A stretch of DNA of 64,000 bases, taken from assembly GCA_032139905.1 (NCBI GenBank), contig JAQJDB010000006.1, positions 434,001 to 498,000 of the forward strand. The letters are read 5' to 3'. The notes below the pieces were generated by a model. It ran no database searches. It saw only the letters and a program-made list of their open reading frames with translations, and was not told where the DNA came from. The stretch comes from Nitrospira sp. MA-1 (GTDB taxonomy: Bacteria; Nitrospirota; Nitrospiria; Nitrospirales; UBA8639). The position numbers and the translations under genes are program-made. Positions 1 to 64,000 of the stretch are shown piece after piece; position 1 is the stretch's first letter; every line of letters begins with the position of its first letter.

Positions 1-2791
1 TTATATCCCAGTGTCCACCTAAGTTTCCAATCGTGAGTATTTTTAACTGAAATGAATAGGTACAATTCGCGTTCGTTCCCAGTTGCAATTTTGTCTCCCG
101 GTGCGCTGCGGCTTTGGCGGTATATTGTAAGTTTGAGTCAGCGGAAGGTGTTATCGCGGCCCAAATATGGGGCCCCGTTTGATCACCCGCATTAGGGGAG
201 GCATTATTGTATCCAATTTTAGGTACCCAGGTTGATGTGGCATTTTCCCAATGTGTAAAGGGGCTGACTCCGAATCTCCCAAGTCCTTTTCCGAATCCCC
301 CGGATGTGGCAAGGGGAGAATAGGTGAAGTAGCCGTAGGGATAGCCCAGATTGGCATACAAGTAATACTGAAAACACGGGCCACGTGGATTCCCAAGATG
401 GGTACAGGTGACCGGAGATGCATCATCGGCGATCCCGTAGCGCAGACTTACAGCGTAATTGCTCCCTTCAGTTAGGGCTTTCTTCCCTTTGTCGATAAAG
501 GTGATCGCAAAGTTGGTCCCCTTGTCACTATCCTTCGTGAACGTGATGTCAAAGGTCAAAGGATCAATGGTGACATAATTGCCATCGAAAGCCAGCCGTC
601 CCCAATTGGTAATAAACTTAGAGTCGTTTGCAGTAGAGTTCCATCCCACAAACTCAATTGGTTTGCCCGCGTCGGCCTGAGCAATCAATGTGTTTCCTTG
701 CTTGACGACATATTGGCCATTAGCCCCACGCAAGTAACCTAGAGCATTTTTGTCTGCTGAAAGTCCGGTATATTCAAATGTAAACGTCTCCCATGCGCCT
801 AAAGTCCGACTATTCGCCATCACGACATCTTTTTTCTTTGATACGAATGTGATTTGGTTAAAATTCCGATCTCTCAAGACTACGTTGACCGTTTGATTTG
901 GCAATAATTGGACACGCTTGGGACCAGTCACCTCATAACGACCCAAGGGCACATTGCGGAAATCATACCGAATAAGTCGGTACTCATTATTGTGTCCCAT
1001 AATGGTTGAAGTATCGCCGGACTCCTTCCAGTTGATATATCGAAGTCCCGCAAACTGGCTGGCCGTGCCCGTGCCAGAACTATTGTAGGGTTGTCCCTTG
1101 ATCGTGATGGTGTTGGTTTTTTCATCGACCGTAAATCGGTCTGGTGTATATTCTGACGTCCCAACGGTTCCTGTCCCAGCCCATCCAATCGTTTCCGTAG
1201 GTCCTGGGGTTTGTATTCCGGGAGGCAGCAAATGGTAGGCCAGATATAGGGAGCCATCCTTCTCTTTCGCGCCACGGGCGCTGACGCACAGTCCTACTGA
1301 TCCCACTTCTCCCGAATTCAGGCTAATGGTAGAGACGGCGAGTTGATAACTGGAGCTACCATAATATTTGTTGGCTATGGCTGGATGCTTTTTCCAAGGC
1401 GTTGGCTTCCCTTGATATCCGGCTAGGGATGTAATGATGAACCGCTCGGGCCCTGCATTCGCAAGCGCCCAGACTTTGGCCATCTGTAACCCTGAGGGAC
1501 AATCGGCAATCGTGGGGAGGAGGGGGGGAGGTACAAACGGCCCGGAATAGGTGAAGTCAAGTTCGAATCCCGTTTGGTTTTGATCATTGGCTGACAAAAC
1601 CCTGGCCGTCAGAGCTCCCTGGGGTGGGGCGTTTGGATCAGGGGAAGCATTAACCGAAGAGAGACTACTCCTTCCTAGAACGCGATGCGAGATGAAATCC
1701 ACCCGTTGCAAAATAAGGCTGGTGCTATTCTCCCATATTAACCCTAGGTCTGAGGTGCTGGCGTTTGTGGCGTTAAAGGCGTCCCGCGCAATGGCATAGT
1801 TGGTTCCCAGTACTACCGTTTGCTCCACAACTTCCCGGAAGGATTCAAATTGGTCCAAGATATTCTTTAAATAGTTCAGGTACTGAGATTTGATGGATGA
1901 GTTCTCCAATGGTACCGGTAGAACATGGGCACAGTTCACGTACAAATTCAAGCCCTTCGATTGCAGCAGGACATATCTCATAAACATTGACTCTATCCAT
2001 TGGTAGTACTCGTATGCGTTTGTGGAATTAGAACCCAAGGACTCTTGGACTTGATTGGCCATGAGTTGAAGGAGTCCTACGTTGAAAGGACCGGCCTCGG
2101 TCATATGGCTACCGATGGTGGTCAACCAGATATCGATGTTCCCTGAATAGCCAAGAGTACTGCTCCCATTTAATAGGGTCTGACACGTACTGGTGATATA
2201 GCTGCGTTCTGCGTGCGTGATATTTTTCATCGACATATTTTGATATTTGGTTAAAAGTTGATCACGAGAAAGGCTATTGATAGCCGATTCAGCAGTCACC
2301 AGATCCGCAGCCTCCACCGCTTCCTGAATTTTGGTGGTATCGATGGCCAGTTCTTTTTCCAACTTCCCAATTGCCGTGATGATTTCACCATCAAGGGTAA
2401 TGAGGTGGTTGAGTTTCTGGTTGACTATCTCCAGCTGATTGTCAATATAGTCAAATTCGGCCGCATCAGGGTCGATCAGCATCGCGAATAAATACCCCGC
2501 GACGCTCCCACCATAATATTTATCGATGTATGAGGAATCAAAACCGGTATACAAAGCCGAAAATAAGGTATCGACGGCGCCGGCAATATCAAACACGATC
2601 CCAATATCGAGCCCCTCACCTTCTTGGGCATAGGCGGTTCCCATGGTAATACTGTTCTGCGCCTCCTCGGCCGCAAGGGTTCGGTCTATGTGACCATCAT
2701 ACGTCACCGCTACCATCATCAAGGCCACAACACCCGTAACGATGGCTTTCCCGAGAGAATGCCAAACACGCTTTGTTGGTGATGGGATCAT
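1..2791 (-). CDS. Large secreted protein of unknown function, partial (runs off left edge)
   Basis: An open frame of 930 codons runs leftward from ATG at 2791 to the window edge with no in-frame stop; the TAA-like triplet at 1-3 is in another frame. The start is fixed by AAGGAGG seven bases upstream. The N-terminus is basic, then hydrophobic (about residues 14-30), then Ala-rich, which reads as a Sec signal peptide. Residues of about 110-180 are charged and helical, possibly coiled coil (for example KLEKELAIDTTKIQEAVEAA). The rest is rich in Ser, Thr, Gly, Asn and Tyr, as in extracellular beta-rich proteins. I recognise no family. It is divergent from the small secreted gene at 3166. The C-terminus, and any anchor or sorting signal, lies outside the window. 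Confidence 0.75.
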   Translation of the reverse strand, partial: MIPSPTKRVWHSLGKAIVTGVVALMMVAVTYDGHIDRTLAAEEAQNSITMGTAYAQEGEGLDIGIVFDIAGAVDTLFSALYTGFDSSYIDKYYGGSVAGYLFAMLIDPDAAEFDYIDNQLEIVNQKLNHLITLDGEIITAIGKLEKELAIDTTKIQEAVEAADLVTAESAINSLSRDQLLTKYQNMSMKNITHAERSYITSTCQTLLNGSSTLGYSGNIDIWLTTIGSHMTEAGPFNVGLLQLMANQVQESLGSNSTNAYEYYQWIESMFMRYVLLQSKGLNLYVNCAHVLPVPLENSSIKSQYLNYLKNILDQFESFREVVEQTVVLGTNYAIARDAFNATNASTSDLGLIWENSTSLILQRVDFISHRVLGRSSLSSVNASPDPNAPPQGALTARVLSANDQNQTGFELDFTYSGPFVPPPLLPTIADCPSGLQMAKVWALANAGPERFIITSLAGYQGKPTPWKKHPAIANKYYGSSSYQLAVSTISLNSGEVGSVGLCVSARGAKEKDGSLYLAYHLLPPGIQTPGPTETIGWAGTGTVGTSEYTPDRFTVDEKTNTITIKGQPYNSSGTGTASQFAGLRYINWKESGDTSTIMGHNNEYRLIRYDFRNVPLGRYEVTGPKRVQLLPNQTVNVVLRDRNFNQITFVSKKKDVVMANSRTLGAWETFTFEYTGLSADKNALGYLRGANGQYVVKQGNTLIAQADAGKPIEFVGWNSTANDSKFITNWGRLAFDGNYVTIDPLTFDITFTKDSDKGTNFAITFIDKGKKALTEGSNYAVSLRYGIADDASPVTCTHLGNPRGPCFQYYLYANLGYPYGYFTYSPLATSGGFGKGLGRFGVSPFTHWENATSTWVPKIGYNNASPNAGDQTGPHIWAAITPSADSNLQYTAKAAAHRETKLQLGTNANCTYSFQLKILTIGNLGGHWDI

Positions 2792-3165
2792 GGGACACCT
2801 CCTTGTGTTCTTTTTGGCAGAGTGGCTGAGTGATGGCTAATCGAGTGTTCAATAACAAAAGCTCAGTGCCATTCTGCTGATGAGCGATCGCGGATGATTT
2901 TTCCGGACTTCATGCACCGCTAGTCTGGGAAGTCTTCAGTCCCAATGTTTGGTGTGAAAATAATTTCAGGTTAATCGTGATACAGAAAAAGTGCAACTTA
3001 TTTCCTGCAGTAGTATTTATTTTTGAGATTTTATGAATACGCTGCACCTGCACATGAATACATGCAAAAGGAAGAAGGGAGTATTTAGAGCCATTTGATT
3101 CTCTTTCTATTTCAAATTATCCTGTGTGCCATTGTTTAGTTGTTCTCTGAGAAGGAGGTATGTAC
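2792..3165. promoter_or_regulatory. Intergenic region between two divergent secreted-protein genes
   Basis: These 374 bases separate two divergent start codons, so promoters for both genes should lie here. The part at 2960-3130 is AT-rich. The only clear elements are the two Shine-Dalgarno sites, AAGGAGG for the leftward gene and GAAGGAGG at 3151-3158 for the rightward gene. I cannot pick a convincing -35/-10 pair and see no hairpin or repeat. Confidence 0.4.
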
Positions 3166-3669
3166 ATGAATCGATTCGCAATGCTGTTATCCATGTTGTT
3201 GCTCTTGGCCTACACCTCGTTGGCAATGGGCGATGACGAAGTCTTATTTTATGTGCACAATAAAACCTCAACTCCAGTGTATGCGACGCTTTGGGAAGAA
3301 ACGGGCATACATGTGAATGACCAGGAAATTCAGCCTGGTGCAGAGCCGAAAGTTTTTACTCACAAACAAGTGGTGCCGCCTTTCGGCAGAGATACCAAGG
3401 ATTTTCATCTATTAATCACTCTGCAAAAAGGGCAAACCATGCCTGATAGTCACAATGCGTGCTTTGGCCATGTCGATGTGATCACCGAAGTCGCCGCGTT
3501 CGGATCTGAAAAGCATAATTTAACCGCGAAGGTGGAGTCTGTGAAAAATTGTTTCAAGACGGTGCAAAACACCTGTTCGGTCATCACGGAATACTACGAT
3601 GATTACGATGTGTCGCATGTCGTGACGATCATTGAAGCCGGCGAGTCAAAATTGGAATGTCCCAAATGA
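3166..3669 (+). CDS. Small exported protein, unknown function
   Basis: A protein of 167 residues with a clear signal peptide (MNRFAMLLSMLLLLAY, then cleavage near ALA-MG). An in-frame ATG also occurs two codons upstream at 3160, but GGAGG sits only one base before it and at a normal distance from the ATG at 3166, so 3166 is preferred. The mature part has four cysteines in its C-terminal half (ACFGH, NCFK, NTCS, ECPK), suggesting disulfides in the periplasm or outside the cell. I recognise no family. It stands alone between a divergent secreted-protein gene and a PEP-CTERM gene. Confidence 0.7.
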   Translation: MNRFAMLLSMLLLLAYTSLAMGDDEVLFYVHNKTSTPVYATLWEETGIHVNDQEIQPGAEPKVFTHKQVVPPFGRDTKDFHLLITLQKGQTMPDSHNACFGHVDVITEVAAFGSEKHNLTAKVESVKNCFKTVQNTCSVITEYYDDYDVSHVVTIIEAGESKLECPK

Positions 3670-3749
3670 CATGTCTATGGAGAGGGAACGGTTGATGGCT
3701 CATCGAGCCTTACGGATCATGATCCATACGTAATCCAGAGGGCCATCCC

Positions 3750-4463
3750 ATGATCTTGCATTTACCGACCATCTACTATCCGAAGAAGAGCGCGATCACA
3801 CGTACTTTACGAAATCTGACTGGTGGGTTCGTCATTCTCGTATCCGTCATTCTTGTGTCCCTAATTATGACTGATGGCAATGCGAGGGCAGATCTCACTG
3901 AATACATCTATTTTAGAGAATTCAGTTTCGGAGGGGATCTCGGTATGGTGACCACGACCCTCACGTTCTTTGCCGACCCAGACAAGGAGACATCCCCTAT
4001 CCCGGATTTCACCGACAGTCGTTTGAATTTTTCCTGGAACATTCGTCGGAATCAAACCATGCCGGGAATTGATATCACGCCTGCTCCATGTTCATCGGGC
4101 TGTCAGTTCGATCTCACCGACCCCACATCGGATGCTAATTTAAATTTCAGCCTTGGCTCCGGTACTATCTACACGATAGGCGCGCAAAAAATAATCCTTA
4201 CGGAACTAAGAATAGGTCCAACAGAAGGGAATAGGCCGCTCCTGTTTCTGGGGAATCCTGACCTGCGCCCACCTCTACAGACCTCAGCCCTCGGTACCAA
4301 AGGGCGTTGGACAGCGATACCTGCTGGTTCGTTGCCAGGATCAAGTTCGCAGCCCATTCCTGAACCTGATACGGCGTGGTTGATGCTCACGGGACTCTTT
4401 GGCTTTGGAACCTATGTCTACTGGAGCCGATCTATCCGTCGCCTTTTCAAGAAAACATGGTGA
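3750..4463 (+). CDS. PEP-CTERM sorting domain protein
   Basis: A protein of 237 residues. It opens with a signal sequence (hydrophobic segment about residues 26-42). It ends in a tripartite PEP-CTERM signal: the motif PIPEPDTAW with Pro-Glu-Pro at 204-206, a hydrophobic segment (LMLTGLFGFGTYVYW), then a basic tail (RSIRRLFKK). Proteins of this class are exported and processed by an exosortase and are usually linked to exopolysaccharide or biofilm. No exosortase is in this window. The middle part is beta-rich and matches no family I know. A GAGGG seven bases before the ATG supports the start. Confidence 0.75.
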   Translation: MILHLPTIYYPKKSAITRTLRNLTGGFVILVSVILVSLIMTDGNARADLTEYIYFREFSFGGDLGMVTTTLTFFADPDKETSPIPDFTDSRLNFSWNIRRNQTMPGIDITPAPCSSGCQFDLTDPTSDANLNFSLGSGTIYTIGAQKIILTELRIGPTEGNRPLLFLGNPDLRPPLQTSALGTKGRWTAIPAGSLPGSSSQPIPEPDTAWLMLTGLFGFGTYVYWSRSIRRLFKKTW

Positions 4464-4688
4464 AAAACCTGCAAGTTACTTAGAAGTTCTAGCTGGTTCC
4501 GGGACTTTCATCTTTAAAAGAAATGCAGAATGCCTTCATTTTTGCATCCGCTTTTTGCGGAAGTCGTTCGCTTCGATTGAGGAAGAACCCTTCATTCATC
4601 TCTGTCGTGGTTGCCATCCAACGTGCCTCAACTCATAATGTTGCTCTTCGAACGTATGCTTCTAACCTATCTTGACAAAGGAGGATTC

Positions 4689-5168
4689 ATGATGAATCTG
4701 AAATTTCCTGCAAGGGGTCGACGTTATTCGTTTATGATGGGCCTTGCGTTGGTCAGCATGCTGACCATGCTCTTCGGATGTCAGCAGCAGCACAGAGTCG
4801 ATTCGGTTGTCATTAAACCCAATACCTGCCCGCTTCCGGAAGACTTGTCGACAGAAGATCAACATAAGGTCAAGAAATTTGGTGCGGAAATATCAGGTCT
4901 CATGTCTAGCTTGGCTGGAGGCAAGCTTGATACTGATTTACAAAGCGCCCTCCAAAAAAATTATCCGGACGCCGGAGATGTAAATCGTATTTATGCCATG
5001 AGTTATGCCGCGTGTGTCTCTTGCCGGGTCGACCCGAATGATGTGAAGGGGTGTGCGCAACGTTTCGATGACATTATTGATAATTTCACGGCGAAAGACA
5101 CAGCTCCGACCCATCCGGCGAAGGGGTATCGTTCCAAACTCCTGAATCCGTTGCGAGGCCCCAAGTAG
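4689..5168 (+). CDS. Predicted lipoprotein, unknown function
   Basis: A protein of 159 residues with a basic N-terminus, a hydrophobic stretch and a lipobox Leu-Phe-Gly-Cys (MLFGCQQQ), so it should be lipid-modified and membrane-anchored. The frame is open further upstream to 4611, but AAAGGAGG before 4689 marks the start (a second ATG follows directly). The mature region has further cysteines (NTCP, AACVSCRVD, GCAQR), including a CxxC. It may be a small envelope protein; I do not recognise a family. It follows the PEP-CTERM gene on the same strand after about 225 bases. Confidence 0.65.
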   Translation: MMNLKFPARGRRYSFMMGLALVSMLTMLFGCQQQHRVDSVVIKPNTCPLPEDLSTEDQHKVKKFGAEISGLMSSLAGGKLDTDLQSALQKNYPDAGDVNRIYAMSYAACVSCRVDPNDVKGCAQRFDDIIDNFTAKDTAPTHPAKGYRSKLLNPLRGPK

Positions 5169-5712
5169 TCTCTTCCCATCCATAGGATTGGGTCTTGCGA
5201 AATCTTTTCTTTGGTGTCCTCACCACTTTTTTCAGAAGGTGGGGCATCCAGTATTTTCTTGATGTGAAAACTACCGGGTATGCAATGTGTCCATTGCATC
5301 AAGGTACGGATATTCTGGAACTGACTTGCCAATAGTGATTTGAAGAGGACAAGCTCACCAATTCCTTGCAAGTTTGGCTGTTGCCGGTCACCGGAATCGG
5401 GTTCCGGAAGAAGACCAGCGGAATCGCAAAGACAATCCACACACAAGACGGCTATTTTAAATTGTCGGCTAACTCGCCTGTATCGCGGGACTACACGGCT
5501 GGCAAAAAATGACGCATGTCAATCTTCTCTTGACACCAATCCATTCTCTTCGTACGTTTCACAGGCAATCTGTGATATCTGGATTAATCGTTTTCCACCC
5601 TCAAATTTCTCATAAGCCCTTTTATGGAGATTGGGCTGGTTCGAGCACATTCCCGCAGGGTCGTTCGGTCTAAGACTTCCGGTTCTGGTGCAATAGGCTT
5701 TTTGTAATCATC
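5169..5712. other. Gene-free stretch before recG
   Basis: No reading frame here is convincing. An opposite-strand frame over 5003-5446 and a plus frame over 5340-5615 have unlikely composition, no ribosome site and no recognisable motif. The promoter for recG is presumably near 5600-5700, but I cannot identify it with confidence. Confidence 0.4.
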
Positions 5713-7929
5713 ATGCCGACTCCATCCTCCCTCTCTGAGATTCCCATTCAATTTGCCAAAGGGGTGGGGCCCAGAAGGGCTCGCTTGCTGGAAAAATTGG
5801 GAGTACTGACATTAGAGGATGCTTTCTGGTTTTTACCCTGGCGATACGAAAACCGCTTGGAAGTGTTGCCCATCGGGAACCTTCTCCCAGGCATGAAGGC
5901 CACCATTAAAGGCAGAGTACAGAAAGTGTTGGTGAAAACCACCTCTCGAAGAGGTCTGGTCGTCGTCACAGTTACGGTGAGGGATGAGACGGGTCTTATC
6001 GAATGCGTGTTTTTTAACCAGCCCTACCTGGAGAAAACTTTTGCGCCAGGTGTCTCCTTGCTATTGACCGGTTCAGTCTTGCCCAATTCTTCCGGAAGCC
6101 TACCGATGACGATGCGCGGGCCGGAGTATGAATTGTTGGATGAGGACGAATTGCCGGACATGTCGGGGGGACGGATTGTTCCCGTCTATCATGAGACGAA
6201 TGGGTTGAGCTCCAAGCAGATTCGACGAATTATTCGATTAATTTTCGACCATTATGCCGGCCAGCTGCAAGAGATGTTGCCGACGGCGATGCGCATGCAA
6301 CTGGGGGTCCCAACCCTTCCAGAGGCGTTACCTGTCTTACATTTTCCCAATCAGGAGCGTTTTGTGGAGGCCCTGAATCAACAGGCAACTCCCGAGCATA
6401 GGCGGTTGGCGTTTGAAGAAATGTTTCTCCTGCAATTAGCACTCGCCATGCGGCGCCAGGGGCAGACTCAGGACATTGAAGGCATCGCCTTTGCTGTTCG
6501 CAATCCGTTGGTCGAACAGCTGAAAACTGTGTTGCCTTTCTCGCTCACTTCCGCACAGGAGCGTGTGATCCAGGAAATTAGCCAGGATATGGGACGGCCA
6601 ACCTGTATGAATCGCCTCCTGCAAGGAGATGTCGGGTGTGGGAAAACGGTGGTGGCTCTTCATGCCATCGTGATGGCCTGTGGGTCTGGGTATCAAGCCG
6701 CGCTGATGGCACCGACAGAAGTGTTGAGTGAGCAGCATTATTTATCGTTGTTTCCGTTGTTTGAGGCCCTAGGTATCCGTTGTCTCCTGTTGAAAGGCGG
6801 GCAAACAGGCCGCGAGCGAGGCAAAATTCTCGCAGGAATCCAGTCAGGTCATGTGCAGGTGGTGGTGGGTACACATGCGTTATTACAGCCTGATGTGAAT
6901 TTTGCCAAGCTTGGGTTGGTGATTGTGGATGAGCAACACAAATTCGGCGTGCTGCAGCGCGCACAGCTTCGTGGAAAAGCGGCCTGGCATCCCGATGTGT
7001 TGGTGATGACCGCCACGCCTATTCCCAGGACCTTAGCGATGACGCTTTATGGCGATTTGGACGTGTCGGTGATTGATCAGTTTCCTCCAGGGAAAAAACC
7101 TGTAAAGACGATGTTGTTCCCGACCGGTCAACGGAAAGAAGCACATCGTGTGATGCGAAAGGAATTAGAAGCGGGGCGGCAGGCCTATGTGGTGTATCCG
7201 CTCGTTGAACCATCAGAAAAAATAGATTTGCAAGCAGCCGTTAAGGCTGCCGATCAATTACGCGAAGAATTTTCTCCCTTTCGTCTCGGTTTGTTGCATG
7301 GTCGCTTGCCTTCCCGCGAAAAGCAGATGGTCATGGCCCAATTTAAAAAGAAAGAGATTGATGTGTTGGTGGCCACCACTGTGGTCGAGGTGGGTTTGGA
7401 CGTTCATAATGCGACGGTCATGCTTATTGAGCATGCGGAACGTTTCGGGCTGGCGCAACTTCACCAATTGCGTGGCCGGGTCGGGCGAGGTCTTCATCAA
7501 GGATATTGCCTTCTGATTCATGCCTTGGGAAAAATTCCGCCCTACTCTCAGCAAATGCCCATGAAACTTGAGGCGGGTCAAAAGTTTGCCAATGAGATCC
7601 TCGATAGCTCGGAAGCGAAAGCGTTCTCTCGATCAACGGCCCGTCGACGACTCGGCGTATTTGCGCAATGTGAAGATGGGTTTGCCTTGGCGGAAGAAGA
7701 TTTGAAAATTCGGGGGCCTGGGCATGTTCTTGGAGTAAAGCAATGGGGAGATATCGATTTTCGTGTGGCGGATTTGGCTCGAGATACCGGGTTATTAATA
7801 AAAGCCAAGCAGATGGCAGTGGAATTATTGGAACGTGATCCTGCGTTGATCCTTCCTGAACATCACACCCTCAAGGAAACCCTTTGTCGCAAGTGGAGTG
7901 AAAAGTTGGCGTTGGGGGCTATTGGGTAA
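5713..7929 (+). CDS. recG: ATP-dependent DNA helicase RecG
   Basis: RecG remodels stalled replication forks and Holliday junctions. The protein is 738 residues, slightly longer than the usual 690 or so. An N-terminal wedge/OB domain (about 60-150) precedes the superfamily 2 helicase core. Visible motifs are Walker A GDVGCGKT (about residue 305), DEQH (about 405), TATPIPRTLAMT, and motif VI within LRGRVGRG. The C-terminal accessory domain carries the expected EEDLKIRGPGHVLG. A short insert after the QLRGRVGRG motif (around KIPPYSQQMPMKLEAG) accounts for part of the extra length. The gene is monocistronic by appearance. Confidence 0.95.
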   Translation: MPTPSSLSEIPIQFAKGVGPRRARLLEKLGVLTLEDAFWFLPWRYENRLEVLPIGNLLPGMKATIKGRVQKVLVKTTSRRGLVVVTVTVRDETGLIECVFFNQPYLEKTFAPGVSLLLTGSVLPNSSGSLPMTMRGPEYELLDEDELPDMSGGRIVPVYHETNGLSSKQIRRIIRLIFDHYAGQLQEMLPTAMRMQLGVPTLPEALPVLHFPNQERFVEALNQQATPEHRRLAFEEMFLLQLALAMRRQGQTQDIEGIAFAVRNPLVEQLKTVLPFSLTSAQERVIQEISQDMGRPTCMNRLLQGDVGCGKTVVALHAIVMACGSGYQAALMAPTEVLSEQHYLSLFPLFEALGIRCLLLKGGQTGRERGKILAGIQSGHVQVVVGTHALLQPDVNFAKLGLVIVDEQHKFGVLQRAQLRGKAAWHPDVLVMTATPIPRTLAMTLYGDLDVSVIDQFPPGKKPVKTMLFPTGQRKEAHRVMRKELEAGRQAYVVYPLVEPSEKIDLQAAVKAADQLREEFSPFRLGLLHGRLPSREKQMVMAQFKKKEIDVLVATTVVEVGLDVHNATVMLIEHAERFGLAQLHQLRGRVGRGLHQGYCLLIHALGKIPPYSQQMPMKLEAGQKFANEILDSSEAKAFSRSTARRRLGVFAQCEDGFALAEEDLKIRGPGHVLGVKQWGDIDFRVADLARDTGLLIKAKQMAVELLERDPALILPEHHTLKETLCRKWSEKLALGAIG

Positions 7930-7965
7930 AACGAAGAGGCATGATTATTTCTGCAGTAATCCAAT

Positions 7966-7992
7966 GAAATGAGATGAGATGAGATGAGATGA
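7966..7992. repeat. Pentanucleotide tandem repeat (GAGAT)
   Basis: Four perfect GAGAT copies lie at 7971-7990, preceded by the near copy GAAAT at 7966-7970. It sits between recG and the tRNA-Leu gene. Such short repeats can vary in length by slippage, but it is outside any gene and no promoter is visible next to it. Confidence 0.7.
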
Positions 7993-8087
7993 TAGTGAAA
8001 GGGTTAATCCTACGTAGAAGATAGGAATCCTATCTGGATTGACCTCTCAGGAGGTTCATGGTAGATATCTCATGCCAAACTATCATT

Positions 8088-8174
8088 GCCCGGATGGCGG
8101 AACTGGCAGACGCGCCGGACTCAAAATCCGGTTCTTTCACGAGAGTGGGAGTTCGACCCTCCCTCCGGGCACCA
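8088..8174 (+). tRNA. tRNA-Leu (anticodon CAA)
   Basis: The acceptor stem GCCCGGA (8088-8094) pairs with TCCGGGC (8164-8170), followed by discriminator A and an encoded CCA. The anticodon stem CCGGA/TCCGG encloses the loop CTCAAAA, giving anticodon CAA, which reads UUG leucine codons. A long variable arm, typical of tRNA-Leu, and a T-arm with GTTCGA are visible. The gene is 87 bases including CCA. Confidence 0.95.
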
Positions 8175-8421
8175 GCATAACTTCTGTAAGATATTTTTGT
8201 GACATGGATAAAGTAAAATTCATCATAGGTTACATATCGGATTCGGGTGAGATTCATCAGGGGTAATTCGAGTATGGAGAATGGAGAATTGGTGTCAAAT
8301 ATTGACTTGACAGGGGCTATCGCCTTGACTATAGTTGGTGCCCTTGATCCTGAAATAAAATCGTATATTTGTATTAGTTCGTTTTTTTGATTATTAACTC
8401 ACACTTCCAAGGAGGAGCCAC

Positions 8422-9177
8422 ATGCGGAAGGTAGGGTATTTTGGATTAGCAATGATTTTTGCAGGCTCGGTCAGCGTGGCGGTGGCGCAAGAGCGTCAAC
8501 CACAGCATGTAGGGTATGGTACAGGGGTCGGGGAATCCCAGGGTGTTGGTGACAGATCACGGGTGATGGACCAAGACGATATGTTACGGTATCTCTCGGC
8601 AAATGAGACCATTCAGGGAGAAGTTATGGCTATTGATCTGTCAAGCCACAAGTTGTACCTCATTAAAGGGGGGAGTTCGCAGGATGAACGGCAGACCCTC
8701 AGAGGGTCTTTGAACATCATGACCTTGTATTTAGACGACAAAACGAATTATGAGAATTTGAAGGCAATTGGGAAGGGCGACTATGTAACCGTTCAAGCGG
8801 AGAACGAGACAACAGAGACCCAAAAATATGGAACGGGTCGAAAGTTAGTTCGTGATGTGTATGTATTAGACGGGAGTCAATTGCTAGGAGGGATCGACAA
8901 CCCCAACTTTAAGGGCGGGTTTGGTCAAGGGCCTGATCCTAACATGGCCCAGGGTCAAAATATTATGAATGACAGCATGACTGGTGTGCCTGCTGGGGCT
9001 GTTCAGCCAGGATCAGTAGCTTCTGGCATCGTGAGTGAGCTTGGTGTGATGACCGGTGCTGCTCCTTGCTGGCAATGTGCCCCTCAACCTACAACTGTCA
9101 ATGAAAAGACGGACAAAACCGTTGCGACTGACTACGGAGATGATCGCAAGAACTATAACAAGGGGACTGTTCAATAG
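8422..9177 (+). CDS. Exported protein of unknown function
   Basis: A protein of 251 residues. The signal peptide covers about residues 1-22 (cleavage near VAVA-QE). The start is supported by AAGGAGG upstream of the ATG. A central part of about 80 residues (from ETIQGEVMAIDL to KGDYVTVQAE) looks like a small beta-barrel of the kind seen in periplasmic proteins. The C-terminal third is Gly/Pro/Met-rich and low in complexity, with one CWQC motif. I do not recognise a named family. A strong terminator follows, so it is probably transcribed alone. Confidence 0.65.
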   Translation: MRKVGYFGLAMIFAGSVSVAVAQERQPQHVGYGTGVGESQGVGDRSRVMDQDDMLRYLSANETIQGEVMAIDLSSHKLYLIKGGSSQDERQTLRGSLNIMTLYLDDKTNYENLKAIGKGDYVTVQAENETTETQKYGTGRKLVRDVYVLDGSQLLGGIDNPNFKGGFGQGPDPNMAQGQNIMNDSMTGVPAGAVQPGSVASGIVSELGVMTGAAPCWQCAPQPTTVNEKTDKTVATDYGDDRKNYNKGTVQ

Positions 9178-9207
9178 GTTCCTGGTTATAAAATAGTTTT
9201 GTGCTTG

Positions 9208-9244
9208 AAAAGAGCGTGCCGGGCAATATCCGGCACGCTCTTTT
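9208..9244 (+). terminator. Rho-independent terminator
   Basis: A perfect 15-bp stem (9208-9222 with 9230-9244) encloses a 7-base loop. The 5' arm starts with AAAA and the 3' arm ends in TTTT, so the hairpin could work in both directions. It lies 30 bases after the exported-protein gene. Confidence 0.9.
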
Positions 9245-9310
9245 ATTATCTAGGTAATCATTCGAAGAAAGTGCGATTCTGTTAATAAGCTGACGGTGGG
9301 AGAAGATTGA

Positions 9311-9541
9311 GTGAACATGGAAGAATTGGATCTTCGAGGTGTGATTTGTCCGTACAATTTCGTGAAGACGAAGCTTAAGCTGGAATCTTTAGAAGTCGGT
9401 TCCCAATTGAGAGTGTTGTTGGATGAAGGCGAACCAATTCGAAATGTCCCTCAAAGTATTACCAATGAGGGTCACCAGATCCTTAAACAGGAAAAAGTTG
9501 AACACTATTACCTTGTGGTTATTCAGAAGGTAGGTGTGTGA
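9311..9541 (+). CDS. TusA/SirA-family sulfur carrier-like protein
   Basis: A protein of 76 residues matching the TusA/SirA/YeeD fold: LDLRGVICPYN at the N-terminus, then a strand pattern ending in a hydrophobic C-terminal strand. Family members carry sulfur as a persulfide on the Cys of a Cys-Pro-x-Pro motif. Here Cys13-Pro14 are kept but the second Pro is Asn (CPYN). The GTG at 9311 lies eight bases after GGGAG and is preferred; ATG at 9317 is an alternative. Its last 19 bases overlap the convergent rsmI gene. Sulfur transfer for tRNA thiolation or molybdenum cofactor is possible but not shown. Confidence 0.8.
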   Translation: MNMEELDLRGVICPYNFVKTKLKLESLEVGSQLRVLLDEGEPIRNVPQSITNEGHQILKQEKVEHYYLVVIQKVGV

Positions 9542-10269
9542 TGGGCGCCAGAACTAGTACCTTCGGGTTCTGGTTCAAATTGCCTTTTACTTCTTTGAGG
9601 TATCCCTTGAATTAAAAGCGTTATTTCTCCTTTAATTGATTTGGCTTTTAACTGTTGAGTCACTTCTTCTATTTCCCCTCGCAGTATTTCTTCGTTGATT
9701 TTTGTCAGTTCTCGTGTCAATACGATGTTTCTGTTTCCCATGACAGTAGTGATGACCTGTAATGTTTTAAGAATCCGATGCTGGGTTTCAAAGACAATAA
9801 TGGTTCCTTTCTCTTCTTTAAGATTTTGAAAAAATTTTTCCCTTGCCCCTGGTTTTCTTGGAACAAATCCCTCAAAGATAAATCGATCCGTTGGTAGGCC
9901 TGACACACATAATGCCGTAAGAACAGAGGAAGGTCCTGGAATTGGAATAAGTGGAATGTTTGCCTTGATGGCCTGACGAACCAGATAAAAACCTGGATCA
10001 GAAATAAGAGGAGTTCCGGCATCGCACACCAATGCAACCGAACTTCCTTCCTGGAGACGATGGAGGAGAATTTCGGTTTTCTCCTCCTTATTGAAATCGT
10101 GGTAACTGGTGAGTGGTGTGCCGATATGATAATAGGTGCAGAGTTTTTGTGTACGCCGAGTGTCCTCAGCTGCAATAATGGCCACTTCTTTTAGAATGCG
10201 GATAGCCCGAAAGGTCATATCTTCCAGATTACCGATAGGAGTGCTGACAATATAGAGTGTTCCGGTCAT
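9523..10269 (-). CDS. rsmI: 16S rRNA (cytidine-1402 2'-O)-methyltransferase RsmI
   Basis: RsmI methylates the ribose of C1402 in 16S rRNA using S-adenosylmethionine. The 248-residue protein starts with the family signature TPIGNLEDMTFRA and has the conserved AEDTRRT, CDAGTPLISDPG and PGPSSVLTALCVSGL motifs of the tetrapyrrole-methylase-like fold. The later ELTKINEEILRG is also typical. It is a little shorter than common RsmI proteins (about 280), mostly at the C-terminus, which ends in a Pro/Glu/Ser-rich tail. It converges on and overlaps the TusA-like gene. Confidence 0.93.
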   Translation of the reverse strand: MTGTLYIVSTPIGNLEDMTFRAIRILKEVAIIAAEDTRRTQKLCTYYHIGTPLTSYHDFNKEEKTEILLHRLQEGSSVALVCDAGTPLISDPGFYLVRQAIKANIPLIPIPGPSSVLTALCVSGLPTDRFIFEGFVPRKPGAREKFFQNLKEEKGTIIVFETQHRILKTLQVITTVMGNRNIVLTRELTKINEEILRGEIEEVTQQLKAKSIKGEITLLIQGIPQRSKRQFEPEPEGTSSGAHHTPTF

Positions 10270-11037
10270 GGCTTGTAGGGAAAATGATGTAAGGCAAGAT
10301 TGAGATGGTACTGGGTGAGTCTGTCATTGTCCAGGAAGGTTCAGTCCTAATTGCCTCGTCCCTTTGTTTCAATATGAAAGGGCCTGAAGGGATGAATGAA
10401 TGACGACCATTGATTGCAGGTCAGGTGGCTATGGGTGCGGGATGTGGATGATTTGAAATATCAGGATAATCTTCGGGTGATTTCAACCTCCTTATTATCA
10501 AATTTCGTTGTTGCCCATATGCTCATTCACGACCATGGACTATCGTCATTGAATCATCGGTCTTTGGGCAGCTTGGTGTCACAGATTGTTGGCGTATTGT
10601 ATCCCCAAGCATGGCTTTTTAGGGTTTAAGTCCTGGCGTTAGAAGTCGCCTCCCTAACATTACGGTGAACGCTAATTGCCTAAGGTGATAGGGGGAATCC
10701 TCATAGTCAGGCAGGGGATCGAAGAAACTCTCGCCAGCCTTTGGGGTTTCCTTAATGAATTTCGTGAAATCGTGATTAGTGCGATTCCTATAAATAGAAT
10801 GGCGGAAGACGAAAATATTGCAGCGTTGTCATAAATTTTTGATAGGAGGCTAGTGTGATCGGGCAAGCTTAAAACCTTTGTGGTGGAGCTACCCCAGCAC
10901 TGCATAAGTTATGTTGGGGAATTCAGGTTTTTATTAAATAGGTGAAATTGGTAACTCGTTGATTTTCTTGACCTTCTATAGAGCCAGATCTATACTCGAC
11001 ATGGGTTTCTCTGCATGCTTCTTTACTAGGATATTCA
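10270..11037. other. Gene-free stretch of about 770 bases
   Basis: This lies between the rsmI start and the ccsA-like gene. Frames at 10414-10629 (+) and 10672-10905 (-) have no ribosome site and no recognisable domain. I see no tRNA, riboswitch or clear terminator. The promoter of the following haem cluster should lie in the last 150 bases, where the sequence is AT-rich. Confidence 0.4.
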
Positions 11038-11847
11038 ATGCCTGAATTGCTGCCATTTCTCACCATGGGCTTTTATTTTGGAGGCACGCTCCTTTTCCTT
11101 TTATATCTCTGGCATCGTTCTGATGTCATCGCCAAAATTTCACTTGTGGCCACGGGATTAGGGTTTTTCTCTCATACTTCGGCGCTTATTATGGCTCTGG
11201 TATCGACGGGGCATATCCCTATTATGACCTTTAAGGATGCGATGTCATTTTTTGCCTGGGGGTTAGTGCTGGTTTTTTTGGTGGTTGGCCTAAAAAGGGG
11301 TTTAGCGGTGTTGGGCGCATTTATCCTTCCCTTGGCATTTCTGTCTCTCGTTTCGGCAACTCTTGCGCCTCAGTCATCTGGCACTCTTGCCCCGGTTTTT
11401 CAGACGGTATGGGTGCATGTGACCCTGAGTATTTTGGGTACCATCGGATTTGCTGTGGCCTTCGTGGCTGGGTTGATGTATGTGATGCAGGAGCGCCTTT
11501 TGAAGTCCAAGCAATTTAATGTGTTATCTTTCAAGCTCCCGCCGCTGGATTTTTTGGATTCATTAAATCAACGATCTATCCTTTTTGGGTTTCCCCTATT
11601 AACTTTGGGAATCCTGACAGGGGCAGTTTCTGCTCAATTGACGATTGGTTCATATTTAAGTTGGAACTCTGAGCAAATTTGGGCGCTTATTACCTGGGTT
11701 TTTTATTTCGCGGTCTTGATGGGAAGAGTGACGGCCGGATGGAGGGCGAAAAAGGCCGCCTATCTAACCATTGTGGGATTTGCCGGAGTAATTTTAACTT
11801 TTGTTGGCATCCTTATCAAAAGTCCGCAACCGATGTCACCGCTATGA
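11038..11847 (+). CDS. CcsA/HemX-like cytochrome c biogenesis membrane protein
   Basis: A 269-residue integral membrane protein with about eight hydrophobic segments, resembling the CcsA/ResC/HemX family that handles haem for cytochrome c assembly. Conserved-looking features include the histidine in FFSHTSAL, the segment MTFKDAMSFFAW and a VHVTL histidine in the later half. Genes of this type often precede hemA, and here the stop codon overlaps the hemA start by four bases (ATGA), implying coupled translation. Whether it acts in cytochrome c maturation or in controlling glutamyl-tRNA reductase, as proposed for HemX, cannot be told from sequence. Confidence 0.85.
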   Translation: MPELLPFLTMGFYFGGTLLFLLYLWHRSDVIAKISLVATGLGFFSHTSALIMALVSTGHIPIMTFKDAMSFFAWGLVLVFLVVGLKRGLAVLGAFILPLAFLSLVSATLAPQSSGTLAPVFQTVWVHVTLSILGTIGFAVAFVAGLMYVMQERLLKSKQFNVLSFKLPPLDFLDSLNQRSILFGFPLLTLGILTGAVSAQLTIGSYLSWNSEQIWALITWVFYFAVLMGRVTAGWRAKKAAYLTIVGFAGVILTFVGILIKSPQPMSPL

Positions 11848-13202
11848 ATATTATCGTGTTAGGCCTCAATCATCGGACGGCTTCTGTTGAACTTCGTGAA
11901 CTTTTGGCTATCCAGGATAGCCGGATGGGAGAGGCGTTGGGACGGCTCATGGCTTATTCAGGTATTAAAGAAGCCATGTATCTGGGGACCTGTAACCGAG
12001 TTGAAGTATATGCCGTCGTGGAAAATGGTGAATGGGGCTTTCGTCAATTAGAAGATTTTTTGGTCTCAACCCATTTCTCCTTATCCTCCGAGGATTTACT
12101 CCCTCACCTGTATCGATACAGTGAGGATGAAGCCATCGCGCATTTGTTTCGTGTGTCGGCGAGTTTAGATTCCATGGTCGTGGGAGAACCCCAGGTTCTA
12201 GGGCAGGTCAAGGAAGCCTATGAGTTGGCTTTGACTCATCGTTCATCCGGAGTCATTCTTAATAAGGTCGTCAAGAAGGCGATTTCGGTTGGGAAAAGTG
12301 TCCGGACGAATACACGAATTGGAGAATATGCGGTATCCGTCAGCTATGCCGCTGTGGAATTGGCCAAAAAAGTTTTTTCGAATCTGAAGCAACGAGTCGT
12401 ACTGTTAGTGGGGGCAGGAGAGATGGGAAAGTTGGCGGCTCAACACCTGGTGAATCAGGGTGTGAAGGAGGTCCTCATTACGAATCGGAATCATCATCGT
12501 GCTTTTGCACTGGCCGAACGCTTCCATGGACAGGCGGTTCCGTATGAACAGCTTCGAAGCACGCTTCCCAAAGTGGATATTGTGATTTGCGCCACCGGTG
12601 CTCCCCACTATGTCATTACCAAAGATGATATCGAGATGGCGGTGTATCATCGAATGAACCGACCAATGTTTTTGATTGATATCACCGTTCCTCGAAATAT
12701 TGATCCGGCGGTCAAGGATGTTGATAACGCCTATGTGTTTGACATTGATGATCTCAAGGCCCATGTGGGGCATAATCAGGAAGAACGATTGAAAGAAGCC
12801 GAAACCGCCGAGTCCATGGTGAGAGAAGAAGTCGGCAGCATGGTGGCCTGGGTTCGCGGACTGGAGGCAACCCCCACCATAGTGGCCCTGAGAAAAAAAG
12901 CGGAAGAGATCAAGCGGGGGGAGTTGGAGAAAGTCTTCGGTCGTTTGGGGGAATTGTCGCCGAAGGAGCGGGCTGCCATTGAAGGGCTGGCCTCCGCAAT
13001 TGTGAATAAATTACTGCATGGTCCGGTCGTGACCTTAAAAACCGAAGCGCAATCTCAAAATGGATTTGCGTTTATTGAAGCCGCTCGCCGGTTTTTTGAA
13101 CTGCGGGAACGGGAGATTCACTCTGAAGAGGTCCAGCTTCTAGAAGATGAGACGGGTGATGGCGTCAGTGGGGAGCCCCTGCCGCAAAAGGATGGCATGT
13201 GA
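11844..13202 (+). CDS. hemA: Glutamyl-tRNA reductase HemA
   Basis: HemA reduces glutamyl-tRNA(Glu) to glutamate-1-semialdehyde with NADPH, the first step of tetrapyrrole synthesis by the C5 route. The frame is open upstream to 11679, but the family N-terminus (MNIIVLGLNHRTASVELRE) fixes the start at 11844, giving 452 residues. The catalytic cysteine is Cys50 in YLGTCNR. The NADPH domain (VGAGEMGKLAA) and the C-terminal dimerisation helices follow. It overlaps both neighbours by four bases (ATGA and GTGA), so translation of ccsA-like, hemA and hemC is probably coupled. Confidence 0.96.
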   Translation: MNIIVLGLNHRTASVELRELLAIQDSRMGEALGRLMAYSGIKEAMYLGTCNRVEVYAVVENGEWGFRQLEDFLVSTHFSLSSEDLLPHLYRYSEDEAIAHLFRVSASLDSMVVGEPQVLGQVKEAYELALTHRSSGVILNKVVKKAISVGKSVRTNTRIGEYAVSVSYAAVELAKKVFSNLKQRVVLLVGAGEMGKLAAQHLVNQGVKEVLITNRNHHRAFALAERFHGQAVPYEQLRSTLPKVDIVICATGAPHYVITKDDIEMAVYHRMNRPMFLIDITVPRNIDPAVKDVDNAYVFDIDDLKAHVGHNQEERLKEAETAESMVREEVGSMVAWVRGLEATPTIVALRKKAEEIKRGELEKVFGRLGELSPKERAAIEGLASAIVNKLLHGPVVTLKTEAQSQNGFAFIEAARRFFELREREIHSEEVQLLEDETGDGVSGEPLPQKDGM

Positions 13203-14149
13203 ATCAGACGGATAGTCGAGCACGATCGACGCTCATCGTGGGAACACGAGGAAGCCAATTAGCCATATGGCAAGCTGAATGGGTGCAACGCCAGCTCAAA
13301 GCCCTTGCTCCGGATATTTCTGTCATTCTGAAGCGCATCCAAACCAGTGGGGATAAAATTCAAGATGTACCTTTGGCCAAAATTGGAGGAAAGGGGCTGT
13401 TTGTTAAAGAAATAGAAGAAGCCCTGCTGAGACAAGATATTGATCTAGCGGTGCATAGCATGAAAGACGTGCCTTCAGAGTTACCTGAAGGACTGGAGAT
13501 TGTTTGTGTTCCCGAGCGAGAGGATCCCAGAGATGCGTTGATTGCGCATGAAGGCCATATTTTAGCCACATTGCCGGTTGGTGCACGAGTCGGAACCAGT
13601 AGTTTGCGAAGACAGGCGCAGTTGTTACATGCGCGTCCGGATCTTGAGATTGCGATGTTGCGTGGGAATGTTGATACCCGACTTCGCAAGGTTCGCGAAG
13701 GTCATTATGATGCCATTATTCTGGCCGCCTCAGGCCTCAAGCGCTTGGGTTGGGATCAAGAGGTGACGGAGTATTTGTCCGTGGATGTGAGTGTGCCGGC
13801 AATTGGGCAAGGTTCGTTAGGTCTGGAAGGACGAAAAGATGATATCTGGGTTCGAGATCTGGTTGGGCAGTTTGAACATCGGTCTACCAGGATTGCGGTT
13901 ACTGCTGAACGAGCATTGCTTGCAGGTCTTGAAGGCGGATGTCAGGTTCCAATTGCAGGTTATGCGACTATCCACGGGGACACGTTGACTCTTGTGGGGT
14001 TGGTCGCCAGTCTTGATGGGAAACGATATATCCGTCAGGTGCTATCGGGGCCAAATGGGGAGGCTGCTTCAATTGGCACGAGGGTGGCTGAACAACTGTT
14101 GGATGGGGGGGCGAAGCCCATTCTCCAGGAAATTTATGGGATGGCATGA
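13199..14149 (+). CDS. hemC: Porphobilinogen deaminase HemC
   Basis: HemC joins four porphobilinogens into hydroxymethylbilane. The protein is 316 residues and starts with GTG at 13199 overlapping the hemA stop. The substrate signature GTRGSQLAIWQ, the catalytic aspartate Asp90 in HSMKDVPSELP, and the RGNVDTRL segment are present. Cys248 in LEGGCQVPIAGY is the attachment site for the dipyrromethane cofactor. It overlaps the following cobA-hemD gene by four bases. Confidence 0.96.
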   Translation: MNQTDSRARSTLIVGTRGSQLAIWQAEWVQRQLKALAPDISVILKRIQTSGDKIQDVPLAKIGGKGLFVKEIEEALLRQDIDLAVHSMKDVPSELPEGLEIVCVPEREDPRDALIAHEGHILATLPVGARVGTSSLRRQAQLLHARPDLEIAMLRGNVDTRLRKVREGHYDAIILAASGLKRLGWDQEVTEYLSVDVSVPAIGQGSLGLEGRKDDIWVRDLVGQFEHRSTRIAVTAERALLAGLEGGCQVPIAGYATIHGDTLTLVGLVASLDGKRYIRQVLSGPNGEAASIGTRVAEQLLDGGAKPILQEIYGMA

Positions 14150-15717
14150 CCAAATCAGTTCCAAATCATGGTCGGGTTTTTTTAGTAGGAGCTGGGCCCG
14201 GAGATGCCAAGTTGCTGACCTTACGGGGGAGGGAATGTTTAGAGCAGGCGGATGTGGTGCTCTACGATCACCTGGCTAATCCGGAGTTGTTGAAATTTGC
14301 CCCTTCTCATGCCGAGTGTATTTATGTCGGGCGAAAAGGGCGTGGGGTTTACCGAGATCAGGCAGAGATTCATGTCTTGTTGGTGAGTAAGGCTCAAGAA
14401 GGTAAGTGTGTGGTGCGACTCAAGGGTGGGGATCCGTTTGTGTTTGGCCGTGGAGGTGAAGAAGCCGAAGTGGTTGCTGACGCAGGGATCCCATTCGAAG
14501 TTGTGCCTGGAGTGACTGCTGCCGTGGCTGTGCCGGCTTATGCTGGTATTCCCGTGACGCACCGGACTCTCGCCTCGACGGTCGCATTTGTGACCGGCCA
14601 TGAAGATCCGACGAAACCATCGAGTGCGATGGAATGGCCGCGTCTCGCTTCGGCTGAAGGGACCCTGGTATTTTTAATGGGCATGAAAAATCTTCCGCAG
14701 ATTGTGGCCCGGCTCATTCAAGAAGGCAAGCCTGCGACGACTCCCGTGGCGGTGATCAGGTGGGGGACCTATGCTCGTCAACGAACGGTGGTGGGTACCT
14801 TATCCGACATTGTGGGATTAGCCTCTCGGGCAGATATGAGTCCGCCATCCGTGATTGTTGTGGGTGAAGTCGTTCGGTTGCGTGAACGACTGAACTGGCA
14901 TGAATCAAGGCCTCTGTTTGGACAAGGCATCTTAGTGACCAGACCTCGTGCCCAGGCCCCGGCTCTTTCAAACTTGTTGGCGGGGCAGGGGGCGGAACCG
15001 GTGGAATGTCCAACGTTGGAGATTCATCCTCCTGATAGTTGGTCTCCTGTGGATGAGGCGATTGCTGCCATTTCGACATACGATTGGGTGATATTTACGA
15101 GTGTGAATGGTGTGCAATCATTTATAAAACGTCTCTGGTTTCATCATAAAGATGTAAGGAGTTTGGCTGGAATCCGTGTGTGTTGTATTGGTCCTCGGAC
15201 GCGGGAAGAGGCTGCTCGTTGGGGGGTTGCATCGGATCTGGTTCCTCAGGATTTTCAGGCAGAAGGAATTTTGCAGGCGCTCGGCGGGTTGGGGGTCTCC
15301 GGTCAACGGGTTTTGATTCCTCGAGCCAAAGTGGCACGCGAGATTCTCCCTGACCAGTTGGAAGCCATGGGTGCCACGGTTCATGTGGTTCATGCCTATC
15401 AAGCGCTCCCTCCTTCGGTCGATATTGGCCTTCTTCGCGATCGCCTTCGCAATAGGGAAATTCAATATGTGACCTTTACCAGTTCTTCCACGGTGAGGAA
15501 TTTTTGTCAGTTGTTTGAGAATCGCCAAGAATTGCAGGAATTAACCCGGCATTTGATCGTGGCGGTCATTGGCCCGATCACAGCTCAAACCGTTCAGGAA
15601 GAAGGGTTGTCGGTGGATGTCATGGCGTTGGAGAGTACGGTTCCGGCGTTGGTCGATGCCATAATCATTCATGCCCAGCAAGCTCCGAAGGATACGCGAT
15701 TGGTCTCGTCTTCATAA
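14146..15717 (+). CDS. cobA-hemD: Fused uroporphyrinogen-III C-methyltransferase / uroporphyrinogen-III synthase
   Basis: A two-domain protein of 523 residues. Residues of about 8-245 are the SAM-dependent uroporphyrinogen-III methyltransferase ([37 protein letters not shown]), which makes precorrin-2 for sirohaem or cobalamin. Residues of about 256-515 are HemD ([31 protein letters not shown]), which cyclises hydroxymethylbilane. The fusion places the branch-point enzyme next to the enzyme making its substrate and is known in several phyla. ATG at 14146 overlaps the hemC stop. Confidence 0.94.
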
Positions 15718-15784
15718 TTATTCTATGGTGGAGGAAGTTTCAGACACCACGTTTTGTTAACCGATTGATGGGAGGAGTAGCGTC

Positions 15785-16177
15785 ATGGTTCCTGTAAAAT
15801 CTTGTATGGTCCCTGTAGATAAAATTGTCAAAGTTGACCGGGACATTTTGGTCAAGACCGCTGCAGAAATGATGCGGGATAATGGAATCGGGAGTGTGAT
15901 TGTGACCAGTGGAGAGGAAATCATCGGCATTTTAACCGATACGGATTTGGTTCGACGTGTGGTTGCTGCGGGTGCGGACCCGATGCGGACGACGGTTGAA
16001 AAAATTATGTCTGCTCCGATTGTCAGTATCGAGGGAGATCGAACCCTGTTGGATGCAAATGATCTCATGGCTAAAGAACATATTCGGCATCTGGGAGTGA
16101 CCCAGGCTGGGAATATGGTGGGGATGATCTCCGTGCGGGATCTCGTGGTCTTTTTAACGAATCTTCCTCGAAAGTAA
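15785..16177 (+). CDS. Tandem CBS-domain protein
   Basis: A small stand-alone protein (130 residues) made of two CBS domains, roughly residues 8-60 and 72-128. Typical end-of-domain motifs are visible: [12 protein letters not shown] and [12 protein letters not shown] pairs bind adenosine nucleotides and usually regulate a partner. Its place between cobA-hemD and hemB suggests a role sensing energy state in haem synthesis, but that is inference. A GGGAGG site stands before the ATG. Confidence 0.88.
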
Positions 16178-16185
16178 GGACGAGT

Positions 16186-17169
16186 ATGGGATTTCCCGTT
16201 CATCGTTTACGTCGTTTGCGGCAACATGAATCTCTTCGCCGAATGGTCCGTGAGACCCAGCTGAGTCCCGCAGATTTCATCTATCCTTTGTTTGTGACCT
16301 TTGGCGAGAATAAGCAAGAACCGATCGTCTCGATGCCTGGTCAATGGCGGTGGTCTGTGGATCGGGTAATTCAGGAAGCCAAGGATGCCTGGGAATTAGG
16401 GATTCCTGCCGTTATCCTGTTTGGAATTCCTGAACACAAAGACGAGCGTGGATCTTCCGCCTATGAGAAGGAAGGGGTTGTTCAACGTGCGGTACGGGCG
16501 ATTAAAGATCATGTCCCCGATTTAATGGTGATCACCGATGTGTGCATTGATGAATATACTTCCCATGGCCATTGCGGAATTGTTCGAGACGGCCGGATTC
16601 TGAATGATGAAACGCTAGAATGTCTTCAGGCAATGGCACTGAGTCATGCGGAGGCGGGAGTGGATATGGTTGCTCCTTCCGATATGATGGATGGCCGGGT
16701 CGCCGCGATTCGACAGGCATTGGACCAACAGGGACTCTCTGAGATGCCCATCATGGCCTATTCGGCTAAGTATGCTTCCGCGTTATATGCCCCGTTTCGC
16801 GATGCGGCCTTCTCTAGCCCATCTTTTGGGGACCGACGGTCCTACCAAATGGATGCAGCCAATGCGAGAGAAGCGTTGCGTGAGGTGGAACTGGACATCC
16901 AGGAGGGTGCCGATATCGTGATGGTGAAGCCGGCTTTGTTTTATTTGGATATTATTCGACGGGTTCGTGAACTTGTGGCCGCTCCCGTGGCGGCGTATCA
17001 AGTAAGTGGCGAATACAGCATGATTAAGGCTGGGGCACAACTAGGCTGGATAAATGAAGCTTCGGTGATGATGGAAAGTTTACTCGCGATTAAACGCGCA
17101 GGGGCGGACCTGATTCTCACGTATTTTGCCAAAGAGGCTGTATGTCTCATGAACCGTGATGGTTTATGA
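16186..17169 (+). CDS. hemB: Delta-aminolevulinic acid dehydratase (porphobilinogen synthase) HemB
   Basis: HemB condenses two 5-aminolevulinates into porphobilinogen. The 327-residue protein has the catalytic lysines Lys195 (YSAKYAS) and Lys248 (MVKPAL). The metal site reads [14 protein letters not shown]: Cys120, Asp122 and Cys130. Classical zinc enzymes have three cysteines here and the magnesium type has Ala/Asp/Asp, so this enzyme is intermediate. Eight bases separate it from the CBS gene, and its stop overlaps the ribF start. Confidence 0.96.
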
Positions 17170-18137
17170 AGATTACTCGAGGATTACCTACGGTTCGTCC
17201 CGCCTCCTGCCCTGTTCTGACCATTGGCAATTTTGATGGGCAGCATTTGGGACACCGTGCTCTTGTCCAGGCTGTTGTGAATTGCGCTCGGCAGGTCAAC
17301 GGATTTCCTGTGGTGTTGTCCTTTGCTCCCCATCCTGTCGAGGTGTTGCGTCCAGGATCCGTCCATAAATTTTTATCTGAGGATTATGAAAAAATAGCAT
17401 TCTTTGAACGTCTCGGAGTCGGGGAACTGGTGATTCTCCCTTTTACGATGGAGTTGGCCAGTCTGGGGCCGGATGAGTTTGTCCAGCAGGTTCTTCGTGA
17501 CGGGCTTGGGATCCGAAAGCTATTCGTTGGAGAAAATTTTGTATTCGGTAGGGGACGAAGTGGTGGAGTGAAGGATTTGATTGAACTGGGGGCCACGGCT
17601 GGTTTTTCTGTTGAGCCGATTGCGCCCGTGATTGTGGGGCAGGAGGTGGTAAGTTCGACGCGCATTCGCAAATGCCTTAAAGCTGGGGATGTGGGTCAAG
17701 GTGCACAATGTTTGGGGCGCCCCTATATGTTAGAGGGGATTGTGATTCCCGGTGAGAAACGTGGGAAACAGTTTGGATGGCCGACGGCCAATCTTCGACT
17801 TCCAGGGCACCGAGTTCTTCCTTCGGATGGTGTGTATGCCACGCTGACAGTGTTTAAGGGGGAATGTCTGGATTCCATTGCCTATATCGGCACGCGGCCG
17901 ACGTTTTCTGAAGAGGAACGTTTATTGGAAGTGCATATATTTGATAAGACTCTTCAGCTATATGGAGAAGATATTTCAGTGCATTTTATTGAAAGTGTGC
18001 GAGGGGATATGGTGTTTGCCAATCCCCAGGACCTCGTGAGTCAAATGGACCACGATGGTCAGCGAGCCAGGGAGATTTTGCGGAACTATTCAGGGCGACC
18101 CCGAATCCCTGCGGTTGTTCAGGGGGGAAGTGGATAG
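17166..18137 (+). CDS. ribF: Bifunctional riboflavin kinase / FAD synthetase RibF
   Basis: RibF phosphorylates riboflavin to FMN and adenylates FMN to FAD. The N-terminal nucleotidyltransferase half (to about residue 180) carries [15 protein letters not shown] and the later SSTRIR. The C-terminal flavokinase half shows [15 protein letters not shown] and the conserved SDGVYAT. Length 323 is normal. It is coupled to hemB by an ATGA overlap and directly abuts tilS with no spacer. Confidence 0.95.
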
Positions 18138-19565
18138 ATGAATCGTTTAGTCCCCGTTCTTGGAATGGAATACAAAATTGACCAGGCCATTCGGGCAAAG
18201 GGCTTATTGGCGTCGGGAGATCGGATCGTGGTAGCGGTTTCTGGCGGTCCGGATTCTGTGGCCCTTTTTAGGTGCTTAGTGGAGCTGCGAACCCGGTGGC
18301 ATTGGGACATCTGTATCGGTCATGTGGACCATGGATTTCGGGGACCTGAAAGTGAGGGGGATGCGAAGTTCGTGGAGGCTTTAGGTGAGAGATTTGGAGT
18401 GACCGTTATGGTGCGCCGGCTTTATCTGAATAAATACGATGCAAAATTGAAGAAGAAATCACTTCAGGAATATGCCAGAACTGCGAGATATCAGGCATTA
18501 GAACAAATAGTTCTTGACCGAAAGGCGACAAAGTTGGCGCTCGGGCATACGGCAGATGATCAAGCAGAGACGGTTCTGATGTGGATGCTGCGCGGGTCTG
18601 GAACCGGTGGATTGGGAGGGATTCCTCCAAAACGAGGAATGCATGTCGTTCGTCCCTTACTTGATATTCATCGGAGTGAAATTGTGGCGTATCTGGAGGA
18701 GAGGCAGGAGGATTCCAGAGTGGATTCCTCTAATATTCAACCTGTGTACCTTCGGAATCGCATTCGTCAGCACCTGATTCCTCAATTGAAACAGTATTCG
18801 CCGGGTATTGTGAATGTGTTGACCCGGCAGGCACATATACTTCGTGATGAGCATGCATATCTGGAGACATTAGCGGATGAAGCCTTTCAGCGCACATGTG
18901 TGTCAAATCGCATGGGAGAACGTCACTTTGACCGTATGGCGCTCTTAACCGTACCTTTACCTCTTCGTCGAAGAGTGGTCCGCCAGAGCCTTCAGATCCT
19001 TGCAGGACACCATCAGGGTCCGAGATTCGATCTTGTAGAAAGGGTATTAGACCGTATAGAGCATGGTCAGTCAGGTTGGACGATTACATGTCATGGAGTG
19101 CGGATTGCTCAGGAGTATGACCGTTTGGTGATGGCCTCCTGTGAGGAAGTGAATCAACCTGGAACGGATTATTCCAGCATGATGGTGACGCCTGTATCCA
19201 TCCCTGGTGAGGTGGTTTGGCCTCCCACAGGAGAGCGTTTTTCGATTTCAAGAATATCCTCTCCCGTAATAGATGGCCATGCGAACCAATCAGAAGTTTA
19301 TCTTGACCCTGCGAGATTTACTCCTGATTTGATGTTACGAAGGTGGGCGCCTGGGGATACTTTTTGTCCCAAGGGGCTTGGTGGGAAACAAAAAAAGCTG
19401 AAGGATTTTTTTTCGGATCTTAAAGTACCCCGTTCAAAACGGACCAAGGTGCCTTTATTGGTTGCGCCTGAGGGGATTGTCTGGATTGGTGGGTTACGAG
19501 CAGATGAACGGTTCAAGGTTTCATCATCCACAACTTCGGTCATTATGGCCAAGATGATCATGTAA
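18138..19565 (+). CDS. tilS: tRNA(Ile)-lysidine synthetase TilS
   Basis: TilS attaches lysine to C34 of tRNA-Ile(CAU) so that it reads AUA. The ATP-pyrophosphatase P-loop SGGPDS is at residues 35-40, followed by GHVDHGFRG and the LGHTADDQAETVLM motif. The C-terminal substrate-binding domain includes MLRRWAPGDTFCP and KKLKDFFSDLKVPRSKR. Length 475 is typical. It starts on the base after the ribF stop and is followed by hpt after one base. Confidence 0.94.
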   Translation: MNRLVPVLGMEYKIDQAIRAKGLLASGDRIVVAVSGGPDSVALFRCLVELRTRWHWDICIGHVDHGFRGPESEGDAKFVEALGERFGVTVMVRRLYLNKYDAKLKKKSLQEYARTARYQALEQIVLDRKATKLALGHTADDQAETVLMWMLRGSGTGGLGGIPPKRGMHVVRPLLDIHRSEIVAYLEERQEDSRVDSSNIQPVYLRNRIRQHLIPQLKQYSPGIVNVLTRQAHILRDEHAYLETLADEAFQRTCVSNRMGERHFDRMALLTVPLPLRRRVVRQSLQILAGHHQGPRFDLVERVLDRIEHGQSGWTITCHGVRIAQEYDRLVMASCEEVNQPGTDYSSMMVTPVSIPGEVVWPPTGERFSISRISSPVIDGHANQSEVYLDPARFTPDLMLRRWAPGDTFCPKGLGGKQKKLKDFFSDLKVPRSKRTKVPLLVAPEGIVWIGGLRADERFKVSSSTTSVIMAKMIM

Positions 19566-19566
19566 G

Positions 19567-20130
19567 ATGGAAGTCTCTATGAATCAAATTTTTGGGAAAC
19601 CCCTCGTGACGCAAGAAGCCATGAGAGCTCGCATTAAGGAATTGGGAAAGCAAATTTCTCTGGATTATCAAGGCAAGGACCTCCTCGTTGTTGGGGTCCT
19701 CAAGGGAGCTTATGTATTTTTTGCCGACCTGGTTCGAGTTATTCGATTGCCGATTCAGATTGATTTTCTAATTGCCAAAAGTCACAAAGCAATAGGGAGT
19801 TCGGCAAAAAAGGTGAAAGTGTGGTCCGAGTTGACCGAAAAGATCAATAACCGCCATGTGTTGCTGGTAGAAGATATCGTTGATTCTGGAGTTACCGCAC
19901 AGTTTTTAGTCAAAAATTTAATGAAAAAGAAACCAGCCTCCGTGGCTGTCTGCGCGTTGATTAGTAAGCCTGCCAATCGTAAGGTGGAGGTTGATTTGCG
20001 GTATGTGGGGTTTGAGGTGCCTCCGACCTATCTTGTGGGATATGGGCTTGATTTTAAGCAAAAATATCGAAATCTTCCCTACCTGGCTAAACTCGATCCG
20101 AATTTGGTTCAAGAAGACTCGCAGTCTTGA
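19567..20130 (+). CDS. hpt: Hypoxanthine phosphoribosyltransferase
   Basis: Converts hypoxanthine (and often guanine) with PRPP to the nucleotide in purine salvage. The 187-residue protein has the PRPP-binding loop VLLVEDIVDSGVTAQFL (about 97-113) and the flexible-loop region VGVLKGAYVFFADL. The pairing of tilS, hpt and ftsH in this order is common in many bacteria. A second in-frame ATG at 19579 (MNQIFGKPL) is better placed relative to typical family N-termini and could be the real start. Confidence 0.93.
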   Translation: MEVSMNQIFGKPLVTQEAMRARIKELGKQISLDYQGKDLLVVGVLKGAYVFFADLVRVIRLPIQIDFLIAKSHKAIGSSAKKVKVWSELTEKINNRHVLLVEDIVDSGVTAQFLVKNLMKKKPASVAVCALISKPANRKVEVDLRYVGFEVPPTYLVGYGLDFKQKYRNLPYLAKLDPNLVQEDSQS

Positions 20131-20238
20131 TGCGGTTGTCAGTTGTAAAAAGTGCGTGATAGAATCAATTGGTTAAGCTATTGTCTCGATAGTGTGGCTC
20201 ATTATGACATTTGAATTTCTAAGGGGGTTACCCTCGGT

Positions 20239-22056
20239 ATGAATTCTCGGGTGAAAAACTTACTGTTTTGGGTCTTTGTGTGTTTATTCATGATTTTGTT
20301 ATTCAACCTCTTTACGGTGCCAAATCAGCACCCGGAAGATCCGGTGATTTTTAGTGATTTTATGGCTCACCTGGAAAAAGGGGATGTTGAACGAGTCATC
20401 ATCAAGAACAATAATATCAGCGCGATTTTGAAAGATGGTACCAGGATCCAAACGTATTCTGTCGAGTATCCAGATTTAGTTAAGGTCTTACAGGAAAAAT
20501 CCGTACAAATTGAAGCCAAACCACCTGAAGATAATCCATGGTATATCACCTTCCTGCTCTCTTGGGGGCCATTTGTTCTATTTTTGGGCTTGTGGTTTTT
20601 CCTGATGCGTCAAATGCAGATGGGCGGTAATCGGGCTCTGTCATTTGGAAAAAGCCGTGCGCGCCTCCTGACAGAAGAGAAGAAAAAAATCACATTTGCA
20701 GATGTGGCGGGGGTAGATGAAGCTAAAGAAGAAGTCGTGGAAATCATCGATTTCCTGAAGGATCCCGCAAAATTCCAAAAATTAGGCGGGCGTATTCCTA
20801 AGGGCGTTCTGATTGTGGGACCTCCAGGGACCGGAAAAACCTTGTTGGCCAAAGCGATTGCCGGTGAGGCAGGGGTGCCATTTTTCAGTATCAGTGGATC
20901 GGACTTTGTAGAAATGTTTGTCGGGGTTGGGGCTTCCCGGGTTCGAGATCTCTTTGAACAGGGGAAAAAACATGCGCCCTGTATCATCTTTATTGATGAA
21001 ATTGACGCGGTAGGACGACTACGGGGCGCAGGTCTTGGCGGAGGTCATGATGAACGGGAACAAACACTGAATCAATTGTTAGTGGAAATGGATGGGTTTG
21101 ACACGACGGAAGGTGTGATCCTGATTGCGGCCACCAACAGACCGGATGTGCTCGATCCTGCCTTGTTGCGACCAGGCCGGTTTGATCGGCAAGTTGTGGT
21201 GAATCGTCCTGATGTTCGTGGGAGAGGGGAAATTCTCAAGGTTCATACTAAAAAAGTTCCTGTCTCCTCAGATGTGGATCTGGAACAAATTGCCAGAGGG
21301 ACTCCAGGGTTTTCAGGGGCTGACTTGGAAAATCTGGTCAATGAGGCGGCTCTGTGGGCAGCTCGCCTTGATAAAAAGTCTGTTGACCAGATTGATTTTG
21401 AAAACGCCAAAGATAAGGTGTTAATGGGTGTAGAACGTAAGAGCATGGTTCTGACTGAGGAAGAAAAGCGTACGACAGCGTTTCATGAGGCTGGCCACGC
21501 ATTGATGGCGAAACTCTTGCCAGGAACGGATCCTGTTCACAAGGTCACCATTATTCCTCGTGGACGGGCTCTTGGCATGACGATGCAATTACCCATCGAT
21601 GATCGACATAGTTACTCGAAGGACTTTTTGTACAATACGCTCTCCATTTTATTTGGTGGGCGCGTTGCAGAAGAATTGATCTTTAAAAGTGTGACGACTG
21701 GGGCAGGGAACGATATTGAGCGGGCCACTGAATTGGCCAGGAAAATGGTCTGCGAATGGGGTATGAGTGACAAATTAGGTCCATTGACATTTGGAAAAAA
21801 AGACGAAGAAGTTTTCTTGGGTCGTGATTTTGGTTCACGCCGAGATTTTAGTGATCAAGTTGCGTTAGAAATCGACAAAGAAGTCAAACGCCTGGTGATT
21901 GAATCTTATGAGCGAACGACCAGGATGCTGACCGAGCACATTCATACATTACGGGCCATTGCAGAAGCGTTGTTGGAGAAAGAGGTGTTAGACGGTATAG
22001 AAATTGAAAAAATCGTTCAACAGTCATCTTCCCTTGAGCAAGCTGCCGCAGTATAA
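20239..22056 (+). CDS. ftsH: ATP-dependent zinc metalloprotease FtsH
   Basis: FtsH is a membrane-anchored AAA protease degrading misfolded membrane proteins and regulators. Two membrane segments (about residues 8-27 and 103-124) flank a small periplasmic domain. The AAA module has Walker A GPPGTGKT (194-201), Walker [12 protein letters not shown], and the second region of homology around [19 protein letters not shown]. The zinc site HEAGH is at 416-420. Length 605 is normal. The start follows a run of AAGGGGGTT. Confidence 0.97.
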
Positions 22057-22468
22057 CGGATTTTCTGATGTGCTTTTCATTCAGAATAGTGATGTAATTC
22101 TATTTCAAAACTGAGCAGATTTGTTTTTCTGCTCGTTCCCCTTTTTTATGAATAATAGGTTGAAACGCCTGCTTCCATTCAGATCAAACTTCCCTATCCC
22201 TCGTGGATGAAGAGCATTTTAACACGGGCCCCACCAGCATTGTGGTGGATTTGCCTAGCGAACTTAACCGCCAAACTTTATCCCCCACGTATTTTTGTTG
22301 AATTTCTCGATTTCCTAGCCATTCAAATCATTGTGCTTTATAAGATGGAGAGCCTTATATGATTATTAGAGCCAATCATGGAAATGATTTTGTCAGCAGC
22401 CAGGGGCTTTGAAGCCCATGTCTGTTCCAAAGTCCATATTTCCTGAAATTCGCTGTCGGGAGAAAAGA
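22057..22468. other. Gene-free stretch with a possible terminator after ftsH
   Basis: A short hairpin, GAGCAGA (22113-22119) with TCTGCTC (22128-22134), is followed after a few bases by CCCCTTTTTT. This could end ftsH transcription, though the spacing to the T-run is long. The rest of the stretch holds no supported gene. An upstream in-frame extension of folP from 22409 (TTG) is possible but less likely than the start used here. Confidence 0.4.
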
Positions 22469-23284
22469 ATGCCCATTGGGTCAAAGGTGTTAATAATGGG
22501 TATATTGAACGTGACCCCAGATTCATTTTCTGAGGATGGGCGGAACCTCAAAATTGGGGCAGCCATTGAGCGGGCACAACAGATGATTGCGGAGGGGGTG
22601 GATTTGATTGATATCGGTGGGGAATCGACGAGGCCTGGAGCGTCATATGTGGACGAGGATGTGGAAATAAAAAGAATCTTTCCCATTCTGACGGTTTTGA
22701 GGAAACTTACCAATATCCCACTTTCTATTGATACACGGAAAGCTGCCGTGGCTCGGAAGGCGTTGGATCTCGGGGCCGATATCATCAATGATGTGAGCGC
22801 TCTTCAGGATGATCCTCGGATGGCTCAATTAATTCAAGAATACGGAGCGGGGGTTGTCCTCATGCATCGGAAGGGCCATAGCGTAAATATGCAGCATGCA
22901 CCACAATATAATGATGTCGTGGGTGAGATAAAGAACTTTTTATCTGAACGGGTCTCCATGGCCCAATCGATGGGGATTCCGGCAGATCATATTTTAGTTG
23001 ATCCGGGAATCGGGTTTGGGAAAACCCTCAGTCATAATTTAGAAATTCTCCGTAACATTGGGGAGTTGCTTCCATTGGGACAACCTATTTTAATTGGGGT
23101 GTCACGGAAGGCATTCCTTGGCACGTTAACTGGAAGGCCGGTTGGTGAACGAGAATTCGGGAATGCTGTTGCGGTGGCCGCTGCTGTTTGGCAGGGAGCA
23201 CATATGGTACGAGTCCATGAGGTGGGAGCCATGCATGATGCCATTTTGGTGGCTCAAGCTTTACAAAATTCGTGCGACAAGTAG
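22469..23284 (+). CDS. folP: Dihydropteroate synthase FolP
   Basis: Joins para-aminobenzoate to the pterin diphosphate in folate synthesis and is the target of sulfonamides. Signatures are IMGILNVTPDSFSEDG near the N-terminus, IGGESTRPGA, NDVSAL, DPGIGFGKT and GVSRKAFLG. The start at 22469 is chosen because GGGAG precedes it at normal distance and places the family motif about ten residues in; starts at 22409 (TTG) and 22418 (ATG) would add 20 or 17 residues. The C-terminal HEVGAMHDAI is typical. Confidence 0.94.
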   Translation: MPIGSKVLIMGILNVTPDSFSEDGRNLKIGAAIERAQQMIAEGVDLIDIGGESTRPGASYVDEDVEIKRIFPILTVLRKLTNIPLSIDTRKAAVARKALDLGADIINDVSALQDDPRMAQLIQEYGAGVVLMHRKGHSVNMQHAPQYNDVVGEIKNFLSERVSMAQSMGIPADHILVDPGIGFGKTLSHNLEILRNIGELLPLGQPILIGVSRKAFLGTLTGRPVGEREFGNAVAVAAAVWQGAHMVRVHEVGAMHDAILVAQALQNSCDK

Positions 23285-23538
23285 TATAGGAGTATATTCT
23301 CCAAGCGGCGTTTCCACCCGTTTGTTCTGCTTATAACCGTCGTGATGAGCCATATGCCCAATATTGGTCGCCCCCTGGGCGATGCCGCAAAGAATGATTG
23401 TCCTTGATTAAAGTGGAAATTTTTGAATTTTCTTTCCAATCCCTTGATTTGCTAATGGGTGGAGAGACAGGGAAAATACTCCACTACTCAAATTGTTTTT
23501 TGGCCTGCGAAAATTACTAGGAAAGAAAAGGGAGCCAC

Positions 23539-24888
23539 ATGGGGAAACTATTCGGTACGGATGGGGTGCGTGGGGTCGCGAACCTGGATCCGATGACCAG
23601 CGAAATGGCGATGAAATTAGGACGGGCGGCGGCCCATGTTTTCCGAAAACGAGATGGACGACATAAAATCATCATTGGTAAAGATACTCGTGTGTCCGGG
23701 TATATGTTGGAGTCGGCCTTAACTGCCGGCCTATGCTCCATGGGTGTGGATGTCTTATTAGTCGGACCCTTACCGACCCCAGCAATCGCGTTCATGACCC
23801 GTAGCCTGAGAGCTGATGCTGGGGTGATGATTTCTGCTTCTCACAATCCCTATCAGGATAATGGCATCAAATTCTTTTCGAATGACGGGATGAAGCTGCC
23901 TGATGAACTGGAACATCGAATGGAAGACCTTATTCTTTCGAATGAAATTGAGCATATTCGACCGACGGCCGAGGCCATTGGGAAAGCCTATCGCATTGAT
24001 GATGCCGAAGGACGATATATTGAGTTCGTCAAGCGCTCGCTTCCGCGTGAAATGGATTTTCAGAATATGCGAATCGTCTTGGATTGTGCACATGGAGCGG
24101 CTTATCACGTTTTTCCAAAGGTCATTCGTGAACTGGGAGCGAAGGTCTGGGTGATGGGTAATGATCCTGATGGTCTCAATATTAACGACGGGTGCGGTGC
24201 AGTGCACCCGGAAAGATTGCAGCAAATGGTTCGAGACAGGAAGGCCGACCTCGGTATTGCCCTGGACGGAGATGCGGATCGGGCGTTGTTTGTCTGTGAG
24301 CAAGGACAGGTTGTCGATGGAGATCATGCTCTCGCGGCTTTTGCTCTTGACCTCAAAAGACTAGGCCGATTACGACACAATACGGTGGTGGGAACCGTGA
24401 TGAGTAATTTTGGGTTTGAGGTCTGCATGCGAGAAGCTGGTATCAATCTGATACGAACAGCAGTGGGGGACCGATACATTTTAGAGCGGATGGTGGCTGA
24501 AGATTATAATCTGGGTGGCGAACAATCCGGCCATATGATCTTCTTGGATTATCATACGAGCGGTGATGGGATGATCTCCGGCTTGCAAATGCTGAAGCTG
24601 ATGCAGCGGGCTCAAAAGCCACTGTCGGAAATTGCCATGTGTATGCATTCCACGCCTCAGGTGTTGGTGGGGGTCACCGTTCCCCGTAAACCGGACCTGC
24701 AGACCCTTCCACAGTTACAGCAGGCGATTCAAGACAAAGAGCGCCTGCTGAATGGAACCGGACGGATCCTTGTACGCTATTCCGGTACGGAACCGTTGCT
24801 GAGAGTGATGGTCGAAGGGCAGGATAGCATGGTTATCAAGGAGATTGCGGAAGATTTAATTACGGTGGTGAAGTCCTGCATTCAGTAA
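23539..24888 (+). CDS. glmM: Phosphoglucosamine mutase GlmM
   Basis: Interconverts glucosamine-6- and glucosamine-1-phosphate for peptidoglycan and lipopolysaccharide precursors. The N-terminus [14 protein letters not shown], the active-site serine loop [13 protein letters not shown] (serine about residue 100), the metal loop [10 protein letters not shown], the sugar loop GGEQSGH and the phosphate loop [10 protein letters not shown] are all present. Length 449 is standard. It follows folP by about 250 bases on the same strand, an order seen in many bacteria. Confidence 0.96.
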
Positions 24889-25149
24889 GGATTAGAGGGG
24901 CTCTCGCCATTATTTCAGTCGTTTGCTCCAATGAAAGATTTGGCATTTAGGAAGAAATAGACGCAATAATCCATATGGCCTGCTTTCCTCCAGCCTCAAC
25001 CATTTGAGTTAAGTCCCTTGCTTCTTTTATGGGCATGGTCTCCTGGAGACGGTGGAAGGCCATACTCTACGCTTAATTATGGGGTCTTTGAGTAAGGAAA
25101 CCTTAGTAGGCCTTGAGATGAGCTTCATTAACCATATGCGCTGTCCTAT

Positions 25150-27711
25150 GTGATACTTCTTGGAGTGGTGTCCTACCTCACCGGGCTTTGGCTTGGTCCG
25201 TTTCTTACCTTGTTTCCCCTGTCACTTCTAGGGGCTCTTCTTAGTTTTGGGTGTATCCTTACCTGGTTTGAACAACAGAAACGTGTAACACGACAGACAG
25301 GATTTATCCTATTTGCGCTTGTGGTAGGAGGAATCGGTCATGCGCATTGGGCATCGATTGCTCAGTTAGATTCGAATCTAGTTGCTGTGGTCGAGGAGCA
25401 GTTAATTTTTCTTGAAGGAAGGATTGTGGCCCCCGTCCGGCAAACTCCAGATGGGCTCATTTTGCTGGTGGAGGCGACTCGATTGGTGAGGCAGGGAAAG
25501 GAGCAGGTGGCTCAGGGCCGAATCCGTCTCACCTGGCGGGACCCCGGTGAGTATTCATTGGTCTATGGGGATCACGTTGCCTTCATGGCCCGAGTACGCG
25601 AACCCTATGGCACAATGAACCCTGGCGGGTTTCATTTTGGGCAATACCTTAAACGGCAGGGGATCCATGCTGTCGCGACTGTGCAAGGCCCGGAAGCCAT
25701 CAGGGTTCAGGATGCCCAAAAGCGGACTACCCGTGAGTTGATCTTAGGTGTTGTGGATGGTTGGCGCCAAACGATTCATCACGCGGCAGTGTCCAGTCTC
25801 AGAAATCCTGCTTTGGGATTATTCCTGGGGATGGTATTAGGAGAACAGAGTTATATTGATTCGGACATTCGAGACGCATTTATGGCCAGCGGAACCGTGC
25901 ATATCCTCTCGATCTCTGGATCTCATTTAGGCCTATTGGCTTTGTTGATTTTTGCCGGGGCACGATGGACCTTCCGCCATTTACCAATATTCTGGCTTGA
26001 GCGACTATCCTTACGACTTACCGCCACCCGCTTTGCGGTCCTCATCACATTGCCCGCCGTTTCCTTTTATACCTTGCTGGCTGGTGCGGAAATGGCGACG
26101 GTCCGTTCCTGGATCATGATCGTTGTGTGTTGCGTCGGCATATGGTTGGGAAGGGAGCGCAATTTGGTGACAGCCTTAGCCGTCGCCGCCCTCCTGATGG
26201 TATTGCCGCATCCGGAGGCCATTCAGGATATTTCATTCCAGTTATCATATCTCTCAGTTGCGGCGATTGCCCTCGTGGTTCTGGTGCGAAAACAGAAGGA
26301 ATCCAACCTATCGGGATTAGATGAAGCCTTCCCACCGGCACAACCGACCTGGGTCGTGGGTCTCTGGCATAAGGTTGTGCTAGCCTGGCTGATCACCCTC
26401 GCAGTCAGTTTGGCCACCTTGCCTTTGGTTGCCTATGACTTTCATCAAATACCCTGGCTGGGGTTATTTGCCAATATGGTGATTGTGCCCTTGGTTGGCG
26501 CGTTGATGATTCCTCTAGGTCTGTTGTCAGGAATGCTCGTCTTAATGGGGGGAGGAGGCACTCTTCCCTTGGCTAGTGTCAATCAATGGGTCTTTGACTG
26601 GCTCGCGCAGGTCGTATTGATGCTCTCACATATTCCGGGAGCGACTTGGTATGTCGCATCGCCGAGCCTGAGTTCGATGATCGTCTTCTGGGGAATGCTG
26701 GCTGGGGTTGTGGCCCTGTGGCATCGGCATCTGTTCCGATGGGGGTGTGGGACAATCCTGCTTGCGATTCTGCTGTGGTGGGGATGGTCGCCACGCACCG
26801 GGTGGGATCCGGGAACCGTACGAGTTACGTTCCTGGATGTGGGGCAGGGTGATGCCACCCTCATTGAATTACCCGACGGTCAAACCGTGTTGATCGATGG
26901 CGGACCATCCTATCGACGATTGGATATGGGACGTGCGGTCATCGGGCCATATCTCTGGAATCAGGGTATCCGGCGGCTGGATCATGTGATCGCGACGCAT
27001 CCGCAATGGGATCATGTCGGCGGATTACCGTGGGTGTTGGACACGTTTAAAGTAGGACAGTATTGGGATAATGGCGTCTCTCGGCCTGAACGATTTTTTT
27101 CTCGTCTCCACTTGGCGGTAATATCCGCCGGGCTTCGGGAACAGATACTTTCGGCAGGAACTGTCATTGTCAGCTCAGGACCTTGTTCTCTGATTGTGCT
27201 GAGTCCTTCCCGTAGCGAACGGGCGGAGAGGTATAGTTCCTGGACAGTGTCTAGTGGAAAGGATCTCAATAATCGATCGCTCGTTACCAGACTCGAGTGC
27301 GGGAACCATTCCTTTTTGCTCACGGCCGATGTGGAACAGCAATCTCTTGATGATTTGCTGCACGTTTCCAATGGTTTTTCTGCTCGCATCGTGAAAGTGC
27401 CGCATCATGGAGCGAAAAGTTCTCTGAACCGTGAGTGGGTGAATCGACTTCAAGCTGAAGCGATGGTTGTTTCGGTTGGAGCCCACAACCGGTATGGCCA
27501 TCCGGCTCCCGAGGTTTTGGATGCGTATAAAAAGCGAGGCCTTCCTTTATACCGGACTGATCGGGATGGGGCAGTCTGGTTCACCGCGACTCCCGGTTTG
27601 GACGACATGATGGTGAGAACAGCAATGGAGGAAAGCCTGCTCCAGGTTCAAGCTGGTCCGGGTATGTGGAGAGAGGAATGGGCCAATTGGACTCGGATAA
27701 GAAACCGATAA
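25150..27711 (+). CDS. comEC: ComEC/Rec2-type DNA uptake channel protein
   Basis: An 853-residue membrane protein. It has an N-terminal OB-like region, a central Competence domain with many membrane segments (including HILSISGSHLGLLALL), and a C-terminal metallo-beta-lactamase-like domain from about residue 560. The last shows TFLDVGQGDATLIELPDG, the histidine motif ATHPQWDHVGG and KVPHHGAKSS. ComEC carries single-stranded DNA across the inner membrane during natural transformation. No other competence gene is in the window. The GTG start at 25150 lacks a strong ribosome site, so the exact start is uncertain. Confidence 0.9.
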   Translation: MILLGVVSYLTGLWLGPFLTLFPLSLLGALLSFGCILTWFEQQKRVTRQTGFILFALVVGGIGHAHWASIAQLDSNLVAVVEEQLIFLEGRIVAPVRQTPDGLILLVEATRLVRQGKEQVAQGRIRLTWRDPGEYSLVYGDHVAFMARVREPYGTMNPGGFHFGQYLKRQGIHAVATVQGPEAIRVQDAQKRTTRELILGVVDGWRQTIHHAAVSSLRNPALGLFLGMVLGEQSYIDSDIRDAFMASGTVHILSISGSHLGLLALLIFAGARWTFRHLPIFWLERLSLRLTATRFAVLITLPAVSFYTLLAGAEMATVRSWIMIVVCCVGIWLGRERNLVTALAVAALLMVLPHPEAIQDISFQLSYLSVAAIALVVLVRKQKESNLSGLDEAFPPAQPTWVVGLWHKVVLAWLITLAVSLATLPLVAYDFHQIPWLGLFANMVIVPLVGALMIPLGLLSGMLVLMGGGGTLPLASVNQWVFDWLAQVVLMLSHIPGATWYVASPSLSSMIVFWGMLAGVVALWHRHLFRWGCGTILLAILLWWGWSPRTGWDPGTVRVTFLDVGQGDATLIELPDGQTVLIDGGPSYRRLDMGRAVIGPYLWNQGIRRLDHVIATHPQWDHVGGLPWVLDTFKVGQYWDNGVSRPERFFSRLHLAVISAGLREQILSAGTVIVSSGPCSLIVLSPSRSERAERYSSWTVSSGKDLNNRSLVTRLECGNHSFLLTADVEQQSLDDLLHVSNGFSARIVKVPHHGAKSSLNREWVNRLQAEAMVVSVGAHNRYGHPAPEVLDAYKKRGLPLYRTDRDGAVWFTATPGLDDMMVRTAMEESLLQVQAGPGMWREEWANWTRIRNR

Positions 27712-27980
27712 ACAGGGTTTTCCCATAACTCGCTATGTGGGCTTCAGGGTCATTTCCATGCTTGACCTTCTACCCACTTTTGATTCCATCTGGGATGTTT
27801 TACGGTAGAATTCTCGAATCCGTCAATTGCTGAGGGGTTGGATCTTTTCCCGCATATTGGGAAGAGACGTGTGTTGAATTTGTATTAATTGTTTTAAGCC
27901 ACCATAGAATAGAGGATATACTGTTAAGCCTCGGATACAATATTGTATCAAGACGGGTTGTCGGCATTAAAAGGAGTCTC

Positions 27981-28709
27981 ATGGCAAATCAAGAGCAATT
28001 GAAGCTCATCAAGGTGGGTGTGGACCCCTGGAATGCCTGGAGAAAGGCGAATCCTTCCAATCGCGTAGATTTGAGTGGTGGGAATTTTTCCAAAATGGAA
28101 TTGTCCGGTGTCGATTTGGCGGGTGCCAACTTGCAAGATGTCAATTTCAATCACGCGGATCTTTCAGGTGCCATATTGTCCGGGGCTAATTTGACTGAGT
28201 CCAGCTTGTTGGAAACGAATTTAACCGGCGCGAACTTGGAAAATGCGAATGTGAGTGACGCGGACCTTCTCCGGGCCATACTCATACAGGCGAATCTTGA
28301 GCGGGCACATCTCGCCAAGACGGATTTAACAGGGGCAAATCTGACTAAAGCGAATCTGACTGAAGCGAATCTTCACCTGGCCAATTTGCAGGGTGCAAAA
28401 CTCACCGAGGCTAATTTGGAAGGATGTAAACTTCGAGAGGCAAATCTGGACCAGGCAGATCTCGCCGGTGCCAATCTTGGTCGTGCTGATCTGGCGCAGG
28501 CCAATCTCAAGCAAGCCAATCTACTGGGTGCGAATGTTGAAAAGGCTTCAGTAATTCAAGTGGATTTTCAGGAGGCTAATCTTCAGACTCTTGCCAACAT
28601 GACGCTCCTCCAATTGTCAAAAGCCAAATCGTTGCGGCAGGCTCAACTTGACCCGCTCATCTATGAACAGTTGGTAAGGGAGTATCCCCATATAGGTGAA
28701 CAGGATTAG
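27981..28709 (+). CDS. Pentapeptide-repeat protein
   Basis: A 242-residue protein in which residues of about 32-205 are continuous A(N/D)LxxAN-type pentapeptide repeats, expected to form a right-handed quadrilateral beta-helix. Such proteins are mostly cytoplasmic scaffolds; some mimic DNA and protect gyrase, but no gyrase-specific loop is recognisable here. AAGGAG precedes the ATG. It stands alone between comEC and the opposite-strand ZIP transporter. Confidence 0.85.
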   Translation: MANQEQLKLIKVGVDPWNAWRKANPSNRVDLSGGNFSKMELSGVDLAGANLQDVNFNHADLSGAILSGANLTESSLLETNLTGANLENANVSDADLLRAILIQANLERAHLAKTDLTGANLTKANLTEANLHLANLQGAKLTEANLEGCKLREANLDQADLAGANLGRADLAQANLKQANLLGANVEKASVIQVDFQEANLQTLANMTLLQLSKAKSLRQAQLDPLIYEQLVREYPHIGEQD

Positions 28710-28952
28710 GTAAGAGGCATTGGTAGGTATCAAGAAATTTCTACAAGTGAGGGAAAAATATGATGGGGTCTCGAAGGGTCATGCCAACGTTGGATAATGT
28801 GAGTTTTGATGGGGACCTCCTAATCTGAGAGGAAAAGACTGGCCATTTTTTATGGTGTAAGCAGAACGAGGGTGGTCGTTCAGAAGGTCCGCAATGAACA
28901 ACAGGTTGGCTGCGGAATTTCAAGGAGTGCTGGGTTTGAGCTAGTCGCCTTC

Positions 28953-29714
28953 TTACGTGCGGATGCCGCTGACTATCTGCAGAACCATGGCAGTGAGGAA
29001 CATGAGACTGATACCGGTGAAGACCCCATAGGCCGATTGGACCCGGCGTGTGGCAGTGTAGAAAATCGTGGTTAATGAAAAGATGACGTATAACAGCGAA
29101 CCTGCAGCTAAGGCAAAAAACATGATAGTAAAGTAGTAGGATACTGCGAATCCGCTGATCAAAGTCCCAAGACACGTTGGTAGGCCTGCTATCAATCCCA
29201 TCAAAATGATATCTTTGAAACTTGGTCTTGATTTTCCAGCCGAGCCAATAATGGCAAATCCTTCTGTCCCATTGTGTAAAGCAAAACCCATGATGAGGAC
29301 ACCACTTAAGACCCATTCACCTTGCATATAGGCGGCGCCGATCGCTAGGCCTTCGCCCAGGTTATGGAGGCCCATTCCTAAGGCGATCATATAGGGTAAG
29401 AACAGCTTTGATGGCTCCGTTCTGTTCCGACCCTGTTGGCGTTGCTCAATAAGTACCAGCCCCACAAACCCGATCAATAAACTTCCGAGAAAGGCAACCC
29501 AGGATAGCGGATCCGTCGCGCCGGTGAATTCTACGGCTTCGTGCATGAGGTCAAAAAAGAGATAGACAAGCACACCCGTGGCGATTCCGGTTAAATAGCC
29601 TTCCCAGGCTCTGCTCATGGCCTTTGCGATGACCAAGGCCAGGATGATGCCAAGGTAAATCGGGAAAACTCCCGCAATTGCGCCAAGCCCGATTAATGGT
29701 CCAATTGTTTCCAT
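28953..29714 (-). CDS. ZIP-family divalent metal transporter
   Basis: A 253-residue membrane protein of about eight segments with the ZIP signature in two central helices: GMGLHNLGEGLAIG and ALHNGTEGFAI, supplying the His/Asn/Glu metal site. It is expected to import zinc or a related metal ion (iron, manganese) across the inner membrane. A histidine-poor loop (about residues 93-105, QRQQGRNRTEPSK) replaces the His-rich loop of some members. A 19-base palindrome 38 bases upstream may be the binding site of a metal-responsive repressor. Confidence 0.88.
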   Translation of the reverse strand: METIGPLIGLGAIAGVFPIYLGIILALVIAKAMSRAWEGYLTGIATGVLVYLFFDLMHEAVEFTGATDPLSWVAFLGSLLIGFVGLVLIEQRQQGRNRTEPSKLFLPYMIALGMGLHNLGEGLAIGAAYMQGEWVLSGVLIMGFALHNGTEGFAIIGSAGKSRPSFKDIILMGLIAGLPTCLGTLISGFAVSYYFTIMFFALAAGSLLYVIFSLTTIFYTATRRVQSAYGVFTGISLMFLTAMVLQIVSGIRT

Positions 29715-29751
29715 GAAACAAACCTATCAAATATTAGAGTTTGTTGGCAAT

Positions 29752-29770
29752 AATGAAACTTGGTTTCATT
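29752..29770. promoter_or_regulatory. Palindromic operator candidate upstream of the ZIP transporter
   Basis: AATGAAAC (29752-29759), spacer TTG, GTTTCATT (29763-29770): a perfect 8-bp inverted repeat with a 3-base spacer. It is 38 bases upstream of the ZIP start and in AT-rich DNA likely to include the promoter. A further GTTTCAT half-site overlaps the ZIP start codon on the minus strand. Size and symmetry fit a dimeric metalloregulator of the DtxR/MntR or Fur/Zur kind, though the sequence does not match a consensus I know. Confidence 0.45.
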
Positions 29771-29800
29771 TTCATATTATAAATAACATGGGATCAAGGA

Positions 29801-32800
29801 TCAGGGAATCTCGGATGTATGAATGGCTTCAAATAGTGCTCGGGTTTGAGAGAGCGGTTCCCATTTCATGATGCCCAGCGAGTCATCGACATAGACAGGA
29901 TGTCGCATGCCATTGAGCACAGAGGTTACACCTGGGGTACTGGCTACTGCCCAGATGGCTTTACGGGCAAAAGGTTCTTCCCGTTTGGAATCCGGTATGA
30001 GGGGGTCTATGAGCTTACGAATTTCAGAGAGTTTCTTCGCACTTTTATGCGCGGCCTCCATGCGCATGACCTTGAGGAGGGAGACGAGTTCAGGGACATA
30101 GCGATCCCGCCACGATTCCCATATTTGTTCTTCTTCCTGTTTGCCGGCGAAATGTCTGGTGAGTAGTTGGAAGACCTGATTGGCATGAGGGGCAATCGTT
30201 TGTGATTCGATTTGGTCCCAGTGCTCAAGATTGTGGATGGACGGACGAATTCGTTTCAGTTCTTCGGCCCAGTTGAAATAGTCCAGTGGAGCAGCTCCTT
30301 TTTCCGGTTTGGGGACCTGGGGTGCTAGCACCTGCTTGTAATCGTGTTCCAGCGCGGCGACTTTTGGGTGCTGGGCATCAAAGTTCGTATTGGAAATTTC
30401 CGCTTGGGGATCTGCGAGACGTATCATGCCTCCGCCTTTTCCCGGAATGGCATTCAGAGGCCGGTTCACCAGAACAGCAATGTCGGCTTCCTGGGCAAAT
30501 GCCAGGACCGTTTGCGACTGTTCAGGTCCGGTATTGGGTGTGAGCAGGGCTCCCGATTCAAATATATTCATTGGGAGTTGCAGAACACGAAAATGATGGT
30601 GAGGGAGGCCGGCATGTTTCGCGGCAGACTCAGCGGCCTTGAGCATACGAGAAAGTGATGTGGCTTCGGGATTATCGGGTTTGGCCGTGCAGGTATTGGA
30701 GGAGATCCCATAGTATTGCAAACGGCCGGCGGCGATTTGTGTCTCCAGATAGGTAAAAGCTTCTTGCAGACGCCGATAAAACTCCTGCCGGAGATCCTCA
30801 AGTCTGAGTGGATCAATTGATAAGTTCCGGTTCTTGGCATCAGACAAAAAATATTCTGGATTGTGCAGGAGACAGACATCCAGGGTTTCCAGCCCCAGTC
30901 GGTCAAGAGACAGAATGAGTTGTTCCTCTAGAAATGAAGGATGGAGACAATGCCAGATGCCCTCGCCATATTTGACCATTTCGGGAAACGGTTTCCCGGC
31001 CTGTTCCCTGGCCTCGGCGCGTGTAATATTATTTCCCTGCACATAGCCGATTTTTGAGACCACAATGATTTCATCGCGGGAGATCCTCTGCTTAGCAACA
31101 AGATCCTTGAGCACCACACCGACCAACCGTTCGCTTCCACCGTCGGCATAATTGGTGGACGTATCGATAAGGTTGCACCCGCCTTGTAAAGATTTTTCAA
31201 GAGCCCTTCGGTGGTCTTCCACCCCAACGTCGATCCGGTAACCACCAAAGCCTATGCGAGAAGTCGTCAATCCGGTTGAACCCAAAGACGTATATCCATG
31301 AGGAGAAGGGCGAGAATCCTGTGGGCTGGCAAGGATTCTGGCTACGTATTGCCCCGTTCCTTGAGGAGTGGCATGTCCGGAAAGGCCCTGGGTGGTCAGT
31401 GCTTGCAGGGGTGGTTCTTTCGTGTGTGAAGTGGTGGTTCCCTGAGGATGGCTCAATGCGTCAACGACCTCTTGAGGATCGGTGATCGGAGCCTGACAGG
31501 CAAAGTTTTTACAGACATACAGCGCGGATTTCCCATTCGCCAGAGTTTTTCCGGCCAAAAGGGGATGAGTCGGTTCACCATTCAGCTCCTGCTTGTAGGC
31601 CAAAATGCGGTAAGGCACAAAACACGCATTCACTGCTGAACGGAGTTGGTCGTATAGCTTATCGCCGGGAATTCCTACAAGGGCCAACTCGATAGGGCCT
31701 CGTAATAGGAGGTCTACGACCATGAGACTTTTGGGAAACCCTCTGGGCACCTGCCCAATTTGTTGTCCATAGGCACGAATAGCATTGGTCGCGGCTTTCC
31801 GAAAGTCATCACGATCACCGTGAAATGATAGGCGGGCCAAAGCCGAAGCGGCCACCGCATTTCCACTGGGAGTTGCACCATCGGCGCCTTCCCGTCCCCG
31901 GATAATTAAGGCTTCATGATCAGTGGGGGTGGTAAAAAATCCACCGTTGTCCCGATCTTCAAAATCTTCCAGGATACGTTCAGCTAATGAGACCGCCTCA
32001 TGAAGGTACCGTTCCTGGCCAGAGGCTTCATAAACGTCGATCATGGCTTCGGCCGCATAGGCATAATCTTCCAAACAGGCATTGAGATGGGCATGCCCTG
32101 ACCGATAGGTGCGCCACAGCCGGCTCTCCGGACCTGAAAGTGTGGTCAGAAGAAAATCGGCGGCACGGATGGCACCAACTAGATAGGGTTGGTGGTTAAA
32201 TACTCGACCGGCTTCGGCCATTGTCCCGATCATCATGCCATTCCAGGCGGTGATGATTTTATCATCAAGTCCAGGTGGGATTCGTTTCAGACGTGCCTGG
32301 TAGACTTCCGGGCGCACACGGCTGATCGTGTCTCGTAGATCCTCGGTGGAACAGCCTAATTCCTCTGCGACCGTTTCTAGTGATTTCGTTGTGCGCGGGA
32401 TGTTGGTGTGTTCCCAATTGCCTTCCTCGGTGATGTCGTAATAGGCGCAGAAGCGGGTGGCGTCTTGTTCATTTGTTATGAGTTCACGTATCTGTTCCGG
32501 CGTCCACACGAAAAACTTCCCTTCTACTCCTTCGCTGTCCGCATCAGTTGCTGAATAAAACCCGCCTTCCGGTGCGGTCATTTCTCGCAAAATGTAATCT
32601 AAGGTCTCCGTGGCGACCTGGCGGTATCGATTTTCCCCTGTGACTTGAAAGGCTTCAACGTAGGTCCGGGCGAGGAGGGCATTGTCATACAGCATTTTTT
32701 CAAAGTGGGGGGCTAACCATTCATCATCAGTGGAATAGCGCGCAAATCCGCCGCCGATATGATCGTACAGTCCCCCTGCGGCCATGCCATCCAAAGTTTT

Positions 32801-33517
32801 GGTGACCATGGCGAGTATTTTTTTCTCCAGACTCCAGTGGTACTGACGTAAGAGAAATGAGAGTCCGGTGGCGGGCGGAAACTTGGGCGCTCGTCCAAAT
32901 CCCCCATAACGTGCATCAAAATCACGGGCAAATTGCTTGACGGCATTTTCAATCTCGGCTTCACCAACGGCAAGCGGAGATGCAGGTTGTAGAGCGGTTC
33001 TCAGACGTGTGGTGAATCGACTGGCTTGTTGGGTGATGTTGGATTGATCTTTCTTCCACCCTTCCCCAATGTTTGTCAGAATTGATCCGAATCCCGGACG
33101 ACCATAGCGGTCCGTAGGAGGGAAATAAGTTCCTGCAAAAATCGGATCCTGATCGGGGGTGAGGAACACGGTCATGGGCCACCCACCGTGACCCTGGTTC
33201 ATGGCAGTGGTGGCCTGCATATAGATTTCATCCAAATCCGGCCGTTCTTCCCTGTCCACTTTGATATTCACGAAATACCGGTTCATCAGTTCCGCGATGG
33301 CCTGATTCTCAAACGATTCCCGCTCCATGACGTGGCACCAATGGCAGGCTGAATAGCCAATGGAGAGCAAAATTGGTTTATTCTCTTTCTTTGCCATATT
33401 CAGCGCTTCCTCGCCCCAGGGGAACCAATCTACTGGATTGTAGGCATGCTGAAGGAGGTAAGGGCTGGTTTCGTGACTCAGTCGATTGGGTTTGTGCTCT
33501 GTCGTGGATTCAGACAT
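29801..33517 (-). CDS. Fusion of DUF255 thioredoxin-like protein (SSP411/YyaL type) with an aldo/keto reductase
   Basis: One uninterrupted frame of 1238 codons. Residues 10 to about 170 are the thioredoxin-like DUF255 domain with active site Cys58-His-Trp-Cys61 and the family start [20 protein letters not shown]. Residues of about 190-690 form the alpha/alpha-barrel of this family, related to sugar epimerases. From about 741 ([20 protein letters not shown]) an aldo/keto reductase domain follows. It keeps the tetrad: Asp and Tyr in [14 protein letters not shown], Lys in VVSKIGY, His in LLHNPEY. It has an unusually long helical C-terminus. The substrate is unknown. The fusion implies the two activities act together or on one target. 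Confidence 0.88.
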
Positions 33518-33599
33518 AAAGGTTTTTCACTCAACGTGATCAGGATAATAAAAATTGGAGACGTAGTACTATCTAACAATACATAATTTAGGAGAAATA

Positions 33600-34106
33600 C
33601 TATTTTTGTTGGTTTCCGAGGCTTCGTTCATACAGCAACACCTTCCAGCCATCCTTTTCCGAAATGAATCCTTTGGGTTGTACAACAGGAAGCATCCCGG
33701 TTCCGGGGACCCGGCCGGTCTGTCCCATGCTTCCGTTTTTGAGGACCCACATCATTTCACCAGGTGTTCGATAGGTGTTAAACTTAGGGTTGGTGAAATT
33801 TCTCGGTTGAATGGGAAGGTTTTTTGCCGCCGGCCCATCCCCCTTTCCTTCTGCCCCATGACAACTAATACAACCCCCACGTCCCAGAAAGATTTCTTTT
33901 CCTTCCGCCAGGATTTCCGGAGTGGGCTCAATGGGAGGTTTCGCCGATTTGGCTTTGGCGATCTCATTCGAAGGGACCCGGGAGATTTTGATGTTGAATT
34001 CACCGCCTGCGGTACCATACCCAGCAGGGTTGGCAGACCAGGCAGGTGGCGCAAGAATGGTGGCGAGGATAAAGCTACTTCCCAAAATAAGCCGGTAGTG
34101 ATTCAT
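33600..34106 (-). CDS. Exported c-type cytochrome, single haem
   Basis: A protein of 168 residues with a signal peptide (about 1-25, ending AWSA). The haem attachment motif is Cys79-Ile-Ser-Cys82-His83, followed by GAEGKGDGPAAKNLPIQPRNF, typical of class I monohaem cytochromes; Met119, Met127 or Met138 could be the sixth ligand. The frame is open further upstream to 34184, but AAGGAG before 34106 and the signal peptide fix the start. It probably shuttles electrons in the periplasm. It lies about 80 bases upstream of the DUF255 fusion gene on the same strand and could share its transcript. Confidence 0.88.
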   Translation of the reverse strand: MNHYRLILGSSFILATILAPPAWSANPAGYGTAGGEFNIKISRVPSNEIAKAKSAKPPIEPTPEILAEGKEIFLGRGGCISCHGAEGKGDGPAAKNLPIQPRNFTNPKFNTYRTPGEMMWVLKNGSMGQTGRVPGTGMLPVVQPKGFISEKDGWKVLLYERSLGNQQK

Positions 34107-34373
34107 GCAAATCTCCTTCAATGCAAATTTTGGATAGGCAGAAAGAAATTTAATATTGTGGAAATCACTCGCGTTCTTCACCATGTATGATCTTCTAAGG
34201 TTATGCGCTCAAGGGTAAACAGGATACCAATCATCAAGGTGAGGGGCAAACCCCGCCTTTAATCACTTGTTTTAATTAAGTCGGCATTCTCTCTTTTCGA
34301 GTAATAAGAGTCCCCTTGCTTAGTGGACAGTTGTGTTACAATTGGCCAAAAATTTTCCTTGAGCATTGGCATT

Positions 34374-34994
34374 ATGGCATTAAACGAGCACAATCGACGG
34401 AAATTTGTGGCTGGCATGAGTCGGCGGATTTCGAAGCTACGCGACCAATCTGAGCAAAGCTTGGACTTTGCTATTGAAACAATGTTTCAAGAGCGAACTG
34501 AGGCCTATCTGCATGTTGAGCAGGGGTTGATGGAGGTTGATCGGATGTTGGGGCTGGTTGAGGGGGAGTTGGAGGATATTACCGAACTGACTACCGCCCA
34601 GCGCTTGGAATCCCGGTTAGAATTTATTGAAGACCGTTTTGAAGAGTTTGAGAGCGAAATAAGGCAGCGTCCCCGCCGTCGACGGCACAAGATCAATCTC
34701 TTTAATTTCTTTAAGGCTGCCGGAGGTGGAGGAGGGGAGGGAGAGCCCACTTCTGTTCGTGGAGAAATTCGTTCGTCCGTCCACGCCTATGAAGTGCTAG
34801 GGGTTGAGTTTGGAAGTCCTTTGCCAGTGGTAACTCGAGCCTTTCGTGAGCGGGCGAAGAAGATACATCCTGATATCCGACAAGGCGACCGCAGTTCCGA
34901 GCCGGAACTGCGGCGAATTATCGAAGCCTACCAATTCCTCAAAACCGACTATTTCGGCGGTACGGCATCGGATTCTGTCCAGCGGCCATTCTGA
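34374..34994 (+). CDS. J-domain protein with the J domain at the C-terminus
   Basis: A 206-residue protein. The N-terminal part (about 1-110) is highly charged and helical, probably coiled coil. A basic segment (RPRRRRHKINLFNFFK) and a glycine run follow. The C-terminal 65 residues form a DnaJ domain with YEVLGVEFGSPLP and the Hsp70-activating His-Pro-Asp in KKIHPDIRQGD. J domains stimulate DnaK ATP hydrolysis; placing one at the C-terminus is unusual among DnaJ-like proteins but known. A GTG at 34323 would add 17 residues; ATG at 34374 is preferred because that extension looks unlike the rest. Confidence 0.8.
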   Translation: MALNEHNRRKFVAGMSRRISKLRDQSEQSLDFAIETMFQERTEAYLHVEQGLMEVDRMLGLVEGELEDITELTTAQRLESRLEFIEDRFEEFESEIRQRPRRRRHKINLFNFFKAAGGGGGEGEPTSVRGEIRSSVHAYEVLGVEFGSPLPVVTRAFRERAKKIHPDIRQGDRSSEPELRRIIEAYQFLKTDYFGGTASDSVQRPF

Positions 34995-35029
34995 CTTTTG
35001 GCCAGGCTTTTTCCCCCGCGAGGATTTCG

Positions 35030-35380
35030 TTAAAGAATTTTGCTGACTGTTTCCGGAGGGCGGGCGAGGATTGCCTGGTCCCCTTTTTGAACCAGAGGAC
35101 GCTGGATGAGATCCGGGTGTTTGATCAGAATGTCTAATAATTCATCATCAGTGAATTGTGAGTCTTGTAAGTTCAGATTTTTGTAAATCGCTTCCTTTTT
35201 TCGAATAATTTCTGACGATTTGATCCCCGCCTTTTTGAGTAGCCCTTTGAGTGTGGATTTGGAAAATGTTTTTTCGTAGTAGTTAATGGTCGTAAAGGGT
35301 TGTCCGCTTTCCTCCACTAATTTGATAACCTGTCGGCAAGTGGAGCAAGTGGGTTTGTGATAAATGAGGATGTCAGCCAT
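35030..35380 (-). CDS. ArsC/Spx-family thioredoxin-fold protein
   Basis: A 116-residue protein of the arsenate reductase/Spx/YffB family: IYHKPTCSTCRQV with Cys12-Ser-Thr-Cys15, then IKSSEIIRKKE and the C-terminal IQRPLVQKGDQAILARPPE. The CxxC pair suggests a glutaredoxin-like reductase. True arsenate reduction is not assured, and no ars genes are nearby. It faces the J-domain gene tail to tail. Confidence 0.82.
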   Translation of the reverse strand: MADILIYHKPTCSTCRQVIKLVEESGQPFTTINYYEKTFSKSTLKGLLKKAGIKSSEIIRKKEAIYKNLNLQDSQFTDDELLDILIKHPDLIQRPLVQKGDQAILARPPETVSKIL

Positions 35381-35517
35381 GGATACGCCTCCTTTGTAAA
35401 TGGTCTGTCAATTTTTTCACCGCCTTGACCTCCTTTTGAGGCCATGCTACAAGCTGGTCCAGCTGTAGGCGGAAGGAACAGTCTGATGAATTTAAACGAC
35501 CGAGGGATTTTGCCAGT

Positions 35518-35880
35518 ATGAGCGACCTAAACCCAGCTCAAGATTTTTTTTGTGCATCTGAGACGGAGCGAACCTTAAAGGATCTTCGGCTTAAACGTAA
35601 AGGCCAGCCCGTGTATGTGATGGGTCATGAAGATCGGTATAAAGGCAAGGAAGGGGTATTTGAATTTTTTAACGTTCGCCTTGCCGTGGTAAAGTTCCCC
35701 GATGAAAAAACGCTAGGATTTGATCCCATAGATTTATTATTACCTTGTGAGATCAACGAGGACGGCGTACCTTTTTTTGAAATTCGCTATTGCGAAACGT
35801 GCGATCAAGTTTTTCCTCTCACTTCATCGGAGTTTCATGCTCCGGTTGAGCGGAAAGAATGTCCGGAGTGCGCCCCATAA
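35518..35880 (+). CDS. Small protein with a C-terminal CxxC zinc-ribbon-like end
   Basis: A 120-residue cytoplasmic protein of no family I recognise. The last 35 residues carry two CxxC pairs (YCETCDQVF and KECPECAP), which could bind zinc. The middle (KGQPVYVMGHEDRYKGKEGVFEF) looks like a small beta domain. It faces nadK tail to tail. Confidence 0.65.
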   Translation: MSDLNPAQDFFCASETERTLKDLRLKRKGQPVYVMGHEDRYKGKEGVFEFFNVRLAVVKFPDEKTLGFDPIDLLLPCEINEDGVPFFEIRYCETCDQVFPLTSSEFHAPVERKECPECAP

Positions 35881-35982
35881 GTCCCTTTTGAAACAAGGAC
35901 TTTCCGGCAGGTTGCCAGGCTGGCAAATGGGATAGACATGAATGTGGTTGTGTCGGTTTTAGGGGAATCTTGAAGGCAGGAT

Positions 35983-36837
35983 TTACCCATCCCCCCACTT
36001 TAATTTTGTGCGTAACACTTCAAAATAGCTTCGCTCTGGAAAACGAATGAGGTGTGTACGGTGGTCTGATGCTCGAACCTGCACAAGATCACCCGTCAGG
36101 ATTTCCATTCCCACTTGGCCATCAATGGTGGCCATGGCTGGTTCCTGACTTGTCAGTTCAATGGTGATTGGCACATCACCAGGGGCGAGGAAGGGGCGGT
36201 GGGAAAAGGTATGCGGGCAAATTGGGTTTATTAGTAATACTTCCAGCTGTGGATCTAAAATCGGACCCTTTGCCGAAAGGGAATAAGCTGTCGATCCCGT
36301 CGGGGTAGCGACGATCAGTCCATCCCCACGCAAGTTTGTCATGAATGCATGATTCACCCATATTTTGGTGGAGATCATTCTCGCTAAATGTCCTTTACTT
36401 ATTACCACGTCGTTTAAGGCTGAATAGGTGTAGAGGATTTGGTCACCCCGTTGTAGCTGGACTTTTAGCATCAAGCGTTTATCCAGTTGACATTCTCCTG
36501 CGAACACTTTTTCTAAGGCTGTGGGGAGATCATCAAAGTTGATTTCAGTGAGGAAACCCAGACCTCCCATATTGACTCCCAGTATGGGAATTCCTCGTTG
36601 TTCAACGAGCCGTGCTCCGCTTAACATTGTGCCATCGCCACCCAATACAATGAGAAGGTCGGCTTCCTTGGCAATCTGAATACGGGTGGGATTATCAGAA
36701 GTAGGGAACCCTTGAGTGGAATCAAGAATGACAGTTTTGTGATGTGAAACCAACCAATCACGGAGATGGGAGATTTCCTGCAGAATGTTAGGGGCGTTAG
36801 GCTTGGTGATGATTCCGATAGTATGGAAGGTAGACAT
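35983..36837 (-). CDS. nadK: NAD kinase
   Basis: Phosphorylates NAD to NADP. The 284-residue protein has the family motif GGDGT at 66-70 (VLGGDGTMLSGARL), the GVNMGGLGFLTEI strand-loop, the ALNDVVISKG motif and a C-terminal NLRGDGLIVATPTGSTAYSLSA substrate loop. Length is normal. It is the only gene of its strand here and is divergent from clpC. Confidence 0.95.
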   Translation of the reverse strand: MSTFHTIGIITKPNAPNILQEISHLRDWLVSHHKTVILDSTQGFPTSDNPTRIQIAKEADLLIVLGGDGTMLSGARLVEQRGIPILGVNMGGLGFLTEINFDDLPTALEKVFAGECQLDKRLMLKVQLQRGDQILYTYSALNDVVISKGHLARMISTKIWVNHAFMTNLRGDGLIVATPTGSTAYSLSAKGPILDPQLEVLLINPICPHTFSHRPFLAPGDVPITIELTSQEPAMATIDGQVGMEILTGDLVQVRASDHRTHLIRFPERSYFEVLRTKLKWGDG

Positions 36838-37151
36838 GAGCTTCGATAAGAAATGGTGTTGCCAGGCGTCAGGATGGTAGTGTCTTCATTGAACTGATAG
36901 CAAGCGTGGATTTTTTGGAAATGGTATAGGCAATAATATCGGTGTGTGGCAGGAGGCTTTTCTTAGCGTATTTTGATTGGTAGAGTAAATCATCATTACC
37001 GTTGCTGGGTCCTCTCAATCCGGCTTCTGACTTGACAGTTTTGAGGGATCACGGATAGACTGAAATTGTGAATTTTTATCGAATTTATGTGTGGATAATA
37101 GGCGAATGTGTGAGCGAAAAGTTTCGCGAATAATCGGCTAGAGGAGGTCCA
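36838..37151 (+). promoter_or_regulatory. Divergent nadK/clpC intergenic region with a sigma70-type promoter candidate
   Basis: TTGACA at 37032-37037 and TAGACT at 37056-37061 are separated by 18 bases, a fair vegetative promoter for clpC about 90 bases upstream of its ATG. GAGGAGG at 37141-37147 is the clpC ribosome site. No CtsR-like tandem heptamer or CIRCE element is seen. The nadK promoter should lie at the left side but is not clear. Confidence 0.4.
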
Positions 37152-39581
37152 ATGTTCGAACGATTCACGGATCGTGGTAGAAAAATTATAATCCTTGCCA
37201 GAGAAGAAGCGGAACGGCACCAAAACGATTATCTGGGGACCGAGCATTTGGTGCTCGCCATTCTTCGAGAGTCGGACGGCATAGCCTTGATGATCATCAA
37301 AAAGATGGGTCTCTCGCCGGAACAAATCCGTCTTGAAATCGAACGGAATCTGCCAGGGGGTGGAACAACCGTGACATTCGGCGAAATCCCATTTAGCCCC
37401 AGAGTGAAAAAAGTGATTGAATATGGTGTCGAGGAAGCCAGGCTTCTTGGCCACAACCATATCGGGAGTGAACATCTGCTTCTTGGCCTTCTTCGGGAGG
37501 AAGAAGGAATAGGTGGCAAGGTGCTTCGTAGTTTAGGGGCCAATCTTTTAACGGCTCGCCAGTTAACCGTCACGTTCCTTAGAAAATCAGGAACCAGGGA
37601 GCGAGATAAAAAGAGCAGCACTCCTGCGCTAGATGAATTTGGTAGGGATTTGACGCAGTTGGCTCAGGAGGGAACGCTAGACCCTGTTATCGGACGTTCA
37701 GATGAAATCCAAAGGGTACTTCAAATTCTCAGTCGGCGTACGAAAAATAACCCGGCGTTAATTGGTGAATCCGGAGTTGGGAAAACAGCTATTGTGGAAG
37801 GGCTGGCCCAGCGAATCATCGGTCTGGATGTTCCGGACAATTTATTGAATCGAAGGGTTATTGCTTTGGATCTTGGTTCTTTAGTAGCAGGGACCAAATA
37901 TCGAGGGCAATTTGAAGAGCGTCTTAAGGTGGTGATGAAAGAAATTTCCCAAGCGGGGAATATCATTCTCTTTATTGATGAACTTCACACCTTAGTCGGT
38001 GCAGGTGCTGCTGAAGGGTCAATTGACGCCGCAAACATGTTAAAGCCGGCTTTATCTCGTGGTGAAATTCAATGTATTGGCGCCACGACCCTGGATGAAT
38101 ATAGAAAGCATATTGAAAAAGATGGGGCACTCAAGCGGCGGTTTCAGCCTATTTATGTTCAGCCCCCTTCCGTAGAAGAAACCGTGCAGATCATTCAAGG
38201 GCTACGTGATCGATACGAGGAACACCATGGTGTTGAAATTACGGATGAGGCAGTTGAAGAGGCTGTGAAATTGAGTGAACGGTATATCACCGACCGGTTT
38301 TTGCCGGACAAAGCCATTGATCTTATTGATGAGACCGGTTCGCGAGCAAAATTGCTAACGTATGCCCTTCCTCCTGAGTTGAAGTCTCTTGAACAGGAAC
38401 TTAAAAGGGTCGCTCGTGAAAAGGAAGTGGCAATCGGGCTTCAGAATTTTGAAGAAGCCGTAAAATTTCGCGAAGAGGAAGAGCGGTTCAGAAAATTGTT
38501 AGATGATTCAAAGCGTGACTGGAAGAAAAAACAAGAAAAGAATAAACCGGTTATTTCCGGTGAGGACGTAGCCTACGTCATTTCGAAAATGACGGGGATT
38601 CCTCTCTTTAAACTTGAAGAAGAAGAAACTGAAAAGCTGCTGCATATGGAAGATTATCTTCACAAGCGCATCATAGGGCAGGAAGAGGCTATTTCTGCGG
38701 TTTGTCGGTCTATTCGTCGATCGCGAGCTGGATTAAAAGATGCCAAAAAACCCATTGGGTCGTTTATTTTCCTTGGACCGACCGGTGTAGGGAAGACGGA
38801 GCTGGCTCGCGCATTAGCAGAATTCTTGTTCAATACGGATGATGCGTTAATTCGGGTAGACATGTCGGAATACCAGGAGAAATTTACCAGTTCACGCCTG
38901 TTTGGCGCCCCTCCTGGGTATGTAGGCTATGAGGAAGGTGGACAATTGACGGAGAAAGTACGACGCCGACCCTATTCAGTTGTGTTATTTGATGAAATTG
39001 AAAAAGCCCATCCGGATATATTTAATGTGTTGCTGCAGGTCCTTGATGATGGGGTATTGACGGACAGTTTAGGCCGAAAGGTGGACTTCAAGAATACCAT
39101 TCTGGTGATGACGTCAAACTTGGGTACCCGATTCATTCAAAAAGGTGTATCGCTCGGGTTCCAGCGTGATGTTGAAGAAGAGCATACTTCACGTATGCGA
39201 GGTGAAGTCCTGGCGGAGTTGAAGCGTCATTTCAGTCCTGAATTCTTAAATCGTATTGATGAATTAGTGGTCTTCCACCAACTCACGAAGGAACATTTGG
39301 TGAGTATCGTTGACATTCTCATTGGGGAACTCAATGCCCGTCTTGTGGAAAGAGGAGTATATTTAGATGTCACCGACGAGGTGAAGCAGTGGTTGATTGA
39401 GGAAGGCTTTGAACAACAATATGGTGCACGTCCTCTACGCCGAACTATTCAACGCCGCCTGGGAGATCCTCTATCTGAAGAACTGATTAAGGGGCGGTTT
39501 AAAGATGCCAAAAAGATTAAGGTTGTCCTGACCGACCAAACTCCAAATTTCATTGAAGAAGAGGTGTTAGCGAGTGTTTGA
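37152..39581 (+). CDS. clpC: ATP-dependent Clp protease ATPase subunit ClpC
   Basis: ClpC is a Hsp100 unfoldase that feeds proteins to ClpP. The 809-residue protein has a double Clp N-domain (about 1-145), a first AAA domain with Walker A GESGVGKT (205-212), a UVR-like linker (LQNFEEAVKFREEEERF) and a second AAA domain with GPTGVGKT and VLFDEIEKAHPD. The linker and overall length distinguish it from ClpA and ClpB. No mcsA/mcsB or ctsR genes flank it. A strong terminator follows. Confidence 0.95.
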   Translation: MFERFTDRGRKIIILAREEAERHQNDYLGTEHLVLAILRESDGIALMIIKKMGLSPEQIRLEIERNLPGGGTTVTFGEIPFSPRVKKVIEYGVEEARLLGHNHIGSEHLLLGLLREEEGIGGKVLRSLGANLLTARQLTVTFLRKSGTRERDKKSSTPALDEFGRDLTQLAQEGTLDPVIGRSDEIQRVLQILSRRTKNNPALIGESGVGKTAIVEGLAQRIIGLDVPDNLLNRRVIALDLGSLVAGTKYRGQFEERLKVVMKEISQAGNIILFIDELHTLVGAGAAEGSIDAANMLKPALSRGEIQCIGATTLDEYRKHIEKDGALKRRFQPIYVQPPSVEETVQIIQGLRDRYEEHHGVEITDEAVEEAVKLSERYITDRFLPDKAIDLIDETGSRAKLLTYALPPELKSLEQELKRVAREKEVAIGLQNFEEAVKFREEEERFRKLLDDSKRDWKKKQEKNKPVISGEDVAYVISKMTGIPLFKLEEEETEKLLHMEDYLHKRIIGQEEAISAVCRSIRRSRAGLKDAKKPIGSFIFLGPTGVGKTELARALAEFLFNTDDALIRVDMSEYQEKFTSSRLFGAPPGYVGYEEGGQLTEKVRRRPYSVVLFDEIEKAHPDIFNVLLQVLDDGVLTDSLGRKVDFKNTILVMTSNLGTRFIQKGVSLGFQRDVEEEHTSRMRGEVLAELKRHFSPEFLNRIDELVVFHQLTKEHLVSIVDILIGELNARLVERGVYLDVTDEVKQWLIEEGFEQQYGARPLRRTIQRRLGDPLSEELIKGRFKDAKKIKVVLTDQTPNFIEEEVLASV

Positions 39582-39611
39582 TTGGAAATAGGGATGGTCA
39601 AATCCTAGATG

Positions 39612-39645
39612 AAACCCTCAGGACCCCATCAGTCCTGAGGGTTTT
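39612..39645 (+). terminator. Rho-independent terminator after clpC
   Basis: A perfect 13-bp stem (39612-39624 with 39632-39644) encloses a 7-base loop and is followed by a T-rich run to about 39655. It separates clpC from tsaD. Confidence 0.92.
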
Positions 39646-39691
39646 GTTGTTTTTTACCCAATGAATCTTGGTGCTGAAAAGGACTCTATCC

Positions 39692-40732
39692 GTGATTTTA
39701 GGAATTGAAACATCATGTGATGAGACGGCTGTGGCCGTGTTGGATGGGGATGGTCACATCCTCTCAAATATATTGGATTCGCAGGTTGAGGTGCATGCCC
39801 GTTACGGGGGAGTGGTCCCGGAATTGGCTTCGCGTCGTCATATGGAATGCCTGGAACTTTTGACAAGGGAAGCCTTGGATCAGGCCAAGGTTTCTCTTTC
39901 CCAATTAACGGGAATAGCGGTCACCAATCGTCCTGGATTGGTAGGGGCCTTACTTGTTGGAGTAAATTTTGCCAAAGCTCTGGCCTATGCCACCAATATA
40001 CCCTTGGTGACGGTTAATCATTTGGAGGGGCATTTGGCGTCGGCATGGTTGTCCGATCCGAATTTGCCCACCCCAACCATGGTCTTGATTGCGTCTGGTG
40101 GGCACACGCATTTGGCATTGGTGCCTCATCGTGGAGAATATCAGTTCATTGGATGGACGATGGATGATGCTGCGGGTGAGGCGTTCGATAAAGGCGCCAA
40201 AATGCTTGGGCTTCCTTATCCTGGTGGTCCGGCAATTGACCGGCTTGCCAAACAGGGGAATGCTCAATATGTATCCTTCCCTCGCCCAACACTCCGAAGC
40301 CAAAATTTCAATTTTAGTTTCAGTGGGCTGAAAACCGCGCTTCGATATTTTGTGCGGGATGAACAACAAAAGGGGAGCTCTCCCTTGCCCGTAGCGGATA
40401 TAGCGGCCAGTTACCAGGAAGCGATTGTGGATGTATTGGTGGAAAAACTTTGCCGCGCCGCTCGTCAATATGATGTGAAAGGGGTCTCAGTTGTGGGAGG
40501 AGTAGCGGCAAACTCTCGCCTTCGTCTGAGGCTTGAAGAGCGTGCTCGCACATTAGGGCTGCATGTAACTCTACCTCACCGTGCGCTCTGCACGGACAAT
40601 GGTGCCATGATTGCGGCTGCGGGGCTTGAAAAACTCAAGCGCAAGGAGAGGGCAGCATGGGATGTGGATGCGATTTCTACGTTGCAATGTAAATATGATG
40701 AATCCGCAATGGCTGGAGTCCTGTCTCAATGA
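39692..40732 (+). CDS. tsaD: tRNA N6-adenosine threonylcarbamoyltransferase TsaD
   Basis: Transfers the threonylcarbamoyl group to A37 of ANN-decoding tRNAs together with TsaB and TsaE. Motifs are ILGIETSCDETAVAVLDGDG at the N-terminus, the metal-binding VNHLEGHLASAW, IASGGHTHL, and GGVAANSRLR near the C-terminus. The frame opens at a TTG (39668), but GTG at 39692 fits the family N-terminus and has AAAAGGA eight bases upstream, giving 346 residues. tsaB and tsaE are not in the window. Confidence 0.94.
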   Translation: MILGIETSCDETAVAVLDGDGHILSNILDSQVEVHARYGGVVPELASRRHMECLELLTREALDQAKVSLSQLTGIAVTNRPGLVGALLVGVNFAKALAYATNIPLVTVNHLEGHLASAWLSDPNLPTPTMVLIASGGHTHLALVPHRGEYQFIGWTMDDAAGEAFDKGAKMLGLPYPGGPAIDRLAKQGNAQYVSFPRPTLRSQNFNFSFSGLKTALRYFVRDEQQKGSSPLPVADIAASYQEAIVDVLVEKLCRAARQYDVKGVSVVGGVAANSRLRLRLEERARTLGLHVTLPHRALCTDNGAMIAAAGLEKLKRKERAAWDVDAISTLQCKYDESAMAGVLSQ

Positions 40733-40816
40733 CTCCGATGATACGGCAAAAGGAGAAGAGTTATTCCTGTTGTCCTAGGTAATCTACATGGGTTAAAGGC
40801 TAATCATATTAGCCGA

Positions 40817-42466
40817 ATGGAGCGTCTTTACCGTCGACGAATCCCTCCAGAAAAAGTCGTAACTCCAGAGGTGGCTCGGGAATGTGCTGAACTGACCTAT
40901 GAGACGAGACGGCAAATCGGGCTTTTGGTCAATCGACAAGGCCAAGTTGAATCGGTCTTGATCGGTGACCACCACGAATTGGTCATCCCTCACCTTTCGA
41001 GGAGCCGTTCGGGCCTTCGATTATTACGAGGGGTTCGGTTAGTCCATACACACCTCAACAATCAACCGCTGACCCAGGATGATCTGACCGACCTCGCTCT
41101 TCTTCGGCTGGATTTAATCATGGCTCTTGGTGTGGGAAAAGATGGCAGCCTTCGTGATGCCTATGTGGCGCACATTCTTTCGAATCCCATCCAGGGGCGA
41201 ACTACGTTGGAATTACCGCCTTGTGCCTTTCACTCGTTTCAATTGGATTGCCAGCAATTTATTCAATCATTGGAGCAAGAAATTGTTCGGTCGAACCCGG
41301 GCTTACGAGAAGGTGTTCGGGAGGGGAGAGCCATCCTGGTCAGTGTCAGCACAGGGAATGCCGCTTCTGAAGAAGGGCGCCTCCAGGAATTACAAGAATT
41401 GGTGCGTGCCCAGGACGTTGAGGTCTTAGGGTGTATCACTCAACGGTTAGGAGCGATTCATCCAAAGTTTGTGGTTGGTTCGGGGAAGATGAAAGAATTG
41501 GCAATTCGTGCGCTGCAATCCGGTGCCGATACCTTGATATTTGATCAGGATTTGACTCCAGCCCAGGTTCGGGGTATTTCGGAAATCACGGATCTGCGGG
41601 TCTTGGACCGATCACAAGTCATTCTCGATATTTTCGCACAACGGGCGCATTCCTCCATTGGGAAAATTCAAGTTGAGCTGGCACAATTGCGGTATTTGCT
41701 CCCACGACTTGCTCAATCCAGTACCGCTCTTTCCCGATTAGCGGGAGGAATTGGGACCCGAGGACCTGGAGAAACCAAGCTGGAGACGGATCGCCGTCGA
41801 GCCCGTGAGCGCATTCAGCGCTTGGAGCGGGATTTGGAGTCTATGGCGCATGGTCGTCAGGAACAACGGAAAATGCGTATGAAGCGAGGGCTTCCCATCA
41901 TTTCCATCATTGGCTATACCAATGTGGGGAAGTCGACTCTATTAAATGCGTTGACGAAAAGCCAAGTCTCTGTAAAAGATCGCGTCTTTGAAACCCTTGA
42001 TACGGTCAATCGGCGATGGTATCTACCTGGATTAGGCGACGTCATTCTGACGGATACCGTAGGATTCATCCGAGATTTGCCAAAAGACCTTATGGCGGCA
42101 TTTCAGACCACCTTGCTGGAATTGCAGGAAGCCGATGTGTTACTCCACGTGATAGATGCCCATGTGCCGGATCCTGGGCAGCATATCATCGCAGTTGACA
42201 ATGTGTTGAAGGAATTGGGCCTTGAAAACATTCCCAGCCTGCGTTTTTTTAATAAGGCGGATCTGATGGTCGAAGAAGACGTCCAACTCCTTTGTCAGCG
42301 ATATGGCGGAATGGGGGGATCGGCGTTACAAGACGCGTCATTGCTCATGATTCAGCAGGAACTCACGACTCTTCTTCGTGGCCTTCAGGCGGAAGGTGGC
42401 AGGAAGGGAAATTCTCATGAAATGCCTCTCTATCCTCTTCCGGCTGCGGCCGAGACCTTTCCATGA
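40817..42466 (+). CDS. hflX: GTPase HflX, long form
   Basis: HflX is a ribosome-associated GTPase that can split stalled 70S ribosomes. The 549-residue protein is longer than the usual 430 or so. Residues of about 1-165 form an extra N-terminal domain. The HflX domain then follows (GSGKMKELAI, LTPAQVRGISEI, GIGTRGPGETKLETDRR), then the G domain with P-loop GYTNVGKSTLLNA, DTVGFIRDLP and NKAD. The stop overlaps the nth start (ATGA). Confidence 0.93.
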   Translation: MERLYRRRIPPEKVVTPEVARECAELTYETRRQIGLLVNRQGQVESVLIGDHHELVIPHLSRSRSGLRLLRGVRLVHTHLNNQPLTQDDLTDLALLRLDLIMALGVGKDGSLRDAYVAHILSNPIQGRTTLELPPCAFHSFQLDCQQFIQSLEQEIVRSNPGLREGVREGRAILVSVSTGNAASEEGRLQELQELVRAQDVEVLGCITQRLGAIHPKFVVGSGKMKELAIRALQSGADTLIFDQDLTPAQVRGISEITDLRVLDRSQVILDIFAQRAHSSIGKIQVELAQLRYLLPRLAQSSTALSRLAGGIGTRGPGETKLETDRRRARERIQRLERDLESMAHGRQEQRKMRMKRGLPIISIIGYTNVGKSTLLNALTKSQVSVKDRVFETLDTVNRRWYLPGLGDVILTDTVGFIRDLPKDLMAAFQTTLLELQEADVLLHVIDAHVPDPGQHIIAVDNVLKELGLENIPSLRFFNKADLMVEEDVQLLCQRYGGMGGSALQDASLLMIQQELTTLLRGLQAEGGRKGNSHEMPLYPLPAAAETFP

Positions 42467-43164
42467 GGGGTCTTGCTTCGATGAGCCGGCTCAGAACAGC
42501 ACGACATCCAATTGAATCGCCGGTGGAGGCGAAAAAGCGGGTAGGCCGGATTCTTGCGGCATTGGCTAAATCCGTTCCCGACGTCAGGGTAGAGTTAGAT
42601 TCATCCAACCGGCTTGAGCTGTTAGTGGCCACGATTCTTTCGGCGCAATGTACAGACCAGAGAGTCAACCAGGTCACGCCGAACCTCTTTGCCCGCTATC
42701 GCACGGCACAGGATTATGCCAATGCGGATCCAGCGGAATTAGAAGCTCTCATTCGGACAACGGGGTTTTATAAAAATAAGGGGCGTCATCTTATTGGGTG
42801 TGGCCAGGCACTGGTGCAACGTTTTCACGGAATGGTGCCAGGGACGATGGAGGACTTGACTACCCTGCCTGGCGTTGGGCGAAAAACGGCCAATGTTATT
42901 TTAGGGAGTTCGGTGGGAGAGCCTGCCATTGTGGTAGATACCCATGTGAAACGGGTAGCCAATCGGCTCGGCTTGACGAAAAGCCAGGATCCGACAAAAA
43001 TTGAAGAGGATCTTCAACGGCTTTTGCCAAAAGCGCAATGGACGGTTGGAGCCCAGCGCCTCCTGCTTCACGGGCGGTATGTGTGTCTGGCCAGAACGCC
43101 CAAGTGTGCTCATTGTGTGATCGCTTCAGACTGTGGATGGGAAGGAAAACAAAAGCTATTATGA
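42463..43164 (+). CDS. nth: Endonuclease III (DNA glycosylase/AP lyase)
   Basis: Removes oxidised pyrimidines in base-excision repair. The 233-residue protein shows ILSAQCTDQRVNQVTP, the helix-hairpin-helix TLPGVGRKTANVILG with the catalytic Lys, and the catalytic Asp in VVDTHVKRVANRLG. The iron-sulfur cluster cysteines are Cys208, 215, 218 and 224 (C-x6-C-x2-C-x5-C). It overlaps hflX and yicC by four bases each. ATG at 42481 is an alternative start. Confidence 0.94.
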   Translation: MRGLASMSRLRTARHPIESPVEAKKRVGRILAALAKSVPDVRVELDSSNRLELLVATILSAQCTDQRVNQVTPNLFARYRTAQDYANADPAELEALIRTTGFYKNKGRHLIGCGQALVQRFHGMVPGTMEDLTTLPGVGRKTANVILGSSVGEPAIVVDTHVKRVANRLGLTKSQDPTKIEEDLQRLLPKAQWTVGAQRLLLHGRYVCLARTPKCAHCVIASDCGWEGKQKLL

Positions 43165-44039
43165 AAAGTATGACCGGTTTTGGAAAACGAGAATCCCTCT
43201 GTCAGGGAACCATGGTTGGGGTTGAAGTTCGATCCGTCAATCATCGGTTTTGCGAGATGATGGTGCGTCTGCCTAAGTCTCTTTCTCATATGGAGTTGGA
43301 ACTCAAGGAGCAAGTCAAACGTTCGTGTGAGCGGGGTCGAATTGAATTGACCGTGACCATGAATGGGGGAGGGTCTGGAGCCAATAAAACCGTTCAACTG
43401 GATCGCGCCATGGCGAGGCGGTATGTTCAAGGGTTGCGCGAACTACAACGGGAATTCAAGCTGGGTGGAACGGTGGATGTAAATGTGGTGGCAGGGTTTC
43501 GGGATCTTTTTTCCACCAGTGAGGAGCCCACGGTGATCAAGGATGTGCCGAAGGTTGTTGAAGGACTAGTCCAGCGTGCCTTGACCGATTTGGAAAAAAT
43601 GCGCAAGAAAGAAGGCACTGCCTTACAAAAAGATCTCTTACAGCGAGTCCAGATAGTCGAGGAACGGCTTCATGTAGTTCAGCAACGCATTCCTTCTGCC
43701 CTGCAGGTGGCCGCTGATCGTCTGAAAGCCAGAGTCGCCAAGTTACTAGAAGGCGAACGGGTGAATGACGATCGAATTGCTCAAGAAATAGCCATGTTGG
43801 CGGAACGATCAGACGTGACGGAAGAATTAACACGGTTGCAGAGTCATGTGGCACAATTTCGCTCCACACTCAAATCCAAGGGTGCCGTTGGAAAACGGCT
43901 TGATTTTCTTCTCCAGGAAATGGGGAGGGAAGTGAATACCATAGGATCAAAGGCCAGCGATTCCGAAATTTCCGGACAAGTTGTGGATTTGAAGAGTGAA
44001 TTAGAAAAAATTCGGGAACAGGTTCAAAATATTGAATAA
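43161..44039 (+). CDS. yicC: YicC-family endoribonuclease-like protein
   Basis: A 292-residue protein of the YicC/YloC family, now associated with RNA cleavage in other bacteria. The signature N-terminus MKSMTGFGKRE, the SVNHRFCEMMVRLP segment and the C-terminal GKRLDFLLQEMGREVNTIGSK are present. The frame opens further upstream inside nth, but the family start fixes 43161, which overlaps the nth stop. It precedes gmk, a common arrangement. Confidence 0.93.
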   Translation: MKSMTGFGKRESLCQGTMVGVEVRSVNHRFCEMMVRLPKSLSHMELELKEQVKRSCERGRIELTVTMNGGGSGANKTVQLDRAMARRYVQGLRELQREFKLGGTVDVNVVAGFRDLFSTSEEPTVIKDVPKVVEGLVQRALTDLEKMRKKEGTALQKDLLQRVQIVEERLHVVQQRIPSALQVAADRLKARVAKLLEGERVNDDRIAQEIAMLAERSDVTEELTRLQSHVAQFRSTLKSKGAVGKRLDFLLQEMGREVNTIGSKASDSEISGQVVDLKSELEKIREQVQNIE

Positions 44040-44060
44040 TCGGTCCAGCCATGTCATAAC

Positions 44061-44678
44061 GTGGGAGAAACGTTGTCAATAAAGGGGAAGAAATTGTTAT
44101 TTGTCGTATCAGGTCCTTCCGGGGTAGGGAAGTCGACGCTCTGCCGGCATATTTTGAAAACCATTCCCGACATTCGCCTTTCGGTGTCGTATACCACGCG
44201 GAAGCCACGGTCCGGCGAAACGGATGGCAAGGAGTACAGGTTTATTTCGGAAACTGAGTTTCACGCAAAAATTTCCGAGCACGCGTTTGCTGAATATGCA
44301 GAAGTCTATGGACGATTATACGGAACACCATGGAAGGAGTTGGAGCAGGAGTCCGGTTCGAACACGGATATCTTGTTGGACATCGATGTGCAGGGCGCGC
44401 GGCAGGTCATGAAAAATCTTCAAAAAGCTGTGACGGTATTCATTCTGCCTCCTTCTTTGGAGGTCCTTCGGAGCCGTCTGGTTGAACGGGCGACGGATAC
44501 ATCGGACGAGCAGGAGCGTCGGTTTCAGAAATCCCAAGAGGAGATGCGGAGTTACTCGGAATACCAATATACGATTCGCAATGAAACTCTGGAGCAGGCC
44601 ATCGAGGAACTTCAAGCCGTCATTATGGCTGAACGCGTTCGAACCACCCATGTCGATGCCACACATGTGTTCCGATAA
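44061..44678 (+). CDS. gmk: Guanylate kinase
   Basis: Phosphorylates GMP to GDP. The 205-residue protein has P-loop GPSGVGKSTL, the GMP-binding SVSYTTRKPRSGETDGKEY, and the lid region RLVERATDTSDEQERR. The GTG at 44061 opens the frame. A TTG at 44073 with GGGAGA five bases upstream is an alternative start that would remove four residues. It sits 21 bases after yicC and before rpoZ, forming a typical yicC-gmk-rpoZ-coaBC run. Confidence 0.94.
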   Translation: MGETLSIKGKKLLFVVSGPSGVGKSTLCRHILKTIPDIRLSVSYTTRKPRSGETDGKEYRFISETEFHAKISEHAFAEYAEVYGRLYGTPWKELEQESGSNTDILLDIDVQGARQVMKNLQKAVTVFILPPSLEVLRSRLVERATDTSDEQERRFQKSQEEMRSYSEYQYTIRNETLEQAIEELQAVIMAERVRTTHVDATHVFR

Positions 44679-44757
44679 ATGCTGCATTGATGGGATTGAT
44701 TTGTGTAGACTATTCATCTGATCAGGTGTTTTTCACAGAAAGGAAAGAGGATATCCA

Positions 44758-45129
44758 ATGGATGCATTATCGTTATTACCCGAACATCACCAAAAAGAAT
44801 TTGATTCACGGTATCGGATCGTATTGATTGCTGCCCAGCGGGCCAAGCAATTGGTTCGGGGTGGAGAGCCCTACGGAGCCAGCAAATTTTCAAAAGACAC
44901 CTCGAGGGCTTTGGAAGAAGTGCTGAACAAACAGGTCCCGTATTTAATAGGCCAGGAAGCCAAAGAAGCCATTAAAAATGCCAAACGAGCAAATGAACGT
45001 CCCATTGATCCGGCTCTCTATGCACAGCCGGATGAAAATGCCCAAGAAATCAAAAAAGAATTGAGTGTGTATATCGATGACACGGCTCAACATCTTGGCA
45101 CCGTGGTTGAACCTGAAGAACAGAGCTGA
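44758..45129 (+). CDS. rpoZ: RNA polymerase omega subunit
   Basis: Omega helps assemble RNA polymerase around beta-prime. The protein is 123 residues, longer than the E. coli form. It has the family start region FDSRYRIVLIAAQRAKQLVRGG, the SKFSKDTSRALEEV segment, then a charged tail. The gmk-rpoZ-coaBC context supports the call. The ATG follows GAAAGAGGA. Confidence 0.85.
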   Translation: MDALSLLPEHHQKEFDSRYRIVLIAAQRAKQLVRGGEPYGASKFSKDTSRALEEVLNKQVPYLIGQEAKEAIKNAKRANERPIDPALYAQPDENAQEIKKELSVYIDDTAQHLGTVVEPEEQS

Positions 45130-45156
45130 ATTGACTTGGCGGGAGATTCCATCAGG

Positions 45157-46398
45157 ATGAGCACCGGATTAACAGGGAAGCGGATTGTCCTTGGAGTCAC
45201 GGGAAGTATTGCTGCCTATAAGGCAGTGGGACTTGTACGGTTGTTGACTCAAGCCGGCGCCGGGGTTCATGTGGTCATGACGGATTCAGCGACCAGGTTC
45301 ATCGCCCCCCTGACGTTTGAAGTGTTGTCAGGAAATCCGGTGGCGAGTGATGTCTTTGCCGGCCATCAGGACATGAAGCACCTGTCCTTAACGGAACATG
45401 CCGATTTGTTGCTCGTGGCTCCCTGTACCGCGAACACTTTAGCCAAAATGGCTCTCGGGTTAGCCGACAATTTACTGGGAACCCTCTCACTCACCGTTCA
45501 ATGTCCCGTGATGGTCTGTCCGGCGATGGATGGGGAAATGTGGGCCCATCCGGCGGTCCAAGCCCATGCACAGACTCTGCGCCATCGAGGGGTGGTCCTG
45601 GTTGAGCCGGAAGTTGGGGCGTTGGCCTCCGGAGAATGGGGACAGGGGCGTTTGGCTGCCGAGGAAGTCATCATGTCGACGGTGGTAGACCTCCTGCATC
45701 GCCGAACAGATTGGCAAGCGGAGCGTGTCCTGATATCGGCGGGTCCCACGCAGGAACCCATTGATCCTGTGCGATTCATCAGTAACGGGTCATCAGGTAA
45801 AATGGGATTTGCCTTGGCCGAGGCCGCCGCTGCACGCGGGGCCGAGGTCGTCTTGGTCACGGGTCCCACGCAGTTAAAAGCTCCGAAGAATGTGACCGTG
45901 ATCCCGGTGGTCACCGCAGAAGACATGTTGCAGGCGCTCACGGCACGATTTGAATGGGCAACCACGCTCTGCATGACGGCTGCGGTGGGAGATTTTCGCC
46001 CAAAACAGGCGCATGCACAGAAAGTCAAAAAAGACCAATGGCATGGCGAAGGGTTGGATTTGGAACGGACGCCGGATATATTAATGGCACTCTCCGCCCA
46101 GCGGACACACCAACGCCTGATTGGCTTTGCGGCTGAAACTGACCATCTTATTGAGCATGGACAGGCCAAGCTTGCCAGCAAACATTTGGATATGCTGATT
46201 GTGAATCACATCGGCGGAGAGCAGTCTGCCTTTGGAAATGATACCAATGAGGTGTATGTTCTTACGCCGGGTGCTGCCCCGCACCACATCCCACGCATGC
46301 CGAAACGACAGCTTGCCGATATGCTCTTAGATCGTATCGTGTCCCTTCCAGTTCAGCCTTCCAGGCAGCAGAAGACCCTGTCTTCACCGACGTCGTAG
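45157..46398 (+). CDS. coaBC: Phosphopantothenoylcysteine decarboxylase / phosphopantothenate-cysteine ligase CoaBC
   Basis: Carries out two steps of coenzyme A synthesis. The N-terminal flavoprotein decarboxylase shows LGVTGSIAAYKAVGLVRLL, APCTANTLAKMA and PAMDGEMW. The C-terminal ligase shows ISAGPTQEPIDPVRFISN, SGKMGFALAEAA and the later FAAETDHLIEHGQAKL. A TTG at 45136 would add seven residues; ATG at 45157 is preferred because the family N-terminus begins just after it. Length is 413 residues. Confidence 0.94.
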   Translation: MSTGLTGKRIVLGVTGSIAAYKAVGLVRLLTQAGAGVHVVMTDSATRFIAPLTFEVLSGNPVASDVFAGHQDMKHLSLTEHADLLLVAPCTANTLAKMALGLADNLLGTLSLTVQCPVMVCPAMDGEMWAHPAVQAHAQTLRHRGVVLVEPEVGALASGEWGQGRLAAEEVIMSTVVDLLHRRTDWQAERVLISAGPTQEPIDPVRFISNGSSGKMGFALAEAAAARGAEVVLVTGPTQLKAPKNVTVIPVVTAEDMLQALTARFEWATTLCMTAAVGDFRPKQAHAQKVKKDQWHGEGLDLERTPDILMALSAQRTHQRLIGFAAETDHLIEHGQAKLASKHLDMLIVNHIGGEQSAFGNDTNEVYVLTPGAAPHHIPRMPKRQLADMLLDRIVSLPVQPSRQQKTLSSPTS

Positions 46399-46837
46399 TT
46401 TGTGCTCACCTGATGGGGGTGTCTTCCCATCCTTTTCCATTCTGAATGAACGAAATCGCCAGAGCCGGAAGGCATTGATTGTGTGGTGAATGGCCACCAA
46501 GGGTCATCATGGATTGTGCGTCAGGATATCGATAACGAGTGAAAAATGAAGCAAGAATCTCAAAGAACAAGAAAAAACTTAACTTTAGGAACTCATAAGC
46601 CGATAAGAATAGTATGGAAGGATTTTTCATTAATATTGTCTTTTTCGCCTGGCTCATTTCCATGGTTCTTCTGGCTATCCGAAGAATCTAACCCCTCTCC
46701 TCCACCCCGGTTCAGAAGAAGGTCTTGGCTCCTCATTGAAACCTTCACAACAGGGACGAGTCAGGGAATGGGGCCACAAGACCTGTTGCTGTCGAGGGTT
46801 CTCACGCGTGTGGACCAAATGGTCTGTCCAGGGAATC
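46399..46837. other. Gene-free stretch between coaBC and pyk, with a tiny hydrophobic frame
   Basis: Frames at 46406-46663 (-) and 46546-46899 (+) overlap and are unconvincing. The one item worth recording is a 25-codon frame at 46614-46691 (+), MEGFFINIVFFAWLISMVLL then AIRRI. It would be a single membrane helix with a basic end, but no ribosome site precedes it. The pyk terminator is not evident. Confidence 0.35.
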
Positions 46838-48238
46838 TTAGGGAATCGCTCGGATTTGAATCCCATCGACCCGCTCTTGAGCCAACACGTCTGAGATAAT
46901 CACGACCTTATCTCCCGCTTGGAAATGTTCCCGGGCTTTTAAAATTCGAAATGCGGTTTGGAGTGTTTTCTCCGGGTCTGAACTAAAGTCGATCCGAAAG
47001 GGATAGACGCCTCGATTCAGCGTCATCGTTCGACGGGATTGACTCCCGTTCGTGAAAGCATAAATGTTCGTGGAAAATGGACGACAATTCGAGACCAAAT
47101 CCGCCATGATGCCTCGACGGGTGATCACGACAATTCCTTTGGCGTGTAATCCTTCCGCGAGCTGGACGGCGGCGGTGGCCAATTGCTGTTTGTCTGTCGT
47201 CAGCTTTAACTGTTTCGCAAACTGCAATCCTGGAATGGCTTCGGTTTTGATGGAGATTTTTCTCAGATACTCGATACATTTCAGCGGATATTTTCCGACC
47301 GTGGTTTCCCCGGATAACATTACCCCATCGACTTCCTCATAGATGGCATTGGCCACGTCAGTGACTTCGGCGCGCGTGGGGATGGGATTATGGATCATTG
47401 ATTCCAGGAGATGGGTGGCCACGATCACGCGTTTGCCGGATTCCGCACAGAGCCGCACGATTCTCCGTTGCACATTCGGCAAATCCTCCAGGTTGATTTC
47501 TGCTCCCAAATCTCCGCGAGCCACCATAATGCCATCCGATTCCTGAATAATTTCTTCCAGATTACGGACCCCTTCCTGATCTTCAATCTTGGCAATAATT
47601 TTCACTCTCCCCACTTTGTGGCCCATAAGCTGTCGTAATTGTCGGATATCTTTCGCTTCTCGAACAAAGGAAAGAGCAATGAAATCCACATCGGCGGCTA
47701 AACCAAAGGCAATGTCTTTTTCGTCCTTTTGGGTAATGGCAGGGAGATTGACGCGGATTCCAGGTAAATTGACATGGCGTTTACTTTTCAATACCCCCCC
47801 ATCAAGGACCCGGCACTGCATGAGACGATCCTGTTTTTCAAGGACCTCAAAATTAATCAACCCGTTATCCACGGTAATCTTATCTCCGACATTCACAGAT
47901 TCCATTAAATCGGCGTAGTTGATGTGAATAGAGCTTTCTTCCACATCCATCGGACCACGCGCAGAAATAGAAACGATCGTGCCTTCCTGGAGATTGAGGT
48001 CAATCGATAAATCTCCTGTCCGGATTTCAGGGCCTTGGGTATCTAGAAGAATCGGAATAGGAAATGGGACCTTGGTATTGAGCGTCTTAATATGTTTGAT
48101 CACTTTGGCATGGGATTCGTGGGTTCCATGGGACATGTTCAACCGCACGATGTTCATGCCGGCATCATACATTTTGCGCAACATTTCATAAGATTCGGTT
48201 ACCGGTCCGATCGTGCAGATGATTTTTGTCTTTTGCAT
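46838..48238 (-). CDS. pyk: Pyruvate kinase
   Basis: Converts phosphoenolpyruvate and ADP to pyruvate and ATP. The 466-residue protein begins TKIICTIGPVTESYEMLRK and has NIVRLNMSHG, the metal and phosphate site FIALSFVREAKD, the catalytic KIIAKIEDQEGVRN, MVARGDLGAEI, and MLSGETTVGKYP. The C-terminal allosteric domain is present. It is divergent from the phosphofructokinase fusion, so the two irreversible glycolytic steps flank one intergenic region. Confidence 0.95.
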   Translation of the reverse strand: MQKTKIICTIGPVTESYEMLRKMYDAGMNIVRLNMSHGTHESHAKVIKHIKTLNTKVPFPIPILLDTQGPEIRTGDLSIDLNLQEGTIVSISARGPMDVEESSIHINYADLMESVNVGDKITVDNGLINFEVLEKQDRLMQCRVLDGGVLKSKRHVNLPGIRVNLPAITQKDEKDIAFGLAADVDFIALSFVREAKDIRQLRQLMGHKVGRVKIIAKIEDQEGVRNLEEIIQESDGIMVARGDLGAEINLEDLPNVQRRIVRLCAESGKRVIVATHLLESMIHNPIPTRAEVTDVANAIYEEVDGVMLSGETTVGKYPLKCIEYLRKISIKTEAIPGLQFAKQLKLTTDKQQLATAAVQLAEGLHAKGIVVITRRGIMADLVSNCRPFSTNIYAFTNGSQSRRTMTLNRGVYPFRIDFSSDPEKTLQTAFRILKAREHFQAGDKVVIISDVLAQERVDGIQIRAIP

Positions 48239-48698
48239 GAATGGGTCCCTATCAGTTTTTCATGATCGTGAATGGTGGAAACGATCTCATCATCCTAAAC
48301 ACGGGTGTCAAAAAGGGATTGGGTGCCCCAGTTTCCGGTTGAGGTTCATCGGATTGTCGGTATTCGTGTCGCTGGAGTGCTGCTTGGCGCGGAAGATATC
48401 CCACCTCCCTGTGGGTACTCATGAAGTGTAGCCCACTACAGCGTTAAACTCTAGCATGGTGTATCACCGCGGTCGGGACTCCATTGTGTTGGCGTGGTAT
48501 CACCCACCGGGTGAGTGAAAGAAGGGCGTCATTTCCACGAGGCGGGAGAACCGTATGCACAGGATATTTGTATCGACAGGAGATGAATCAAATGTTTATG
48601 GAGGAGGACGTGCGTTGTCGATAAGGTCGAATCATATTATGATGATGCAAGATGAATATGAAACCAATAATAGCTGAAGAATTTGGTGAGGTGAATAG
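48239..48698. promoter_or_regulatory. Divergent intergenic region between pyk and the phosphofructokinase fusion
   Basis: These 460 bases must hold promoters for both genes. The stretch from 48580 to 48690 is AT-rich. GGTGAGG six to twelve bases before the ATG at 48699 is the ribosome site of the fusion gene. I cannot assign a reliable -35/-10 pair and see no palindrome strong enough to call an operator. Confidence 0.4.
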
Positions 48699-51014
48699 AT
48701 GAAAGCAGAAGCAGAAAATCTGGAATTTGTCACGATTAACGGATTGTTATCCTATGGGGAGGCCATTGCCAGGCGTCCGCCGGTAGAGGGTGCGGAGCCT
48801 CATCCCCCTTTAACTACATTGGAAGATCGTCCGCAACGGACATTGGAGGTCATGGCCGCCATACGACTGTTTGTTCAGGAGGCTCAAAAAGGGTTTGCCA
48901 ATGCCGCAGCTTACAGAGAGGCAAGGCAGGCGTTGATCCGGCAAGCCTGCGGAGGAGATGAGTTGGTGTTTTTCGCTGCCTGGAATCAGCTTCTCGCTCA
49001 GAGCGAGCTTGCTCCCTTGTTTCGTGCCCCAATCGGGGCCACGAATAAACCTATACGTCGTCGACCCGTGGCGATCGTTCCGCGCGAGCATATGACGCCC
49101 AATCTGGCGGAAGGTCGAATCGTCCTGGATATTGGCGATGACCGCTTCTGGTTGATGCCAAGGGATTTAAGTGCCCGCACGCTGTTTTTCACCATGCGGC
49201 ACGGTGTCTCCCGGATGGATAGTAAGAAGTTTCGGGTGGGGCGCCGGTTGAGAAACGTTCTGGATGTCGAGCGGGGAATTCCAAAGGCCGATGCCATCGG
49301 AACCGCCCTTGTCCGGACCTTAGGCTTGGTGGGAAAACAACTGGACTTCCTTCAGTTGGATAACTACCTGGATTCGAAATCCTTTGTGCATATGGTGAGT
49401 CAGAGTCCCAATACCCGGCAGCTTTTTGAACGGGTCATCTCTATCCTGTCTCCCGAGACAGCCAAGGCCACTCAGCCCATCACGGAATGGGCCTTAGAAT
49501 CGCAAGACTTCGGATGGGCCACCGGTATTGAGAAAACAATTGAAATCGAAGAAGCCGCCAGGGCCTTTGGGGTCGATACGAAGACGGCGCAACGTCTGAT
49601 TAAACACCCGCTGTACAGTTATCCCGGAGGTCACTCTTTCTTTGAACTCTATGTAGAATTGGTTGACGGGTTCCATCAGTTGGGCCAAACTCACCAGGGA
49701 AAAGTGTTGTGTTTATATACGCACAGCTCAACCTTGCGTGCACTCTTAATTTTTCTGGATCCTCGTCCATTCAGTGAAGCCTTCTCAGAATTTGGCGCCT
49801 ATAAGGAAGGACAGGACAACGTCGTCCTTCTCACCTATGAACATGGGCAATTGTCAGGCTATTCCACCGCCGTGGGCCTTTCAGAGCGGGAACGTGCCGT
49901 CCGCGAGGCCTTGAAGACTGCGGAGCAAGGCCGTCGGGAAAAGGTCATCCTGAAACCCCGCCAGATTCGGCGGATCGTTGCCCTGGTCTCCGGTGGGGAT
50001 TTTGCGGGAGCCGGAGCGGCATTGAAGGAGCTCCGCGTGACGGGGAACCGGTTAGGCCTCGAAGTCTATTTCGTGCAACACGGATTTCTGGGGTTGGCCA
50101 ATAATTGGATTGAGTTGGTGACGGAACAGGACACACGTGGCATGAGCAATCATGCCAGCAGCCCGATTGGCAGCAGCCGGTTTGAAGATTTCAAGGATGA
50201 GGCGGCTCAACTGGCCGCCATTCAGCATCTCAAACCGTACCTGGAGGATGGGGCGCTCATTGTGATGGGCGGTGACGGCAGTATGCGTGGGGCCCGTGCC
50301 ATTTATGAACGGTTCGGCATTCAGGTTGTGGGGATACCCGGTTCGATCGACGATAATATCGCCGGAACCACCTCACTCGGGCTCCAATCGGCGGTCGCCC
50401 TGGCTAATCAATCCATCGAGTCGCTGAAGGCAACCAGTGCCGCCATGGGCAGTGTGTTTTTTGTGGAGGTCATGGGGGCAGGATCCGGGCACCTGGCGCT
50501 TATGTGTGCCTACCAGGCACGAGCGGAGGGACTGTTGGTCAATGAACATCCTGATCCGGATGCCTACATCGAGGAAGTCATTCTGGGAACATTGAAACAA
50601 ACGTTGGGGGTCCGGAATAAAAGCCATATTATAATAGTGGCCGAACGCACGCCTCACCAACATCATCCGGAGGGCGGGGTCCATGGCTTGGTGGATTATG
50701 TCGGCAGTCGGATTTCCCAGTGGACCCACCTGCAACCGCGATCCGGACATTACCCTCTTTCTGTGGCAACCAAGGCCACCATTCTTGGCCATACCCTACG
50801 AGGCGCCTTCCCGACCCCGGTGGACAAAACCATGGCGCAACTCTTTGCCTACGAAGCCATCCGGCGGTTGATCGAACAACCGGAACAGGTCATCGGCTGC
50901 ATGTTAGCCTACCGGGACCCCGGAACCATACAGCCGATTCCCTTGCATGCCGTGGCACCAAAACCCTTTGATTGGGAACTCTTCGCGCGCATGCACGGAA
51001 CCGAGTTGGTTTAG
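48699..51014 (+). CDS. Histidine-phosphatase-like domain fused to a phosphofructokinase domain
   Basis: One 771-codon frame. Residues 1 to about 160 are helical and unassigned. About 161-395 resemble a histidine phosphatase: Arg167-His168-Gly169 (FFTMRHGVSR), YPGGHSFFELY (residues 308-318, with His where the family has Glu) and the second histidine His342 (LYTHSSTLRAL). From about 424 a PfkA-type domain follows: IVALVSGGDFAGAG, GGDG at 524-527, GIPGSIDDN with Asp551 as the likely base, VMGAGSGHLAL and Glu649 (VAER). The usual Thr-Ile-Asp-Asn-Asp reads Ser-Ile-Asp-Asp-Asn, and several substrate residues differ. It probably phosphorylates fructose-6-phosphate or a related sugar phosphate, with ATP or diphosphate. 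The phosphatase-like half may oppose or sense that reaction. Confidence 0.82.
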   Translation: MKAEAENLEFVTINGLLSYGEAIARRPPVEGAEPHPPLTTLEDRPQRTLEVMAAIRLFVQEAQKGFANAAAYREARQALIRQACGGDELVFFAAWNQLLAQSELAPLFRAPIGATNKPIRRRPVAIVPREHMTPNLAEGRIVLDIGDDRFWLMPRDLSARTLFFTMRHGVSRMDSKKFRVGRRLRNVLDVERGIPKADAIGTALVRTLGLVGKQLDFLQLDNYLDSKSFVHMVSQSPNTRQLFERVISILSPETAKATQPITEWALESQDFGWATGIEKTIEIEEAARAFGVDTKTAQRLIKHPLYSYPGGHSFFELYVELVDGFHQLGQTHQGKVLCLYTHSSTLRALLIFLDPRPFSEAFSEFGAYKEGQDNVVLLTYEHGQLSGYSTAVGLSERERAVREALKTAEQGRREKVILKPRQIRRIVALVSGGDFAGAGAALKELRVTGNRLGLEVYFVQHGFLGLANNWIELVTEQDTRGMSNHASSPIGSSRFEDFKDEAAQLAAIQHLKPYLEDGALIVMGGDGSMRGARAIYERFGIQVVGIPGSIDDNIAGTTSLGLQSAVALANQSIESLKATSAAMGSVFFVEVMGAGSGHLALMCAYQARAEGLLVNEHPDPDAYIEEVILGTLKQTLGVRNKSHIIIVAERTPHQHHPEGGVHGLVDYVGSRISQWTHLQPRSGHYPLSVATKATILGHTLRGAFPTPVDKTMAQLFAYEAIRRLIEQPEQVIGCMLAYRDPGTIQPIPLHAVAPKPFDWELFARMHGTELV

Positions 51015-51040
51015 CAAAAAAAGGGTTTGTCTTTTTGCTA
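51012..51040 (+). other. Hairpin overlapping the stop of the phosphofructokinase fusion
   Basis: TAGCAAAAA (51012-51020) pairs with TTTTTGCTA (51032-51040) around an 11-base loop. The stop codon TAG is part of the stem. No T-run follows beyond the stem itself, so it may be a weak terminator or a transcript end stabiliser. Confidence 0.4.
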
Positions 51041-51276
51041 CGTGACAGGCTTGAATTTTTGAGTGTGTCACACACAGGAGGTCGGATGAGTGTGTTGACC
51101 ACACGGGATTGATTCCTCAACAAGGTCTTTGGTAGTTTCCGGTCCAGGCAAACTGGCCTTTTACCATTCCTATTGCTCCGCGCAAACACGGCCTTTGAAG
51201 CGACCATCAGCGCCTGAGTATTGATGTCACGACAGGAGGCCCGCCGTTCCCTACGCGATGGGCAGGAGATGTAAGT

Positions 51277-52356
51277 ATGGCGAGTACGACCGGTATGAGA
51301 GGGGGAGGCTTCTACGATGCGCACTCCTCCGGGCAGCGCGCGGCGATGGACGAGTTTCTTCCCTGGATGGTAGAGGCCATGGCCGACTTGCCCTTGCCGG
51401 CGCGCGGCTCGCCGATCGCGTTGCTCGACCTCGGTTCGTCAGAAGGCGCTAACGCGATTCATGCCGTGGGCGCGATCATCAAGGCATTGCGCGAACGCAC
51501 ATCGGCCGACATCTGGACCTTCTTCGATGATCTGCCCACGAACGACTTCAATCAACTCTTCGCCAACCTCTTTCCCGACCAGACCCCCTCAAGTCGCACA
51601 GCCGGTATCTATACCGCTGCCGTCGGCGGGTCGCTCTTCGAGCGTGTTGCCCCAGCCTCGAGCCTTGACATCGCGACGACATTCAATGCGGTGGGCTGGA
51701 TGTCCGCGTTGCCCACGACGCCCCTTCGGCAGTTCATCTCACCCTCGCCACCGGCGCAGCGGGCCTTTCGTGAGGGCGTCTCAGTGACCACGGAAGAAAG
51801 AGCGGCCTTCACTCAGCACGCCCGTGAAGACATCCTGAGTTTCTACCGGTCCCGTGCCGCCGAGCTGAAGCCCGGCGGGAAACTGCTCGTACAGGTCTTC
51901 GGACGCAACGACGAGCACAACACCGCAAATGGCATCATCGACGGGCTGAGCGACGCGATGCTGGACATGGTGGAGGACGGCCGCCTGACGCGCGACGTCT
52001 ACGAGAACTTCGTCTTCCCCGTTTTCTATCGTTCCCTTCCGGAGTTGTTGCCCCCGGCCGGAGAGAGCGGGGAGCCTCCGGCGTTCCGCGTCGACAAAGC
52101 GGAGGCCCGCGAATGCCGGGTTCCGTTTAACGAGGAGTTCGCCCGAAGTGGGGACTCGCGTGTCTGGGCCGGGAGCTACGCCGGATTCATCCGCGCATTC
52201 TCAGAACCTGTCTTCACGTCCGGCCTGCCGAACACCCCCGATCGGCCACAGCTGATCGACGAGCTGTATGCCCGGATGGCGAATCGATTCGAGGCCGATC
52301 CCGCCCGCTACGAGTTTCATTTCATTTCGCTGGGCGCATTGCTGACGCGGGTGTGA
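51277..52356 (+). CDS. SABATH-type SAM-dependent carboxyl methyltransferase
   Basis: A 359-residue protein matching the Methyltransf_7 (SABATH) family, known mainly from plants, where it methylates carboxyl or ring-nitrogen groups of small acids such as salicylate. Family features in order are: GGGFYDAHSSGQRAA near the N-terminus, the SAM loop LLDLGSSEGANA (49-60), FDDLPTNDFNQLF (83-95), and GGSLFERVAPASSLD followed by a WMS motif like the family's HWLS. GGAG eight bases before the ATG supports the start. The gene is clearly more GC-rich than the conserved genes to its left, suggesting transfer. The substrate is unknown. Confidence 0.85.
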   Translation: MASTTGMRGGGFYDAHSSGQRAAMDEFLPWMVEAMADLPLPARGSPIALLDLGSSEGANAIHAVGAIIKALRERTSADIWTFFDDLPTNDFNQLFANLFPDQTPSSRTAGIYTAAVGGSLFERVAPASSLDIATTFNAVGWMSALPTTPLRQFISPSPPAQRAFREGVSVTTEERAAFTQHAREDILSFYRSRAAELKPGGKLLVQVFGRNDEHNTANGIIDGLSDAMLDMVEDGRLTRDVYENFVFPVFYRSLPELLPPAGESGEPPAFRVDKAEARECRVPFNEEFARSGDSRVWAGSYAGFIRAFSEPVFTSGLPNTPDRPQLIDELYARMANRFEADPARYEFHFISLGALLTRV

Positions 52357-52546
52357 ATGGGGTTGCCTGCCAACCTGTGCCCAATGCGGTTTCATCGAGT
52401 CCGTATCGTCACACAACTCATCCAGCCTCTCGGTCATTCCCTGAAAAGTCCCATTCGTTTTTTGATGGAAGTCGTGGGTAGAGAATACAGGTTTTAGTCA
52501 CGTGAAATAACATAGACACGGCCATCGCGTTATGAAAGGGTGCAAT

Positions 52547-53452
52547 ATGAAGGTTGATAGTTGGTCTGGAACCATCATTTCCATTCCTTTCCAAAATCAC
52601 CAAATTGATGGGTTGTTTTATCATCTTGTCACAGACGATGAGCATGTCCGGAACAAGCCTGTCATATTGAGGCTCCATGGACTCCTAGGGAATCTCCTGG
52701 ATGAAACCGAGCATGATCTTCCTTACATTCTGGCGAAGCATGGGTATTCTTCCATGACCATCAATACGATCATGGCCAATCTGGGCTTATTTTTTGGATT
52801 TGGTATTTTCGACGAGGCGATGCCTCAAATCCATGCGGCTTGTTCTTATCTTCGACAGATGGGCTTTCAGAAAATTATTCTTGCAGGACATGGATTGGGA
52901 GGAGCCATGGCGATTCGCTATGGCGCGTTGCAACAGCAACAATTCCCATCTCCTGACATTCAAGGAATTATTGCCATTGCCACAGCATATTCTTTGCCCG
53001 ACACGATCCGGAAACGATGGACACGATTTGGCAGTCAACCTTCCTACCAGGAAGTCTATGAAAAGGCCAAAACACTGTATCATTCAAAGCCCGGGCACGA
53101 TCTGCCGGATGATGAAACCCTTGTCGTCAAACGGGCGCATGGTCCAACCGTCCGACCAGAGCATTCAGAAATCTATACGTTGAAAACCTGGTGGACCTTA
53201 GCAGGACCTGAAGCAGATGGTCCCAAAGCCTACCAACATATAGGGGGCATCAAGGTGCCGGTCCTGTTAGTTCACGGAAAATATGATGAGATGATCGACC
53301 CACAGGAGTGTGGCGCACTGGGAGATGTGGCCAAAACAGCAGGCAATCCGGATGTGACCATGCTCCACCTAGAAGCCGGGCACGATCTTTCTGGAAAGCA
53401 CGAGGAACTCGGACAGGAGGTGGTGAAATGGATTCAGGAGCGATTTGAATAA
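52547..53452 (+). CDS. Alpha/beta hydrolase-fold protein lacking the nucleophile serine
   Basis: A 301-residue alpha/beta-hydrolase. The oxyanion motif HGLLGN is at residues 44-49. The nucleophile elbow reads GHGLGG (from residue 114): the serine expected at position 116 is glycine (codon GGA, 52892-52894). The acid (HGKYDEMID) and histidine (EAGHDLSGK) positions are kept. AAGGG six bases before ATG 52547 supports this start over ATG 52532. It is followed at once by a paralogue with an intact serine, so it may be a binding or regulatory partner rather than an enzyme. Confidence 0.8.
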   Translation: MKVDSWSGTIISIPFQNHQIDGLFYHLVTDDEHVRNKPVILRLHGLLGNLLDETEHDLPYILAKHGYSSMTINTIMANLGLFFGFGIFDEAMPQIHAACSYLRQMGFQKIILAGHGLGGAMAIRYGALQQQQFPSPDIQGIIAIATAYSLPDTIRKRWTRFGSQPSYQEVYEKAKTLYHSKPGHDLPDDETLVVKRAHGPTVRPEHSEIYTLKTWWTLAGPEADGPKAYQHIGGIKVPVLLVHGKYDEMIDPQECGALGDVAKTAGNPDVTMLHLEAGHDLSGKHEELGQEVVKWIQERFE

Positions 53453-53501
53453 TGATGGTCTTTTACGGGTCTGTCCAAAAATCCAGCCACCAAAGATTCC
53501 G

Positions 53502-54395
53502 ATGATCCACCCCCACCAACAATTGTTCCGGCTTCGAACACGCGATGGGTTGATGATGAGTGGGCATCTGATCATCAAAGAAAATGATCTTGATACGAAC
53601 ATCCTCAAAACACCAATTGTCATTGAAGTGCATGGTCTGTTAGGGAACTTCTTGGCACGAGGGACTCCTCGCCTTCTTTCTCAGGCTCTCCGGGAGTGGG
53701 ATATTTCGTCGTTTTCCATTAACACCAGACTGGCATTCGCCGGGCAAATAAACGGAAGAGGAATTTTCGATGAGACGATCCATGATATAGACGCGGCCGT
53801 GCACTTTCTGGCTCAAGAAGGATTTTCTAATATTTTCATCTTAGGCTATAGCCTCGGTGCCAGTATGGTCTTGCACTGGGCAGGGCATCGCCACGTTCCC
53901 AATGTCAAAGGCCTCATTCTTGAAGGGACGCACTATGCCATCCCCGATACACAGAGAAAGCGATTGGCCAAATGGGAAAGTACTCCGAGCTATGAGGAAT
54001 TATATGCCCAGGCCAAGTCTATTCTAGGCGAGAATCCCTCTCAGAGTGATCATGATGAAATGGTGGTGATCTACCAAGCCCGAGGACCAAGCCGGAGCCC
54101 ATTGCATGATGAAATTTTTACCTATAAAACATGGTGGCACATGATGGGACCGGAGGCGTATTCTGCCATGGCCTACAAACAGATAAGCCGTGTCACATTG
54201 CCCATGCTGCTGATGCGGGGGGAAAACGATCCGCTCATCGAGGCGTGGGAAGCCGAAGCCTTACAACGCATTGCACAAGAGGCAGGGAATACCTTCGTGT
54301 CTATCAAGGACATTCCTCGCGCGGGTCATGATTGCATGGACAACCCGGAGGCGATGCTCCAAGAAATCCTTACCCTACTCAGACCCTCCCCTTGA
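53502..54395 (+). CDS. Alpha/beta hydrolase, intact catalytic triad
   Basis: A 297-residue paralogue of the preceding gene. HGLLGN again falls at residue 44 when the ATG at 53502 is used, which supports that start over a TTG at 53445 inside the previous gene. The nucleophile elbow is GYSLGAS with Ser117; the acid lies in RGENDPLIE and the histidine in PRAGHDCMD. Both paralogues share an IFDE motif and an (I)YT/FTYKTWW segment. Substrate unknown; esterase or lipase-like activity is expected from the fold. Confidence 0.82.
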   Translation: MIHPHQQLFRLRTRDGLMMSGHLIIKENDLDTNILKTPIVIEVHGLLGNFLARGTPRLLSQALREWDISSFSINTRLAFAGQINGRGIFDETIHDIDAAVHFLAQEGFSNIFILGYSLGASMVLHWAGHRHVPNVKGLILEGTHYAIPDTQRKRLAKWESTPSYEELYAQAKSILGENPSQSDHDEMVVIYQARGPSRSPLHDEIFTYKTWWHMMGPEAYSAMAYKQISRVTLPMLLMRGENDPLIEAWEAEALQRIAQEAGNTFVSIKDIPRAGHDCMDNPEAMLQEILTLLRPSP

Positions 54396-54616
54396 CCGAC
54401 CTCCTTCCCGTATGGGCAAGTGACGTGCATCTTCACAAATAGTCAGCCATACAAGATTCAGCACTCCTGCTTCTTCAACTGTTCGTGGGCATCTCACACA
54501 CGATTGCTCTCGTTGGCGGGGTAGTTGATTTTTAAGACGGAAGGAGTAGAGTAGCGAAATCTCCCGCTCAGAAAACGGGAGGCGAATGGACTTCACCCAC
54601 CACAAAGAGAGTCATC

Positions 54617-55243
54617 ATGGCAACAAAAAAACCATCCAAGAGACCTGCAAAACCGACCGAGCCTGAACCAATCAACAAACGCAAGGTGAATCCCGCCAAA
54701 TTTCCATCAGACCTGCCATTGAAGGATCTCAAAGAATTGTTCGAACCGGTCAGCGGCTGGCGCAATGTCGGCTTTTTTGTTTTTCCGATAGAGACCTTGA
54801 GCCCCGCCAAGACCGTCGGTCGTGGCCGCACAAATCTGACTCTCATCAGGCCGACCATTGTTCAGGTGGATGTGACCACTTCGAATGGGGCCAAGCCGTA
54901 TGCCGGATTCGATCGTCGGGAGTCGCCCACCCGAGACCCTGCTGTGTCCATGCACTTTGAGCCGAAAGCCTACGGGATTACAGCCGTTTCGACTTACGTC
55001 ATGGTGTTCGCGATCGAGGTCTTTGAACGGGCATCGACGTTCAATCTATCCGGGTACGCCGGAGGCGGCACGGTGGTGAACAGCGGCCCGCGGACGCTCA
55101 GTGGCCAGACGACGGTGTCGTTGGTGCTCAGGAACGTGCCGCCATCGGCAGAGGTCTGGGGAGCCATCACGCAGACGGCGGGCGGACAATGGAATTGGTA
55201 TACCGTGCAGGCTCGCTATCCCGCACTGGTCGTGAAAGCGTAA
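54617..55243 (+). CDS. Unknown protein with Lys/Pro-rich N-terminus
   Basis: A 208-residue protein. It opens with a Lys/Pro-rich tail (MATKKPSKRPAKPTEPEP) without a signal peptide. The rest is beta-rich with repeated Thr/Val strands (TLSGQTTVSLVLRNVPPS) and ends with VQARYPALVVKA. I recognise no family. GC content is higher than in the neighbouring hydrolase genes, as for the SABATH gene. GAGAG precedes the ATG by five bases. Confidence 0.6.
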   Translation: MATKKPSKRPAKPTEPEPINKRKVNPAKFPSDLPLKDLKELFEPVSGWRNVGFFVFPIETLSPAKTVGRGRTNLTLIRPTIVQVDVTTSNGAKPYAGFDRRESPTRDPAVSMHFEPKAYGITAVSTYVMVFAIEVFERASTFNLSGYAGGGTVVNSGPRTLSGQTTVSLVLRNVPPSAEVWGAITQTAGGQWNWYTVQARYPALVVKA

Positions 55244-55709
55244 ACCCTTGCAGTCCCGGGCTTGAGCAGAGACTTCACGAGGTGAGCTTGACGCTCCACG
55301 GAATTTCCTGGACTGGCAGGCTTGGGGGCCAATCCCGAACTATGGAATGATTTAGAAAACTCGCGGGTCTTGTAACTACCATGAGGGGTAGAGGGTGACG
55401 AGGCATGTTATGAATTGCCCGTTTGGGCTGATGCGGCCTCACACACTCCTCGAAACCCTGATAAATCTGCGTCTTTTGCTCCACCGGAATTTGACGTGAA
55501 CCCTCCTTAACATAACCCAGATTCGTTAAATGGTTTTTATGGTTTCTTCAAGAATGAATTAGAACCGCGCGCGCTAATCCATGATGTTAGGTCATAGGCC
55601 TATCATTTCTAACAGCCACGGCTAAACTTCCTTTCTACTCAGGTATTGTCCTTCCCTGTCAAAGCAGTGATAATATGGGGCTTCTTCGAGTTGTCCTTAA
55701 CCGGAACTG
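55244..55709. other. Gene-free stretch of 466 bases
   Basis: No convincing frame, RNA or repeat is seen. The sequence turns AT-rich after 55500, where a promoter for the four-cysteine protein pair would be expected. Confidence 0.4.
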
Positions 55710-56087
55710 ATGATGAAGCTTTTCTCTTCTCTCGCCATCCTCGGCCTTGCGGTTGTATTTACTACTCCGACATTCGCCGAATCCAATTCTCCATCCTGTG
55801 AGATCGTGTTAGAAAAGATTGATACGGCCCGGAAGGCGCTCGTCCCATTCCGTCGTACCATGGAAATGTTAAGAGCCCATCAATCCGGCGCATATGGTGA
55901 AGCGGAGGCCTGTGTTGCCGGGAGCCGTGGTGGTGCGGATAAACCGGTCATTTGTTCCAAGTCGCAATGGCACAGCCCAAAACCCGATAAGTTTGCTTTG
56001 GCGGAAATAGACCAATACCGGCAGGAGAGGCGAGCGTTTGAAGAATTGTTTCAACAGGCCAAGCAGATCTGTCTGTTTGAGCCATAA
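55710..56087 (+). CDS. Small exported four-cysteine protein, copy 1
   Basis: A 125-residue protein with a signal peptide (about 1-23, TFA-ES). The mature part starts with PSCEIVLEKIDTARKAL and carries four cysteines (SC, EAC, VIC, QIC), with a charged helix (EIDQYRQERRAFEELFQQA) before the last one. The next gene is a paralogue with the same pattern. Function unknown; disulfide-bonded periplasmic helical protein is the likely state. Confidence 0.65.
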   Translation: MMKLFSSLAILGLAVVFTTPTFAESNSPSCEIVLEKIDTARKALVPFRRTMEMLRAHQSGAYGEAEACVAGSRGGADKPVICSKSQWHSPKPDKFALAEIDQYRQERRAFEELFQQAKQICLFEP

Positions 56088-56128
56088 CCAGGCACGATGA
56101 TCGTAAACATTCTATCCGGAATCAATTT

Positions 56129-56515
56129 GTGATGATCAAAATTTTACCTGGTATAGCTCTCCCTCTCCTGCTTCTCGTTGCCTGGGCGTGGCCTGCCGGT
56201 AGCGAACCGTATGCTCCCTCCTGTGGCATCGCAGTAGAAAAAGTGATCAAAGCGCGAAAAAATCTGACCGGGTATCAACGGACGTTACAATCGGCCAGGA
56301 ATCGGGAGCGTCTAGCTTATGCGGACCTAGGGGTGTTGTGTGCACGAGGCGGAGTGTTTAACGTAGGAAAAGCCGTAGCCTGCAACCAGGCCTCGTGGAA
56401 AGCCCCAACCCGGACGAAGGAAGTGATTGAAGCTGAAGAGAACTATCGACAGGAAAAAATTGAATTTGAGAAATCCTTTGAATACGCTGAGTACTCCTGC
56501 CTCTTGACCCCATAA
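56129..56515 (+). CDS. Small exported four-cysteine protein, copy 2
   Basis: A 128-residue paralogue of the preceding gene, 41 bases downstream. Signal peptide about 1-25. The mature part starts APSCGIAVEKVIKARKNL, with cysteines in PSC, VLC, VAC and YSC and a charged helix (EENYRQEKIEFEKSFEYAE) before the last. Shared positions include the PSC start, a tryptophan after the third cysteine and the C-terminal C-L-x-x-P. Function unknown. Confidence 0.65.
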   Translation: MMIKILPGIALPLLLLVAWAWPAGSEPYAPSCGIAVEKVIKARKNLTGYQRTLQSARNRERLAYADLGVLCARGGVFNVGKAVACNQASWKAPTRTKEVIEAEENYRQEKIEFEKSFEYAEYSCLLTP

Positions 56516-57088
56516 TTCCTCCCGGTTCTCTCATCCAACATTTGTCCTGGTTTTCCTCATCTTCGGGAATGCAGTGTGAAACCCCGACTCACAGTCAAGT
56601 GGCATGGCCCATGCCATGGGGGAAGAGCCGTTCTTCTTACGGGCGGGTTTGTTCGGGAAAGCGTCCCACCCCATTCCCAAATGAGCGGCCGGCTCTTGCC
56701 ATCATCCATCCGCCGACTCCGCCTGCTGTCCATTCCTTCAATCTCTTTCGACGGTTTAATTTTCTCTCGATATTCACATGGGTATTGGTACCATGGGAGG
56801 TCATGTCGAAAACCGGTGAGAATCTCCTCAACGCCTTGAGCTTCTCTAAGTTGCCCGCATCGGTTTTGACCTCCAGTAGTAGCTTTCGCGGGAGGTGCTC
56901 CCCCTTGTTCTTTGCGTACACAAAAAAATTCTTCCGTGCCTAACACCGGCAGATAATACTCTCACCAAAGGACTTGACCTCTAGACAACCGTTCAAATTT
57001 CGTCAAATTGCCCATGAGGCATGTTTAGAGTCTTAGGCCATACTTCATGATATTGACGACTGTGCATCAGTAGTGCACACTATAATGA
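56516..57088. other. Gene-free stretch before higBA
   Basis: Overlapping frames on both strands (56542-56943 + and 56557-56946 -) look like chance products of GC-rich sequence: no ribosome site, no domain. The AT-rich part after 56950 leads to the higBA promoter region. Confidence 0.4.
57061..57086 (+). promoter_or_regulatory. higBA promoter with palindromic operator candidate
   Basis: TGTGCA (57061-57066), seven bases, TGCACA (57074-57079) is a perfect inverted repeat directly before a consensus -10 TATAAT (57081-57086). A TTGACG at 57053-57058 is 22 bases from the -10, too far for a standard -35. HigA antitoxins repress their own promoter by binding such palindromes. Confidence 0.5.
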
Positions 57089-57367
57089 ATGATTGTCAGT
57101 ATTAAGCATCGGGGTCTGAAACGGTGGTTTTATAAGGAAGACCCATCGGGCTTAACCCCGCATCTGGTGCCGATCATTGACGATATCCTGGCGCGGTTGA
57201 ATGTGGCCGAGGGTGTGAAGGCCATGAGCCTTCCGGGATGGAACCTGCATGCGTTAAAAGGGGAGTTAAAAGGGTTTTGGAGTATTAAGGTCACTGGAAA
57301 CTGGCGCATTATTTTTCGTTTTGAAGGCGGGGACGTCTTTGATGTGAATTTGGTTGATTACCACTAG
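57089..57367 (+). CDS. higB: HigB-type toxin (RelE/ParE superfamily)
   Basis: A 92-residue protein of the HigB branch of RelE-like ribosome-dependent mRNA interferases: HRGLKRWFYKED at the start, LNVAEGVKAMSLPGWNLHAL, LKGELKGFWSIKV and the C-terminal WRIIFRFEGGDVFDVNLVDYH. Toxin-first order, with the antitoxin 13 bases downstream, is the hallmark of higBA. It sits in the accessory part of the window. Confidence 0.92.
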   Translation: MIVSIKHRGLKRWFYKEDPSGLTPHLVPIIDDILARLNVAEGVKAMSLPGWNLHALKGELKGFWSIKVTGNWRIIFRFEGGDVFDVNLVDYH

Positions 57368-57380
57368 AAAGGAGTATGTT

Positions 57381-57680
57381 ATGGGACTGCATCATCCACC
57401 GCATCCGGGCCGCTCGATCAGGAGGGACTGCCTTGAAGCCCTCGGATTGACGGTTACGGATGGAGCCAAAATATTGGGGATTACCCGGCATATGTTGTCG
57501 AGGATTATCAATGGGCAGGCCGGCGTTTCACCGGAAATGGCCGTGCGGTTGGAAAAGGCTTTTGGCGGAACAGCGCAAAGCTGGTTAGCACTTCAGCAAG
57601 CGTATGAACTCGCACAGGTAGAACGGGGGAAAATCAAAGTTCGTTCGGTAGCTTCGGTCCGGGAAGAAGCAAGGGTGTAG
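57381..57680 (+). CDS. higA: HigA antitoxin (XRE-family DNA-binding protein)
   Basis: A 99-residue protein starting HHPPHPGRSIRRDCLEALGL, the HigA signature, with a helix-turn-helix (VTDGAKILGITRHMLSRIING) and FGGTAQSWLALQQAYEL. It neutralises HigB and represses the operon. AAAGGAG six bases before ATG 57381 fixes the start over a TTG at 57354. Confidence 0.93.
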   Translation: MGLHHPPHPGRSIRRDCLEALGLTVTDGAKILGITRHMLSRIINGQAGVSPEMAVRLEKAFGGTAQSWLALQQAYELAQVERGKIKVRSVASVREEARV

Positions 57681-57815
57681 GGAAAATCGTTTTATGGTGT
57701 GGAAATGAGTGGTATTCCCCTGTTTTCACGGACAGGTTAAAGAAGACTGTTGAGCATGTTGCTCCATAAAGTTTCGTGGGGCCAGCCCCTGCTTGGTTCT
57801 CCGATCGTAGTTTTC

Positions 57816-58247
57816 CTATTCGCTTTCGCAATTTTTGCTGCCCTTGGAACTTCCGTCTGATTCGATTATTGATTTGGAAGAAATTTTATTTTCACTCATA
57901 TCCTGTTCATGTTTTAGCCTTGCAATTTTTTCCCAATTTTCTAGGAGCTTTTCAGCCTTAAATTCGTTTTCATGTTCCAACCTTTCATAATTATTTTGTA
58001 GGTCCCATATACGATTAACAAGATGGTCAATGAGGTTAAGAGCGACGTGGAGCTTGGGATTGTCGCACTTCTCCCCTTCAGGGGTACTTAGAAAATAATT
58101 AAGTGCATACTCAAATGACTCATCAAAGGCTTGCTTTCGGCCTTCTTCAAAGGCAAACAATAATCCATCATGTTCAATGTCGCTCGGATGAAATGTTAGC
58201 CGTCGTAGCGTTTTGTGTGTGTCGTCCTTTCGGTGAAAATTTCCCAT
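57816..58247 (-). CDS. Small coiled-coil protein, unknown function
   Basis: A 143-residue protein. The frame stays open upstream to 58520, but AAGGAGG seven bases before the ATG at 58247 marks the start and removes an odd hydrophobic extension. Residues of about 70-125 (LIDHLVNRIWDLQNNYERL to LKHEQDM) look like a coiled coil; the tail is Ser/Lys/Glu-rich. No family recognised. It lies between higBA and the transposase remnant and is AT-rich. Confidence 0.6.
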   Translation of the reverse strand: MGNFHRKDDTHKTLRRLTFHPSDIEHDGLLFAFEEGRKQAFDESFEYALNYFLSTPEGEKCDNPKLHVALNLIDHLVNRIWDLQNNYERLEHENEFKAEKLLENWEKIARLKHEQDMSENKISSKSIIESDGSSKGSKNCESE

Positions 58248-58563
58248 GTGCAGCCCTCCTTTTGCTATTGGAATTTCTTTTGCCCGTTTGGGAAAAGTGG
58301 GAGACTTTTGCATTTCTCCCCAACCCGGAAACCCCATGCTACACTGATAAATCGGGGTGTTTTCATTATTAGGTGGGAGACTTTTCCCTTCATCTATGGT
58401 CAACCCTCCCACAAGAACCACTATCATTATAAAGGGAAAAATCGCACCGCCACCAAAGGAATAGGTCTTTTTTAAAGCTGCTGGGAGTTCCGTTGCCTCA
58501 ATAGTAATCCCTGCGATCAATTATATCCCAAGACAATTTAATATTCCTGTCTCTTACAACGGC

Positions 58564-59131
58564 GCATGAGGCGTATCCGTGGAGCAGCCATACGATGTAT
58601 TTCGAGGCAAGGCGGCTCCGCCCTGGCTTTTCGTCCAGGTAGTCTTGGCGGGGTTTGGGAGCGCACCGACTTCCAGGGGTTTGTCTTAGAGGGGAATGAG
58701 GAGGCGATTGAAGCCTTTTACGCTGCCGATCGTTAATCCCCGGTGCTGGGCAGTGAGGCGATTCGCTGGGGACTTCTTCTGACCATGGGGAAGCTCTCCC
58801 AGGAACATGCCCGACGTGCCCAAGTGGCGATACGGCCGTTGGTGAGGCGAATCGTGCAGACGGTCGCGAACTTGTACGGTGTGACGGGGGCCTCAGTAAG
58901 AACCTGACGACGGGGGGCGCGGGAGAAGGCAGGAAAGTGGCGCTGTATCCCGTTCCCAGCTCTGTGATTGGCCGTTGCAGGCCACCGCGGCCTATTTTGG
59001 GTTAACCAGTTACGGCGGGGTTAGCTGGGCTGGCGCCCAAATCCGAGCGAGGCGCTAAACCGAGAAGTCTTTTCGGAAAAAAACTAGAACGAATGAAAAA
59101 CAAATCTTGCAACAACAGACTTGAACCCTAA
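58564..59131 (+). pseudogene. Decayed REP-associated transposase (RAYT/IS200-like), C-terminal part
   Basis: Translating all three plus frames gives consecutive pieces of one RAYT-like protein. They are: HEAYPWSSHTMYFEARRLRPG (first frame), then FQGFVLEGNEEAIEAFY, an in-frame TAA at 58734-58736, VLGSEAIRWG and IVQTVANLYGVTGASV. After further frame changes come GEGRKVALYP, FGLTSYGGVSWAGAQIRAR and KKLERMKNKS to a TAA at 59129-59131. The DnaA-like helix-turn-helix end of RAYT proteins is recognisable. The N-terminal catalytic half (HUH motif and tyrosine) is gone. At least three frame breaks and one stop show it is dead. It abuts the stop of the SEC-C gene. Confidence 0.7.
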
Positions 59132-61449
59132 TTTCGACGAGATTGGATTCTATCTCGGCAACACTTCTTAAACTTCTTAGCGCTACCGCAGATACATGGC
59201 TCATTGGGTCCAGGTAAGCGTTGGCCAGCAATTGGCATCGAATGAATATCTTCCTGAAGTAACTTCTCTAGTTCAGAGTCGTGCTGCCACGGCCAATTGG
59301 TCCAAATAGCAAAGTGGAATGACTTCATAGGATCGGCAAGGTCAAGCCCGAATCCAATGCTTGTGGTTGCGCGTCGCCGATACTTTTCCAAAATAGATCG
59401 CTGATGAGTTGACGCGTAGAGCTGATCAAACTGCATGTTTTTGCAGGCTATCACAGTGATAACGAGATCATTCAGAGTGACGGTATTGCGCATTATCTGC
59501 CCTGGTGCAGGGTTCTGCCTTCGAAATTCAGCCATCATCCGAGCAAGCATATGGAGGTTAGCATCAGATAGTCCTAAGATTGAAAAAGCGATCCATCGTG
59601 CTCCAGGGTCTTCCTTCCTGCCTCGGAGTTCATACAACAGTGCTTTGATTTCCTCGGGCACCTCCAATTCGATAACAGGCGCTTCCGTTCGGGCACCTCG
59701 GCGGTACTCGACCATGAAGTCGAAAGGTTCTTGAAAGCCTTGTAGCCACACAAAGTTGTATTTTCCTTCCTGATTTCGTCCCCACAGGAGATTCGGTTGT
59801 AATCGAGACTTCAAGTACGCCCCAAACAGATCCAACTCGTCAGCTAATAATTCCATGGTTTCTTTCTCAAGCATAATTCTCCGATCCACGTAGTGGAGGA
59901 ATGCATCGGGGCCAGGGCAGAATTCAGTTACAACTTCGAGATCTGCAATGGACATTGCACAGGGGTACTCACGATCCCGGAACAGTCCTAACGAAGCGAC
60001 GGATGCTAAACGGGTAGCTATTTGCGAAAGGTGATGAAGGCTGATGGTGAGAATGTATGACTTTTCGATATCCGCCTTCTTAACGACCAGCTCTTTTCCA
60101 GTGATCTGCTCGATAAATTTTGCGGCATTCGTAGAATCAATGTATCTCGCAGCCCTTCTCGCTTGTTTGAATGCGTCTTCTATATTTGCCTTGAGGTCTG
60201 ACCGTAGTTTAGCGATGTCCCCAAGTTGAGAAGCTAGGCGAAACTGTGCGGCTTTAGCTTCAACTAGAATTAGAAACGGAGGCCAGTGAATAGCAAAGTC
60301 GAGCTCCGTAACGCCTCCCGGTCGATCAGGGTCTGGATATGACAGTTTGCGGTATGTATTAGCCTTTGGGAAAAGACGTCCCATGTATTCAGCTGTCTTT
60401 TGTTCAAGCCAAATTCCTCTTTTGGATGAGTATGGCCCACTGTAGAAAGCCTCTTCAGCTCGTGCGACTTCCTCAAACGCGGTCCACAATTGATCAAGAG
60501 CATTCGACGTGTCACACAGGAGTACCCGGTTTTGTGAGACCACGAAAAGAGGGCGCCTGCTCACGTCTATCGGTGCAATCATCGTCTTTCTCGTCTCATG
60601 TGAACATCCAATCAAGTTGATCAAGGCAAGCCACTCCTCCTCTGATGGTTTTGGCTCAATCTGAATGGTTTCTCTAGATGTCGGGATCTTGTCGGGCGAA
60701 AGCTCCAGCAGCTTCTCTGCGTAACTTGAAAACCCAGCATGTTTTGCCGTTGGGAAGCAGCTAAAAAAAGTCCGTGTTTCGGCCGTTGAGACCTTTCGTT
60801 TTCGCTTGCGAAGCTCCTTCCATAACTTAATGCCTTTTGCATAGGCAGATTGGAGCTGGCTCAGCCATTCATTTGACTGAATCTCCTGAGTCTTGATGAT
60901 CGCGAAAAGTGGCGCACAAGCTCGTGTCGGTCCAATGCCTGCGCGCGCTTTGAACCAAGATTCAAACTGGCCCTGTATGCCAGAGATTTCTTCCTGGGTT
61001 TGATGGGGGTATGCAGACCCTCGTATAACAGCTGTCTTGCGTGCTAACTGTGCTGCGATGGCTTCTGCCTCAGTTGGATGTTCCCCCGGTCCCCGCTCGA
61101 AGGTATGTATCTGCATCGTGGCATTTAGTGCTGCATCCAACGATTCCATTGCGTGGTCTATGTGATTGGGGTGGATAGCTCTATCTTGACTAACACCAAA
61201 TAGAGGAAACAGATGATAGGCGAGGAGTTCACTCTTTACCGACACTGTGCCATGGGTGGATTCCCGAGACGAATCTATAGGAACCATACTGAGCATCACG
61301 AGTAGGTGAATGAATAAAATCTCGGCATCTATTTCCTCGCCTAATCGCACGAGTGTTTGTGTCGCAGTTTCTAGGCGTCTCTTGGCATCTAGTGAAACAG
61401 CAATGAAAGGATCTAGGTTTGACGGAGGTAACTCGTTATGTTCTGTCAC
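59128..61449 (-). CDS. Putative PD-(D/E)XK nuclease with C-terminal SEC-C zinc motif
   Basis: A 773-residue protein. A mid-protein segment fits the PD-(D/E)XK nuclease fold: helix with Glu349 (GIWLEQKTAEYM), Asp384 in GVTELDFAIHWP, Glu397-Ala-Lys399 in LILVEAKAAQF, then Gln429 to Tyr436 (FKQARRAARY). The last 28 residues contain a SEC-C motif, PCICGSAKKFKKCC, with Cys752, Cys754, Cys763 and Cys764 to bind zinc. The first 340 and the 450-740 segments are helical and unassigned. The neighbours (higBA, decayed transposase) suggest a defence role, but that is inference. A stand-alone nuclease acting on DNA or RNA is the simplest reading. Confidence 0.72.
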   Translation of the reverse strand: MTEHNELPPSNLDPFIAVSLDAKRRLETATQTLVRLGEEIDAEILFIHLLVMLSMVPIDSSRESTHGTVSVKSELLAYHLFPLFGVSQDRAIHPNHIDHAMESLDAALNATMQIHTFERGPGEHPTEAEAIAAQLARKTAVIRGSAYPHQTQEEISGIQGQFESWFKARAGIGPTRACAPLFAIIKTQEIQSNEWLSQLQSAYAKGIKLWKELRKRKRKVSTAETRTFFSCFPTAKHAGFSSYAEKLLELSPDKIPTSRETIQIEPKPSEEEWLALINLIGCSHETRKTMIAPIDVSRRPLFVVSQNRVLLCDTSNALDQLWTAFEEVARAEEAFYSGPYSSKRGIWLEQKTAEYMGRLFPKANTYRKLSYPDPDRPGGVTELDFAIHWPPFLILVEAKAAQFRLASQLGDIAKLRSDLKANIEDAFKQARRAARYIDSTNAAKFIEQITGKELVVKKADIEKSYILTISLHHLSQIATRLASVASLGLFRDREYPCAMSIADLEVVTEFCPGPDAFLHYVDRRIMLEKETMELLADELDLFGAYLKSRLQPNLLWGRNQEGKYNFVWLQGFQEPFDFMVEYRRGARTEAPVIELEVPEEIKALLYELRGRKEDPGARWIAFSILGLSDANLHMLARMMAEFRRQNPAPGQIMRNTVTLNDLVITVIACKNMQFDQLYASTHQRSILEKYRRRATTSIGFGLDLADPMKSFHFAIWTNWPWQHDSELEKLLQEDIHSMPIAGQRLPGPNEPCICGSAKKFKKCCRDRIQSRRN

Positions 61450-62001
61450 CTGGAATCCATTGGGTGATGAGGTATGGAGACGCTAATGAATGTGGATGGC
61501 TTGGTCAAGTGGTCTGAGCTTAAAAGAAAGGAAAGGAGCACAGTGAACTGATCCGGGTTTGACGGACGCCTCAAAAGGTCGAAACAAAGGGGGCGGGAGT
61601 CATTTTCGAAAAGTCTTGCCATGCCAGCCGCCCACCGCGTACGGTTCTCGTCGTTTGTGTTAGTCTCATCAATTGACGACAGCACGCACCATTCCAGCCT
61701 AGCTGTGATTGCGGTGTTTAAGGCGGTGAAAGGTTTATTGAAGCCACCAACGTCTTCAATGGGCTAATTCCGGCAATCGTAATAGCTGGATTTCCAACCC
61801 GGGTAATCGCCCGAATACGAATTTGGGCAGGCTTGAATGGCTGGCAACGACTCTGCATACCGTTTAGTTCGGCTTTCAATACAAGTTCTGATAACCTATT
61901 CCGGTGTAGCCGTGCCATATGTAAGGCTACGTCATATCCAGACAATCTACGGGTTACCGACTGACGCCGCAGGCATCCGCTCAGAAAGTAAACTATACAG
62001 C
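61450..62001. other. Gene-free stretch between two accessory genes
   Basis: Minus-strand frames at 61446-61685 and 61718-62095 lack ribosome sites and known domains. From 61837 the frame of the following binding protein is open but the added 55 residues do not look like part of that family. I see no tRNA, att site or repeat. Confidence 0.35.
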
Positions 62002-63318
62002 ATGGCACCAGCTTGGGAAAAAAGACCTGGAATAACAATATCGGCCATATTTGCGCTTGCCGTGGTGCTGGGTGCCATGTTTGCCGCATGCACAAACGGG
62101 AGCGGGCAGGATGACATTCTGGAAATTAAGTTCTGGGCTATGGGTCGTGAAGGGGAAATTGTTCCGGAGGTTCTCAAAGAGTTTGAACGCGAGAATCCTG
62201 GGGTTCGCGTCATTGTCCAGCAGATTCCCTGGACCTCGGCTCATGAAAAACTGTTGACGGCTTTTGCCGGAGACGCCCTGCCTGATGTCGCCCAGATGGG
62301 CAATACCTGGATAGCGGAATTTGCTGCGCTTGATGCCGTTGCCGGGCTGGACGAGAGGGCAGGTGCTTCTTCCGTGATTAAGGAAGAGGATTATTTCCCG
62401 GGGATTTGGGCGACGAACGTCGTTGGCGATACCTTGTACGGGGTGCCCTGGTATGTGGATACGCGGCTCCTCTTTTACCGGCAGGATATTCTTAAGGCTT
62501 CTGGAATTGTTCGCCCCCCACGTGACTGGGCTGAATGGATGCAGGCCGCAACGGCCGTGAAGCAACATGTTGGGAAAGACAACTTTGCCTTTTACGTGCC
62601 ACTGAATGAGTATGAGATGCAGGTGTCTCTTGCTCTTCAACAAAGGGTGCCGTTGCTGCGGGACGGAAATCGGTATGGCAATTTTTCCAGTCCTGAGCTG
62701 GTGTCCGCTCTTGATTTTTATCTCGACTTTTTTCGAAAGGGGCTGGCACCACCTTCCAGTGAAACCGACATTGCCAATGTATGGGATGAGTTTGCACGCG
62801 GCCACTTTACCTTCTATCTGACCGGGCCGTGGAATATTGGCGAATTCCGTCGCCGGTTGCCTGCCGATCTGCAGGATGATTGGATGACGGCCATCCTGCC
62901 TGGGCCTTCGGGTCCGGGTGCCTCTACAGCGGGCGGTTCCAGCCTGGTGGTGTTTAAACATTCAGAGCATCAAGATGCAGCATTCCGGCTGATGGAATTT
63001 CTGTCCCGTCCCGAAATCCAGCAACAGTTTTATGAGATCAGCGGGAATCTGCCGCCGCGTCGGTCAAGCTGGCGCGGAGACCGGCTTGAATCAGATCCGT
63101 ACCTCGTGGCCTTCAGGGAACAGCTTGAGCGTGCGCTACCGGCACCGAAAATCCCGGAGTGGGAACGCATCGTGCAGGAATTGCGCATGGTGACGGAGCG
63201 TGCAGTCCATGAGCAATGGACGGCTGAAGAAGTGGCGCGTGAACTGGATAGCCGGATCGATCGCATTTTGGAGAAACGTCGCTGGATGCTGGCGCGGGAT
63301 GGGGGAGACGGGTCGTGA
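62002..63318 (+). CDS. Sugar ABC-transporter substrate-binding lipoprotein (orphan)
   Basis: A 438-residue family 1 extracellular solute-binding protein. It has a signal sequence with lipobox (AMFAACTNG), so it should be lipid-anchored. The mature start LEIKFWAMGREGEIVPEVLKEF, ENPGVRVIVQQIPW, and the segments GVPWYVDTRLLFYR and FTFYLTGPWNIGEF are typical of oligosaccharide-binding proteins. ATG 62002 gives a normal signal peptide, though its ribosome site is weak. No permease or ATPase gene is present; the downstream frame is broken. The gene is GC-richer than the core genome part and is probably acquired. Confidence 0.85.
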   Translation: MAPAWEKRPGITISAIFALAVVLGAMFAACTNGSGQDDILEIKFWAMGREGEIVPEVLKEFERENPGVRVIVQQIPWTSAHEKLLTAFAGDALPDVAQMGNTWIAEFAALDAVAGLDERAGASSVIKEEDYFPGIWATNVVGDTLYGVPWYVDTRLLFYRQDILKASGIVRPPRDWAEWMQAATAVKQHVGKDNFAFYVPLNEYEMQVSLALQQRVPLLRDGNRYGNFSSPELVSALDFYLDFFRKGLAPPSSETDIANVWDEFARGHFTFYLTGPWNIGEFRRRLPADLQDDWMTAILPGPSGPGASTAGGSSLVVFKHSEHQDAAFRLMEFLSRPEIQQQFYEISGNLPPRRSSWRGDRLESDPYLVAFREQLERALPAPKIPEWERIVQELRMVTERAVHEQWTAEEVARELDSRIDRILEKRRWMLARDGGDGS

Positions 63319-63386
63319 AATCGTCTGTGAGAAATCCCACTTGTTTTTTTTTATCGAAAAAGCGCTGGCTGGTGATCGCATCGTAA
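63315..63386 (+). pseudogene. Stub of a possible downstream permease gene
   Basis: GTG at 63315 overlaps the stop of the binding-protein gene, the usual coupling in sugar ABC operons. The frame starts MKSSVRNPT, passes a run of nine T's and ends at TAA 63384-63386 after 23 residues. Beyond it there is only repeat sequence. It may be what is left of a MalF-type permease, but the evidence is only position and the coupled start. Confidence 0.35.
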
Positions 63387-63421
63387 TGATTTCCCTGCTC
63401 TCGTATTCACATGTTTTTCTG

Positions 63422-63605
63422 TGTTGCCGGGTTTCGCCCCTGTTAGGCGAGCCACTTTTGTTTCGGCAAAAGTAGCCAAAACCATGGACGCCCCGTCTGG
63501 CCTCATAAGAGGGGATGGACGCAATTCGGAGGGCGGCCCAACTCGCCTGGCTCAAACAAGGTCCGCCATGAGAGCGTCCCTCCCTTGGGCCAGCCGGCAG
63601 GCGTC
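63422..63605 (+). repeat. Structured intergenic repeat, copy 1
   Basis: Shares with copy 2 the core TGTTGCCGGGTTTCGCCCC. It then has a hairpin of arms 63451-63460 and 63467-63476 around the loop TTTCGG, then CCAAAACCA. It later shares AACTCGCnnnGCTCAAACAA (63540-63559). An outer stem is formed by GACGCC plus TGGCC (63487-63502) with GGCCA plus GGCGTC (63588-63605). The long frames across it have no coding features. Confidence 0.7.
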
Positions 63606-63735
63606 AGGAAGCGGCGAGGGGGCAGGCGGATAAAGAGGCCTTTGGGAATTCATTGGAATCACAATTGGAAAAATGCGTTGTGATGAGACCGCATTGCACT
63701 GGTGGCTGGAAATTTCGTTGCCACCTGGTTTTCTA

Positions 63736-63930
63736 TGTTGCCGGGTTTCGCCCCGGGTGGCGAGGTCCTTTTGTTTCGGCAAAAGGACCCAAAACCAGGT
63801 TGGCCGTGGTGTGGCCCTTCGGGTTCCCTGCGCGGTTCGCCGACTCCGGCGTCGCGCAAACTCGCTACGCTCAAACAATGCGCGACTTTTCTCCGGTGTC
63901 GGCTGCACTGCTCGGCCACACCACAAGGCC
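63736..63930 (+). repeat. Structured intergenic repeat, copy 2
   Basis: Same layout as copy 1. The inner hairpin is a perfect 10-bp stem (63764-63773 with 63780-63789) around the same TTTCGG loop. The module AACTCGCTACGCTCAAACAA is at 63859-63878. The outer stem pairs 63802-63816 with 63914-63930, 15 base pairs with a 2-base bulge. Stem bases differ from copy 1 while pairing is kept at most positions. Confidence 0.7.
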
Positions 63931-64000
63931 AGGAGCGACTGCCTAAACTATGTACCCCTTAATTAAAGTGTCCCAGCTCGCGGAACCTGCCCTGAGTTTT

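Follow-up and report, generated by a model that had tools for sequence, protein, structure and literature searches.

Architecture of the fusion gene

The analysed window, 64,000 nt of DNA from Nitrospira sp. MA-1, contains a gene that joins a phosphatase-like half to a phosphofructokinase (PFK) half and that lies next to a pyruvate kinase gene, pyk (Table 1). The initial annotation had described one uninterrupted frame over both halves, a divergent pyk and a set of diagnostic residues. The frame is indeed open from its ATG to its stop, pyk lies on the opposite strand, and the quoted residues (R167-H168-G169, P309-G-G-H312-S, H342, G524-G-D526-G527, D551 and E649) all occupy the places given for them.

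Table 1. Coordinates of the fusion gene, its parts and the neighbouring pyk gene within the window.
Feature	Coordinates	Strand	Remarks
Complete fusion gene	48699..51014	+	771 aa (771 codons); full-length relatives in about 100 genomes
Residues 1-~159, helical/beta N-terminal module	48699..49175	+	No family match; present only within the fusion
Residues ~160-395, histidine-phosphatase-fold domain	49176..49883	+	RHG 167-169, SPNTR 236-240, LESQDFG 266-272, PGGHS 309-313, H342
Residues 396-424, helical linker	49884..49970	+	From the model
Residues 425-771, PFK-A domain	49971..51011	+	Donor glycines G527/G531 of ATP type, base D551, E649
Pyruvate kinase (pyk), divergent neighbour of the fusion	46838..48238	-	Pfam PK E 3e-116; adjacency kept across Nitrospirales

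The kinase half is a member of the PFK-A superfamily, with residues 425-722 matching Pfam PF00365 at an E-value of 1.1e-57 (196 bits against a cut-off of 30.9). For the phosphatase half, the window protein alone matches PF00300 (His_Phos_1) below its cut-off (E 0.046); the same family matches 21 out of 21 scanned relatives at E ≤ 1, with a best value of 4e-6. Moreover, an AlphaFold2 model of residues 1-421, built from 21 relatives, has a mean pLDDT of 83, and VIA-align comparisons of its residues 139-393 return T. vaginalis phosphoglycerate mutase (Z = 17.0 over 206 residues, rmsd 2.9), B. stearothermophilus PhoE/YhfR (Z = 16.7) and E. coli dPGM (Z = 16.2). According to the model, residues ~139-393 have the histidine-phosphatase superfamily fold, with the RHG motif and the second histidine present. 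A Foldseek search with the full model, whose PFK half is of low confidence, puts bacterial PFKs at the top (S. aureus 5xoe, E 3e-17). Taken together, the Pfam matches, the PF00300 traces in relatives, the structural alignments and the Foldseek ranking support both halves as they were initially named. The N-terminal ~159 residues have no match in Pfam.

Two findings had been named in advance as fatal to this architecture: a phosphatase half without the histidine-phosphatase fold, and a sequencing error joining two genes. The fold match rules out the former. As for the latter, the same full-length frame recurs in about 100 genomes that are independent of one another, complete chromosomes among them; an assembly or sequencing artefact, for which no supporting point was found, is thereby refuted and its probability is negligible.

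Directly downstream of the fusion, positions 51277-52356 encode a SAM-dependent carboxyl methyltransferase (PF03492, E 8e-39), a member of a family best known from plants, which is not adjacent to the fusion in most relatives. Positions 52532-54395 hold two alpha/beta hydrolase genes in tandem, alike in length and sequence pattern and overlapping by 8 bases, which are possibly a local duplication; both are also present in L003 and L058.

Residue patterns in the two halves

Members of the histidine phosphatase superfamily need two arginines, two histidines and usually an acid for full activity. Across 62 distinct sequences of the fusion, R167, H168, G169, S171, D270, G272, W273, G310, G311, S313, H342 and R347 never vary, and two histidines and one arginine of the superfamily's catalytic set remain; by alignment, the second arginine and the acid are missing. 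In particular, position 240 is paired with the arginine of the SxLxR motif if the serines are aligned without gaps, and it is Arg in 32 of the sequences and Glu in 21, with nearly all of the remainder being His, Ser, Thr, Lys, Ala or Gln; the profile alignment offers N238 as an alternative partner. Because position 240 is variable and the alternative is an asparagine, there is no invariant arginine at the place of the second catalytic Arg. In the profile alignment, S268, a serine in 61 of 62 sequences, stands where the LxExx(F/Y)G motif has its catalytic acid; as with R240, this placement comes from a sequence alignment (hhalign E 0.007, probability only 5%) and not from coordinates. Judged from these residues, phosphate binding by the domain is plausible, efficient catalysis is doubtful, and catalytic power has probably been lost, but the invariant nucleophile His168 could equally be compatible with retained catalysis.

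The initial annotation had also drawn attention to odd residues in both halves as hints of altered specificity or a sensing role. The histidine of PGGHS, where the usual PGGES motif has Glu, is at its place, but 6 of the 62 sequences have Asn there and the other 56 His. The SIDDN sequence of the kinase half is a lineage variant; family-wide, the Thr-Ile-Asp-Asn-Asp motif reads T/S-I-D-N/D-N, and only the change of the last Asp to Asn is invariant. Neither residue is decisive. Of the annotation's suggestions, the secondary one, a sensing role, fits best.

The kinase half shares with bacterial ATP-dependent PfkA (TIGR02482, NF002872) its fold, the ATP-type donor glycines G104 and G108 and, in E. 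coli numbering, D103, R72, the base D127, E222, H249 and R252; M169 is kept as well. Among 32 sequences, D127, D103, R72, E222, R252 and the donor glycines are invariant, with G527 and G531 present in 32/32. Glycine at both 104 and 108 is the ATP-type donor pattern (PMC11609450). The Asp104 and Lys124 of PPi-dependent enzymes are both replaced by Gly, and PPi-dependence of the fusion is ruled out by Gly104/Gly124.

In contrast to PfkA, the fusion lacks R162, R171, R243, D129 and most effector-site residues, and it carries a 420-residue N-terminal addition. Arg162 is one of four residues that bind the phosphate of fructose 6-phosphate, and it is this residue that swings away when the enzyme is in its inactive T state (PMC12203962). 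It is replaced by Ser in 31 of 32 sequences (and by Thr in one), while R171 to A, R243 to K and D129 to N are found in 32/32; in the window protein these four positions are S585, A594, K692 and N553. At the effector site, R21 is replaced by K, R25 mostly by V, R54 by E, R154 by K and K213 by N, leaving neither the Arg162 switch nor the effector-site Arg/Lys set of a classical allosteric PFK. None of twelve free-standing PFKs of the same phylum, nor E. coli PfkA, has this combination, and all of them retain R162, R243 and D129. Further, the stem of the fusion clade has accumulated ~4 changes per column; after it, constraint is strong. The fusion reaches no NCBIfam cut-off and falls far short of the curated PfkA models, scoring 177.5 bits on TIGR02482 (PFKA_ATP; cut-off of 371.35) and 184.4 bits on NF002872 (ATP-PFK subfamily; cut-off of 253), while these models accept a related genome's canonical PFK at 384.5 and 404 bits. 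The loss of Arg162, Arg171 and Asp129 could indicate that the kinase acts on another substrate or is dead.

Distribution, selection and genomic context

A profile covering residues 1-421 matches in 117 of 186 Nitrospiria genomes (110 of 177 if only high-quality genomes are counted). Except at contig ends and in decayed copies, the matches always lie within a frame of at least about 765 residues that runs into PFK; with this profile, the N-terminal module was not found standing alone in the 186 genomes. Among 396 sampled genomes of the phylum, every full-length match listed belongs to Nitrospiria, the window's class, and in the other classes the PFK half alone matches, at about 35% identity or less. 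An all-species scan adds relatives named almost exclusively Nitrospira, Nitrospirales or Candidatus Manganitrophus, using exact peptide patterns that distant fusions in other phyla could escape. No fusion was found on plasmids, where the matches are PFK halves only.

All three parts are under purifying selection, with dN/dS ratios, for comparisons where dS was estimable, of 0.10-0.15 in residues 1-160, 0.04-0.09 in residues 161-395 and 0.02-0.06 in residues 425-771. Several lineages are without the fusion, and in one genome the copy has decayed and holds five stops (L074, L020); that genome (L074; G301) is also without a glycogen-phosphorylase-family match. A reduced-genome genus of the same family (g2 of f1), together with several others, has no PFK match at all. 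The listed genomes of this genus (G065, G081, G173 and others) have no fusion, PFK or glycogen-phosphorylase-family match, absences consistent with a loss of glycogen burning. Across the class, co-occurrence of glycogen phosphorylase with the fusion is widespread and gives no clean contrast.

The pyk gene is located within 4 kb of the fusion in 77 of 99 loci, a count in which some species appear twice. Loci with both flanks and no pyk are all outside Nitrospirales, including a Manganitrophus record (L050) placed there by name. Two pyk lineages, 35-43% identical, pair with the fusion, mostly upstream and divergent and in other cases downstream, which implies that the pairing outlived rearrangement.

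The non-Nitrospirales genomes examined have a separate PFK of ~290-385 residues besides the fusion; among the lineages examined, these were the only ones in which a canonical ATP-type PFK standing separate from the fusion was seen. In Nitrospirales the fusion is mostly present, accompanied in many genomes by a PFK of ~420-470 residues, which in the window's genome is of PPi type. This PPi-type PFK (L002:862-2208) has the motifs GGDDT and PKTIDND, with D and K at 104/124, and passes NF041103 with 634.7 bits (cut-off of 550). In the Nitrospirales examined, the divergent fusion, a protein that passes no curated PFK model, is the sole ATP-type PFK; this suggests that it took over the ATP-dependent PFK duty in this order. 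Its original role need not be glycolytic, since outside Nitrospirales a canonical PFK coexists and pyk is not near.

The window's genome has a class I fructose-1,6-bisphosphatase (FBPase) with the motif DPLDGSSNID; GlpX and archaeal-type FBPases were not found in it. With the class I enzyme present, the histidine-phosphatase domain is not a necessity as the cell's missing fructose-1,6-bisphosphatase. Besides the fusion, the same genome encodes at least two proteins resembling dPGM, as well as another histidine-phosphatase protein (L088:1492-2097, L089:1123-1866 and L087:1402-2070).

Proposed control of the kinase and its possible meaning

We propose that the fusion is an ATP-dependent PFK in which a phosphatase-fold domain, degenerate in catalysis but able to bind a ligand, has taken the place of classical allostery; to this reading we assign an even chance. 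The C-terminal half would probably be the ATP-dependent 6-phosphofructokinase of glycolysis, paired with pyruvate kinase and serving glycogen breakdown in otherwise gluconeogenic autotrophs. With the Arg162 switch and the majority of the basic effector-site (PEP/ADP) residues gone, this half would no longer undergo a PEP/ADP-driven R/T switch, and control would instead come from the N-terminal phosphatase-fold domain. That domain, which keeps the RHG/second-His part of the phosphate pocket without the second arginine or the acid, may turn over poorly, bind a phosphorylated metabolite and thereby gate the kinase. Put more broadly, control of PFK by a histidine-phosphatase-fold domain, whether as a pseudo-phosphatase metabolite sensor, through switching by a phosphohistidine at H168 or as part of a truly bifunctional kinase/phosphatase, may have evolved in Nitrospiria with no counterpart found; we hold this general statement with slightly less than even confidence.

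If both halves were active, the phosphatase domain would dephosphorylate the sugar bisphosphate (fructose-1,6- or sedoheptulose-1,7-) made by the PFK domain, in a design analogous to PFKFB, the 6-phosphofructo-2-kinase/fructose-2,6-bisphosphatase. R167, H168 and H342 are invariant, the top PDB profile match is PFKFB2 (E 1.3, not significant), and an M. tuberculosis enzyme of the histidine-phosphatase family has fructose bisphosphatase activity (PMC4535450), which makes such a bifunctional enzyme chemically reasonable; it must still explain the lost arginine and acid. The active kinase/phosphatase switch raised by the initial annotation is weakened, because the second arginine is variable, the acid aligns with serine and the genome already has its class I FBPase, and we consider true bifunctionality distinctly unlikely. 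Alternatively, the PFK domain may have acquired a substrate other than fructose 6-phosphate, such as sedoheptulose 7-phosphate, with the phosphatase domain as a partner or scaffold. The nearly or fully fixed changes at three substrate-site arginines (S585, A594 and K692), the long stem followed by constraint and the coexisting canonical ATP-PFK outside Nitrospirales would all agree with a new substrate, and PMC7029132 indicates that PFKs can serve a sedoheptulose-bisphosphate route. However, the pairing with pyruvate kinase is constant in Nitrospirales, where no canonical ATP-type PFK was seen, and Lys at site 243 is also found in the PPi-PFK of the window's genome. We consider a change of substrate unlikely.

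Catalytic residues are changed in both halves, several lineages do without the fusion and one copy has five stops, observations that would also suit a metabolite-sensing pseudo-enzyme, dead in both halves, that regulates another protein such as pyruvate kinase. The invariance of D127, D103, R72, E222, R252 and the donor glycines in the PFK half argues against this proposal, and it is quite improbable.

Known systems share parts of this design. Branch 1 histidine phosphatases (phosphoglycerate mutases, PhoE, FBPase-2) have in common with the fusion the fold (Z 16-17), the RHG motif, the second histidine and the GG-S motif; the fusion differs in its unconserved second arginine, the serine at the acid, the GES Glu replaced by His or Asn, and the unassigned module of ~160 residues in front. 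PFKFB likewise joins a kinase to a histidine-phosphatase-fold domain in sugar-phosphate metabolism, but its kinase is of the P-loop type and N-terminal and its phosphatase is active, whereas the fusion has no P-loop 6-phosphofructo-2-kinase domain, its kinase half being PFK-A and C-terminal. Yeast PFK-1 is a PFK-A with an acquired N-terminal enzyme-fold domain, there glyoxalase-I-like, and differs in the added fold and in being a eukaryotic tandem-duplicated PFK (PMC12203962). This 2025 review of PFKs names the yeast glyoxalase-like domain as a domain fusion and makes no mention of histidine phosphatases, and no description of a fusion between a histidine phosphatase and PFK was found in the literature searched, a scope that left out most subscription papers. 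The folds are known; the combination and the residue pattern are new and, in these data, confined to one bacterial class.

The fusion is an independent example, beside PFKFB and yeast PFK, of a second enzyme fold attached to a phosphofructokinase, and it offers clear predictions that can be tested on one purified protein. Nitrospira genomes have been described as having complete glycolysis and gluconeogenesis (PMC8115632, PMC7078480). As no other ATP-type PFK was seen in the Nitrospirales examined, these globally important nitrifiers may depend on the fusion for changing between glycogen synthesis and glycogen breakdown. Overall, the fusion suggests a home-made on/off control of sugar breakdown in Nitrospira-type bacteria that is apparently undescribed.

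Follow-up and report, generated by a model that had tools for sequence, protein, structure and literature searches.

An ORF in the genome of Nitrospira sp. MA-1 (51277-52356, plus strand) encodes a bacterial cousin of the plant acid-methylating SABATH enzymes. Positions refer to the window, that is, the whole 64,000-nucleotide stretch of DNA that was analysed. Most SABATH enzymes known so far come from plants. The order Nitrospirales comprises oxidisers of nitrite and ammonia; since the host belongs to this order, it is presumably a nitrifier. The analysis supported the family, the fold (in a predicted model), the conservation of the SAM-site and Gln/Trp residues, purifying selection and horizontal spread. 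On this basis, it is probable that the protein forms methyl esters, in a SAM-dependent manner, on a small and probably hydrophobic carboxylic acid. The likely practical payoff is a candidate small-acid methyltransferase from a Nitrospirales bacterium.

The gene and its predicted fold

The gene and the sequence elements that identify it are as follows.

51277..52356, plus strand: gene for a SABATH-type (PF03492) SAM-dependent methyltransferase of 359 aa, assigned by sequence, profile and fold
51264..51268, plus strand: AGGAG, read directly from the sequence; it lies 8 bases upstream of the ATG and is likely the ribosome-binding site
51427..51456, plus strand: DLGSSEGANA (residues 51-60), the SAM-binding motif; Asp51 corresponds to Asp57 of the plant SABATH enzyme SAMT from Clarkia
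51529..51561, plus strand: DLPTNDFNQLF (residues 85-95); Asp85/Leu86 correspond to Asp98/Leu99 of SAMT

The ORF starts with ATG. Every motif quoted in the original prediction is present in it, including SSGQ (residues 17-20), GGSLFERVAPASSLD (117-131) and WMS (141-143) besides the two listed above. In a Pfam profile search, the protein matched PF03492 with an E-value of 8e-39 and 134.1 bits (the curated cut-off is 29.8 bits), and the alignment is nearly full-length (protein residues 45-357, profile positions 14-334 of 335). It is the sole PF03492 match in its own genome, while the NCBIfam profile search of the protein gave nothing at E 0.001. The gene is under purifying selection, with a dN/dS of about 0.1 (0.087-0.135 for the 10 pairs among five orthologues). 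The PF03492 score and the dN/dS values show that the ORF is a real coding gene, far beyond chance.

In a PDB sequence search, the closest solved relatives were two chains of the mycobacterial fatty-acid O-methyltransferase FAMT (E 3e-26 and 4e-26), followed by nine plant SABATH chains with E 2e-9 or better. Two extra chains at E 0.8 are noise, and the confident matches are FAMT and plant SABATH enzymes only. The A2 profile also found FAMT first and then the same nine plant chains. An AlphaFold2 model of the protein was built from 25 sequences (alignment A4), with a pLDDT of 86.4 and a pTM of 0.87; pLDDT is below 50 at residues 1-6, 87-92 (within the DLPTNDF motif) and 100-107. The predicted model has a Rossmann-like SAM core and the SABATH helical cap. 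Its top fold match is the octanoate-bound form of FAMT (Z 41.9, rmsd 2.2 A over 343 residues). SABATH enzymes occupy the first 13 places among the PDB entries (Z 32.2-41.9), and the entry in 14th place has a Z of 19.2. SABATH chains were also on top of the Foldseek ranking of the model. The profile search, the fold and the key residues all support the predicted SABATH membership. On the other hand, calling the enzyme "plant-like" was misleading, as its nearest solved relative is the bacterial FAMT both by sequence (E 3e-26 vs 8e-23 for the best plant chain) and by predicted fold (Z 41.9 vs 38.9 for the best non-FAMT match, a tea N9-methyltransferase). SABATH enzymes from bacteria are not new: the structures of FAMT, for example, were released in 2015 (PDB).

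The same fold is shared with Clarkia SAMT (1m6e), IAMT (3b5i) and LAMT (6c8r), with Z of 37.6, 32.2 and 37.7 for the predicted model, while the sequence identity is 24-26%. In an alignment with SAMT and IAMT, the SAM motifs and the Gln25/Trp151 equivalents are also shared. The purine-alkaloid N-methyltransferases CkTcS (6lyh), XMT (2eg5) and DXMT (2efj) resemble the model with Z of 38.9, 33.7 and 34.3, while their identity is 21-23% and nothing in the analysis points to a purine substrate.

The acceptor site and candidate reactions

Three elements of the acceptor side were compared in A4, which consists of 15 rows of the clade to which the window protein belongs and 10 other bacterial rows.

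51334..51336, plus strand: codon of Gln20, corresponding to the substrate-binding Gln25 of Clarkia SAMT; Gln in 14/14 clade rows covering the position
51676..51699, plus strand: TTFNAVGW (residues 134-141); Thr134 and Asn137 are clade-specific, Gly140 replaces His/Met/Gln, and Trp141 corresponds to Trp151 of SAMT
51769..51786, plus strand: REGVSV (residues 165-170), the core of an insert present in 15/15 clade rows and in 0/10 other bacterial A4 rows

The SAM site of SAMT was represented by Ser22, Asp57, Asp98, Leu99, Ser129 and Phe130. All except the last are conserved in the alignment, as Ser17, Asp51, Asp85, Leu86 and Ser119; the position of Phe130 is occupied by Leu120 in the window protein and by Leu, Ala or Gly across its clade. 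The clamp positions of the window protein are Arg8 (SAMT Lys10), Gln20 (Gln25) and Trp141 (Trp151), the last preceded by Gly140. At position 140, 14 of the 15 clade rows have Gly and the remaining one has Ala; the four solved enzymes aligned have Met, His or Gln there. Trp141 is kept in six rows (Nitrospirota and Myxococcota) and replaced by Phe in the other nine. All 15 clade rows have Asn at position 137, where the other 10 bacterial rows carry Ile, Ser, Tyr, Trp or Thr; a protein of the Novosphingobium plasmid pSA2, outside A4, also has Asn there. In comparison with Clarkia SAMT, the window protein has Tyr147 changed to Asn137, Met150 to Gly140 and Phe130 to Leu120. Gly167, Val168 and Val170 of the insert are invariant in the 15 clade rows. 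Additional residues are found at this place of the alignment in plant enzymes as well, which was not taken as proof of kinship.

Some plant SABATH enzymes methylate nitrogen. Gly or Ala at position 140, Phe at 141 and the altered Phe130 site together mean that the acceptor geometry differs and that a carboxylate need not be the acceptor; from the aligned residues, the acceptor pocket of the clade has likely changed. A hydrophobic pocket may be formed by Phe136, Phe208, Ile220, Ile221, Phe250, Ile305, Phe308 and Phe349, which align with pocket positions of SAMT. This pocket would be shorter than that of FAMT, because the bulky Ile305 and Phe308 occupy the places of FAMT Ala312 and Ala315. As for the clamp itself, two sources give Lys10/Gln25/Trp151 as acceptor-site residues of SAMT (PMC13376665) and Gln38/His162/Trp163 as those of LAMT, the LAMT mutants H162A and W163F being reported there to have negligible activity (PMC10420828). 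LAMT His162 and Trp163 correspond to clade positions 140 and 141. The clade offers a natural Trp-to-Phe series at the clamp, a change reported to inactivate a plant enzyme (PMC10420828).

The proposed reaction is as follows. As a SABATH-fold enzyme that acts alone, probably in the cytosol, the protein would bind SAM through Ser17, Asp51, Asp85/Leu86 and Ser119. The carboxylate of the acid, presumably the acceptor, would be held between Gln20 and Trp141 beneath the helical cap. One of its oxygens would receive the methyl group in a direct transfer, and the products would be SAH and a neutral methyl ester. Capping or detoxification of an acid would fit as the physiological use, and so would the production of a diffusible ester.

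It is also possible, and is put forward tentatively, that the clade forms a separate subfamily of bacterial SABATH enzymes which has spread horizontally and has had its acceptor site rebuilt (Asn137, Gly/Ala140, Trp/Phe141 and the REGVSV-type insert), and that it makes its own kind of methylated small molecule in Nitrospirales, planctomycetes and myxobacteria, with a binding mode unlike those of the solved SABATH enzymes aligned. No title on this clade was found among the literature matches listed, which is not a claim that the clade is unpublished.

It is unlikely that the enzyme is a SABATH-fold methyltransferase with a non-carboxylate acceptor, a ring nitrogen or a hydroxyl, comparable to the plant caffeine-type N-methyltransferases. 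The loss of His/Met/Gln before Trp141 in all 15 clade rows and the Trp-to-Phe change in nine of them would agree with such an acceptor, and so would the rank of the tea enzyme as the best structural match after FAMT. However, Gln20 is retained in every one of the 14 clade rows covering the position, and the fold cannot discriminate N- from carboxyl-methylation, because the Z-scores of the two kinds are nearly equal (38.9 vs 37.7).

Methyl ester formation on a fatty acid, as by mycobacterial FAMT, has a still lower probability. FAMT (5f2k/5f2n/5f2o) is the top solved match by both sequence and fold: it is a bacterial protein of the PF03492 fold with 24-26% identity, aligned over the 343 residues mentioned above, and the window protein keeps its acceptor-site Gln and Trp. 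However, in the trees described below, FAMT groups with three actinobacterial rows (100/100) and the window protein lies outside this clade. In addition, FAMT Gln154, the near-acceptor Gln, is replaced by Gly140, Ala312 by Ile305 and Ala315 by Phe308, and the REGVSV-type insert is extra in the window clade.

Genomic setting and history of the gene

The following genes flank the SABATH gene.

48699..51014, plus strand: phosphofructokinase-domain protein (771 aa) that is common in the genus and bounds the accessory gene on the left
52532..53452, plus strand: alpha/beta hydrolase 1; GHGLG replaces GxSxG, with no nucleophile Ser
53445..54395, plus strand: alpha/beta hydrolase 2, a paralogue of hydrolase 1 with an intact GYSLG motif

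Within the genus, the SABATH gene was found in four of the 19 other genomes (NPIRA06, NPIRA03, G018 and G010), one copy being in two pieces, while the same search found it in none of 39 further genomes from the family and the order. The kinase gene was matched in 14 of 20 genus genomes (own included), 13 of them at E 0 and the 14th with a weak paralogue only. Since the kinase gene is common and the SABATH gene is patchy, it was fair to place the edge of an accessory block here. In the 771-aa protein, the phosphofructokinase domain (PF00365) is C-terminal. Its N-terminal half matched no Pfam model at E 0.001; an RHG stretch in this half is reminiscent of histidine phosphatases.

The gene is GC-rich, as had been noted: 63.1% (GC3 77%) vs 49.6% in the rest of the window. 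Four Nitrospirales copies have a gene GC of 59.5-64.3% with flanks of 47-54%, while in two Myxococcota copies the gene is close to its flank (gene/flank GC 0.628/0.621 and 0.632/0.649). A Myxococcales copy is 86% identical to the window protein. The dS between these two genes is 0.60, vs 0.64 between the window and G018; against the other three Nitrospirales copies, the Myxococcales copy gives 0.53-0.81, and the four Nitrospirales copies give 0.25-0.67 among themselves. The SABATH gene is therefore hardly further from the myxobacterial copy than from that of a congener, which is a signature of transfer. The kinase gene has a dS of 0.61 (window-G018) and 0.60 (window-NPIRA03), and the SABATH gene has 0.64 and 0.67 for the same pairs; thus, its descent in the genus appears to have run parallel to that of the kinase gene. 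Taken from these sequence comparisons, the gene has probably been exchanged with myxobacteria in a transfer between phyla, whose direction, judged by the GC contents, would be from a high-GC donor. Upstream of the ATG, the BLAST alignment extends for 97 bases with the Myxococcales copy vs 21-28 bases with G018, NPIRA03 and G010.

That the myxobacterial copy stems from metagenome contamination was considered and judged unlikely. The second gene after this copy has a counterpart of 85% identity in another genome of that family and counterparts of 58-65% in six further genomes (20 searched), and the stretch of the Myxococcales contig without the gene has a GC of 62%. The Myxococcales SABATH gene is split over two contigs whose ends overlap exactly by 121 bases. 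In the stretch of the nearest relative (L109, 1.5 kb flanks), neither the SABATH gene nor the adjoining gene was found.

The locus has been rearranged in the genus. In G018, an eroded SABATH 3′ end directly follows the kinase gene and is followed by the first hydrolase, while an open SABATH frame lies about 41 kb from the kinase site; at this second SABATH site, G018, NPIRA03 and G010 have flanking genes in common. In G010, the SABATH gene is split by an IS110-family element. In NPIRA06 (L008:2833-8001), the 3′ end of the kinase gene is present a second time (269 columns, 93%) ahead of the SABATH gene, and this duplicate is itself preceded by a piece of the post-hydrolase region. This layout can be read as a tandem duplication followed by loss and by the insertion of three genes, for a phosphodiesterase, a MocA-type oxidoreductase and a glycosyltransferase. 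A literature search on the NPIRA06 MAG found no paper. The broken copy in G010, the scar in G018 and the patchy presence in the genus might be taken to indicate a decaying gene without function; this is very improbable for the window copy, whose frame is intact and whose dN/dS is near 0.1.

It had been suggested that the downstream hydrolases could reverse the esters, for which the context is unsupportive. Hydrolase 1 has GHGLG in all three genomes read (window, NPIRA06 and G018). When both hydrolases were compared by tblastn with 42 loci around SABATH matches, they were found only in the window and NPIRA06. Hydrolase 1 of G018, at the kinase site and outside the 42 loci, has only the SABATH scar beside it. 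Thus, the link of the SABATH gene to these hydrolases is weak. Beside its Ser-bearing paralogue, hydrolase 1 may be a partner protein, possibly a non-catalytic one.

An all-against-all comparison of neighbouring genes gave no substrate hint from families common to distant loci. It was run on a first set of loci and again on a larger one, for which the top 40 groups were listed, both times on predicted genes with a crude ORF choice that dropped some. Neighbour families recurred in three sets of loci, as expected of close relatives: the planctomycete loci, the seven small cyanobacterial genomes, and a trio from the FAMT-containing clade (L067, L068 and L070). Besides the two cases given below, distant loci shared a few of the groups listed, which by eye were unrecognised or resembled common enzyme families. 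Operon logic was thus dropped as a route to the substrate, as no recurrent neighbour across distant loci provides one.

A methionine sulfoxide reductase B gene (SelR, PF01641) adjoins the SABATH gene in 9/9 planctomycete loci, of which L017 and L057 look like one; SelR was tested at L012:4262-4666, L055:6490-6897, L058:7747-8157 and L053:6891-7388. An MsrB gene also lies, in convergent orientation, beside a distant SABATH copy of another Nitrospirales family (G185), where coincidence is possible. The window and L021 have a toxin-antitoxin pair in common, far from the SABATH gene. By Pfam, the window has a pair of HigB-like toxin and HTH antitoxin genes at 57089-57680.

The bacterial clade and the plant enzymes

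Two trees were calculated, one of 31 rows and one of 30 rows without the long branch L075, neither with an outgroup. The window protein belongs to a 13-row, all-bacterial clade (100/100 in the first tree, 100/99 in the second) with members from Nitrospirales, Myxococcota, Planctomycetota, one Spartobacteria MAG and the cyanobacterium SU2. The clade thus spans five phyla, namely Nitrospirota, Myxococcota, Planctomycetota, Verrucomicrobiota and Cyanobacteriota, and is material for the question of the origin of the family. The three plant rows form a separate clade (100/100), in which the window protein is not nested. On a possible sister relation of the two clades, the trees differ: plants, the clade and L018 were joined at 90/75, which is unsupported, in the 31-row tree, and not joined after the removal of L075, while forcing the clade and the plants together was not rejected (AU p 0.445, 30 rows). 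Uptake of a plant gene by the bacterium can practically be dismissed, since the profile similarity to plant enzymes is set against two separate clades, three plant sequences representing the plants.

The counts in the phylum samples concern all of PF03492 rather than the clade, with the own or centre genome included: 3/295 genomes in Nitrospirota, 6/294 in Planctomycetota, 8/244 in Cyanobacteriota, 1/187 in Myxococcota (the centre genome only), 8/246 in Actinomycetota (two of them weak partial matches) and 4/349 in Pseudomonadota. The seven non-centre cyanobacterial genomes scored 77-89 bits vs 133 for the centre. In the order of OFTM293, 2/14 genomes had a match, one of which is partial. A scan of genome contigs found 14 loci; one of them covers 60 residues at a contig end and belongs to the same Myxococcales gene, and another covers 64 residues in Halochromatium.

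Carriage by plasmids or phages was also considered. The search of a phage collection for relatives gave no match, a plasmid collection gave three distant matches (23-32% identity), all outside the clade, and the 10 viral-contig stretches that matched in a scan encode no relative; carriage was therefore rejected.

Seven cyanobacterial genomes of 2.3-2.9 Mb (L060-L066) carry a divergent type of SABATH gene whose neighbourhood is conserved; the two of them that were aligned, L060 and L064, are without Gln20 and Ser17. The second gene downstream in these seven genomes resembles, by eye, an FAD oxidoreductase. The SABATH copy on a plasmid of Rhizobium CB3171 is likewise followed by an annotated FAD-binding oxidoreductase.
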